Shown here one piece after another: positions 1 to 42,411 of a DNA stretch of 42,411 nt; position 1 is the stretch's first letter; each line of letters starts with the position of its first letter. The notes beneath the pieces were generated by a model. That model saw only the letters and a program-made list of their open reading frames with translations. It was not told the DNA's origin and did not search any database. The DNA is from an uncultured Blautia sp. GTDB taxonomy: Bacteria; Bacillota; Clostridia; Lachnospirales; Lachnospiraceae. The position numbers were made by a program, and so were the translations under genes. The stretch lies in NCBI GenBank assembly GCA_934364795.1, contig CAKRMK010000029.1, forward strand, positions 1-42,411, in the 5' to 3' direction.

Positions 1-942
1 TCCATGACTCAGGGTGTAATGGGAAATACTCCATGGTGCAAGCTTGACAAGGTGAAATTCCTCTGTCCGGTACCAGGATATGACCGTCATTTTAAGATTA
101 CAGAATTTTTTGGAATTGAGATGATCAACGTTCCAATGACTCCACAGGGACCGGATATGGATATGGTGGAGAAGCTGGTAAGTGAGGATGCAGCCATCAA
201 AGGAATCTGGTGTGTACCGAAATACTCCAATCCACAGGGCTACACCTACTCCAAGGAAACAGTAGAGCGTTTCGCAAGACTGAAACCGGCAGCACCGGAT
301 TTCCGTATTTACTGGGATAATGCATACAGCATTCATCATCTGTATAACGATAATCAGGACTTCCTGGTTGAGATTCTTGGCGAGTGTGCGAAAGCTGGCA
401 ATCCGGATCTTGTTTATAAATTTACCTCTACTTCCAAGGTAAGCTTCCCTGGCTCTGGTATTGCAGCAGTTGCAGCTTCCAAGGCAAACCTGGATGATTT
501 CCGCAAATATATGCAGATCCAGACTATTGGACATGATAAGCTGAATCAGCTGCGCCATGTAAGATTCTTCAAGGATCTTGAGGGACTTCATGCACACATG
601 AGAAAACATGCAGATATCCTCCGTCCGAAATTCGAACTGGTACTGGATACTCTGGACAAAGAACTTACAGGTCTTGGAATCGGCGAATGGACCAAACCAC
701 ACGGCGGATATTTCATTTCCTTTGACTCTATGGACGGCTGTGCAAAGGCAATTGTAGCAAAAGCAAAAGAAGCTGGCGTTGTGCTTACAGGTGCAGGTGC
801 TACTTACCCATATGGAAAAGACCCGAAAGATTCCAATATCCGTATTGCACCGTCTTTCCCTACACTTGAGGATCTGGGAAAAGCAGCACAGGTATTTGTA
901 CTTTGTGTAAAACTTGTCAGTGTAGAAAAACTTCTGGGATAA
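1..942 (+). CDS. Class I/II aminotransferase, MocR-type (5' truncated by window edge)
   Basis: This is the C-terminal ~313 residues of a pyridoxal-phosphate aminotransferase; the frame is open at the window edge, so the real start lies upstream. The segment with IYWDNAYSIHH is the large-domain core with the cofactor-contacting Asp/Tyr, and YKFTSTSKVSFPGSG carries the probable Schiff-base lysine. The C-terminal small domain (from about residue 200) ends with a substrate-arginine-like NIRIAPSFP motif. Overall it resembles the aspartate aminotransferase-like MocR family (Aminotran_MocR) rather than classical AspC. The reaction is probably transamination of an acidic or aliphatic amino acid with 2-oxoglutarate; the substrate cannot be read from sequence. 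It is followed by a 215-bp gap, so it probably ends its transcript. Confidence 0.85.
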   Translation, partial: SMTQGVMGNTPWCKLDKVKFLCPVPGYDRHFKITEFFGIEMINVPMTPQGPDMDMVEKLVSEDAAIKGIWCVPKYSNPQGYTYSKETVERFARLKPAAPDFRIYWDNAYSIHHLYNDNQDFLVEILGECAKAGNPDLVYKFTSTSKVSFPGSGIAAVAASKANLDDFRKYMQIQTIGHDKLNQLRHVRFFKDLEGLHAHMRKHADILRPKFELVLDTLDKELTGLGIGEWTKPHGGYFISFDSMDGCAKAIVAKAKEAGVVLTGAGATYPYGKDPKDSNIRIAPSFPTLEDLGKAAQVFVLCVKLVSVEKLLG

Positions 943-1030
943 AATATGTAAGAAAAGCCTTTTTCTAAGGGTTTGGATTTCTGCATAGAATAAAATAATA
1001 AAGATATAAGAATTATGAAAGCTTTAGGGG

Positions 1031-1051
1031 CATGCTTTTTCAAACACGCTC
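1031..1051 (+). repeat. Copy of an intergenic repeat (CAAACACGCTC family)
   Basis: The 17-mer ctttttcaaacacgctc at 1035-1051 occurs exactly once more in the window, at 18569-18585, again directly downstream of a gene. Related, more diverged sequences sit in several other intergenic gaps. It looks like a fragment of a REP/MITE-like palindromic element. Confidence 0.5.
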
Positions 1052-1075
1052 AAGACAAAAAAGCTTAACATGTAA

Positions 1076-1111
1076 TAAGATCAGGCTGCAGTTTGATGCA
1101 GCCTGATCTTA
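1076..1111 (+). terminator. Perfect 15-bp inverted repeat, probable terminator or processing hairpin
   Basis: The arms 1076-1090 and 1097-1111 pair perfectly around a six-base loop (gtttga). No T-run follows directly on the plus strand, so it is not a textbook intrinsic terminator. Its position, between the aminotransferase and the L,D-transpeptidase, fits transcript-end formation or an mRNA-stabilising hairpin. Confidence 0.5.
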
Positions 1112-1157
1112 TAAAGCCCAAAAAAAGATTGTTTATTCTATAAAGCAGGAGGAATAT

Positions 1158-2558
1158 ATGGCAAAAAATAAGGGAAAATCAGGCGTAGGACGTACAGTTG
1201 TAATTATATTGGTGTTTTTATTGCTTTTGCTCACAGCGGGAGCTTATGGATATGGCGTTTACTATTTTTCCAGTCATTTTCTTCCAGGCTCTATGGTGAA
1301 CGGATTTAACTGCTCTTACAAGACCAGGGAAGATACAGAAGATCTTCTGAACCAGAAAGTAGGGGCTTACATTCTTGCTGTAGAAACCATGAAAAACGGA
1401 CAGGAAGCAATTTCAGCACAGGATGTGGATCTTTCCTATGTTTCTACTGGAATTGTGCAGCAGCTGATCAAGGATCAGGATCGTTTTACCTGGTTTCTGG
1501 CATTTAACCAGAATAAAAATTACGACATATCAGAATCTTTGAGTTATAATGTTGCAATGCTGGAACAGGCGGTAGTAGGTCTTAAATGTATGCAGGCAGA
1601 AAATGTGGTACAGCCTGTGGATGCACAGATCCAGGATACCGGAGAGCGTTTCGAGATCATTCCGGAAGTAACCGGCAATGCACTGGATACCAAAAAGACA
1701 GAAGAAGTGATTTCCGCAGCAATGCTCCGTGGAAAAACTTCTGTAAATCTGGAGGATGAAAGCTGCTATCGGAAACCTTCTGTGTACAGCAGTGATGAGC
1801 AGCTTATTCAAAATTGTGAAAAAATGAATCAGCTTTGTGATATAATCATCACGTATGATTTTGCTGACCGTACAGAAACAGTAGACCGGACTCTGATCAA
1901 AAACTGGTTTGGATACGATGAGGATGGCAATGTGATCCTGGATGAGAATCTTGTACGTCAGTATGTATCAGAGCTGGGATTGAAATATGATACCATGGGA
2001 CAGACAAGAACTTTTCTGACCTATGACAATCGTGAAGTAGAAATCAAGGGCGGCGATTACGGCTGGGTCATCGATCAGGATGCAGAGGTGCACGCTCTGA
2101 TCGAAGCCATTGAAAGTGGTGTAACCCAGGTACGTGAGCCTGTTTACCTGTATTCAGGCTATAGCCGTGGTACCAATGATATTGGCTCCACATATGTGGA
2201 GATAGATCTGACCAATCAGCGTCTTGTTTTTTATAAAAATGGTACTCCTATTGTAGATACCCTGATTGTAAGCGGAAATCCTGATTTTGAGGGATGTGCC
2301 ACCCCAGAGGGATGCTACAGTGTGGATGCCAAGGAATCTCCGGCAGTACTTACAGGAGAGGATTATGAGGCAAATGTAACTTACTGGATTCCTTTTGCTG
2401 GAAATGTGGGAATCCATGATGCTTCCTGGAGAGCTGAATTTGGCGGGAACCTTTACCTGTGGGAGGGATCTCACGGATGTGTAAATGTTCCGTATGACAA
2501 GGCAGCAGCCATTTACGAAAATGTAGAGGTTGGAATGCCGGTGGTGGTTTATGAGTAA
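1158..2558 (+). CDS. L,D-transpeptidase with peptidoglycan-binding-like domain
   Basis: The 466-aa protein has a membrane anchor at about residues 11-33, a peptidoglycan-binding-4-like region over about residues 40-230, and a C-terminal YkuD catalytic domain from about 345. The active-site motif is SHGCVN with the nucleophile at Cys441 and His439 just before it; an upstream IHDASW segment supplies the second conserved His. Such enzymes form 3-3 cross-links or attach proteins to peptidoglycan outside the membrane. A strong AGGAGG lies 5-6 bases before the ATG. It is followed after 46 bp by a D-Ala-D-Ala ligase and then MurF, so the context is wall synthesis. The family is secure; the exact cross-link is inferred. 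Confidence 0.9.
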   Translation: MAKNKGKSGVGRTVVIILVFLLLLLTAGAYGYGVYYFSSHFLPGSMVNGFNCSYKTREDTEDLLNQKVGAYILAVETMKNGQEAISAQDVDLSYVSTGIVQQLIKDQDRFTWFLAFNQNKNYDISESLSYNVAMLEQAVVGLKCMQAENVVQPVDAQIQDTGERFEIIPEVTGNALDTKKTEEVISAAMLRGKTSVNLEDESCYRKPSVYSSDEQLIQNCEKMNQLCDIIITYDFADRTETVDRTLIKNWFGYDEDGNVILDENLVRQYVSELGLKYDTMGQTRTFLTYDNREVEIKGGDYGWVIDQDAEVHALIEAIESGVTQVREPVYLYSGYSRGTNDIGSTYVEIDLTNQRLVFYKNGTPIVDTLIVSGNPDFEGCATPEGCYSVDAKESPAVLTGEDYEANVTYWIPFAGNVGIHDASWRAEFGGNLYLWEGSHGCVNVPYDKAAAIYENVEVGMPVVVYE

Positions 2559-2604
2559 AAAATTGTAAGCAGGCAAGGAATTTTGATAAAGGAGAGTTAA
2601 GGAA

Positions 2605-3639
2605 ATGAAGATAGTAGTTTTGGCTGGAGGAACCAGTACAGAGAGGGATATTTCTATTGTATCAGGAACCGGAATCTGCGGAGCACTGCGCCAGAAGGGA
2701 CATCAGGCAATCCTGGTGGATATTTTCTGCGGAGTAGAGAATGTAGACTGGGAGAATCCTTTCCCGGAAGAATACGATGTGGAAAAGGCAGCAGAATACA
2801 TGAAGAGCTTTAATCCACAGATCAAAGAAATGGAGAAAACACGCCGCAGCTTTTTCGGACCAAATGTATTAGAACTCTGTGAAAAAAGTGACATTGTATT
2901 TCTGGGACTTCACGGAGCAAACGGCGAGGATGGAAAGGTGCAGGCTGCTTTTGACCTGCTGGGAATCCGTTATACAGGTACCGGTTATCTTAGCAGCGCT
3001 ATGGCAATGGATAAGCGCATCACAAAAGAAGTGTTCCTGATGAACCACGTTCCTACTCCAGGTGGATTTTCCATGAAAAGAGACGAGCTGGAAAAAGATT
3101 TGTCTGCTCATGGACTGGAATTTCCTGTTGTGGTAAAGACAAGCTGCGGAGGCTCCAGTGTAGGCGTTTATATTGTAAATAACCAGAAAGAATACGAGGA
3201 TTCCCTTGCTGATGCAAGCCAGTATGGAGAGGAAATCATAGTTGAAGAATACATTAAAGGACGGGAATTTTCTGTTGCGGTAGTGGATAATAAAGCTTAT
3301 CCCATCATTGAGATTGCGCCGATCCAGGGCTTTTATGATTACAAGAACAAATATCAGGCAGGTTCCACAGTGGAGACATGTCCGGCCAAGATTTCTTTGG
3401 AGCTTACTAAAGAAATGCAGGAAAATGCAGTAAAAGCAGCGAAAGCACTTGGACTTACCGGTTACAGCCGCCTGGATTTCATGATGAAAGAAAATGGAGA
3501 TATGTACTGCCTTGAGGCAAATACCCTTCCGGGAATGACACCAACCAGTCTGATTCCTCAGGAAGCAAAGGTTCTTGGCATGGATTATCCAACTCTTTGC
3601 GAAGAGCTGATCCGTATTTCCTTAAAGAAATATGAATAA
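2605..3639 (+). CDS. ddl: D-alanine--D-alanine ligase
   Basis: This 344-aa ATP-grasp enzyme joins two D-alanines for the peptidoglycan stem peptide in the cytoplasm. The N-terminal domain begins IVVLAGGTSTERDIS and contains the HGANGEDG loop typical of Ddl. The ATP-grasp lysines lie in the PVVVKTSCGGSSVGV region, the hydrophobic/acidic VEEYIKGREFSVAVV segment follows, and the C-terminal metal-binding residues are in the CLEANTLPGMT motif. Length is normal for the family. AAGGAGAG sits upstream of the ATG. It lies between an L,D-transpeptidase and MurF, which ligates its product. The absence of a van-type cluster argues for a housekeeping D-Ala-D-Ala enzyme, though a D-Ala-D-Ser variant is not excluded by eye. 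Confidence 0.93.
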   Translation: MKIVVLAGGTSTERDISIVSGTGICGALRQKGHQAILVDIFCGVENVDWENPFPEEYDVEKAAEYMKSFNPQIKEMEKTRRSFFGPNVLELCEKSDIVFLGLHGANGEDGKVQAAFDLLGIRYTGTGYLSSAMAMDKRITKEVFLMNHVPTPGGFSMKRDELEKDLSAHGLEFPVVVKTSCGGSSVGVYIVNNQKEYEDSLADASQYGEEIIVEEYIKGREFSVAVVDNKAYPIIEIAPIQGFYDYKNKYQAGSTVETCPAKISLELTKEMQENAVKAAKALGLTGYSRLDFMMKENGDMYCLEANTLPGMTPTSLIPQEAKVLGMDYPTLCEELIRISLKKYE

Positions 3640-3660
3640 AAACAGATACCAGTAAACATG

Positions 3661-3720
3661 GAGCCTGCTTTGCAGAAAGTCTTTGAGGGCATGCTCTAGG
3701 ATGTCTGGTTTGCAGACATC
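3661..3720 (+). repeat. Intergenic hairpin element between ddl and murF
   Basis: The left part runs from gagcctgctttgcagaaag to atgctc, related to the other hairpin-type intergenic repeats in this window. It is joined to a perfect 8-bp hairpin (arms 3700-3707 and 3713-3720) followed by tgattttgat. It may attenuate ddl-to-murF read-through. Confidence 0.45.
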
Positions 3721-3747
3721 TGATTTTGATATATAGGACTTAAGGAT

Positions 3748-5115
3748 ATGAAAAATCTTACCTTAGAAAATCTTACCGAAGTTTGTAACGGAGTATATTT
3801 CGGACCTGCTGACAAACTGCACCAGGAGATTTCTTCGATTACAACTGACAGCAGAAAAGTAGAAGATGGAACTTTATTTGTTCCCATCGTAGGGGAGCGT
3901 GTAGATGCACACAAATTTATTCCACAGGTAATGGAGGCTGGAGCTCTCGCAACTTTGTCCGAGAGAGTTCTGGAGGACGCAGAATTTCCGTACATTAAAG
4001 TGGAATCCTCCCTGCAGGCAGTGAAAGATATTGCAGAATTTTACCTTCAGCAGCTTCAGATTCCTGTTGTAGGAATTACCGGAAGTGTTGGAAAAACAAG
4101 TACAAAAGAGGTAATTGCCTCTGTCCTAAAAGAAAAATACCGCACCTTAAAAACACAGGGAAATTTCAATAATGAGCTGGGACTTCCCCTTACTGTTTTC
4201 CGTCTGCGGGATGAGGATGAAATCGCAGTTCTGGAAATGGGAATCAGTGATTTCGGGGAAATGACCCGTCTTGCAAAGATTGCCAGACCGGATACCTGTG
4301 TGATCACAAATATCGGAACCTGTCATTTGGAAAATCTGGGAGACAGAGACGGTGTTTTGAAGGCAAAAACAGAAATTTTCAAATATTTGAAAAAAGATGG
4401 ACATATTGTATTAAATGGTGACGATGACAAGCTTTGTACAGTGAAAGAATATGAGGGCATCAAACCTGTATTTTTCGGAATGGAAGCTGACAAAGATATT
4501 TATGCGGATGAAATCGTAAGCCGGGGGCTGAAGGGCATGACATGCCGCATTCATATTGGTGGGGAGTCCTTTACAGTAGATATTCCAATGCCTGGACGCC
4601 ATATGGTATACAATGCCCTGGCGGCTACAGCAGTTGGCAGAATCTATGGACTTTCCCTGGAACAGATCCGTCATGGAATTGAGACGTTAGAAGCCATCAG
4701 CGGCAGATTTCATATGATCGAGACAGACAGATTCCTTATTGTAGATGACTGCTACAATGCAAATCCCATGTCCATGAAGGCATCCCTTGATGTCCTGAAG
4801 GATGGAGCAGGAAGAAGAGTTGCCATTTTGGGAGATATGGGTGAGCTTGGCGAAAATGAAGTAAGGCTTCATGAAGAAGTGGGAGAGCATGCAGCACAGT
4901 GTGGAATTGATGTGTGCATCTGTACAGGAGTACTTTCAGCCAATATTGCGAAAAAAGCAAAAATGAACCCGGACTTGACAGTTATAGAGGAACCTGACAG
5001 AGACAGCCTTCTGGCTCATCTTGATTCTTATGTAAAGACCGGGGATACAATTCTCGTAAAGGCATCTCACTTTATGCAGTTTGAAAAGGTAGTGGAAAAA
5101 CTGCAGGAAATGTGA
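3748..5115 (+). CDS. murF: UDP-N-acetylmuramoyl-tripeptide--D-alanyl-D-alanine ligase
   Basis: This 455-aa cytoplasmic Mur ligase adds the D-Ala-D-Ala dipeptide to UDP-MurNAc-tripeptide. The N-terminal UMP-binding domain (about 1-100) contains the MurF-type TTDSRKVEDGTLFVP segment. The central ATPase domain starts at the P-loop GITGSVGKTST (109-119), with the FNNELGLPLT segment just after it. The DDCYNANPMSM motif marks entry to the C-terminal Rossmann domain, which contains AILGDMGELG. The ATG is preceded only by a weak, close AAGGA, so translation initiation may be modest. It follows ddl, whose product it uses, with a hairpin element between them. Confidence 0.95.
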   Translation: MKNLTLENLTEVCNGVYFGPADKLHQEISSITTDSRKVEDGTLFVPIVGERVDAHKFIPQVMEAGALATLSERVLEDAEFPYIKVESSLQAVKDIAEFYLQQLQIPVVGITGSVGKTSTKEVIASVLKEKYRTLKTQGNFNNELGLPLTVFRLRDEDEIAVLEMGISDFGEMTRLAKIARPDTCVITNIGTCHLENLGDRDGVLKAKTEIFKYLKKDGHIVLNGDDDKLCTVKEYEGIKPVFFGMEADKDIYADEIVSRGLKGMTCRIHIGGESFTVDIPMPGRHMVYNALAATAVGRIYGLSLEQIRHGIETLEAISGRFHMIETDRFLIVDDCYNANPMSMKASLDVLKDGAGRRVAILGDMGELGENEVRLHEEVGEHAAQCGIDVCICTGVLSANIAKKAKMNPDLTVIEEPDRDSLLAHLDSYVKTGDTILVKASHFMQFEKVVEKLQEM

Positions 5116-5268
5116 GTTTGGTGGAAAATAAAGCGGGAATTTGACGAACGAATTATGTTTTCTTAAGTGAATACAAGCGGTATAATGTTCCTAAACGGAC
5201 AGGCCATTTATGGAATGGTACTGTCAGAAAAGAAAGATCACCTGTAAAGGAAAAGATGGGAGGACATT

Positions 5269-5907
5269 ATGCTGGAACAAATCATGAACCTGCAGATACT
5301 GCTCTACGTCATGGCAATTGCCGGAGCCGTGGGAGCAGCAGGAATGCTGGCAACCAATCTTACCTACAGAAGAAGTCTCAAAAGCACCGGAAGTAAGTCA
5401 TCAGGAAGCAAAAATACTTTCACAGGAAGTACTTCAGGAAAAATCAATCTGAAAGAAAAATGGCTGAATTTATGGAAAACAAGGGACAGGCTTCTTCACA
5501 GGATGAACCGGTTTGTGTGGTATCCGGCACTATTGTCCACGGCAGTACTTGGCTGTTCCATATATTTTTCTTTTATCCTGAAAATGGAAGCGGGACTGCC
5601 ACTTAGGTATCTTTATGTGGGTGCTGTTGTTCCGGTAGCACTTCTGCTTCTTCGGCAGGCACTTGATTTTTCCTATAAGGAAGAACTGGTGATGAACACG
5701 CTTACAGATTATGTGGAGCAAATACGTACCTGGGCAGAAGAGATTCCTGCCGAGAAGAAAAAAGATCCGGTTCTTCAGGAGGAAGTGGTTGAGCGGATTA
5801 CCAGCAGCATTAAGCAGACAGCTGCTTCCGGAAGCCATTTCAGCAAGATGCTCACTCCTGAGGAAGAAAAAATCATGCGGGAGATCATTCGGGAATTTAT
5901 GGTGTGA
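5269..5907 (+). CDS. Unknown membrane protein
   Basis: The product is 212 aa and I do not recognise the family. A hydrophobic segment lies at about 7-27, followed by a Ser/Thr/Gly/Lys-rich linker (about 35-60), then two further membrane spans at about 85-105 and 115-132. The last ~75 residues are charged and probably helical and cytoplasmic. GGGAGG lies upstream of the ATG. Upstream (5181-5186) there is a perfect TATAAT without a convincing -35 box, so it may start its own transcript. Its position after the wall-synthesis genes and before a dehydrogenase gives no firm functional clue. Confidence 0.7.
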   Translation: MLEQIMNLQILLYVMAIAGAVGAAGMLATNLTYRRSLKSTGSKSSGSKNTFTGSTSGKINLKEKWLNLWKTRDRLLHRMNRFVWYPALLSTAVLGCSIYFSFILKMEAGLPLRYLYVGAVVPVALLLLRQALDFSYKEELVMNTLTDYVEQIRTWAEEIPAEKKKDPVLQEEVVERITSSIKQTAASGSHFSKMLTPEEEKIMREIIREFMV

Positions 5908-5996
5908 GTTGCAAGAAGAAATGTCGGTCATGTCTTGGTTTGTGTGGGATATGCACCGGCATTCTCTTTTTAAAAATACGAAAGCGAGGAGAAATT

Positions 5997-6953
5997 ATGA
6001 AAATTGTGATTCTGGAAGCAGACAGTCTGGGACAGGATATGGTATTTACCCCATTCGAGGAACTGGGTGAGGTGGTCATTTACCATACTACGACTGCAGA
6101 AGAGATGGAAGCCAAAACTCTGGACGCAGATGTAATCGTAGCCAACAAGGTTCCTATTTGTGAGGAGACAATTGGAAAAGCCAGAAATCTGAAGCTGGTT
6201 TGCCTTACAGCCACAGGTTTTAATAACTTAGATGGAGAATATCTGAAAAAACGTGGTATTGCGGCTTATAATGTTGCAGGATATTCTACAAACGGTGTGG
6301 CACAGCATACTTTTGCCCTTCTTTTTTATATTTTGGAAAAATTAAATTATTACGACAATTACGTAAAATCAGGCGAATATGCAAGAGGCAAATGTTTTTC
6401 CCATTTTGCACAGAACTTTTTTGAGTTAGATGGAAAAACCTGGGGAATCATCGGACTGGGAGCTATTGGACGAAAAGTTGCAGAAATTGCAGAAGTATTT
6501 GGCTGCCATATTATCTGTTACTCTGCATCTGGCAGAAAATATGATACCAGCTATGAGCAGGTAGATTTTGATGAGCTTCTTTCACGTTCCGATATTTTGT
6601 CCGTTCATGCACCACTGAATCAGTATACAGAAAATCTGATGACACTGGAAGCATTTTGCAAAATGAAAAAATCTGCAATTTTCCTTAATCTGGCAAGGGG
6701 AGCTATTGTAAATGAGGCTGACCTTTATACAGCACTTACAGAAGATGCAATTGCAGGAGCTGGTCTTGATGTGCTTTGCAAAGAGCCTATGGATCCGGAA
6801 AATCCACTGCTTAAAATTAAAGACAGCAAGAAACTGATCATTACCCCTCATATTGCCTGGGCTGCGAAAGAAACCAGGTTCCGTGTGGTTGATGAGGTGA
6901 TCAAAAATATCCGCCGTTTCCAGGTGGGAGATGGAACCAACCGGGTATATTAA
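5997..6953 (+). CDS. D-2-hydroxyacid dehydrogenase, NAD-dependent
   Basis: The 318-aa protein reduces a 2-oxo acid to the D-2-hydroxy acid, or the reverse. The Rossmann fold carries GIIGLGAIGRKVAEIA, the catalytic Arg is in NLARGAIVNEADL, the Glu in CKEPMDPENP and the His in TPHIAWA, completing the Arg-Glu-His triad. An in-frame extension back to a GTG at 5904 is possible but starts four bases inside the upstream gene, lacks a family match and contains an implausible cysteine run. The ATG at 5997 has GAGGAG 6-7 bases before it and begins with the family-typical MKIVILEAD, so that start is chosen. It is most like the hydroxypyruvate/glycerate or lactate dehydrogenase groups; the substrate is not settled. 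Confidence 0.9.
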   Translation: MKIVILEADSLGQDMVFTPFEELGEVVIYHTTTAEEMEAKTLDADVIVANKVPICEETIGKARNLKLVCLTATGFNNLDGEYLKKRGIAAYNVAGYSTNGVAQHTFALLFYILEKLNYYDNYVKSGEYARGKCFSHFAQNFFELDGKTWGIIGLGAIGRKVAEIAEVFGCHIICYSASGRKYDTSYEQVDFDELLSRSDILSVHAPLNQYTENLMTLEAFCKMKKSAIFLNLARGAIVNEADLYTALTEDAIAGAGLDVLCKEPMDPENPLLKIKDSKKLIITPHIAWAAKETRFRVVDEVIKNIRRFQVGDGTNRVY

Positions 6954-6987
6954 AATATATTTGGAAAATAAGTGAAAGGAAAGCTAC

Positions 6988-7608
6988 ATGGCAAAAAAAT
7001 ACTATGCAGTAAGAGCAGGAAGAAAAACTGGTGTATTTATGACCTGGGCAGAATGCCAGAAGCAGGTGACCGGATTTTCAGGAGCAGAGTTTAAAAGCTT
7101 TGGAACCAGAGAAGAGGCAGAGGCTTTCGCAGGGATTCATTCCAGTTCTGCGGACGCTTTGCCAGTCACAGATCCAGGGCAATGTGATGTCTCTGGGGTA
7201 GTTGCATATGTGGATGGAAGTTATCGTGCAGATACAAAGGAATTTTCTTATGGAATGGTGATTTTACAAGATGGAGAAGAGCATTGCTTTTGCGAGAAAA
7301 TGACAGATCAGGGGCTGGCACAGATGCATAATGTGGCAGGGGAAATCAAGGGCTCCGAAGCTGCCATGCAGTATGCGCTTGACCATAATATACCGGAGAT
7401 TACGATCTATCATGATTATGAGGGAATTGCCAAATGGTGTACCGGTGCCTGGAAAGCCAATAAATCCGGGACACAGGCATATCAGGAATTTTATAAAAAG
7501 GCAGTCCGTACTATAAAAATTAATTTTATAAAAGTGAAAGGTCATTCCAACGATAAATACAATGATATGGCAGATCAGCTGGCGAAATCAGCACTTGGAA
7601 TTGGCTGA
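6988..7608 (+). CDS. rnhA: Ribonuclease HI with N-terminal hybrid-binding domain
   Basis: The 206-aa enzyme cleaves the RNA strand of RNA-DNA hybrids. Residues 3-50 form the viroplasmin-like hybrid-binding domain (AKKYYAVRAGRKTGVF, then GFSGAEFKSFGTREEAEAF). A short linker leads to the RNase H fold with catalytic acids Asp76 (YVDGSY), Glu119 (GEIKGSEAA), Asp143 (YHDYEGI) and Asp196 (DMADQLAK), plus the loop His186 (KGHSNDK). All active-site residues are present, so it should be active. GAAAGGAAAG precedes the ATG. A very long inverted repeat follows directly, closing the transcript against the convergent minus-strand genes. Confidence 0.92.
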   Translation: MAKKYYAVRAGRKTGVFMTWAECQKQVTGFSGAEFKSFGTREEAEAFAGIHSSSADALPVTDPGQCDVSGVVAYVDGSYRADTKEFSYGMVILQDGEEHCFCEKMTDQGLAQMHNVAGEIKGSEAAMQYALDHNIPEITIYHDYEGIAKWCTGAWKANKSGTQAYQEFYKKAVRTIKINFIKVKGHSNDKYNDMADQLAKSALGIG

Positions 7609-7616
7609 ATGAGAAA

Positions 7617-7679
7617 CAGTCCCCGGATATCAAACTTTTGTGTATGTAATTTTACAAAGAGTTTGATATCCGGGGACTG
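7617..7679. terminator. Bidirectional terminator with a perfect 20-bp stem
   Basis: The arms 7617-7636 and 7660-7679 are exact reverse complements, and the pairing continues inward (tttgt with acaaa) to about 25 bp. It sits between the convergent rnhA and the minus-strand wall-protein gene. T-rich tracts flank it on both strands (ctttatat on plus, gtttctc on minus), so it probably ends both transcripts. Confidence 0.8.
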
Positions 7680-7715
7680 CTTTATATAAAAGTAGATGTT
7701 ATTCCCGCAATTTTA

Positions 7716-8801
7716 TCAGGAAAGCTGATAGCGGAGAATTGGGGAAAGCCTGTAGGAGCTATAGGTAGCACCGTAATACTTGGAATAGCTTTTGGCCTCC
7801 GCAAAAAGAGGATCATATACAAGACCGTTGATCTCTGCCCAGCCATGTGCATTATTATTGCTCTGCTGTGCATCGGCGCAGACGTAAACATTTGTATAAC
7901 CAAGAGCCTTGGCAAGATAAGCAAATGCAGAGGCATCTGCCATACAGTCACCTCTTCCATATACAAAATGGTCATTGGCATTTACAGCAGGCCAGTACTC
8001 ACCGCCTTCATCAAATCGTCTCCAGATATAATAATATTTACGGATGACCCAGTTAAAGCAGGTCTGAAGCTTCTGCTCCTGAGACATGCCAGGGTTGGTG
8101 ATCTGTGCTACAATCTGCTGTGCACGCTCATTTGCCAGAAGATCCTGCACCTCACCGTCTGACAGCTGGGATCGTTCTACACCGGTATATCTGAAATAGC
8201 TGGAGCCTTCCTTTGTCATAGTTACATGAGATAACTCATCAATATAATAAGTTACATCTCCCACTGTAACTGTGCGGTTGGAAAGAAGGAAGCCTCTGTC
8301 ATTGAAATAGTACATGGCGTTCCCAATCTGATGAAGTCCGGTATAAAACTTTCCTTCATTGTCATAATAGCGTTTGTTGCCGCTTGCGTAGTCAAACCAG
8401 CCTTTTCTAAGTTTTTTCTTTACAATGGTTACATGGGCATATTTGTTGATTTTATAAGTAACTGTTTTGGAAATTTTGATATTTTTATTCCGCTGGAGTA
8501 AGCCCTTGGAATTAAAATAATAGCGGTATTTTCCAATGCGGTGAAGTCCGGTATAATACTGGCCCTTTTTGTTGTAATAACGCTTGTTGCCACTTTTGTA
8601 AGTATACCAGCCTGGCTTGATTTTTTTCTTTTTGGCAGTGGAAGCCTTCGTGGAAGTGCTTTTGGCACCAACAGCTGCCACGCCGGATGTTGTCTGAACT
8701 GTATATTCTGTAGCTGCTGCATATGCAGTATCTGCAACTGCAGGAGCAGTGGAAAGTGCTGTACAGGTCAGAAGAATTAATAATTTTTTTGTCTTTTTCA
8801 T
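7716..8801 (-). CDS. Secreted wall-binding-repeat protein with transglutaminase-like domain
   Basis: The 361-aa product begins with a signal peptide (about 1-29, ending near ADTAYA). A Lys/Thr/Ser linker is followed by two pairs of glucan/choline-binding-type repeats (about 62-125 and 131-195) with the GWYTYKSGNKRYYN and YTGLHRIGKYRYYFNSKG pattern. The C-terminal half is transglutaminase-like: Cys286 (GRGDCMADA), His319 (AHGWAEI) and Asp330 (LVYDPLF) form the expected Cys-His-Asp triad. It is probably exported and wall-attached, acting as a protease or amidotransferase on wall peptides or proteins; the substrate is unknown. GGGAGG lies 8-9 bases before the ATG. It follows the 88-aa gene by 47 bp and probably shares its promoter. 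Confidence 0.88.
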   Translation of the reverse strand: MKKTKKLLILLTCTALSTAPAVADTAYAAATEYTVQTTSGVAAVGAKSTSTKASTAKKKKIKPGWYTYKSGNKRYYNKKGQYYTGLHRIGKYRYYFNSKGLLQRNKNIKISKTVTYKINKYAHVTIVKKKLRKGWFDYASGNKRYYDNEGKFYTGLHQIGNAMYYFNDRGFLLSNRTVTVGDVTYYIDELSHVTMTKEGSSYFRYTGVERSQLSDGEVQDLLANERAQQIVAQITNPGMSQEQKLQTCFNWVIRKYYYIWRRFDEGGEYWPAVNANDHFVYGRGDCMADASAFAYLAKALGYTNVYVCADAQQSNNNAHGWAEINGLVYDPLFAEAKSYSKYYGATYSSYRLSPILRYQLS

Positions 8802-8848
8802 AAGATTCCCTCCCTTGGTGCTATATATGCCTGAATCCGACTGCTTTT

Positions 8849-9115
8849 TCAGCCCTCCTCAATTACCTGGATTTCCAGATAATCAAAGTCAATCTGCTCA
8901 ATAAAATTATCCTGATAGAACCTGGCCTTGCTGTGCTTCTTAAAATCTCTGACAGTAGTATCCAGCCAGATGGGATTGCCAAGATCCAGTTCATAGCAGA
9001 TTTGCTCCAGACAGTAAAAAACTTTATGAGTTCTGGTTTCCTTACGGTCATCGCAGATTACGGTATCCTTCAGCATGTGATTGTCCTTCCAGATTCGGCC
9101 CCATAAACGAAACAT
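8849..9115 (-). CDS. Conserved small hypothetical protein
   Basis: The 88-aa cytoplasmic protein has no signal peptide or membrane span. It is rich in aromatic and charged residues, starts MFRLWGRIWKDN, and ends with an acidic stretch (FIEQIDFDYLEIQVIEEG). I recognise it only as a recurrent lachnospiral hypothetical; no function can be given. GGAGG lies about 10 bases before the ATG and a sigma-A-type promoter lies at 9199-9227. It is the first gene of a two-gene minus-strand transcript with the transglutaminase-like wall protein, which may or may not mean a joint role. Confidence 0.75.
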   Translation of the reverse strand: MFRLWGRIWKDNHMLKDTVICDDRKETRTHKVFYCLEQICYELDLGNPIWLDTTVRDFKKHSKARFYQDNFIEQIDFDYLEIQVIEEG

Positions 9116-9198
9116 GTGCGTTATACCTCCATATAGAATTGCCGCAGTAAAAGTAACAGAGCTTTGCAGGCAAAAAATATAGTTGAAAAGTGATTTTT

Positions 9199-9227
9199 AG
9201 TATAGCGGATTTTGCCTTGAAAGTAAA
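9199..9227 (-). promoter_or_regulatory. Sigma-A-type promoter for the 88-aa gene and wall protein
   Basis: Read on the minus strand: TTTACT, 17-bp spacer, TATACT. It lies about 85 bp upstream of the ATG at 9115. Confidence 0.5.
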
Positions 9228-9303
9228 GCTGTCCCAAAAGATTTTAATGACGGCGGTTCATTTTGCAGCCAGTAACCTTTTTAATGTGCTAAAGTGTTTG
9301 TAC

Positions 9304-9332
9304 TTGATTCTTAATGAGAAATCAACTATAAT
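9304..9332 (+). promoter_or_regulatory. Sigma-A promoter of the aconitase-family gene
   Basis: TTGATT at 9304-9309, a 17-bp spacer and a perfect TATAAT at 9327-9332. A perfect 12-bp palindrome, attaacgttaat (9331-9342), overlaps the end of the -10 box and the probable start site, which is where a repressor operator would sit. Confidence 0.75.
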
Positions 9333-9386
9333 TAACGTTAATATTCGTCACCTATCAATCACAAACAGATGAGGAGGAGCTTTATT

Positions 9387-11645
9387 ATGAAATTATATGA
9401 TACCGGCGTGTATTTGCAGAACGGACAGGACATAATTCCCGCATCCCAGGCACAGCTTCCGGTTTCCAAAGAGGAAGCTGCGAAAAATACCATCGCCTAT
9501 TCTATTTTAAATGCCCATAATACTTCCGGCAATATGGACAAGCTTCAGATTAAATTTGATAAACTGACATCTCACGATATTACATTTGTGGGAATTATTC
9601 AGACTGCCCGTGCTTCAGGGCTTGAGCGTTTTCCGGTTCCTTATGTTCTTACCAACTGCCACAATTCCCTTTGTGCGGTAGGCGGAACTATTAATGAAGA
9701 TGATCACATGTTTGGTCTTACCTGCGCTAAGAAATATGGCGGTGTTTATGTTCCGCCTCATCAGGCTGTTATCCACCAGTTTGCACGTGAAATGCTTGCA
9801 GAATGTGGTAAAATGATCCTTGGCTCTGACAGCCATACACGTTATGGTGCCCTTGGAACCATGGCAATGGGAGAGGGTGGACCGGAGCTGGTTAAGCAGC
9901 TTCTTTCCCAGACTTATGATATTAATATGCCAGGCGTAGTTGCCATTTACCTGAAAGGCACTCCAAGACCAGGCGTAGGTCCACAGGACGTTGCCCTTGC
10001 TATCATTGGTAAGGTTTTTGCAAATGGCTACGTAAAGAATAAAGTAATGGAATTCGTAGGACCTGGTGTTGCCAATTTAAGTGCTGATTTCCGTATTGGT
10101 GTGGATGTTATGACTACAGAGACTACCTGTCTTTCCTCCATCTGGCAGACTGATGAGAAGATTCAGGAGTTCTATGAGATCCATGGAAGAGCCAAGAGCT
10201 ACAAGGAGCTGAAGCCAGGCAGTGTTGCATATTATGATGGCTGTGTGGAAATTGACCTTGGTGAAATCAAGCCTATGATCGCAATGCCGTTCCATCCAAG
10301 CAATACCTACACCATTGATGAATTAAATGCCAATCTGGATGACATTCTTGCTGATGTAGAGAAAAAAGCACAGATCAGCCTGGATGGAAAAGTTCCGTAC
10401 ACACTTAGAAATAAAGTTGTTGATGGAAAACTTTATGTTGACCAGGGAATTATTGCAGGATGTGCAGGCGGTGGATTTGAAAATATCTGTGCAGCAGCAG
10501 ATATTCTCCGTGGAACAAGCATCGGTGCAGATGCATTTACTTTAAGTGTATATCCGGCAAGTACTCCGATTTATATGGAGCTTGCGAAGAATGGAGTCCT
10601 GGCAGATCTTCTTGCAACAGGCGCAGTTGTGAAAACTGCATTCTGTGGACCTTGCTTCGGAGCAGGAGATACTCCGGCGAATAATGCGTTCAGTATCCGC
10701 CATACAACAAGAAACTTCCCGAACCGTGAAGGCTCCAAGATCCAGAATGGCCAGATTTCTTCTGTTGCGCTGATGGATGCGCGTTCCATTGCAGCTACAG
10801 CAGCAAATAAAGGTTTCCTTACTTCAGCAGAGAACTTCACCGGAGAATACAGAGGACAGAAGTATTTCTTTGATAAAACGATTTATGCAAACCGTGTATT
10901 TGACAGCAAGGGAGTTGCAGATCCTTCTGTTGAAATCCAGTTTGGCCCGAACATTAAGGACTGGCCAAAGATGCCTGCACTTGCAGAGAATCTGGTTCTG
11001 AAAGTTGTGTCCGAGATCCATGATCCGGTAACAACAACCGATGAGCTGATCCCATCCGGAGAGACTTCTTCTTACCGTTCCAATCCATTGGGGCTTGCTG
11101 AATTTACTCTTTCCAGAAAGGATCCGGCGTATGTTGGACGGGCGAAAGAAGTTCAGAAAGCAGAGCATGCTATTGAGAATGGAGAATGTCCTCTTGATGT
11201 GCTTCCAGAGCTGAAACCGGTTATGGAGGTTATCCATAAAGATTATCCGGAGGTTGGTAAGGGTAATCTGGGTATCGGAAGTACTATTTTTGCTGTGAAG
11301 CCAGGAGATGGTTCTGCCCGTGAGCAGGCTGCATCCTGTCAGAAGGTACTTGGCGGCTGGGCAAATATTGCCAATGAATATGCTACCAAGCGTTATCGCT
11401 CCAATCTGATCAACTGGGGTATGCTTCCATTTCTTATTCCGGCAGGAGATCTGCCCTTTGCTAATGGCGATTACCTGTTTTTCCCGGAAATCCGCAAGGC
11501 TGTAGAGGAAAAAGCTGACAGCATTACCGGTTACGCCATAAAGGGAGAGAAAATGGTTCCGTTTACAGTAACACTTGGAGAGCTTACTGATGATGAAAGA
11601 GAGATCATCCTGAAGGGCTGCCTGATTAATTATAACAGGAAATAA
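9387..11645 (+). CDS. Aconitase-family hydratase
   Basis: The 752-aa protein has the aconitase fold: domains 1-3 (about 1-480) with the [10 protein letters not shown] motif near residues 148-157, and a C-terminal swivel domain. The iron-sulfur cysteines are Cys359 (GCAGGGF), Cys420 and Cys423 (CGPCFGAG), consistent with a [4Fe-4S] cluster. The usual aconitase CTNSS motif is replaced by GCAGGG, so this is a divergent branch similar to the YbhJ-type hydratases; citrate/isocitrate activity is not assured. The ATG at 9387 with AGGAGG 10 bases upstream is preferred to the in-frame ATG at 9369, which lies before that ribosome binding site. It stands alone between a strong promoter and a strong terminator. 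Confidence 0.85.
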
Positions 11646-11683
11646 AATGATATCAGGTTTAAAATAAGCTATTGTATAAAAAG

Positions 11684-11720
11684 CAGGTCTGTTCTGTAAA
11701 AAAGACAGATCTGTTTTTTT
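11684..11720 (+). terminator. Intrinsic terminator of the aconitase-family gene
   Basis: The stem caggtctgt / acagatctg (one G-U pair) is followed by seven T residues at 11714-11720. Confidence 0.85.
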
Positions 11721-11956
11721 ATATAATCCGTTGGAATTCTCTATTGCATAAAAAGTCCTACCGGGCAGGACCTAAAATCATTCTTACTTTCCCACAAATT
11801 GTGACACGCATTTTGCATAAAGCTTTTTGGAGCGACTCTATTAAAATATAATTTTAAAATATTCAGAATAATTATAAAAACTAAAACAAAAACACAGAAT
11901 CAAAACGCGTATATAAAATAATAACAGAAATAAATGTAAAAATACAAATAAAAGTA

Positions 11957-11985
11957 TTGACAAATCGGAAAAACGGTGGTAATAT
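11957..11985 (+). promoter_or_regulatory. Strong sigma-A promoter driving a gene-free transcript
   Basis: Perfect TTGACA at 11957-11962, a 17-bp spacer and TAATAT at 11980-11985. Transcription would start near 11992. No credible reading frame follows before the terminator at 12796. Confidence 0.75.
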
Positions 11986-11991
11986 AAGACC

Positions 11992-12843
11992 ATCAAAAGA
12001 AAACAAGAGAAACAAAAAACAAGATCTTAAGAATCAGAGATCTGAAACAAAAAATGATGGGAACACCCGAAGTCAGAAAGGAGACATGGATAGTCCAATG
12101 GGAACTTAAGCTTTTACTAATCAATATAAGAGAGACAGGAATCGCATTTCCTGCAAGAAGACCTGATACGAAGAACGTGTAAAAGTAATTCTGAATCTAC
12201 ATTAATAAATGTAAGATTATTCAGAAAAACGTATCAAAGGTAATATAGAAGCGATTACTTATATTGAATAACTGTCCATCACTAATACAAAGATCTGGAA
12301 TTTGTGTAAAGAAACATTTTTCAGAGAATATAACCCTTATCACAGATAAGAACGATATTTTGAGATCCATATTGATACTTCAGAATATGAATCGAAGCTT
12401 TGCATTAGAAGAATATCACAGCCGATATTCTTATCAGAAATACATAAGGAACTTCCGCTCATACTTTATTTCATATATTACATATGAAAAAGCAGATGAA
12501 CCAGTAAGTGGTTTTGGATTTAACATATTAAGTTTGAAATTGTTTATAAGAATGATTCAGAGCATAAGAAGTATATCCAGTATTTCTGGAAAACAATTAT
12601 AATCCGTGAAATTATAGTTGAAATCTATGAAACTTCTAAATAAACCGAATGATAAAAATCATATCGTTTATGAGCAGGAAATAAGATAAGATATTTCAAA
12701 TAAAAGAAAACTAAATATAAAACAACTGAATACAGACCATATAAATAGTGTTATTTGGAAAAAGAGGAATAAACCATTGAATACTGAAGAGTTTTAGGAC
12801 GGTCATCATTTAATTGAAAGTGAAATGATGACCGTCCTTTTTT
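11992..12843 (+). ncRNA. Putative long structured non-coding RNA (~850 nt)
   Basis: The 1.4-kb gap between the aconitase-family gene and the glycosyltransferase lacks a believable gene, yet this part is bounded by a near-consensus promoter and a perfect terminator. Local hairpins recur along it: 12136-12141/12148-12153; a two-level stem 12164-12170/12230-12236 enclosing 12189-12196/12219-12226 and 12198-12203/12208-12213; 12364-12373/12384-12393; a perfect 9-bp stem 12409-12417/12424-12432; and a perfect 8-bp stem 12469-12476/12482-12489. A good Shine-Dalgarno-like AGAAAGGAG near 12076 leads only to a seven-codon frame with poor spacing. The best long frame (12264-12602) starts at TTG with no ribosome binding site. 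I infer a non-coding RNA; the class is unknown, and a decayed gene is the main alternative. Confidence 0.55.
12796..12843 (+). terminator. Strong intrinsic terminator
   Basis: A perfect 16-bp stem (12796-12811 with 12823-12838) and an 11-base loop, followed by six T residues ending at 12843. It ends the gene-free transcript started at 11957-11985. Confidence 0.92.
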
Positions 12844-12915
12844 CGCCTGGAATGGGCATTTTCCGGGTTGCGAAATAAAGGCAGATATAGTAAGATAACT
12901 AAAGCATGTTCCCGG

Positions 12916-12978
12916 GCATGTTTGGAAAATCATTTCCATCAGTAAGTGCACATTTTGCAGAAATGACTTTTCAAGCAT
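12916..12978. repeat. Long imperfect inverted-repeat element upstream of a glycosyltransferase
   Basis: The left arm 12916-12936 (gcatgtttggaaaatcatttc) pairs imperfectly with the right arm 12960-12978, around a centre containing agtgcacattttgcag. The arm ends and the ttctgcaaa-type core resemble the other intergenic hairpin elements here. Confidence 0.5.
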
Positions 12979-13045
12979 ACTCCGGAATTGGAATATGCGA
13001 GAAGAGTAGAAACGATTTAATAAATAAAAAATTACAGGAGAAGCT

Positions 13046-14005
13046 ATGGATAAAATCGCAGTATTGATTCCCTGTTATAATGAGGGGAAAACAATCGAAA
13101 AAGTAGTAACAGATTTCAAAAAAGTACTGCCAGAAGCAGTGATTTATGTGTACGACAATAATTCCACAGACGGAACTGCCCAGATCGCAGAAAAAGCAGG
13201 TGCAGTTGTACGCCATGAATATTGCCAGGGAAAAGGAAACGTAATCAGAAGAATGTTTCAGGAAGTAGATGCAAAGTGCTATCTCATGGTAGACGGAGAT
13301 GACACTTATCCTGCAGAATCAGCAAGAGAGATGGCAGATAAAGTCCTGGAAAGAAAAGTAGATATGGTAGTGGGCGACCGTTTATCCTCCACATATTTTG
13401 AGGAAAACAAGCGTCCGTTTCATAATTTTGGAAACTCTATTGTAAGATGGGGAATCAATACCTTTTTTAAGAACGACATTAAAGATATTATGACAGGCTA
13501 CCGTGCATTCAGCTATCGCTTTGTAAAAACATTTCCAGTGTTGTCAAAGGGCTTTGAAATTGAGACTGAAATGAGTATTCATGCAATTGACAAAAATATG
13601 TTTGTGGAAAACGTGGTCATTGAGTACAGGGACCGCCCGGAGGGAAGTGAGTCCAAGCTGAATACATATTCTGATGGAATGAAGGTTATTGGAACAATCA
13701 TCCGTCTTTTCCAGACCTATCGGCCGCTGGCATTTTTTGGAACTGTAGCGGCAATTCTTATGCTTCTGGCTGTTGGATTTTTCATTCCTGTGGGAATTAC
13801 CTATGCAGATACCGGGCTGGTACCCAACTTCCCGACTCTGATCGTCTGTGGCTTTGTGGCACTGGCTTCTATCCAGTCCTTTTTTGCAGGGCTTATTTTA
13901 CAGACCATGTACCGCAAGAACCGTCAGGATTTTGAAATGCAGCTTCAGAACTGTTATGCAAATCAGCTGGCAGCAGAGCAAAAAGAGAATGAAAAATCTT
14001 GTTAA
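13046..14005 (+). CDS. Membrane-anchored family 2 glycosyltransferase
   Basis: The 319-aa protein has an N-terminal GT-A domain (about 1-225) resembling dolichol-phosphate mannosyltransferase. The visible motifs are IPCYNEGKTIE, the nucleotide/metal-binding VDGDDTYP, GKGNVIRRM, and the late ETEMSIHAIDK and YRDRPEGSESKL segments. Two membrane spans follow at about 232-255 and 270-293, then a charged tail. It probably transfers a sugar from a nucleotide donor to a polyprenyl phosphate on the inner membrane face. AGGAG lies 7-8 bases before the ATG. The next gene, a large membrane protein, starts 23 bp later and could use the lipid-linked sugar; that link is inferred. Confidence 0.9.
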   Translation: MDKIAVLIPCYNEGKTIEKVVTDFKKVLPEAVIYVYDNNSTDGTAQIAEKAGAVVRHEYCQGKGNVIRRMFQEVDAKCYLMVDGDDTYPAESAREMADKVLERKVDMVVGDRLSSTYFEENKRPFHNFGNSIVRWGINTFFKNDIKDIMTGYRAFSYRFVKTFPVLSKGFEIETEMSIHAIDKNMFVENVVIEYRDRPEGSESKLNTYSDGMKVIGTIIRLFQTYRPLAFFGTVAAILMLLAVGFFIPVGITYADTGLVPNFPTLIVCGFVALASIQSFFAGLILQTMYRKNRQDFEMQLQNCYANQLAAEQKENEKSC

Positions 14006-14028
14006 TGCACAGGTCCAGGGAGAATAAA

Positions 14029-16479
14029 ATGACAGAAAATAAGGGTAAAAATGGAAAAATACTGCTGAAATATGTAATATGTGCAGTAGTTCTGGCTGTT
14101 CTGGCAGAGTTTATGATGATTCTGGACTATGAGGGCCTTATGGGCGCATACTGGAATGAAAATCAGCAGCTTACATTGTCACTTGAGGATGCAAGTCTTA
14201 CGGACTGTGAGCTCCAGGATGGAAAAATCATAGTTACCGGAGAGAATCCTCAGATGGTTTTTGAAGGAATTAATGAGTATGTAAGTAACGTACAAATTAG
14301 TTTACATAATCTTTCCTCCTCTGCACTGGATACCCGGATTTATTATTCCATAAAGGGAGAACGGTTTGCAAAGAAAAAAAGCGTACAGGTTTCTTATCCG
14401 GAAAATCAGAAATTTGTTTCTGCCGGTATAAACAGCAAAGTGACCTCTTTTAAAATCGCTATTGAAGATAATGAAGATGCTTCCTACAGTTTTGATGAGT
14501 TTTGTGTAAATCCCCATGTTGCCTCATACCTGAAACACAATTGGGCCAACATGTCAGGGCTTCGGATTTTACTGTACTTTGTAGGAATCCTTATTCTTTT
14601 GCTGGCAATGAAGGATTTTGGAAAATTCTGTGAGATTCTGTTCCGTTACCGCTGGGTGATTGGAGCTTGTGTGATTGCTTTTTGCACCATACTGAAGCTT
14701 CACGGATCTTCAATGGGAATTTTAAGCCAGTTATTAACAGGAACGGATACTTCCAAATTGTGGGGAACTTCCAGGAATATCAGAACGGATGAGTATGTTG
14801 TATTTACAGAGATGGCACTGTCCCAGGTAAAATCAGGCTTCCACTGGTTTTCCGATATCTGGGGATATTCTTCTTCAGATATGTTTATTGTATATGGTCA
14901 GCCGGTACTGAATCTGGCAACTATATTCCGCCCGTTTTCAATTGGATATATTTTGTTTGGGGCAGAGCGGGGACTGGCATTTTACTGGTCATCAAGACTT
15001 GTGATCTGTTTCCTGGTATCCCTTGAGTTTGGACGTATTTTTACAAAAGACAACAAAATGCTTTCTACAGTTTATGCATTTATGATCAGTCTGTCACCTG
15101 TTGTACAGTGGTGGTTTTCTATTAATGAACTGGTAGAAATGCTGATTTTTGGTCAGCTGGCACTTCTCATTCTTTATTACTATGTGCGGACAGATTCTCT
15201 GAAGAAAAAATGCATCATGGTTGCTGGGCTGGTTATCTGCGCCGGTGGCTATATCATGACTTTGTATCCGGCATGGATGATTCCGCTGTTCTTCGTATTT
15301 CTGGCATGTGCCATTGCCATGATCCTGGAGGACAGAAAGCTCATTAAGATAAAAAAACAGGATGTGATGGTCTGGGCTGTGGGAATCCTTGTGCTTGCAG
15401 TCAGTATGGTTTATATTTTAAGCATTTCCAAAGATACTATTATGGCGGAAATGAACACGGTATATCCAGGTGCCCGTACCTATGCCGGCCAGCCTGATGA
15501 TCTTGTGAAGCTTTTCAAAAGCTGGAGCTCCTGGCTGTGGTCCTTCGGGGAAACAGCAAATCCCTGTGAAGAAGCGGACTTTATCAGTCTGTTCCCTCTG
15601 GGTGTGATTCTTTCTCTGATTGCATTATTTAAAAATAAAAAGAAAGATGCCTGGCTGATTACGTTAAATATATTTAATGCTTTTCTGATCCTGTTTTTCC
15701 TGTTCAGAATGCCAGACATTATTATCAGGGCGTCCCTTCTTGGACATGCCTCCTACCGCCTGTTTAATGCCATTGGTTTTTTGAATATTATTTTGTTATT
15801 CCGAAGTCTCATAACAGTGGAAAAAACAGAAAAGTATATCAGAAAACTGATTCCGGTAGCAGTATTGACTGCCGTTATGTCATATTGGGGAAATACCCAG
15901 TCCATCACACCTGCACTGAAGGTGATTATTTTGCTTTTTGTGACAGGCCTTACAGTTGTGGTGCTTCGTTTTGAAAAAAAGGAATACCAGAGGGCATTTG
16001 CGGTTAGTATGATTGCTGTGAACGTGATTGGCGGTGGCCTTGTAAATCCTGTAAGCAGCGGTCTTGATAATATTTACCGGACCCCGGTTGTTCAGGAGAT
16101 TACCAGTCTGAATGAAGCAGAAGAAGGCATGTGGGTAGTTGCAGGAGATGCTTTTATGTATGAAAATCTTCCTACAATAGCCGGTGCAAAGACTCTGAAT
16201 ACAGTTGCCACTTATCCGGATGAACAGCTCTGGACAGATCTGGGGCTTGCTGATGAAGAGGAATACTGGAACCGGTATGCACATATCAGTATAGAAATCG
16301 GTAAGACAACGAAGGTAGGGCTGGGTGCGCCAGATGTGCTGAAACTTCAGGTAACAGTAGACAAGCTGAAAGAGCTTGGTGTGACTTATATTTTAAGTCT
16401 GGAGGATGACATGAAGGATACTACCGGACTTGAAAAGATCGGTGTGCGAAATAACTTTACAATTTATAAAATAGCGTGA
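14029..16479 (+). CDS. Large polytopic membrane protein, probable lipid-linked-sugar glycosyltransferase partner
   Basis: The 816-aa protein has one N-terminal span (about 9-32), an extracellular beta-rich stretch (about 33-165), a dozen or so further spans between about 175 and 680, and a soluble C-terminal extracellular domain (about 690-816). The arrangement recalls GT-C or YfhO-like proteins that modify surface polymers outside the membrane, but I cannot identify the family securely. The in-frame TTG at 13999 would overlap the upstream gene; ATG 14029 with AGGGAG six bases before it is the better start. The conserved stretch VYGQPVLNLATIFRPFSIG lies on an outward loop. It is co-transcribed with the upstream glycosyltransferase. 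Confidence 0.7.
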   Translation: MTENKGKNGKILLKYVICAVVLAVLAEFMMILDYEGLMGAYWNENQQLTLSLEDASLTDCELQDGKIIVTGENPQMVFEGINEYVSNVQISLHNLSSSALDTRIYYSIKGERFAKKKSVQVSYPENQKFVSAGINSKVTSFKIAIEDNEDASYSFDEFCVNPHVASYLKHNWANMSGLRILLYFVGILILLLAMKDFGKFCEILFRYRWVIGACVIAFCTILKLHGSSMGILSQLLTGTDTSKLWGTSRNIRTDEYVVFTEMALSQVKSGFHWFSDIWGYSSSDMFIVYGQPVLNLATIFRPFSIGYILFGAERGLAFYWSSRLVICFLVSLEFGRIFTKDNKMLSTVYAFMISLSPVVQWWFSINELVEMLIFGQLALLILYYYVRTDSLKKKCIMVAGLVICAGGYIMTLYPAWMIPLFFVFLACAIAMILEDRKLIKIKKQDVMVWAVGILVLAVSMVYILSISKDTIMAEMNTVYPGARTYAGQPDDLVKLFKSWSSWLWSFGETANPCEEADFISLFPLGVILSLIALFKNKKKDAWLITLNIFNAFLILFFLFRMPDIIIRASLLGHASYRLFNAIGFLNIILLFRSLITVEKTEKYIRKLIPVAVLTAVMSYWGNTQSITPALKVIILLFVTGLTVVVLRFEKKEYQRAFAVSMIAVNVIGGGLVNPVSSGLDNIYRTPVVQEITSLNEAEEGMWVVAGDAFMYENLPTIAGAKTLNTVATYPDEQLWTDLGLADEEEYWNRYAHISIEIGKTTKVGLGAPDVLKLQVTVDKLKELGVTYILSLEDDMKDTTGLEKIGVRNNFTIYKIA

Positions 16480-16491
16480 TATAAGGAAAAT

Positions 16492-16616
16492 GGTCGGTGG
16501 CTGAAGATGCGCTTCAAAGTGTGTTAGAAAACGATTTTCTGCAAAGTGCGATATGCACCCTGGGGGAATGTTTTTTAAACAGATTTTGAGCGCCCAGCGG
16601 CTGACCTTCGTTTTTT
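16492..16616 (+). repeat. Long hairpin-type intergenic repeat, probably also a terminator
   Basis: The outer arms ggtcggtggctg (16492-16503) and cagcggctgacc (16595-16606) pair with wobble and one mismatch. The interior contains gtgtgttagaaaacgatttt, then ctgcaaagtgcg, matching the other intergenic elements. TTCG and six T residues follow (16611-16616), so it can end the upstream transcript. Confidence 0.55.
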
Positions 16617-16629
16617 AGGAGAAAATAAA

Positions 16630-17361
16630 ATGTTCAGTTCCAATATAGAAAAGTATATTATTTATGAAGATAAAGATATTCTGGTGTGTAAAAAGCCTGC
16701 CGGAATCGCAGTGCAAAATGCAAGAATCGGTACCATGGATCTTGAAAGCAGCCTGAAAAATTATCTTGCCGCAAAAGATACAAAACAGCCCCCTTACCTG
16801 GCAGTGGTGCACCGCCTCGATCAGCCTGTAGAGGGTGTTCTGGTATTTGCCAAGAATCCAAAGGCAGCAAAAGAATTAAGCAGCCAGATTGCAAAAGGAA
16901 AAATGGAGAAAATATATCTTGCAGTTACTTGTGAAAAGCCTCAGGCAAAACAGGGAATACTGGAAGATTATTTAAAAAAAGACGGAAAAACAAATACATC
17001 TTCTGTTGTAAGTGCAGGTACGCCAGGAGCAAAAAAAGCGTTGCTTTCCTATGAGGTTCTGGAAGAGGTGACAGATAAAATAACCGGGAAACCCAAGTGG
17101 CTGCTAAAAATCCACCTGGAAACCGGACGCCACCACCAGATTCGTGTCCAGATGGCACATGCCAAAATGTCACTGGCAGGGGATCGCAAATATGGGAAAA
17201 ACAATCAGAAAACAGAAAATACTGCCGGATATACAGGCGGTCTGGGACTGTGTGCGGCAAGCCTGACTTTTAGCCATCCTACAACAAAGAAGACGATGAA
17301 ATATGATACGATACCGGAAACGTCCACATTTGAAGGATTTATAAAAATGAAAAAAATATAA
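16630..17361 (+). CDS. RluA-family pseudouridine synthase
   Basis: The 243-aa enzyme isomerises uridine in structured RNA. The catalytic motif HRLDQPVEGVLVFAK places the essential Asp at residue 64; KIYLAVTCEK, LETGRHHQIRVQMAH and LAGDRKYG are the later conserved RluA-family blocks. There is no S4 domain at the N terminus, so it is a short RluA/TruC-like form. AGGAG lies 8 bases before the ATG. The target (23S rRNA or tRNA) cannot be read from sequence. It stands between a hairpin element and the promoter of an orphan binding lipoprotein. Confidence 0.9.
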   Translation: MFSSNIEKYIIYEDKDILVCKKPAGIAVQNARIGTMDLESSLKNYLAAKDTKQPPYLAVVHRLDQPVEGVLVFAKNPKAAKELSSQIAKGKMEKIYLAVTCEKPQAKQGILEDYLKKDGKTNTSSVVSAGTPGAKKALLSYEVLEEVTDKITGKPKWLLKIHLETGRHHQIRVQMAHAKMSLAGDRKYGKNNQKTENTAGYTGGLGLCAASLTFSHPTTKKTMKYDTIPETSTFEGFIKMKKI

Positions 17362-17367
17362 AAACTA

Positions 17368-17395
17368 TGGACGCGGAAGAAAAAATGTGTATAAT
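17368..17395 (+). promoter_or_regulatory. Probable promoter of the binding-lipoprotein gene
   Basis: TGGACG, 16-bp spacer, perfect TATAAT at 17390-17395, about 70 bp before the start codon. Confidence 0.5.
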
Positions 17396-17464
17396 GTAAA
17401 AGCAAGATAAAAAGAAAGTTAAAAACTGTGAAACAGGGATTCATACACATAAGGAGTGAAAAAA

Positions 17465-18565
17465 ATGAAAAAAGCAGCAGTAATACCTGCAGTTCTTCTG
17501 GCAGCGTTATGTTCCTTTAGTGGATGCGGGAAAGAAGAAGTTGAACAGGCGATTGCGCCGCTGGTGTCTGATGAACAGACCACAGAAGAATCAAAGGAAG
17601 TCCAGGAGGAAAAAGATCCTGTTATTCCGGAAATAGACACATCAGTAGAAATTCAGCCCGGTGCCCGGATTGCGGTTGTAAGCAAGAGCACAAGCGGTGA
17701 ATACTGGAATCTTGTGAAGAAAGGAATGGAGCAGGCAGTTGCGGATGTGAACCAGGCATACGGGTTTTCGAAAGCTGAACAGGTGTCCATGACTTTTGAG
17801 GGCGCCAGTGACGAAAATGATGTGACCAGCCAGATAAACACACTGGATGCGGTGATTGCAGAGAATCCGGATGTTTTATGTATTTCAGCCAGTGACATGG
17901 ATTCCTGCCAGGCACAGCTGGAGGCCGCAAAGGAGAATGGAATTCCTGTAGTCGCTTTTGACTCTGGAGTGAGTGATACAAAAATGGTTCGGGCTTTCCG
18001 CGGAACAGATAACAAACGGGTAGGAGAAATTGCAGCTTACCGGCTTGCTGTTTCCATTGGAAAAATGGGAAAAGTAGCTGTTTTTTCCGCACAGGAGAAA
18101 ACACAGAGTATCCAGGAACGTATCAGTGGATTTACCAAATATATTGCCAATTATCCGGATATTGAGGTTGTGGAGATCGTTTATGAGGATCAGGTAGAAG
18201 ATATGACAGCTGCCATGCAGGATGTACTTGCAAGGTATCCGCAGCTGGATGGTGTATTTTGTACCAATGCGGATATTTCAGATCTGTATCTGGATATGGA
18301 GAAGGACGAAACCCTGGATTCAGTTGTGATGGTTGGTGTAGATGCAACTGCCAAACAGCAGAAAGCAATCCGGGAAGGCAAGGAAGCAGGAACGATTTCC
18401 CAGCATCCTTATGCAATGGGCTATCAGACAGCCTGGACTGCATTACAGACCACAGCACCGAAAAAAAGTGTGGAAATTAAGCGAAATGTGCGTATTGATC
18501 CGGTATGGATTGATGCAGATACAATAGACGATGAGGCTTACAGTGCTTACCTATACGAAAACTAG
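17465..18565 (+). CDS. Sugar-type substrate-binding lipoprotein (Peripla_BP_4)
   Basis: The 366-aa protein has a lipoprotein signal peptide ending SFSGC with the lipidated Cys at residue 21, then an acidic Glu-rich linker (about 25-55). A ribose/xylose-binding-protein fold follows, starting RIAVVSKSTSGEYWNLVKKG. The DVLCISASDMDSCQAQLEAAKENGIPVVAFDSG block is class-typical. AAGGAG lies 8 bases before ATG 17465; an in-frame GTG at 17456 overlaps that ribosome binding site and is rejected. No ABC permease or ATPase gene is nearby, so it either serves a transporter elsewhere or acts as a sensor input. The ligand is not identifiable. Confidence 0.87.
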   Translation: MKKAAVIPAVLLAALCSFSGCGKEEVEQAIAPLVSDEQTTEESKEVQEEKDPVIPEIDTSVEIQPGARIAVVSKSTSGEYWNLVKKGMEQAVADVNQAYGFSKAEQVSMTFEGASDENDVTSQINTLDAVIAENPDVLCISASDMDSCQAQLEAAKENGIPVVAFDSGVSDTKMVRAFRGTDNKRVGEIAAYRLAVSIGKMGKVAVFSAQEKTQSIQERISGFTKYIANYPDIEVVEIVYEDQVEDMTAAMQDVLARYPQLDGVFCTNADISDLYLDMEKDETLDSVVMVGVDATAKQQKAIREGKEAGTISQHPYAMGYQTAWTALQTTAPKKSVEIKRNVRIDPVWIDADTIDDEAYSAYLYEN

Positions 18566-18588
18566 AGCCTTTTTCAAACACGCTCTAG
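18562..18588 (+). repeat. Short palindromic intergenic repeat overlapping a stop codon
   Basis: The ends ctagagc (18562-18568) and gctctag (18582-18588) pair perfectly. Its 17-base inner part (18569-18585) is identical to that at 1035-1051. The left arm includes the TAG stop of the lipoprotein gene. Confidence 0.55.
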
Positions 18589-18617
18589 CGCTTGTTTTAA
18601 GATTATATGCAAAAGAT

Positions 18618-18684
18618 AACTGCTTTGTATAGCATGATTCACCAGAAAATGGGAATGCTGATACAGGGCAGTTTTTCTTTTTTA
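18618..18684 (+). terminator. Intrinsic terminator of the binding-lipoprotein gene
   Basis: A long stem pairs 18618-18630 with 18661-18673 (two G-U pairs) and, inside it, agcat with atgct. A T-rich run (tttttcttttttatt) follows. The remaining 18685-18858 is AT-rich with no gene. Confidence 0.8.
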
Positions 18685-18858
18685 TTGATATTTTTTAGAC
18701 AAGCAAGAATAGAATGTCTGAATTTTAGTCAATTTTAAAACATTGTATAACGACAAAATATAATAATTTTGTTAGCATATACTTGTTTTCAAAATGTGAA
18801 AAAATTGACGATATGCTAAAATTTTACCATCGGTTTTTAAACAATTTACACAAAAAAG

Positions 18859-18887
18859 TTGCTATCCGCAATGGATTGTGTTAAAAT
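18859..18887 (+). promoter_or_regulatory. Promoter of the ATP synthase operon
   Basis: TTGCTA, 17-bp spacer, TAAAAT at 18882-18887, about 37 bp before the first operon gene. The 358-bp gap 18566-18923 otherwise holds the repeat and terminator listed here and AT-rich sequence. Confidence 0.6.
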
Positions 18888-18923
18888 CTGTCTATAAAAT
18901 GAGATGAGGAACGGGAAGTTTTT

Positions 18924-19187
18924 ATGAAAAAATGGGGAGATATCATCAAGAATCTGACAATGCTTACACAATTTGGTCTGTCTTTTATTACCCCATTGCT
19001 CTTATGCCTTTTTCTTTGCGGATGGCTTAGCGGCCATCTGGGAATAGGTGGATGGATTTTTATTCCCGGCTTTTTTTTCGGACTTGGCGGCTCTTTTACA
19101 GTAGCTTATAAGCTGTATCTTTCTGTTACCGGACACCAGAAAAAAGAGAAAAAAAAGAATAAAGTTTCATTTAACCGACATCATTAG
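18924..19187 (+). CDS. AtpZ/AtpI-family ATP synthase accessory protein
   Basis: The 87-aa protein has two membrane spans (about 13-36 and 43-68) joined by a Gly-rich turn (GHLGIGGWIFIPGFFFGLGG) and a Lys-rich tail. Small two-helix proteins of this kind head ATP synthase operons and are thought to help c-ring assembly or Mg2+ supply. GAGGAACGGGAAG lies upstream of the ATG. It is followed after 13 bp by the I-like gene and then by the structural genes. Confidence 0.8.
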   Translation: MKKWGDIIKNLTMLTQFGLSFITPLLLCLFLCGWLSGHLGIGGWIFIPGFFFGLGGSFTVAYKLYLSVTGHQKKEKKKNKVSFNRHH

Positions 19188-19200
19188 AAGGGAGACTTAT

Positions 19201-19626
19201 ATGAGCAGAATGTTTGCAGATGTGCAGCCGGCGGTGAAGAAAGAAACCAGAAAGGTTGCCATTGGTACACTTATTTGCGTGGCATTGATGTGGGCTGTAT
19301 TTGGAATCGGACATGCGGTAGTGCCAGAGAAGATTCCATTTGATTATACAGTGTTCCTGGCAGGAGCAATTGGAGGTATCATCGCAGTGCTGAATTTTTT
19401 CCTTATGGGGCTTACCGTACAGAAAGTGGTATCCATGGAGGACGATAAGCAGGCTGCCATGAAGATGAAAGCCAGCTATACCCAGAGAATGATGTTTCAG
19501 ATTGTCTGGGGAATCCTTGCGATTGCAGTTCCGTGCTTTCAGTTTGTAGCAGGACTTCTTCCACTGCTTTTTCCAAATATTGTAATCAAAGCTGTGGGAA
19601 TCCTTGGCGGGAAACAGACCGCGTAA
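19201..19626 (+). CDS. atpI: ATP synthase subunit I-like protein
   Basis: The 141-aa protein has four membrane spans (about 19-38, 46-72, 96-116 and 118-135), matching AtpI/subunit I, an accessory factor for c-ring assembly. AGAAGGGAG precedes the ATG. The family is poorly conserved, and the assignment rests mainly on topology and operon position. A 218-bp gap with a short repeat-like stretch and an isolated TATAAT (19813-19818) separates it from atpB. Confidence 0.72.
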   Translation: MSRMFADVQPAVKKETRKVAIGTLICVALMWAVFGIGHAVVPEKIPFDYTVFLAGAIGGIIAVLNFFLMGLTVQKVVSMEDDKQAAMKMKASYTQRMMFQIVWGILAIAVPCFQFVAGLLPLLFPNIVIKAVGILGGKQTA

Positions 19627-19844
19627 GCGGCAGATAAGAGTTTGCAGATTTATTGAAAGTAAATGTTTTTCAGACATGCTTTAAGTTGGAAGTTAAGTGA
19701 AATGGGATGTGAATGGTTTTGAAATGAAAAGGTGTTATCCTTTGAATTGTCAGAATTGTCATGAAAATCCTGATTTCACTGGCAGTTTTACAAATGTTAC
19801 TGCGAACAAACTTATAATTTCATAAGAACGGGAGGTGAGAATAC

Positions 19845-20603
19845 ATGGACATAGAAATAACCGGTGGCAGGATATTTTATACTTTTCCTTTTGAGGTGCC
19901 CATTCTGGGAAAATTCCAGATCACGGAAACCCTGGTGGTAAGCTGGCTGGTCATGCTCCTGATTACAGGGCTTTGTATCTGGCTGACTCATGACCTGAAG
20001 GTAGAGAAGATTTCCAAGAAACAGGCTGTAGCCGAGCTCCTGGTGGAGACAGCGAATAAGTTTGTTATTGGAAATATGGGTGAGAAATTCCGCTATATGA
20101 TTCCATTTGTGGCAGCTTTGTTTGCTACAAGCGTGGTATCGAACCTGATTAGTTTAATCGGGCTTAGAAGCCCCACAGCAGATCTTTCTACAGAAGCAGC
20201 ATGGGCTGTTGTGGTATTTATCATGATCACTGCACAAAAGATCAAGACCAATGGCCTGGGCGGATATATGAAGGGATTCACAACTCCAATCCCTATTATG
20301 ACACCGTTTAATATTCTTTCCGAAATTGCAACGCCTATCAGTATGGCATGCCGACATTTCGGAAATATCCTTTCCGGTGTAGTTATCAATGGTCTGATTT
20401 ATGCAGCACTGGCACTTGCCAGTTCCAAGCTGTTCGGACTGATTCCTGGTGTGGTAGGCAGCGTATTGTCGAAGATTCCATTCCTGGATGTTGGTATACC
20501 GGCGATATTATCAGTTTATTTTGACTGGTTCTCCGGTATTATGCAGGCATTTATTTTCTGTATGCTGACTGTTATGTATATTGCAAATGCAGTAGAAGAG
20601 TAG
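19845..20603 (+). CDS. atpB: F-type ATP synthase subunit a
   Basis: The 252-aa membrane protein forms the ion half-channels next to the c ring. The essential Arg170 is in MACRHFGNILSG, and the long tilted helices flanking it are clear. The acid/asparagine-bearing earlier helix (FVAALFATSVVSNLISLIG) is also present. GGGAGGTGAG precedes the ATG. It is the first structural gene after the two accessory genes. Confidence 0.95.
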   Translation: MDIEITGGRIFYTFPFEVPILGKFQITETLVVSWLVMLLITGLCIWLTHDLKVEKISKKQAVAELLVETANKFVIGNMGEKFRYMIPFVAALFATSVVSNLISLIGLRSPTADLSTEAAWAVVVFIMITAQKIKTNGLGGYMKGFTTPIPIMTPFNILSEIATPISMACRHFGNILSGVVINGLIYAALALASSKLFGLIPGVVGSVLSKIPFLDVGIPAILSVYFDWFSGIMQAFIFCMLTVMYIANAVEE

Positions 20604-20605
20604 AG

Positions 20606-20644
20606 GCCTGACGGGGTTCCCATAGGGTGATGCGGTCGGCAGGC
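20606..20644 (+). other. GC-rich hairpin between atpB and atpE
   Basis: The ends gcctg (20606-20610) and caggc (20640-20644) close a GC-rich stem that stands out from its AT-rich surroundings. Such intercistronic stems often mark mRNA processing or stability sites, which would suit the high c-subunit demand. Confidence 0.4.
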
Positions 20645-20694
20645 GGCATATCCGTTTAAGACGAAATGTAAGAGAAAAATGAAATTATAATTAA

Positions 20695-20988
<294 letters not shown>

Positions 20989-21112
20989 GAAGGAACTGTA
21001 TAAAGATGAGTACCGCTGGAGTTGTGTCAGAAAGGCTTTGGCTCAGCAGATATGAGTAAGAAGCCAGGTGGATTTTACAGACATTCTCCAGGTTACAACA
21101 GGAGGTTAGAAC

Positions 21113-21616
21113 ATGCAGGTACAGGAACTTGTAGGAATTGTGCCATGGACATTTGTCGCACAGATCTGCAACCTTTTTATCCAGATGTATCTGGTAAAAA
21201 AATTTCTGCTGAAACCTGTTAATGAAATGCTTAAGAAGCGAAGAGAAATGGCAGATGCCCAGATTCAGGATGCCACTAAGGCGAAAGAAGAAGCAATTGC
21301 CATGAAAACAGAGTATGAGCAGAACATGCAGCAGGCTAAAGAGAAGGCAAGCGATATTGTAACAGAGGCACAGAAGACAGCATCACTTCAGAGCGAAGAG
21401 ATTCTCAAGAGCGCAGCACAGGAAGCACGCGCTATGAAGGAAAAAGCAGAAAACGACATCGCTTTGGAGAAACGAAAAGCTGTCAATGAAGTGAAAAATG
21501 AGATCGGCGGCATGGCAATGGAGATTGCCGGCAAGGTGATCGAGCGTGAGATTAAAGAAGAAGATCACGCGAAACTGATCGATGAGTTTATTTCGAATGT
21601 AGGTGAGGCATCATGA
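21113..21616 (+). CDS. atpF: F-type ATP synthase subunit b
   Basis: The 167-aa protein has one N-terminal membrane span (about 7-27) and a long charged helix (about 35-145) that forms the peripheral stalk dimer. AGGAGG lies six bases before the ATG. Its end overlaps the start of atpH by four bases (ATGA), implying translational coupling. Length and pattern are normal. Confidence 0.94.
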   Translation: MQVQELVGIVPWTFVAQICNLFIQMYLVKKFLLKPVNEMLKKRREMADAQIQDATKAKEEAIAMKTEYEQNMQQAKEKASDIVTEAQKTASLQSEEILKSAAQEARAMKEKAENDIALEKRKAVNEVKNEIGGMAMEIAGKVIEREIKEEDHAKLIDEFISNVGEAS

Positions 21617-22152
21617 CGCAGATTGCCAGATTATATGGCGGCAGCATGTATGATCTTGCTGCTGAAGAACAGCTTACCGATACTGTAATGGAACAGATGC
21701 AGGAAATCAGGCAGCTTTTCAGGGAGAATCCCGACTATGTGAAATTGTTGTCAGAACCCTCCATTCCAAAGGAAGAACGTACAGGACTTCTGGAGAATGC
21801 ATTTGGAACAGAGGCAGAGAGGTATCTTGTGAATTTTCTTAAACTGCTGTGTGAGCGTGGAATCCTTGGGGAATATGCAGGATGCTGCGAGGAGTATACA
21901 CGGCGTTATAACGCAGACCATAATATTGTTCCTGCAGTGGTGACAAGTGCAGTTACCCTGACAGAAGCACAGATGGCAGCACTTAAGGAAAAACTGGAGA
22001 AGATCAGTGGTAAAAGCGTTACCCTGACCCAGAAAAAAGATCCCACAGTGCTTGCTGGTCTTAAAGTGGAGCTGGAGGGAAAACAGCTAGATGGCACAGT
22101 AAAGAGCCGTCTGGATGGTCTTTCCAGAAAATTAAACGAGCTTATAGTATAA
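21613..22152 (+). CDS. atpH: F-type ATP synthase subunit delta
   Basis: The 179-aa protein links the peripheral stalk to the alpha3beta3 head. The N-terminal helical domain starts ARLYGGSMYDLAAEE, and the C-terminal part has the VTSAVTLTEAQ and DGTVKSRLDGLSRKL segments typical of OSCP/delta. It starts inside the atpF stop (ATGA overlap) and is 15 bp before atpA. Confidence 0.93.
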   Translation: MTQIARLYGGSMYDLAAEEQLTDTVMEQMQEIRQLFRENPDYVKLLSEPSIPKEERTGLLENAFGTEAERYLVNFLKLLCERGILGEYAGCCEEYTRRYNADHNIVPAVVTSAVTLTEAQMAALKEKLEKISGKSVTLTQKKDPTVLAGLKVELEGKQLDGTVKSRLDGLSRKLNELIV

Positions 22153-22167
22153 GGATGGATAGAGAAA

Positions 22168-23697
22168 ATGCAGCTTAAACCTGAAGAAATTTCAAAAGTC
22201 ATCCGCAGTCAGATCAAATATTACGATAACGCCATCAAGCAAAATGAGACTGGTACAGTTCTTATGGTTGGTGATGGAATTGCCAGGGCAAGCGGCCTGA
22301 TCAACTGTATGGCAGGAGAGCTTCTTGAATTTGAAGATGGAAGCTTTGGAATGGCGCAGAACCTGGAAGAAAACAGTGTATCTATTGTATTATTTGGTGA
22401 TGATTCCGGCATTGGCGAAGGTCAGACCGTAAAGCGCACCGGAAAGGTTGTATCTGTTCCGGTAGGTGAGGCTATGATCGGGCGAGTTGTAAATGCCCTG
22501 GGACAGCCTATTGACGGTGCGGGACCTGTTGTGACAAGTGAATACAGAGCAATTGAAAGCCCGGCTCCAGGTATCTGTGAGAGACAGGGGGTTAATCAGC
22601 CTTTACAGACTGGTATTAAGGCAATTGACTCTATGGTACCTATTGGAAGAGGACAGCGTGAGCTGATCATCGGTGACCGTCAGACTGGTAAAACAACTCT
22701 GGCAGCAGATACGATCATCAACCAGAAAGGAAAAGATGTGATCTGTATCTATGTTGCCATCGGACAGAAACGTTCTACAGTATCTTCCCTGGTAGAGACA
22801 CTTACCAGAAATGGTGCTATGGATTACACCATCGTTGTAGCGGCTACAGCTTCAGAAGCAAGCCCGCTGCAGTACATTGCACCATATTCCGGATGTGCAA
22901 TGGGTGAATACTTTATGTATAAGGGAAAAGATGTTCTCATTATTTATGATGACTTGAGCAAACATGCGGTTGCTTACCGTGCACTTTCCCTGTTGATCCG
23001 CCGTCCACCGGGACGTGAGGCATATCCTGGAGATGTATTCTATCTTCATTCCAGACTGCTGGAGCGTGCTGCAAGACTGGACGAGGCACATGGAGGCGGT
23101 TCCCTTACAGCGCTTCCCATCATTGAGACACAGGCAGGAGATGTTTCCGCATATATTCCTACCAATGTTATTTCTATTACAGATGGACAGATTTTCCTTG
23201 AGACTGAACTGTTCCATTCCGGCGTTATGCCGGCTGTAAACCCTGGTATTTCCGTATCCCGAGTTGGAGGAAATGCACAGATCAAGGCAATGAAAAAAGT
23301 TGCCGGTACTTTGAAGCTGATTTATTCCCAGTATCGTGAGCTTCAGAGTTTTGCACAGTTTGGTTCTGATCTGGATGCAGATACCAAAGCCAGACTGGAG
23401 CAGGGTGCCCGTATTGTGGAGGTTCTGAAACAGAACCAGAATGCACCGGTTCCTGTTGAAAAACAGGTGGCAATCCTTTATGCCGTTACCAAAGGAATCC
23501 TTTCCAAAGTGGCTACAGAGGATGTAAGAAGCTACGAAGCCGGTCTCTATACCTGGCTTGATGGCGATGCACAGGGAGCAGCTGCAATGCAGGAAATCCG
23601 CTCTACGGGAGCATTGTCTGCAGAGACAGAAGGTAAGCTGAAAAGTGCACTGGAACAGTATACTGAGAACTTTGTAAATACAAGACCTGCGAAATAA
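22168..23697 (+). CDS. atpA: F-type ATP synthase subunit alpha
   Basis: The 509-aa protein has the non-catalytic nucleotide site with P-loop GDRQTGKT at 169-176, the [16 protein letters not shown] segment, and the ISVSRVGG motif. An N-terminal beta barrel and a C-terminal helical domain are present, and length is normal. The ribosome binding site is weak (AAGGA, distant), so coupling to atpH is likely. Confidence 0.97.
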
Positions 23698-23719
23698 ACT
23701 GTGACAAGGAGGAAGTTTT

Positions 23720-24574
23720 ATGGCTGCAAACATGAAAGCGGTAAAGCTGCGTATCAAAAGTGTGCAGAGCACTATGCAGATTACCAAAGCAATGGAACTT
23801 GTAGCATCCTCCAAACTGCGTAAAGCAAAAGAAAGGGCTGAAGTATGCCGGCCATATTTTGAAACCATGCATGAAACTTTGGCAGAGATCGCACAGGGAA
23901 ATACGGATTTTTCTTCTGTGTATGCCAGAGAATCCCAGAATGAGAAGCGCTGCTACGTGCTGATCGCCGGGGATCGTGGGCTGGCTGGCGGATATAATAC
24001 CAACCTGTTTAAATGTCTGGAAGCAGCCTCAAAGGATCAGGAATTTGTGGTCCTTCCTATTGGAAAAAAGGCTGTGGAGTATTCGAAACGAAATGGATTT
24101 ACCTGTGTTACGGAAGGCTTTGGAGAGATTGCTGATATTTCCGTAGCAGATTGTTTCGAAATGGCGAATCTACTGTGTGGGGAATTTAAGAAAGGAGAGT
24201 TTGGACACATTGATCTTTGTTATACCAGATTTGTTTCCATGCTTTCCCAGCAGCCATCGGCTATACCGGCACTGCCTCTTGATGATCTGACACAGGAGAA
24301 GGATACCAAGGGAATCCGGAATCTGATTCTGTATGAACCGGATGCTTCTGAAGTATTTGAAGCTATTGTTCCCGAGTATCTGGCGGGACTGATCTATGGT
24401 GCAGTATGTGAGAGTGTTGCCAGCGAACTGGCTGCAAGACGTACCGCCATGGAAGCAGCTACCAATAATGCGGAAGAAATGATTGAGAAACTGAATCTGC
24501 ATTACAACCGGGCGCGTCAGGCAAGCATCACGCAGGAAATCACAGAGATTGTTGGAGGTGCAGAAGGCGTGTAA
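23720..24574 (+). CDS. atpG: F-type ATP synthase subunit gamma
   Basis: This is the 284-aa central-stalk protein. The N-terminal helix is family-typical (VKLRIKSVQSTMQITKAMELV), the core includes LIAGDRGLAGGYN, and the C-terminal helix carries the conserved RRTAMEAATNNAEEMI and YNRARQASITQEITEIVGG segments. AAGGAGGAAG precedes the ATG. An unusually long 268-bp gap follows before atpD. Confidence 0.96.
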   Translation: MAANMKAVKLRIKSVQSTMQITKAMELVASSKLRKAKERAEVCRPYFETMHETLAEIAQGNTDFSSVYARESQNEKRCYVLIAGDRGLAGGYNTNLFKCLEAASKDQEFVVLPIGKKAVEYSKRNGFTCVTEGFGEIADISVADCFEMANLLCGEFKKGEFGHIDLCYTRFVSMLSQQPSAIPALPLDDLTQEKDTKGIRNLILYEPDASEVFEAIVPEYLAGLIYGAVCESVASELAARRTAMEAATNNAEEMIEKLNLHYNRARQASITQEITEIVGGAEGV

Positions 24575-24842
24575 AATAATAAAACTGTCTTTTCAGGCTT
24601 TTTCAGAATATGATTTTGGAAGGCACTTTTAGAAATATTTTAAGAGTGCTTCAAGAGCATTTTTGGAGCTTGGTGAGAATTTATATGATTTTACAATGTC
24701 CTTTTGTGAGCTGATCTTGAAAATAGTTAAAATATGTAAAGTGCAAAGTGGTTTTATTTGTAGAATTTAAAGGATCAGTTATGTTAATTAGAATAATTAT
24801 GGGAAATCAGAATTGTTTCCCGTGCTATAAGGAGACTGCTAA
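24575..24842 (+). other. Unusual 268-bp gap between atpG and atpD
   Basis: No gene is present. The first half has a repeat-like stretch (ttcaggctttttcagaatat) and imperfect short stems such as gaaggcactttt with aagagtgcttc (about 24619-24652). The second half is AT-rich with no convincing promoter. ATP synthase genes are normally packed at this point. Confidence 0.5.
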
Positions 24843-26246
<1,404 letters not shown>

Positions 26247-26258
26247 AGGAGGCTGCCT

Positions 26259-26660
26259 ATGAGGACATTTCCCCTTAGAATCGGTACCCCCGACGGCCTG
26301 CTTTTTGAAGGTGAGGTACAGCGTATAGTATGCCGGAGCATTACCGGAGATCTGGCAATTCTGGCAGGGCACTGTAATTATTGTACCGCACTTGGAATGG
26401 GCGAGGCCCATGTGATACTGGAGGATGGCACAAGCCGCAGCGCAGCCTGCATAGGCGGTATGCTTACTGTGATGGATGGAAGCTGCAGCCTTCTTGCAAC
26501 TACCTGGGAGTGGCAGGAGGATATTGATGCAGAACGTGCCGGAAGAGCGAGAGAACGTGCAAAAGAAAAGCTTGCCCAGGGCGGGCTATCCGATAAAGAA
26601 TATAAGATCGTGGAGGCCAAACTGCAGAGGGCACTGGTGAGACTTAGTGTGAAAAGTTAA
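26259..26660 (+). CDS. atpC: F-type ATP synthase subunit epsilon
   Basis: The 133-aa rotor protein has an N-terminal beta sandwich (FPLRIGTPDGLLFEGEV, GDLAILAGHCNYCTAL) and a C-terminal two-helix region (about 88-133) that can act as an inhibitory arm. AAAGGAGG lies 8 bases before the ATG. It is the last gene of the operon; a terminator lies at 26797-26848. Confidence 0.94.
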   Translation: MRTFPLRIGTPDGLLFEGEVQRIVCRSITGDLAILAGHCNYCTALGMGEAHVILEDGTSRSAACIGGMLTVMDGSCSLLATTWEWQEDIDAERAGRARERAKEKLAQGGLSDKEYKIVEAKLQRALVRLSVKS

Positions 26661-26757
26661 ATAATAAGGTGAAAAACATCCAATAACCCATGGAAAGAAA
26701 GTACTGTAAAATAAACAACAACACTTTAAAACGTCAAACTCCCATCAGATAAAAGCG

Positions 26758-26786
26758 TTGACATAAAAGTGTCTGGGCGTTACAAT
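26758..26786 (+). promoter_or_regulatory. Near-consensus promoter firing into a terminator
   Basis: Perfect TTGACA at 26758-26763, a 17-bp spacer and TACAAT at 26781-26786. The start site would fall near 26793, four bases before a strong terminator hairpin. The 314-bp gap 26661-26974 otherwise holds only that hairpin and leader-like stems. Confidence 0.7.
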
Positions 26787-26796
26787 AAAGTACCGG

Positions 26797-26848
26797 GAGA
26801 AACAATAAAAAAGGATCGGATCCAGCCGGTCCTTTTTATTGTTTCTCT
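26797..26848. terminator. Extended terminator hairpin between atpC and the symporter gene
   Basis: The core stem 26813-26819 with 26826-26832 (one wobble) continues outward through an A-run paired with TTTTTATTGTTTCTC, with one bulge, out to 26797. The A-rich and T-rich flanks make it usable in both directions. It could end the ATP synthase operon and also attenuate the promoter just upstream of it. Confidence 0.75.
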
Positions 26849-26879
26849 AAAAAAAAGAAAACGTGATAAATGTCGGGAG

Positions 26880-26944
26880 ATTTTACAAAAATAAAAGACA
26901 GATACACGTTTGGATCCGTTGAAAAGTTTTTGATAATAATTTAA
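26880..26944 (+). promoter_or_regulatory. Leader stems upstream of the symporter gene
   Basis: Two further inverted repeats follow the terminator: aacgtg...aatgtc with gac...cacgtt, then tccgtt (from about 26920) with aacgga (about 26943-26948). They sit between the attenuator-like hairpin and the ribosome binding site (AGGGGGA at 26964-26970). A regulated leader is an inference. Confidence 0.35.
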
Positions 26945-26974
26945 CGGAAATAAAGAAGAAAATAGGGGGATGTT

Positions 26975-28438
26975 TTGAAAGAACGAGAAAAATTTGGATC
27001 ACGGCTTGGATTTATCCTTGTGTCGGCAGGATGCGCCATTGGACTTGGAAATGTATGGAAATTTCCATATATGGCCGGAAAATACGGTGGAGCAGCATTT
27101 ATTTTGATTTATCTGGTATTTCTGGTATTGCTGGGACTTCCTGTTTTAGTGTGTGAATTTGCTGTAGGACGGGCAAGTCGCAAAAGCACAGCGAGAGCAT
27201 TTCATGATCTGGAACCAGAAGGTTCGAATTTTCATAATTTCAGCTATATGAGTATGGTTTCCAACTATGTACTGATGATGTTTTACACCATGGTAGCAGG
27301 GTGGATGCTGTATTATTGTTACGCTATGGCAGCAGGAAAACTGGCAGGAAAAGATTCTTCACAGGTGACGGTTCATTTTACGGATCTTCAGGGAGACGCT
27401 GGTACAATGACCTTATGGATGGTGATTGTAATTGTGGTGTCATTTGGAGTCTGCTCCCTTGGAGTACAGCGTGGACTTGAGAAAATTACAAAAGTAATGA
27501 TGTTGTGTCTGTTTGCGCTGATCGTGGTCCTTGCAGTACATTCACTTACTCTTGACGGGGCCATGGAAGGTGTGAAATTTTATCTGGTGCCGGATTTTAC
27601 TGCCATGAAGGAAATTGGAATAGGAAATGTAATCTTCGGTGCATTGTCCCAGGCATTTTTTACATTAAGTATTGGTGCCGGTTCCATGACTATTTTTGGA
27701 AGCTATCTGGAAAAAAACAGATCCCTTCTGGGTGAATCCATACACATTACAGTTCTGGACACGTTTGTGGCGTTAATGGCAGGACTGATTATTATTCCCG
27801 CATGCTTTGCCTTTGGTGTGGAACCGGGAGCAGGTCCGGGACTTGTATTTATTACATTGCCAAATGTTTTTAACCAGATGGCAGGTGGAAGAATCTGGGG
27901 TGCCCTGTTTTTCCTGTTTATGTCCTTTGCGTCCCTGTCCACTGTAATTGCAGTGTTTGAGAATATTTTGTCTTACTCTATAGACAGAAGAGGATGGAGC
28001 CGCAAAAGGGCAGTTCTGGTGAATATGGCAGCAATGATCCTGCTTTCCCTGCCTGCAGTTCTGGGCTTCAATGTGCTGTCTGGCATTCAGCCTCTTGGAG
28101 CAGGAACTAATATTATGGATCTGGAAGACTTTATTGTGTCCAACAATATTCTTCCTCTTGGTTCTGTGGTATTTGTTATGTTCTGTGTATCCAAATATGG
28201 CTGGGGATGGAAAAATTTTATTACAGAAGCGGATACAGGTGATGGTCTGAAATTCCCTGCAAATGTTCAGAAATATATGCTTTACGTGATTCCGGCAGTT
28301 GTGGTTGTAATTTATCTGAAAGGATATTACGATATGTTCAGCCACAGAGGTCCTGTAATTCTTACTGTATGGATGATTATAAGTCTGCTGGTTCTGGCAT
28401 TTGTAGGCTGGATCATATTTGGAAACAGGAAAAAATAA
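26975..28438 (+). CDS. Na+-dependent amino-acid symporter (NSS/SNF family)
   Basis: The 487-aa membrane protein belongs to the neurotransmitter:sodium symporter family (LeuT/TyT1/MhsT-like) with about 11-12 spans. The first span contains the unwound ion and substrate site in SAGCAIGLGNVWKFPYMA. The start is TTG, preceded by AGGGGGA at 26964-26970; no in-frame ATG lies near it, and the overlapping ATG at 26970 is out of frame. Bacterial members import amino acids, often aromatic or hydrophobic, using Na+. An aminotransferase gene follows after 22 bp, which suggests uptake and transamination of one amino acid. Confidence 0.9.
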   Translation: MKEREKFGSRLGFILVSAGCAIGLGNVWKFPYMAGKYGGAAFILIYLVFLVLLGLPVLVCEFAVGRASRKSTARAFHDLEPEGSNFHNFSYMSMVSNYVLMMFYTMVAGWMLYYCYAMAAGKLAGKDSSQVTVHFTDLQGDAGTMTLWMVIVIVVSFGVCSLGVQRGLEKITKVMMLCLFALIVVLAVHSLTLDGAMEGVKFYLVPDFTAMKEIGIGNVIFGALSQAFFTLSIGAGSMTIFGSYLEKNRSLLGESIHITVLDTFVALMAGLIIIPACFAFGVEPGAGPGLVFITLPNVFNQMAGGRIWGALFFLFMSFASLSTVIAVFENILSYSIDRRGWSRKRAVLVNMAAMILLSLPAVLGFNVLSGIQPLGAGTNIMDLEDFIVSNNILPLGSVVFVMFCVSKYGWGWKNFITEADTGDGLKFPANVQKYMLYVIPAVVVVIYLKGYYDMFSHRGPVILTVWMIISLLVLAFVGWIIFGNRKK

Positions 28439-28460
28439 TTACAGACGAGGAGTGATAAAA

Positions 28461-29654
28461 ATGATAGCAGAGAAAATGAAACCCTATGTAAAAAACAATT
28501 CTGCAATCCGTATGATGTTTGAAGAAGGAAATCGTCTTCGTGCTATTTATGGCGCAGAGAATGTGTTTGATTTCAGCCTTGGAAATCCAAGTGTTCCGGC
28601 ACCAGATTGTGTGCGTCAGGCAATTATTGATCTGGTAAATGAAGAAGAGCCTACAGTGCTTCATGGCTACATGAGCAATGCCGGATTTGAAGATGTGCGT
28701 CAGACAATTGCCCAGTCTTTAAACCGCAGATTTGGAACTTCTTTTGCAGCAAAAAACCTGATCATGACGGTTGGAGCAGCAAGTGGACTGAATGTGGCAT
28801 TTAAGACCATTTTGAATCCGGGCGAAGAGGTAATTGTTTTTGCACCTTATTTTCTGGAGTACGGTGCATATGTAAGGAATTATGACGGCAAGCTTGTGGA
28901 AATCTCTCCTGATACAGAGACTTTCCAGCCAAATCTGAAGGAGTTTGAGGAAAAGATCACTCCAAAGACTCGGGCAGTAATCGTAAATACTCCTCATAAT
29001 CCTACCGGAGTTGTTTATTCAGAAGAAACAATCCAGAATCTTGCAAAAATTCTGGAAGCAAAGCAGAAAGAATTTGGAACTGTTATTTACCTGATTTCCG
29101 ATGAGCCATACAGAGAGCTTGCTTATGATGGAGTGCAGGTTCCATATCTGACCAAATATTATGCCAATACCATTGTGGGTTACTCTTATAGCAAATCCCT
29201 TTCTCTTCCGGGAGAACGTATTGGTTATCTGGTTATTCCGGATGAGGCAGATGGAAGTGAGGAGCTGATTGCAGCAGCAGCTATTGCCAACCGTACTATC
29301 GGCTGTGTAAATGCACCATCTCTGATCCAGAAGGTAATTGCCCGCTGTGTGGATGCAGAGGTTGATGTGGCTGCTTACGATAAAAACCGTCTTGCTCTTT
29401 ACAATGGATTAAAGAAACTGGGCTTTGAGTGCATTAAGCCACAGGGGGCATTTTATCTTTTTGTAAAGTCCCCTGTTGCAGATGAAAAAGAGTTCTGTGA
29501 GGCAGGAAAGAAATATAACATTCTTATGGTTCCGGGAAGTTCTTTTGCCTGCCCGGGATATGTGAGACTGGCTTACTGTGTATCTTATGAGACAATAATG
29601 AATTCTCTTCCACAGTTTGAGAAGCTGGCAAAAGAATTTAATTTGCAGGCATAA
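28461..29654 (+). CDS. Pyridoxal-phosphate aminotransferase (class I)
   Basis: The 397-aa fold-type I enzyme has the Schiff-base lysine Lys245 in SYSKSLSLPGERIGY, the cofactor-contacting NTPHNPTG (Asn180) and the ISDEPYREL segment (Asp214, Tyr217). The late FYLFVKSP and VRLAYCVSYE blocks supply substrate-binding residues. ATG 28461 has GAGGAG 8-9 bases before it; an earlier in-frame ATG at 28419 lies within the symporter gene and lacks a ribosome binding site. Substrate is not certain; pairing with an NSS symporter suggests an aromatic or hydrophobic amino acid. Confidence 0.9.
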   Translation: MIAEKMKPYVKNNSAIRMMFEEGNRLRAIYGAENVFDFSLGNPSVPAPDCVRQAIIDLVNEEEPTVLHGYMSNAGFEDVRQTIAQSLNRRFGTSFAAKNLIMTVGAASGLNVAFKTILNPGEEVIVFAPYFLEYGAYVRNYDGKLVEISPDTETFQPNLKEFEEKITPKTRAVIVNTPHNPTGVVYSEETIQNLAKILEAKQKEFGTVIYLISDEPYRELAYDGVQVPYLTKYYANTIVGYSYSKSLSLPGERIGYLVIPDEADGSEELIAAAAIANRTIGCVNAPSLIQKVIARCVDAEVDVAAYDKNRLALYNGLKKLGFECIKPQGAFYLFVKSPVADEKEFCEAGKKYNILMVPGSSFACPGYVRLAYCVSYETIMNSLPQFEKLAKEFNLQA

Positions 29655-29675
29655 ATGCTATTACTTATTGTACTG

Positions 29676-29749
29676 TAAAGTGTGCCCTCAAAATTTTTTC
29701 TGCAAAATATAGTTATAATTTGTGGGAATGATTTTGTGGGCACACTTTA
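29676..29749. repeat. Long inverted-repeat element after the aminotransferase
   Basis: The arms taaagtgtgccctcaaaat (from 29676) and its partner ending 29749 match at 18 of 19 positions. The centre contains ttttttctgcaaaat, shared with other elements here. The GTGCCC...GGGCAC ends match the element at 35031-35068. It probably ends the upstream transcript as well. Confidence 0.6.
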
Positions 29750-29767
29750 GAATTAAATAAGTTTTAA

Positions 29768-29796
29768 TTGAAATATTTCATTAGATAGCTTACAAT
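29768..29796 (+). promoter_or_regulatory. Promoter of the second glycosyltransferase gene
   Basis: TTGAAA, exact 17-bp spacer, TACAAT at 29791-29796, about 60 bp before the ATG. Confidence 0.65.
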
Positions 29797-29856
29797 ATTT
29801 ACAGAATTATTAATTATGAACAGAGATTTTTTAAGGAATTATTTCAGGAGGATTTT

Positions 29857-30567
29857 ATGTCTACACTATATATTGTAATTCCGGCATACAATGAGTCTGC
29901 AAATATTAAAAGAACCATAGAACAGTGGTATCCAGTTGTGGAGAAGCACAATGATGAGGGAAAATCCCGTCTTGTGATCATCAATGACGGAAGCAAGGAT
30001 AATACCTACGATATTTTATGTGAATGTGCGAAAACAAGACCACTGCTCATTCCCCTTGATAAGCCAAATGGGGGCCATGGCGCTACTGTACTTTATGGCT
30101 ACCGTTATGCTATCGAACACCAGTCAGACTATATTTTCCAGACTGATTCAGACGGACAGACCAATCCTGATGAATTTGAGCAGTTCTGGAACCAGAGAGG
30201 ACGCTTTGATGCCATCATTGGAAACCGTACTGTACGCGGAGATGGAAAATCCAGAAAATTTGTAGAAAATACAGTGTGCTTCCTTCTTCGGATTATTTTT
30301 GGAGTAAAAGTTTCAGACGCAAATGCGCCTTTCCGTCTGATGAAAACCAGCCTGGTGAAAAAATATATTGGAAAGTTACCAGAAGATTTTAATATTCCAA
30401 ACATTATGTTTACCACCTATTTTGTCCACTATAAGGAAAAAGTGAAATTTATTGAAATCAGTTTTAAACCAAGACAGGGTGGAACCAATTCCATCAATGT
30501 GAAGAAAATTGTGAAAATTGGCTGGCAGGCTGTGAAAGATTTTTATAAGCTGAAAAAAGAAATGTAA
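29857..30567 (+). CDS. Soluble family 2 glycosyltransferase (DPM1-like)
   Basis: The 236-aa GT-A protein has IPAYNESANIKRTIE, INDGSKDNT, the GGHGATVLYGYRYA segment and the donor/metal motif TDSDGQTNP. Unlike the protein at 13046 it has no C-terminal membrane spans. It probably loads a sugar onto a polyprenyl carrier or a surface glycan. CAGGAGG lies 7-8 bases before the ATG. It is a single-gene transcript facing typA across a shared terminator. Confidence 0.88.
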   Translation: MSTLYIVIPAYNESANIKRTIEQWYPVVEKHNDEGKSRLVIINDGSKDNTYDILCECAKTRPLLIPLDKPNGGHGATVLYGYRYAIEHQSDYIFQTDSDGQTNPDEFEQFWNQRGRFDAIIGNRTVRGDGKSRKFVENTVCFLLRIIFGVKVSDANAPFRLMKTSLVKKYIGKLPEDFNIPNIMFTTYFVHYKEKVKFIEISFKPRQGGTNSINVKKIVKIGWQAVKDFYKLKKEM

Positions 30568-30609
30568 AGCGGCAAAATATTTTTGGTTCTTAATCTTATG
30601 AGTATATAA

Positions 30610-30675
30610 AAGAGCAGGTTTCGTTTGCAACTGTTCCCAGTTTTTGGGACGGGATTGCAATCGAAATCTGCTCTT
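30610..30675. terminator. Bidirectional terminator between convergent genes
   Basis: The arms 30610-30630 and 30655-30675 match at 19 of 21 positions, and an inner stem (tgttccca with tgggac) extends it further. It separates the plus-strand glycosyltransferase from minus-strand typA. Confidence 0.85.
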
Positions 30676-30678
30676 ATT

Positions 30679-32514
30679 TTACGCATTCTTCTTAATAGAA
30701 GCTCTCTTTCTGTCTCTGGAATCCAGAATCTTCTTACGGATACGAAGGCTTGTAGGTGTAACCTCAAGAAGCTCATCTGTATCAATAAACTCAATTGCCT
30801 GCTCCAGGCTTAATACTTTAGGAGGTGTAAGCTTCAGTGCTTCGTCAGCAGAAGAGGAACGTGTGTTGGTAAGGTGTTTGGTCTTGCAGACATTCAGCTC
30901 GATATCCTCTGCTTTACCATTCTGTCCGATAACCATACCGCTGTAAACCTTTGCTCCAGGTCCGATAAATAAGGTACCACGCTCCTGTGCAGCAAACAGA
31001 CCGTAAGTAACAGCCTCGCCGCCCTCGAAAGCAATAAGGGAGCCCTGTTTACGGTACTGGAAGTCACCCTTGTATGGAGAATATCCGTCAAAAATTGTAT
31101 TGATGATACCGGTTCCCTTGGTGGAGGTAAGGAAGTTTCCACGGAATCCGATAAGTCCACGGGAAGGAATGTGGAACTCAAGACGGACAGATCCGTCACT
31201 TGCTGTACTCATTCCCTGAAGTTCACCCTTACGCTCGCTGAGCATCTGGATAACAGTACCGGAAAATTCCTCCGGAACATCAATGTAAGCGATTTCCATT
31301 GGCTCTAATTTCTTACCGCGCTCATCAATTTTGTAAAGTACTTCTGGCTTGCTGACTGCGAACTCATAACCTTCACGTCTCATATTCTCAATCAGAACGG
31401 AGAGATGAAGCTCACCACGACCGGAAACCTTGAAGCACTCAGTTGTCTCTGTATCTTCTACACGAAGGCTGACATCTGTATTCAGCTCTCTGTAAAGTCT
31501 GTCACGAAGGTGACGGGAGGTGATATATTTACCCTCCTGTCCTGCAAGCGGGCTGTCATTTACCAGGAAGTTCATGGCAATAGTAGGCTCTGAAATCTTC
31601 TGGAACGGAATTGCCTCCGGATTGTCTCCGCCGCACAGGGTATCTCCAATATGAATTTCTGCAATACCGGAAATTGCAACAATTGATCCGATTGTTGCTT
31701 CTTTTACTTCAACTTTGTTCAGACCGTCAAACTCATAAAGTTTGCTGATCTTAACACGCTGTTTTTTGTCCGGATCGTGGTGGTTCAGAAGGGTAAGCTC
31801 CTGGTTTACGCTGATGGTACCGCTTTCTACTTTACCAACACCGATACGGCCTACATATTCATTGTAATCAATTGTACTGATCAGTACCTGTGTATCTGCA
31901 TCCGGGTCACCTTCAGGAGCCGGGATATATTTCAGGATTGCTTCAAACAGAGGCTCCATGTTCTCAGGAGTATCTTTAAGATCCAGAACTGCATGTCCGG
32001 TCTTTGCAGAAGCATACAGGAACGGGCAGTCAAGCTGCTCATCAGAAGCACCCAGATCCATAAGAAGCTCCAGAACCTCATCGACAACCTCATCTGGTCT
32101 TGCTTCCGGACGGTCTATCTTATTAATGCAGACGATTACGTGCAGATCCAGCTCAAGGGCTTTTTTCAGAACGAATTTGGTCTGAGGCATAGCGCCTTCG
32201 AAAGCGTCAACCAGAAGGATAACGCCGTCTACCATTTTCAGTACACGCTCAACCTCACCGCCGAAGTCAGCATGGCCTGGGGTATCGATAATATTGATCT
32301 TAGTGCCTTTGTAATGAACTGCGGTGTTCTTGGAGAGGATTGTGATACCACGTTCTCTCTCAATATCATTGGAGTCCATGACACGCTCCTGAACCTCCTG
32401 GTTGGCACGGAAAACACCGCTCTGTTTCAAAAGCTGGTCAACAAGAGTGGTTTTACCATGGTCAACGTGGGCAATGATGGCTACGTTACGTACATCTTCG
32501 CGTTTCGTCTTCAT
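30679..32514 (-). CDS. typA: Ribosome-associated translational GTPase TypA/BipA
   Basis: The 611-aa EF-G-like GTPase acts on ribosome assembly and translation under stress or cold. G1 is AHVDHGKTT near the N terminus; later come the [13 protein letters not shown]3, NKIDRPEA G4 and ASAKTG G5 motifs. The C-terminal BipA-specific region contains [13 protein letters not shown] and GTG-type [12 protein letters not shown] blocks. The reading frame extends 28 codons upstream to an ATG at 32598, but ATG 32514 ([16 protein letters not shown]) gives the usual length and follows AAAGGA, so that start is used. A small GC-rich hairpin lies just upstream of the ribosome binding site. Confidence 0.95.
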
Positions 32515-32811
32515 AAAAATCGAAATCCTTTCTTTATCGGGCGGAAATCCCCGCCGCATACTTTCCTTAATATAGTGTAATTTTCTTATATGGTCCAAAT
32601 CCCCAGTTTACCACATTTTTCGCAGATTACAAGGTGTTGAAAAAAATTTTTTTTAAATTTCTGGTTCTAAATAGCCTGATTTCCTCATAGATATTATAGA
32701 CCAACAAATAAGACAGGCGTGGAGCTGGGATATCATTCGTAAAGAAGAAAACTTTTGCTCCAGGAAATGAAGTCTGCAGAAAAAAGTGAAAACAGGGAGG
32801 AGAACTACATT

Positions 32812-33435
32812 ATGGCAGATAAAATTATTGAAAACAATCAGGTTTCAATCATGGGAAAGATTGTAACAGGTTTTACTTTCAGTCACCAGGTTTACGGAGA
32901 AGGCTTTTATACCATGGATCTTCTGGTAAAAAGGTTAAGTGATTCCGAGGACCGGATTCCGGTAATGGTATCGGAAAGACTGGTGGACGTTACCCAGGAT
33001 TATGTGGGACAGTATGTGGAAATCCACGGACAGTTCCGTTCCTATAACAGACACGAAGAAAAACACAACCGTCTGGTGCTTTCTGCGTTTGCAAGAGAAC
33101 TGAAATTCGTGGAGGAAGAGGAAGAAAACATTCCGGTGAATCAGATTTTCCTGGATGGGTATATCTGTAAACCACCTGTTTACAGGAAAACTCCTCTTGG
33201 TCGTGAGATTGCAGATCTTCTTCTGGCAGTGAACCGTCCTTATGGAAAATCAGATTACATACCCTGTATCTGCTGGGGAAGAAATGCCCGCTATGCATCA
33301 GCCTTTGAGGTTGGCGGACATGTGCTGATCTGGGGAAGAATCCAGAGCAGGGAATATATGAAGCGGATTGGGGAAAACGAGACGGAGAAGCGGACCGCTT
33401 ATGAAGTGTCGGTAAGCAAGCTGGAATATGTGTGA
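32812..33435 (+). CDS. Single-stranded-DNA-binding-like protein with OB fold(s)
   Basis: The 207-aa protein has an OB-fold pattern at about 8-110 (QVSIMGKIVTGFTFSHQVYGEGFY, then YVGQYVEIHGQFRSYN) and a probable second one at about 120-205 (VNQIFLDGYICKPPVYRKTPLGREI, VGGHVLIWGRIQSREY). The second block looks like a classic SSB start. No acidic SSB tail is seen. It could bind ssDNA in repair or replication. GGGAGGAG precedes ATG 32812; an in-frame ATG at 32755 lacks one. It is divergent from typA across about 300 bp with no other gene. Confidence 0.65.
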   Translation: MADKIIENNQVSIMGKIVTGFTFSHQVYGEGFYTMDLLVKRLSDSEDRIPVMVSERLVDVTQDYVGQYVEIHGQFRSYNRHEEKHNRLVLSAFARELKFVEEEEENIPVNQIFLDGYICKPPVYRKTPLGREIADLLLAVNRPYGKSDYIPCICWGRNARYASAFEVGGHVLIWGRIQSREYMKRIGENETEKRTAYEVSVSKLEYV

Positions 33436-33462
33436 TTGTTACTGCTCACTTCGTTCACAGTA
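33436..33462 (+). terminator. Probable terminator of the SSB-like gene
   Basis: The stem gttactg (33436-33442) with cagtaac (33456-33462) is followed by gggtgtttttctc. Confidence 0.5.
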
Positions 33463-33491
33463 ACGGGTGTTTTTCTCTATATTTCTTCTGC

Positions 33492-33520
33492 TTGCATTTC
33501 TGTTTGTTTTGCGGTAATAT
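33492..33520 (+). promoter_or_regulatory. Possible promoter for the adenosyltransferase-dapA-dapB run
   Basis: TTGCAT, 17-bp spacer, TAATAT at 33515-33520, about 65 bp before the start codon. The -35 box is weak. Confidence 0.4.
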
Positions 33521-33585
33521 AAGCATATTAAAAATGGCGCATTTTGCGAATAGCTGCATTATTTTTAACAATAAGAGGAATCAGT

Positions 33586-34110
33586 ATGGAAAAAGAAATA
33601 ACAGAAGTTTATTGCGGGAATGGCAGAGGTAAGACTACTCTGGCAATTGGTCAGGCTCTGCGGGCTTCTTCACAGGGGAAGAGCGTTATCATTATTCAGT
33701 TTCTGAAGGGGAATGAGAGACGCGAGCTGGATTTTCTGGAAGAACTGGACCAGCTTGATATCAAGATCTTCCGTTTTGAAAAAAATGAAACCTGTTATGC
33801 TTTGCTGAATGCAGAAGAGCAGGCTGAGGAGAAACGCAATATACTGAATGGCTTAAATTTTGCCCGGAAGGTTATTGCTACACAGGAATGTGATTTTCTG
33901 GTGCTGGATGAGATTCTGGGACTTCTTGACAATCATATTGCCACAGAAGAAATGATCGCAGAGATCCTTAAGCAAAAAGACGAATCAATGCATATTATCC
34001 TGACAGGTAACAGAATGACTGCAGGTCTGCTTGACTATGTAGACAGCGTGACTACAATCACTACCCTGGGAAGGGATAAAACAGCAGAAATGATACAGAA
34101 GGATGAATAG
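33586..34110 (+). CDS. Corrinoid adenosyltransferase-like protein (CobO/BtuR family)
   Basis: The 174-aa P-loop protein has GNGRGKTT at 11-18 and an LVLDEILG Walker B-like segment (about 105-112), as in CobA/CobO enzymes that transfer the adenosyl group of ATP to cobalamin. The usual family start (VYxGNGKGKTT) is clear. ATG 33586 with AGAGGA five bases upstream is preferred over an in-frame ATG at 33544. No other cobalamin genes are nearby; the next gene is dapA, 11 bp later. A true adenosyltransferase role is likely but not proven. Confidence 0.8.
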   Translation: MEKEITEVYCGNGRGKTTLAIGQALRASSQGKSVIIIQFLKGNERRELDFLEELDQLDIKIFRFEKNETCYALLNAEEQAEEKRNILNGLNFARKVIATQECDFLVLDEILGLLDNHIATEEMIAEILKQKDESMHIILTGNRMTAGLLDYVDSVTTITTLGRDKTAEMIQKDE

Positions 34111-34121
34111 GAGGAAGTAAA

Positions 34122-35015
34122 ATGGCAATTTTCAAAGGCGCAGCCGTTGCAATCGTAACCCCAATGCATGAAGATGGGAAGGTAAATTATGAGAAACTGG
34201 AAGAACTTCTGGAGTACCAGATTGCGAACAGCACAGATGCGATCGTTATTTGCGGTACAACAGGTGAGTCTTCCACACTGACACATGGAGAACATCTTCA
34301 GACCATCAAGTTTGCAATTGATAAAGTTGCCGGAAGAGTTCCTGTAATTGCAGGTACCGGTTCTAATTGCACAGAGACTGCAATCATGATGTCCCAGGAG
34401 GCAGCTTCTTATGGTGCAGACGCTCTTCTGATCGTAACTCCATATTATAACAAGGCAACCCAGAAAGGCCTCATCCGTCATTATACAGAGATTGCCAATT
34501 CCGTACCGGAAACTCCGATCATCATGTATAATGTACCAAGCCGTACTGGCTGTAATATCCAGCCGGCTACAGCAGTTGCTCTTGCAAAGAATGTGAAGAA
34601 TATTGTGGGAATCAAGGCTGCAAGCGGAGATCTTTCCCAGATTGCCAAGATGATGTCCATGGCAGACGGATGCCTTGAGCTTTATTCCGGAAATGATGAC
34701 CAGGTGCTTCCGATTCTTTCTCTTGGCGGACTTGGGGTAATTTCCGTATTATCCAATGTTGCTCCGAAGAACACCCATGATATGGTTATGAAATTTATGG
34801 AAGGAGATCTGGCTGGTGCAGCCAAGCTTCAGCTTGATGCTATCCCGCTGATCAACGCACTGTTCTGCGAGGTAAACCCGATTCCGGTTAAGACAGCTCT
34901 TAATCTTATGGGATGGAAGGTTGGTCCTACCCGTATGCCGCTTTGCGAGATGGAGCCGGAGAACGAGGCAAGACTTTCCAAAGCTCTTGCTGATTATGGA
35001 ATTAAACTTGCATAA
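34122..35015 (+). CDS. dapA: 4-hydroxy-tetrahydrodipicolinate synthase
   Basis: The 297-aa TIM-barrel enzyme condenses pyruvate with aspartate semialdehyde, the first committed step to lysine and diaminopimelate. Schiff-base Lys165 is in GIKAASGD, Tyr136 in MYNVPSRTG, and the CGTTGESSTL loop (about 44-53) is intact. AGGAGG lies upstream of the ATG. dapB follows after a hairpin element, giving two consecutive pathway steps; no lysine riboswitch was seen upstream. Confidence 0.96.
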   Translation: MAIFKGAAVAIVTPMHEDGKVNYEKLEELLEYQIANSTDAIVICGTTGESSTLTHGEHLQTIKFAIDKVAGRVPVIAGTGSNCTETAIMMSQEAASYGADALLIVTPYYNKATQKGLIRHYTEIANSVPETPIIMYNVPSRTGCNIQPATAVALAKNVKNIVGIKAASGDLSQIAKMMSMADGCLELYSGNDDQVLPILSLGGLGVISVLSNVAPKNTHDMVMKFMEGDLAGAAKLQLDAIPLINALFCEVNPIPVKTALNLMGWKVGPTRMPLCEMEPENEARLSKALADYGIKLA

Positions 35016-35030
35016 AGAAAGCTTTAAAGA

Positions 35031-35068
35031 GTGCCCCCAAAATCCTTCAGAAAGCCTTTTGGGGGCAC
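35031..35068 (+). repeat. Inverted repeat between dapA and dapB
   Basis: gtgcccccaaaa (35031-35042) and ttttgggggcac (35057-35068) pair perfectly around a 14-base loop, with partial pairing outside. It shares its GTGCCC...GGGCAC ends with 29676-29749. No T-run follows, so dapB read-through is plausible. Confidence 0.6.
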
Positions 35069-35098
35069 GCTTCAGATGACAGAAAGGAACAGATACAA

Positions 35099-35857
35099 AT
35101 GGTAAAGATTATTATGAATGGCTGCAATGGCCATATGGGACAGGTAATTTCTGATATTGTTGCAAAAGATCCAAATGCTGAAATTGTAGCTGGAATTGAC
35201 CTTGCAGACCAGGGAAAGAACAGCTATCCGGTATTTACAGATATGAACGAGTGCCAGGTAGAGGCAGATGCAGTGATCGATTTTTCTTCTCCGAAAGCTT
35301 TTGATAAGCTGATGGATTACTGTGAGAAGAGAAATCTTCCGGTAGTTCTTTGCACAACAGGTCTGGATGAAGCACAGCTTGCAAGAGTAGAAGAAAGTGC
35401 CAAAAAAATTCCGGTTTTGAAATCTGCAAATATGTCACTGGGAATCAATACTCTTCTGAAGCTGGTTCAGGATGCAGCAAAAGTCCTTGCAACAGCAGGC
35501 TTTGATATGGAGATTGTAGAGAAACACCATAATCTGAAGGTAGATGCTCCAAGCGGAACTGCACTTGCACTTGCTGACAGTTTGAATGAGGCAATGGATA
35601 ATCAGTATCATTATGTATATGACCGCAGCCAGAGAAGAGAGAAACGTGACGCGAAGGAAATCGGTATTTCTGCTGTTCGCGGCGGCTCTATTGTAGGTGA
35701 GCATGAAGTGATTTTCGCAGGTCAGGATGAGGTAATCGAGTTTAAGCATACTGCATATTCCAAGGCTGTATTTGGAAAGGGCGCAGTTGAGGCTGCCAAA
35801 TTCCTTGCAGGAAAGCCAGCTGGAAGATATGACATGAGCGATGTAATTGCCGGTTGA
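35099..35857 (+). CDS. dapB: 4-hydroxy-tetrahydrodipicolinate reductase
   Basis: The 252-aa enzyme reduces the DapA product with NAD(P)H toward diaminopimelate. The Rossmann motif is NGCNGHMGQ, the catalytic His pair and Lys are in EKHHNLKVDAPSGTALA, and FKHTAYSKAVFGKGA lies near the C terminus. GAAAGGAAC precedes the ATG. It follows dapA by 83 bp with a hairpin element in between. Confidence 0.95.
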   Translation: MVKIIMNGCNGHMGQVISDIVAKDPNAEIVAGIDLADQGKNSYPVFTDMNECQVEADAVIDFSSPKAFDKLMDYCEKRNLPVVLCTTGLDEAQLARVEESAKKIPVLKSANMSLGINTLLKLVQDAAKVLATAGFDMEIVEKHHNLKVDAPSGTALALADSLNEAMDNQYHYVYDRSQRREKRDAKEIGISAVRGGSIVGEHEVIFAGQDEVIEFKHTAYSKAVFGKGAVEAAKFLAGKPAGRYDMSDVIAG

Positions 35858-35884
35858 TGAATTTGTGAGAAAATAGTGAGTATA

Positions 35885-35932
35885 GGCAGAATGAGGGAAG
35901 GTTTTTGACATATTCCCACATTCTGTCTTTTT
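35885..35932 (+). terminator. Intrinsic terminator of the dap run
   Basis: ggcagaatgagggaa (35885-35899) pairs with ttcccacattctgtc (35913-35927) with one mismatch and one wobble, followed by five T residues. Confidence 0.8.
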
Positions 35933-35952
35933 ATTTATGTTGCAGAAGATTT

Positions 35953-35961
35953 TGTTATAAT
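35953..35961 (+). promoter_or_regulatory. Possible extended -10 promoter of the lipoprotein gene
   Basis: TGT directly before a perfect TATAAT (35956-35961); no -35 box. The implied 160-base leader contains an imperfect stem, cctaccagagc with gctccgggcagg (about 35981-36015). Confidence 0.4.
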
Positions 35962-36129
35962 TTTCTGCCGCATAAAATGTCCTACCAGAGCATTTTTTAA
36001 ACAGGCTCCGGGCAGGAATATATTTTGTAAAATTTTCCAGAATAGAATCTGTCTCATTGCACATATTAGGAATATAAAACAGCGCCATTTTCTAGCTGAA
36101 AATATTCTCAAGAAAAGGAGACAGATGAA

Positions 36130-36612
36130 ATGAAAAAAATGAAACGTGTGCTCATAAGTGTTTTGCTGGTATTTACATTATGTATGTTTACTGCCTGTGG
36201 TCAGAATAACAATGCGGCAGATGAAGTTCCAAACACAGCAGATGAAAATGTAATGGATGACACAGAGGCTGGAACAGGTCTGGATACAGATATGACAGAT
36301 GATGCAGAAAATAATATAGATAATGCTACAGATAATAATACAGGTAACGCTGCAGGAAATAATGCAGATGCTAATGTAGAAAATGATGCAAATAATGGAA
36401 CAGATGGAAATGTTACAGAAAATAATAATTCAGTTTCAGGCGCAATTGGCAATGGAGTAGAAGATCTGGGAGATGGCATTGCTGACGGAGTCCGTGACAT
36501 TGGAGATGGTGTAGGAAATGTTGTAGAGGATGTTGGTGACGCTGTAGGTGATGTGGTGGATGACGGAACCGGAAATACAGCAGGAAATGCAGGAGATACC
36601 GCTGGTAGATAG
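36130..36612 (+). CDS. Low-complexity acidic lipoprotein
   Basis: The 160-aa product has a lipoprotein signal peptide ending MFTAC (lipidated Cys23). The rest is almost entirely Asn, Asp, Gly, Ala, Thr and Glu. Residues about 30-105 are Asn/Asp-rich and probably disordered. Residues about 107-145 carry a regular GDGI/GDGV/GDAV pattern, with hydrophobic residues spaced as in an amphipathic helix. I do not recognise a family. AAAGGAG lies 9-10 bases before ATG 36130; the closer ATG at 36125 stops after two codons. It is probably surface-exposed; function is unknown. Confidence 0.75.
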   Translation: MKKMKRVLISVLLVFTLCMFTACGQNNNAADEVPNTADENVMDDTEAGTGLDTDMTDDAENNIDNATDNNTGNAAGNNADANVENDANNGTDGNVTENNNSVSGAIGNGVEDLGDGIADGVRDIGDGVGNVVEDVGDAVGDVVDDGTGNTAGNAGDTAGR

Positions 36613-36644
36613 ATAAAAGGCAGATAGATAAAATAGATAAAAAG

Positions 36645-36676
36645 AGCGCCGGGTGAAAAAATCATTCAGCGCTTTT
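36645..36676 (+). terminator. Terminator of the lipoprotein gene
   Basis: agcgc (36645-36649) with gcgct (36669-36673), an imperfect inner stem, and TTTT just after it. Confidence 0.65.
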
Positions 36677-36740
36677 CTATTTGCATTTGAAGATTTAAAA
36701 GAGTATGATGATAAAAATAAAGTGACATGGGAGGAGTATT

Positions 36741-37511
36741 ATGAGATTTCGGCCTTGCATAGATATACATAACGGAAAAGTAAAACAAATCGTAGGGGGA
36801 AGTCTGAAAGACGCTGGAAATCAGGCACAGGAGAATTTTGTATCAGAGCAGGATGGTGCATTTTATGCAAATCTGTACAAAGAAAAAGGCTTAAAAGGCG
36901 GACACATTATCCTGCTGAACAGTGCAGATTCCCAGTACTTTGAAGCAACCAGAAAACAGGCATTTCTGTCATTGAAGACTTATCCTGGCGGGCTGCAGCT
37001 GGGTGGCGGCGTGAATCCTGATAATGGAGCTATGTATCTGGAAGCCGGTGCCAGCCATGTGATCGTTACCTCCTATGTTTTTCGTGATGGACATATTTCC
37101 TGGGAAAACCTTGAAAAAATGGTAAAAGCAGTGGGAAAAGAGCATCTGGTTCTGGATCTTAGCTGCCGGAAAAAAGGAGACTCTTACTATGTGGTCACAG
37201 ACCGCTGGCAAAAATTTACAGAAGAAAAGGTAACTCTGGAGCTGATGGAGAAGCTGGGCGACTGTTGTGATGAATTCCTGATCCATGCAGTAGATGTAGA
37301 GGGAAAAGCAAAAGGTGTGGAGGTTCCCCTGGCTGAACTTCTGGGACAGTATAAAGGACATCCGGTTACTTATGCAGGTGGAGTTGGAAGCCTGGCAGAT
37401 ATACAGATCCTGAAACAGGCAGCACATGGAAAAGTAGATGTGACAGTGGGAAGTGCCCTGGATCTGTTTGGTGGAACCATTCCCTTTGTACAGCTTACAG
37501 GAGAATTGTAA
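36741..37511 (+). CDS. hisA: HisA, eukaryotic-type ProFAR isomerase
   Basis: The 256-aa TIM-barrel enzyme isomerises the ProFAR intermediate in histidine synthesis. The N-terminal strand carries the catalytic-type Asp in RPCIDIHNGKVKQIVGGSL, and the second acid lies in HAVDVEGKAKGVE. Gly-rich phosphate loops are at LQLGGGVNPDN and TYAGGVGSLADI. The wording of these blocks follows the HIS6-like (eukaryotic) branch rather than the usual bacterial HisA. GGGAGGAG precedes the ATG. No other his gene is in the window, so it is separated from the rest of the pathway. Confidence 0.85.
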   Translation: MRFRPCIDIHNGKVKQIVGGSLKDAGNQAQENFVSEQDGAFYANLYKEKGLKGGHIILLNSADSQYFEATRKQAFLSLKTYPGGLQLGGGVNPDNGAMYLEAGASHVIVTSYVFRDGHISWENLEKMVKAVGKEHLVLDLSCRKKGDSYYVVTDRWQKFTEEKVTLELMEKLGDCCDEFLIHAVDVEGKAKGVEVPLAELLGQYKGHPVTYAGGVGSLADIQILKQAAHGKVDVTVGSALDLFGGTIPFVQLTGEL

Positions 37512-37530
37512 AAAAGAGTAACTGATTTTG

Positions 37531-37553
37531 TGAAAAAATTCGTAATTTTTTCA
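37531..37553 (+). terminator. AT-only hairpin after hisA
   Basis: tgaaaaaatt and aattttttca pair perfectly with a 3-base loop. The pairing is almost all A-T, so its strength as a terminator is uncertain. Confidence 0.4.
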
Positions 37554-37581
37554 GAAAATGGTGTTAATTTTTGGATTAATG

Positions 37582-37590
37582 TGTTATAAT
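37582..37590 (+). promoter_or_regulatory. Extended -10 promoter of hpf
   Basis: TGT directly followed by perfect TATAAT (37585-37590), 32 bp before the ATG; the -35 region is poor, which an extended -10 can offset. Confidence 0.6.
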
Positions 37591-37621
37591 ATACCCATCA
37601 AACAGCAAAGGGGATGGAAGC

Positions 37622-38149
37622 ATGAAATTCATTATCAGCGGAAAGAACATCACAGTGACAGACGGGCTTCGTACAGCAGTAGAGGATAAGCTCGGTAAAC
37701 TGGAAAGGTATTTCACTCCTGACACTGAAGTTGTCGTAACTCTTAGTGTAGAAAAAGAAAGACAGAAAATCGAGGTGACGATCCCGGTTAAGGGCAACAT
37801 CATCCGCTCCGAGCAGGTCAGCAACGATATGTATGTATCAATCGACCTTGTAGAGGAAGTAATCGAACGTCAGCTTCGGAAATACAAAAATAAAATCGTA
37901 GACAAGCAGCAGGCAGCAGCCAGCTTCCAGAAGGCTTATCTGGACAAAGAGTATGAAGAGGATGAAGAAGTTAAGATCATCCGTACCAAGAAATTTGACA
38001 TCAAGCCTATGTATCCGGAAGATGCATGTGTACAGATGGAGCTTCTTGGACATAATTTCTTCGTATTCTGCAATGCAGAGACCGATCAGGTAAACGTTGT
38101 TTACAAACGTAAAGGTAATACTTACGGACTGATCGAGCCAGAAGTATAA
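37622..38149 (+). CDS. hpf: Ribosome hibernation-promoting factor, long form
   Basis: The 175-aa protein has the N-terminal S30AE domain (about 1-95; MKFIISGKNITVTDGLRTAVEDKL) that binds the decoding centre. After a linker comes the C-terminal dimerisation domain (about 118-175; KKFDIKPMYPEDACVQMELLGHNFFVF) that joins two 30S heads into 100S disomes. Both domains mark the long HPF typical of Firmicutes. AAAGGGGA precedes the ATG. It has its own promoter and a convergent terminator, and secA is the next plus-strand gene, a common order in this group. Confidence 0.95.
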   Translation: MKFIISGKNITVTDGLRTAVEDKLGKLERYFTPDTEVVVTLSVEKERQKIEVTIPVKGNIIRSEQVSNDMYVSIDLVEEVIERQLRKYKNKIVDKQQAAASFQKAYLDKEYEEDEEVKIIRTKKFDIKPMYPEDACVQMELLGHNFFVFCNAETDQVNVVYKRKGNTYGLIEPEV

Positions 38150-38205
38150 AGAAAACTGTTTCTTCAGAAGCAGAAAATATGAAAATTTAATATGTGAATA
38201 GAAGA

Positions 38206-38235
38206 AAGTCCCGGAGGCATCTGCTTCCGGGATTT
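38206..38235. terminator. Bidirectional terminator between hpf and the PPTase gene
   Basis: aagtcccggaggca (38206-38219) pairs with tgcttccgggattt (38222-38235) with two wobbles; T-rich on both outer sides. Confidence 0.75.
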
Positions 38236-38253
38236 TGTATGCAGAAAGCCTTT

Positions 38254-38868
38254 TTAAGTATGAAGTAAAGCTTCCAGAGTTACAGTTACAACAGGCAGCT
38301 GCACGGCTTTATAAGTGCTGTAGGCAAGAAAACCGCTGTTATTTTCCAGGGAAAATGAAGTTGTCTTTATATTTGGATGTTGAAGAAAAACATCCCGAAA
38401 GCTGCCTGTAATCCCCTCACCGGTAAGCTTTACGGCACTTTCTTTCATGGCCCAGATGCGGCAGAAATCTTCCGGTGAGTTTATCCCAGCCAGCTCTTCT
38501 GATGTACATACTCTCTGAACAAGGGACGGGCGGGGAGAGACCAGTTTTTGAATATCCAGTCCAATGTCATCAGAATGTAAAGCGCATCCCACAAATGTGC
38601 CGCTGTGACTGATATTAAAAAAAGGCATGTTTTTTTCGGAAAAAAAAGGTTTCCCATGTGAAGAGCAGGCTGGGACAGGCAGATGTTTTATGCCGTATTC
38701 CTGCGTCATTGCAAAGGAGAGCATAAGCCAGCCAACAGCAGAGCGCTTCTGATCCTGTGGATGTTTAAAATGCAGGACATATTCCTGACGCCAGGCTGGA
38801 AGCTGACTTAAACACCGGGAAAGCTGTTCATTGGAAAAAGAATCAAGTTCCTGGAACAAATAAATCAT
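38254..38868 (-). CDS. 4'-phosphopantetheinyl transferase, Sfp-type
   Basis: The 204-aa enzyme activates acyl or peptidyl carrier proteins by attaching the CoA-derived arm. Motifs are FNISHSG (about 84-90), GLDIQKL with Asp105, and WAMKESAVKLTGEG with Glu143 and Lys147. The usual Asp-X-Glu pair is Asp-Ile-Gln here (Gln107), a substitution seen in some active members. AGGAG lies about 10 bases before the ATG. No carrier-protein, NRPS or PKS gene is near, so it may serve fatty-acid ACP or a cluster elsewhere. Confidence 0.87.
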   Translation of the reverse strand: MIYLFQELDSFSNEQLSRCLSQLPAWRQEYVLHFKHPQDQKRSAVGWLMLSFAMTQEYGIKHLPVPACSSHGKPFFSEKNMPFFNISHSGTFVGCALHSDDIGLDIQKLVSPRPSLVQRVCTSEELAGINSPEDFCRIWAMKESAVKLTGEGITGSFRDVFLQHPNIKTTSFSLENNSGFLAYSTYKAVQLPVVTVTLEALLHT

Positions 38869-39003
38869 TTATAGGGATCTCCTGTAAAAATTTTTTATAA
38901 AAAATCAAAATAATTCAAGTAGGAAAAAACTATTTTTAGTATATCATGAAAAAGCTTTTTTTTCCAGTGATTTTGTGGTCATAGTTTGTTCATCAAATAT
39001 TTA

Positions 39004-39032
39004 TTGTTTTCCCAGACAAAAAGTGCTAAAAT
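39004..39032 (+). promoter_or_regulatory. Promoter of secA
   Basis: TTGTTT, 17-bp spacer containing an extended -10 TGC, TAAAAT at 39027-39032. It sits in the 343-bp gap 38869-39211 and leaves a leader of about 170 bases. Confidence 0.65.
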
Positions 39033-39125
39033 AGACTGGTATGTTAAACAAATTAAATAAAACTCTGAAGAGTGAAATCGGTTATTTTATACAATTTGGC
39101 TGATGAATTCTAACAGAATAAATAA

Positions 39126-39179
39126 AAATGTCGGGCAAAAAGAAAAAAGTTACTTTTCTTGTCGGGAAATCTGACATTT
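39126..39179 (+). promoter_or_regulatory. Structured segment of the secA leader
   Basis: aaatgtc (39126-39132) pairs with gacattt (39173-39179), enclosing a 7-bp hairpin (aagaaaa with ttttctt) flanked by two direct copies of tgtcggg (39129-39135 and 39160-39166). The two copies could compete for the same partner. Confidence 0.4.
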
Positions 39180-39211
39180 AAAATAAAAGACAGACAGGAG
39201 TTAAATGCTAA

Positions 39212-41788
39212 ATGAATATGTTTTCAAAAGTTTTCGGGACCCGAAGCCAGCGTGAGGTAAAGCGTATCATGCCTCTCGTAAACAAAATCGAGAGCCTGCG
39301 TCCTGAAATGCAGAAATTAACAGATGAAGAACTTCGCGGTAAAACAAGAGAATTCAAGAAACGTCTGGAAGAAGGCGCGACTTTGGATGATCTTTTACCA
39401 GAAGCATTTGCAACAGTCCGTGAGGGTGCCAAAAGAGCTCTTGGAATGGAGCCTTACCAGGTACAGCTTATTGGTGGAATTATTCTTCATCAGGGCCGTA
39501 TTGCAGAGATGAAGACTGGTGAAGGTAAGACCTTGGTTGCGACTTTGCCGTCTTATCTGAATGCCCTGGAAGGCAAGGGTGTTCACGTTGTTACAGTCAA
39601 TGACTATCTGGCGAAACGTGATGCAGAAGAAATGGGAAAAGTTCACAGATTTCTGGGACTTACCGTAGGTGTAGTTCTCAATGATATGAAGCCGGAAGAA
39701 CGCCGTGCTGCATACGACTGTGATATTACTTACGTTACCAATAACGAGCTTGGTTTCGATTATCTGCGAGACAACATGGTTATTTATAAGGAGCAGCTTG
39801 TACAGCGTGACCTTCACTACTGTATCATCGATGAGGTTGACTCTATTTTGATTGATGAGGCCCGTACTCCTCTGATCATTTCCGGTCAGAGCGGCAAGTC
39901 TACCAAGCTGTATGAGGTGTGTGATATCCTTGCGAAACAGCTGGAGCGTGGTGAAGCCAGCCATGAGATGACCAAGATGGCAGCTATCATGGGCGAGGAA
40001 GTTATTGAGACTGGTGATTTCGTTGTAAATGAGAAAGATAAGATTGTCAACCTTACCGAGCAGGGTGTGAAGAAGGTTGAGAAATTCTTTAATATTGAAA
40101 ACCTTGCAGATCCGGAGAATCTTGAGATCCAGCACAACATCATTCTTGCACTTCGTGCACACAATCTGATGCATAAAGATCAGGACTATGTTGTAAAAGA
40201 TGATGAGGTTATGATCGTTGATGAGTTTACCGGACGTATCATGCCAGGCCGCCGTTATTCAGACGGACTTCATCAGGCAATCGAGGCGAAAGAGCACGTT
40301 AAGGTAAAACGTGAGAGTAAGACTCTTGCAACCATCACATTCCAGAACTTCTTTAACAAATACGATAAAAAAGGCGGTATGACTGGTACTGCCCTTACCG
40401 AGGAAAAAGAGTTCCGTGATATTTACGCAATGGACGTTGTTGAGATTCCTACCAACAAACCGGTTCAGCGTAAGGATCTGGAAGATGCTGTATACATGAC
40501 CAAGAAAGAGAAATTTAATGCGGTTGTCCAGGCTGTTAAAGAAGCCTACGAGAAAAAGCAGCCGGTTCTGGTCGGTACTATCACCATCGAGACATCCGAG
40601 CTGATCAGCCGTATGCTGAAAAGAGAAGGAATTCCGCATAACGTACTGAATGCCAAGTTCCATGAGCTTGAGGCAGAGATCGTTAAGCAGGCAGGTCAGG
40701 CTGGTGCTGTTACAATTGCTACCAACATGGCAGGCCGTGGTACTGATATTAAGCTGGATGATGTGGCAAGAGCAGCCGGTGGTCTGAAGATCATTGGTAC
40801 AGAGCGCCATGAGTCCAGACGTATTGATAACCAGCTCCGTGGACGTTCCGGACGTCAGGGAGATCCGGGAGAATCCCGCTTCTACATTTCCCTTGAGGAT
40901 GATCTGATGCGTCTGTTTGGTTCTGAGCGTCTGATGAAGGTATTTACCTCTCTTGGCGTTGCAGAGAACGAGCAGATCGAGCACAAGATGCTTTCCAATG
41001 CCATTGAGAAAGCACAGGAGAAAATTGAGTTTAACAACTTTGGTATCCGTAAAAATCTTCTTGATTACGACCAGGTTAACAATGAGCAGCGTGAGATTAT
41101 TTACAAAGAGCGCCGCCAGGTTCTGGACGGAGAGAACATGCGTGATGCAATCTATGATATGATTCAGGATATTGTAGATAATACAGTTGATATGTGCTTC
41201 TCTGATGATGTGGATTCAGAAGACTGGGATCTGAACGAGTTTAATAATGTTCTCTGCCAGATCATTCCAATCCAGCCTCTTACTGAGGAAAAAGTAAAAG
41301 GCAAGAAGAAAAATGAAATGAAACAGCTCATTAAGGAAGAAGCTACCAAACTTTATGAGACTAAGGAATCTGAGTTCCCGGAACCAGAGCAGCTTCGTGA
41401 GCTTGAGCGTGTTATCCTTCTGAAGAGCATTGACAGCAAGTGGATGGATCATATTGATGACATGGAGATTCTCCGTCAGGGTATCGGTCTGACTGCTTAT
41501 GGCCAGAGAGATCCGGTTGTAGAGTATAAGATGGTTGCATTTGATATGTTCAATAATATGCTTACATCTATCAAAGAAGACACTGTAAGAATGCTGTACC
41601 ATGTGAAAGTTGAGCAGAAGATCGAGCGTGAGCAGGTTGCCAAGGTTACCGGAACTAACAAGGATGAGTCCAGTGTCCGTAAACCGGTTCAGAGAAAAGA
41701 GATTAAAGTTTATCCTAACGATCCATGCCCATGTGGAAGTGGTAAGAAGTATAAACAGTGCTGTGGAAGAAAAACAGCGAATGTATAA
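39212..41788 (+). CDS. secA: Preprotein translocase ATPase SecA
   Basis: The 858-aa motor drives proteins through SecYEG. Walker A is MKTGEGKT (Lys106), the DEAD-like box is [11 protein letters not shown], and the preprotein-crosslinking region and NBD2 ([27 protein letters not shown]) follow. The C terminus keeps the zinc motif [13 protein letters not shown] that binds SecB or phospholipid. Length is normal for a Clostridia SecA. ACAGGAG lies 11 bases before ATG 39212; an out-of-frame ATG at 39205 lies closer to that site and encodes only a short peptide. A second in-frame ATG at 39218 is also possible. Confidence 0.97.
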
Positions 41789-41815
41789 AAAGTATAAAGA
41801 ATATGTGCATTATGA

Positions 41816-41848
41816 AAATCCCAGGCGTTTAGGCGGCTGGGATTTTTT
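41816..41848 (+). terminator. Intrinsic terminator of secA
   Basis: aaatcccag (41816-41824) with ctgggattt (41837-41845), continuing into a six-T run. Confidence 0.88.
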
Positions 41849-41921
41849 GCGTATGTTAGAGGGAGAACGGTTTTAATGGGGAAATTGCTATTTAATACAG
41901 TAAGACTTTTCAAGACGGACG

Positions 41922-42097
41922 CATTAGAACAAGTAGTATTCCACGCAGGTCGGCGCAACGTTCCGGCAAGCTAATGACTAACTGCGACTAGGACGCTCGG
42001 GAGAGCCCTCTCGCCCAAGTCTTAGTAAGTCATGGATCTCGCCTACACTAAGAACGCGCCTGAAATGACCTGCTAAGGAATACTACTTGTCCTAATG
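41922..42097 (+). ncRNA. Structured non-coding RNA of unassigned class
   Basis: The region is GC-rich against AT-rich flanks and has no gene. An outer helix pairs 41922-41942 with 42077-42097 (20 of 21 positions). Inside it lie 41945-41951 with 42067-42073 (7 bp), then ggcgc (41952-41956) with gcgcc (42056-42060) and gttc (41960-41963) with gaac (42052-42055). Further in are atgact (41974-41979) with agtcat (42028-42033), actagg (41987-41992) with cttagt (42021-42026), and a terminal hairpin at about 41999-42016. A diverged second copy lies on the minus strand at the window end. No convincing promoter was found. The shape and the hpf/secA setting recall the raiA motif RNA; the gut Clostridiales-1 motif is another candidate. 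I cannot decide between these or a new class. Confidence 0.8.
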
Positions 42098-42360
42098 CTG
42101 TGTGTTGGCAAAAACTGCTTGACTTTACGCAAGACAGTGGTGATTAATGTAACGTATGAGATTGCGGACAAAAAGAACTTATTTTTGTGCATTTTTCTGT
42201 ATTTGCTCATTTATAAGTTATTATTTATGCATTTTATAATTTTCTTAGTTATTGCAATGTTTAATCCATTTAATCTTATAACTGTAGTTTAGTCATACGA
42301 TACATCCAACACCCACCGTCTACAATTTCATGTGTAGCACTGTCAGTCCCCAGCGGTTTT

Positions 42361-42411
42361 GCAAGGTATATTCCTTAGCAGACCATTTCAGGAGCGCTTT
42401 TAATGTAGCAA
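42361..42411 (-). ncRNA. 3' part of a second copy of the same structured RNA (cut by window edge)
   Basis: Read on the minus strand, this stretch matches the 3' half of the plus-strand RNA: tacattaaaagcgctcctga aligns with tacactaagaacgcgcctga at most positions. The 13-mer ctgctaaggaata (here + 42369-42381) is identical in both. The two bases before it change from AC to GT, inside a helix arm of copy 1. The 5' part lies beyond the window. The spacer 42110-42360 is AT-rich with no credible gene. Confidence 0.75.

Follow-up and report, generated by a model that had tools for sequence, protein, structure and literature searches.

The structured element behind secA in the window, that is, the whole 42,411-nucleotide stretch of DNA analysed here, is a member of a dispersed repeat family in Lachnospiraceae bacteria. 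The best explanation, to which we assign a rough probability of 0.6, is that the element is a MITE-like, non-autonomous palindromic DNA repeat, whose arms stay paired through a process acting on DNA, probably correction templated by the hairpin itself. An earlier note on this DNA had described two convergent structured copies after secA and had guessed at 'a mobile history'; the fold of copy 1 and an inverted repeat at the window edge confirm the former, and the dispersed repeat family bears out the latter.

Copy 1 lies downstream of the gene that, from its sequence, we take to be secA (39212–41788, plus strand). A hairpin followed by a T run is positioned 3′ of this gene (41815–41846, plus strand; inverted-repeat pair I6) and is probably secA's own terminator, placing copy 1 behind that hairpin. 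From the outside inward, copy 1 is composed of a terminal or outer stem, the motif GGAC, a private stem (P1), a core (P2–P6) with the bulge TGAAAT, the return arm of P1, and TG followed by a weaker TTGG, all on the plus strand. Specifically, a terminal-repeat-like end, GCTATTTAAT (41887–41896), begins like the terminal inverted repeats that bound the 261–262-bp units in a related genome, G001, and lies at about the same distance from GGACGC as in those units; this end, the outer stem and GGAC are parts of the copy 1 unit. The conserved 5′ base motif GGAC (41917–41920) borders the private stem, and its G, G, A and C are present in 75, 77, 78 and 81 of 96 copies, respectively. The left arm of P1 (41921–41942) and its right arm, located by an inverted-repeat search (42077–42098), are 22 nt long and 95% complementary.

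Inside P1, the P2 strands are GCAGGTC (41945–41951; from fold, alignment and covariation) and GACCTGC (42067–42073; from sequence and covariation), and the P3 strands are GGCGC (41952–41956) and GCGCC (42056–42060), both from fold and covariation. The conserved core P4–P6 spans 41965–42043, with P4 formed by 41965–41970 and 42038–42043 and the apical hairpin P5–P6 inside, while the six-base bulge TGAAAT occupies 42061–42066, as indicated by the fold and by comparison with relatives. The conserved 3′ base motif TG....TTGGC (42099–42109) starts with T in 80 of 96 copies and has G as its second base in 79; its TTGG is weaker. The predicted fold of copy 1 has a minimum free energy of −76.8 kcal/mol (z = −8.4), and none of 200 shuffled sequences is equally stable. 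The structure therefore stands as the earlier note described it, except that it starts at 41921 rather than 41922, its closing stem is 22 nt long, and the unit is larger than described.

Copy 2 is represented in the window by its 3′ half alone (42353–42411, minus strand), because the window ends inside it. Comparison with copy 1 and with relatives assigns 42353–42374 (minus strand) to the right arm of its private stem, whose partner would lie beyond the window, and 42378–42411 (minus strand), cut by the window end, contains the P2 strand GGTCTGC, the bulge TGAAAT, the P3 strand and the start of the core. The helix arm GACCTGC at 42067–42073 thus reads GGTCTGC in copy 2, as had been stated; its expected left partner, GCAGACC, would fall past the end of the window. 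Copy 2 forms a 47-nt inverted repeat with the 3′ strand of copy 1 (42043–42089 and 42362–42408, 81%), and blastn aligns the two over 40 nt at 85% (E = 3e-7). The covariance model R1, described below, scores 19.3 bits over 42376–42411 of copy 2 (E = 0.43 in a 1-Mb search).

The compact fold, together with secA and a gene close by that we take to be hpf-like, could indicate a known housekeeping RNA in duplicate, such as the raiA motif, 6S, SRP or Clostridiales-1 RNA. Searching the whole window against Rfam 15 at the gathering score gave no match, and a relaxed search of 41780–42411 returned only three chance-level matches, the best with E = 1.7. Likewise, in a relaxed search of six loci with relatives, the element had no match to raiA, 6S or Clostridiales-1; the search gave one separate Clostridiales-1 RNA and one chance-level match. 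The raiA, 6S and Clostridiales-1 identities that had been entertained for the element thus found no support at gathering or relaxed thresholds. With tens of dispersed copies per genome, and most sampled relatives lacking the element, we rejected raiA, 6S, SRP and Clostridiales-1 RNA and regard the probability of any such identity as negligible. The separate Clostridiales-1 RNA (RF01699, 88.8 bits) lies at L083:1896–2062 in G001, about 1.4 kb from a repeat copy, and is a different RNA. In another genome, G030, an SRP RNA gene adjoins a repeat copy on contig C11 (17135–17396 and 17491–17624).

Relatives were collected with the window protein at 36741–37508, presumably HisA-type, as the query, which yielded 58 loci, mostly titled Lachnospiraceae or its genera. 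The nearest relative found is locus L001 of G001, whose HisA-type protein is 87% identical. A search with copy 1 yields 31 matches in G001 at E ≤ 1, and 30 of these reach E ≤ 7e-9; many are at contig ends and some are partial. In G001 the secA region matches the final 188 bases of the window's secA at 87% identity, and no copy follows secA there. On a further Lachnospiraceae contig, L037, a copy at 13564–13740 lies directly 3′ of secA in the orientation opposite to that in the window, and three further R1 matches lie within 13 kb (3670–3801, 6294–6428 and 16301–16432).

R1 is a covariance model of the inner part of the element (133 positions, 39 pairs), built from 13 hand-chosen copies and leaving P1 outside. 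In the family scan R1 matched 11 of 150 Lachnospiraceae genomes, G001 included, and in the class scan 2 of 291 genomes, namely G001 and one with a weak match; because filtering was strict in the two scans, which scored 22 and 11 candidates per genome, respectively, these counts are minimum values. In a genus represented by five genomes, R1 has 41 matches in G106, 49 in G154, 0 in G155, 26 in G156 and 55 in G157; G030 has 21, and the six richest genomes counted have 21–55 matches each. Convergent pairs a few hundred bases apart are present in G001, G030, G106, G154, G156 and G157, and the pair in the window is therefore a standing arrangement. Because such tail-to-tail arrangements are seen repeatedly in a family that has tens of copies, the dosage of a housekeeping RNA, which had been suggested for the duplication, does not explain them. 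An exact pattern over the conserved strand found no match in the genome collection, even though relatives are present there, because the conserved-strand motif varies. The repeat was not found in the phage, plasmid and viral collections, part of which were searched by similarity and part by exact patterns only. A literature search that reached little of the subscription literature found the family nowhere described.

The ends of the unit are best defined in G001, where four complete single units of 261–262 bp are bounded by GCTATTTAATGTGCTG and its inverse. These units are 87–96% identical to each other and have different flanks, which are T-rich or A-rich and carry no consistent direct (target-site) duplication. 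Looser end pairs, with up to four mismatches in each end, occur 297, 304 and 805 bp apart in the same genome. Judged by generally known properties, the family resembles MITEs in being short, dispersed and intergenic, with a lack of coding sequence judged from length, in having terminal inverted repeats around complete copies (the four G001 units), and in occurring as near-identical copies in different flanks. It differs from MITEs in that no partner transposon was found and in that the outermost stem varies between genomes; a target-site duplication was likewise not identified in the T-rich or A-rich flanks of the four units. No transposase was identified for the family, and no autonomous partner with the same ends was found among 35 end-sequence matches in the fragmented G001 assembly, in which no end pair lies 1–3 kb apart. 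Two bare terminal-repeat pairs in G001, C112:3848–3892 and C189:4022–4079, are 45 and 58 bp long, too short for the core to fit, and are probably internally deleted units.

A complete G001 unit reads, in order, terminal inverted repeat, GGAC, private stem (usually 22–26 bp), conserved core containing mismatches and the six-base bulge, return arm, TG..TTGG and terminal repeat. The window has two units, tail to tail, behind the probable secA terminator.

The private stem was characterised in 96 copies with at least 12 paired positions, drawn from an input of copy 1 and copies from relatives, after a simple redundancy filter that kept a few related arms, such as L205/L213 and L207/L235. Stricter filtering left 88 copies, at the cost of losing some unrelated arms as well. 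Across the 96 copies, P1 has a modal length of 24 bp and ranges from 12 to 123 bp. Opposing arm bases match at 2138 of the 2233 pairs scored within the inner 24. Arms of fewer than 12 pairs were present in four of the 72 copies of an initial measurement. Under the stricter filter, 56 of 88 stems measure 22–26 bp and 62 are bordered by GAC on the left and TG on the right. The same borders are retained in 8 of 16 stems of at least 34 bp, and also in the 123-bp stem of L157, which the stricter filter drops for a shared 11-mer. In L157, L134 and L201, GACGAA- or GACGG-like motifs are repeated in the stem or flank, as if base segments had been duplicated.

The arms themselves differ in sequence from site to site, with the exception of orthologues and recent duplicates, above all in G001. 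The mean duplex energy of an arm is −48 kcal/mol with its own partner and −15 kcal/mol with a wrong partner (72 copies). When 17 G030 arms were searched against that genome, 33 of the 34 matches fell at the elements from which the arms came and one lay elsewhere (E = 0.2), although the search could miss short second sites. Phages and plasmids contained no match to any of nine long arms. For an origin of the arms outside the elements, the own-genome, phage and plasmid searches gave weak or negative results.

Covariation is the standard proof of a functional RNA, and the earlier note had read the locus as a functional RNA under structural selection. The covariation part of that reading holds strongly, because analysis of homologues shows two-sided changes in 20 of 39 core pairs, and four of five covariation measures were reached by none of 500 shuffles; the fifth, for further pair types, was reached by 161 of 500. 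The RNA part is not supported in that form, because the excess of G-U seen in SRP RNA is missing on the modelled strand. RNA helices tolerate G-U pairs, whereas A-C pairs break them. In the P1 arms, defined by a scoring that treats G-T and A-C alike, G-T accounts for 23 and A-C for 37 of 2233 pairs (96 copies; p = 0.09 for the A-C excess), and under the stricter filter for 19 and 35 of 2041 pairs (88 copies; p = 0.04); with redundant copies included, there are 47 A-C and 23 G-T. In the core, counted after three antisense rows had been dropped from alignment A5, the ratio of G-T to A-C is 56:55 without three poorly paired columns and 59:104 with them, 48 core A-C coming from one column. By comparison, a control with SRP RNA of the same bacterial family, a single RNA family sampled at the best-scoring 30 of 37 genomes with a match, gave a ratio of 474:16 (30 loci). 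Pairing in the repeat is therefore kept almost purely Watson–Crick, a pattern that a DNA hairpin, a cruciform or arm-to-arm copying would produce. The private stem thus behaves more like a DNA palindrome than like an RNA helix, and covariation that resembles a functional RNA therefore needs another explanation.

The same counts bear on the possibility that the family is a new class of structured RNA, read from either strand as 3′ untranslated elements, terminators or small RNAs and possibly bound by protein at its internal loops. Such a class would account for the strong two-sided covariation and for the conservation of the loops and the bulge. Read on the opposite strand, the A-C excess in the arms becomes a slight excess of G-U (about 1.8:1), and that strand of copy 1 folds better as RNA (−93 kcal/mol, against −76.8 kcal/mol for the modelled strand); as DNA it folds at −47.3 kcal/mol (z = −9.2). 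Both strands may have to fold as RNA, or the opposite strand may be an RNA in which wobble is merely rare. The case for the opposite strand as the RNA is the mild A-C excess, and that reading may hold but is not favoured.

Genomic position speaks on both sides of the same question. Frames of at least 90 codons, found mechanically, flank 82 of 88 copies on both sides; counting members of pairs, which are non-independent, 33 copies are located between convergent frames, 21 are in tandem with and 20 in tandem against the neighbouring genes, and 8 are located between divergent frames. The prevalence of convergent over divergent contexts, and a 5′ edge that is often near a stop codon, would suit an RNA at gene ends. 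Against an RNA class stand the similar frequencies of G-T and A-C, the absence of strand bias in tandem contexts, the terminator-like hairpin that already precedes the element in the window, and the range of 0 to 55 matches among genomes of one genus. Taken together, these observations make a new RNA class unlikely in our estimate. The tandem counts contradict an initial impression of uniform co-orientation with the preceding gene.

Change at the same sites was followed by seeking 35 copies of G106 in its sister genome G154, where 30 could be anchored and five (L144, L149, L150, L153 and L210) could not. The stem comparison left out L200 and L145 without detailed alignment, L141, skipped for its short arm, and L203, L205 (copy 1), L206, L198, L146, L152 and L209, which are damaged, absent or unalignable in G154. 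Among 498 stem pairs at the 20 sites compared, 15 changes are two-sided and Watson–Crick and one is two-sided of another kind, while 24 are one-sided (9 G-T, 8 A-C and 7 other) and thus outnumber them. The two-sided changes are confined to 4 of the 20 stems, and exchange between paralogues could therefore mimic template switching.

At L134, L135 and L136, the arms are nearly alike in G106 and G154 while the apical P5–P6 belongs to a different type; apical parts differ at L137 (copy 1) too. These differences suggest exchange between copies. Of the seven G154 sites classed as damaged or absent, L198, L146, L152 and L209 have deletions inside the unit, L206 has replaced sequence, L203 aligned over only 8 bases, and L205 (copy 1) was passed over; at L138 the intergenic stretch is unrelated between the two genomes. 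The first copy of the L142 pair is missing from G154 with GGAC remaining, which could reflect a deletion at GGG or, alternatively, an unoccupied site whose target is GGAC. Comparison of G106 with G154 revealed no clean empty site; most of the differences inspected are deletions or replaced sequence.

The preferred reading, a palindromic DNA repeat, would combine these properties as follows. The units would have been spread by an enzyme acting in trans. Mismatches between the arms would be repaired by template switching, in which a DNA hairpin lets one arm serve as the template for its partner, and the arms would thereby drift in sequence yet stay paired, while apical parts may be exchanged between copies by conversion. 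Conservation of the core, read from the alignments, implies some function and counts against this reading, under which the core may be the recognition target of the mobilising enzyme or of another DNA-binding protein. That copies are mostly found at a distance from promoters may reflect the lesser harm done by insertions at such places. A more specific form of this reading, in which a DNA hairpin gives the element its identity and the core sits on a stem of near-fixed length whose site-private sequence is continually rewritten arm to arm, giving covariation without selection on RNA, is tentative and stands well short of even odds.

If that specific form is true, the repeat family offers a ready-made system for studying template switching at palindromes and cautions against inferring RNAs from covariation. 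If confirmed, counts of G-U versus A-C mismatches would provide a cheap filter in RNA discovery, and in the carrier genomes, each of which has tens of palindromes, the correction, exchange and deletion of bacterial DNA palindromes could be measured directly. In the available sections of PMC8794818, template switching is described as able to give two-sided stem changes, with hairpins of this origin in RNA genes and frequent G-U intermediates. The repeat would share with those hairpins two-sided stem changes made by copying one arm from the other, and differs from them in that G-T is not favoured on the modelled strand.

Among known extragenic repeats, the family invites comparison with REP/RAYT-type repeats, spread by a Y1 (IS200-like) transposase. 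As reported for REPs and BIMEs in the available sections of PMC3733652, the repeats here are many-copy extragenic palindromes that frequently occur as inverted pairs and lie mostly downstream of genes. REPs there have stems of 5–13 bp, total lengths of 20–40 bp, and GTAG- and CGTC-tagged families, of which the CGTC families have no known transposase, a further likeness. The unit here is several times the size of a REP, with a private stem usually of 22–26 bp around some 130 bases of conserved core, and the known tags are matched in part, though in a different order. By our own comparison, the base motifs here are GGAC and TG..TTGG, in another order, and the stem base GGACG/CTGG contains GACG, the complement of CGTC, in the order opposite to that of CGTC repeats. 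The words Firmicutes and Clostridi- do not appear in the main text of PMC3733652.

Genes for Y1_Tnp (PF01797) are present in 6 of 9 carriers (not in G156, G061 or G119) and in 6 of 11 genomes without R1 matches, and the chromosomal Y1 gene of G106 lies 58 kb from the nearest of 38 placed copies and is not adjacent to any. An association with Y1 is thus unsupported, and we consider spread of the REP/RAYT type very improbable. The bcr1 and other Firmicutes stem-loop repeats of PMC2267715 are likewise dispersed and intergenic with conserved secondary structure; compared by description, the available portion of that source makes no mention of private arms in each copy with fixed bordering motifs.

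The variable perfect stems, the conserved unpaired positions and the location near gene ends also resemble integron attC, a recombination site folded from one DNA strand. The copies here are dispersed round the chromosome, and no cassette arrays were noticed. The chromosome record of G106 encodes DnaA-like peptides at its start and has a GC skew that switches between 1.64 and 1.80 Mb. Of the 41 matches in G106, 38 were placed, among the matches listed, and 23 of these are co-oriented with the leading strand (7 of 19 in the first half and 16 of 19 in the second), a ratio of 23:15 that shows no clear replication-strand bias and gives no support to a strand-specific mechanism acting on single-stranded DNA. 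We regard an attC-like site as very improbable. The minus strand of the same record, G106:C1, holds 28 of the 38 placed copies regardless of replichore.
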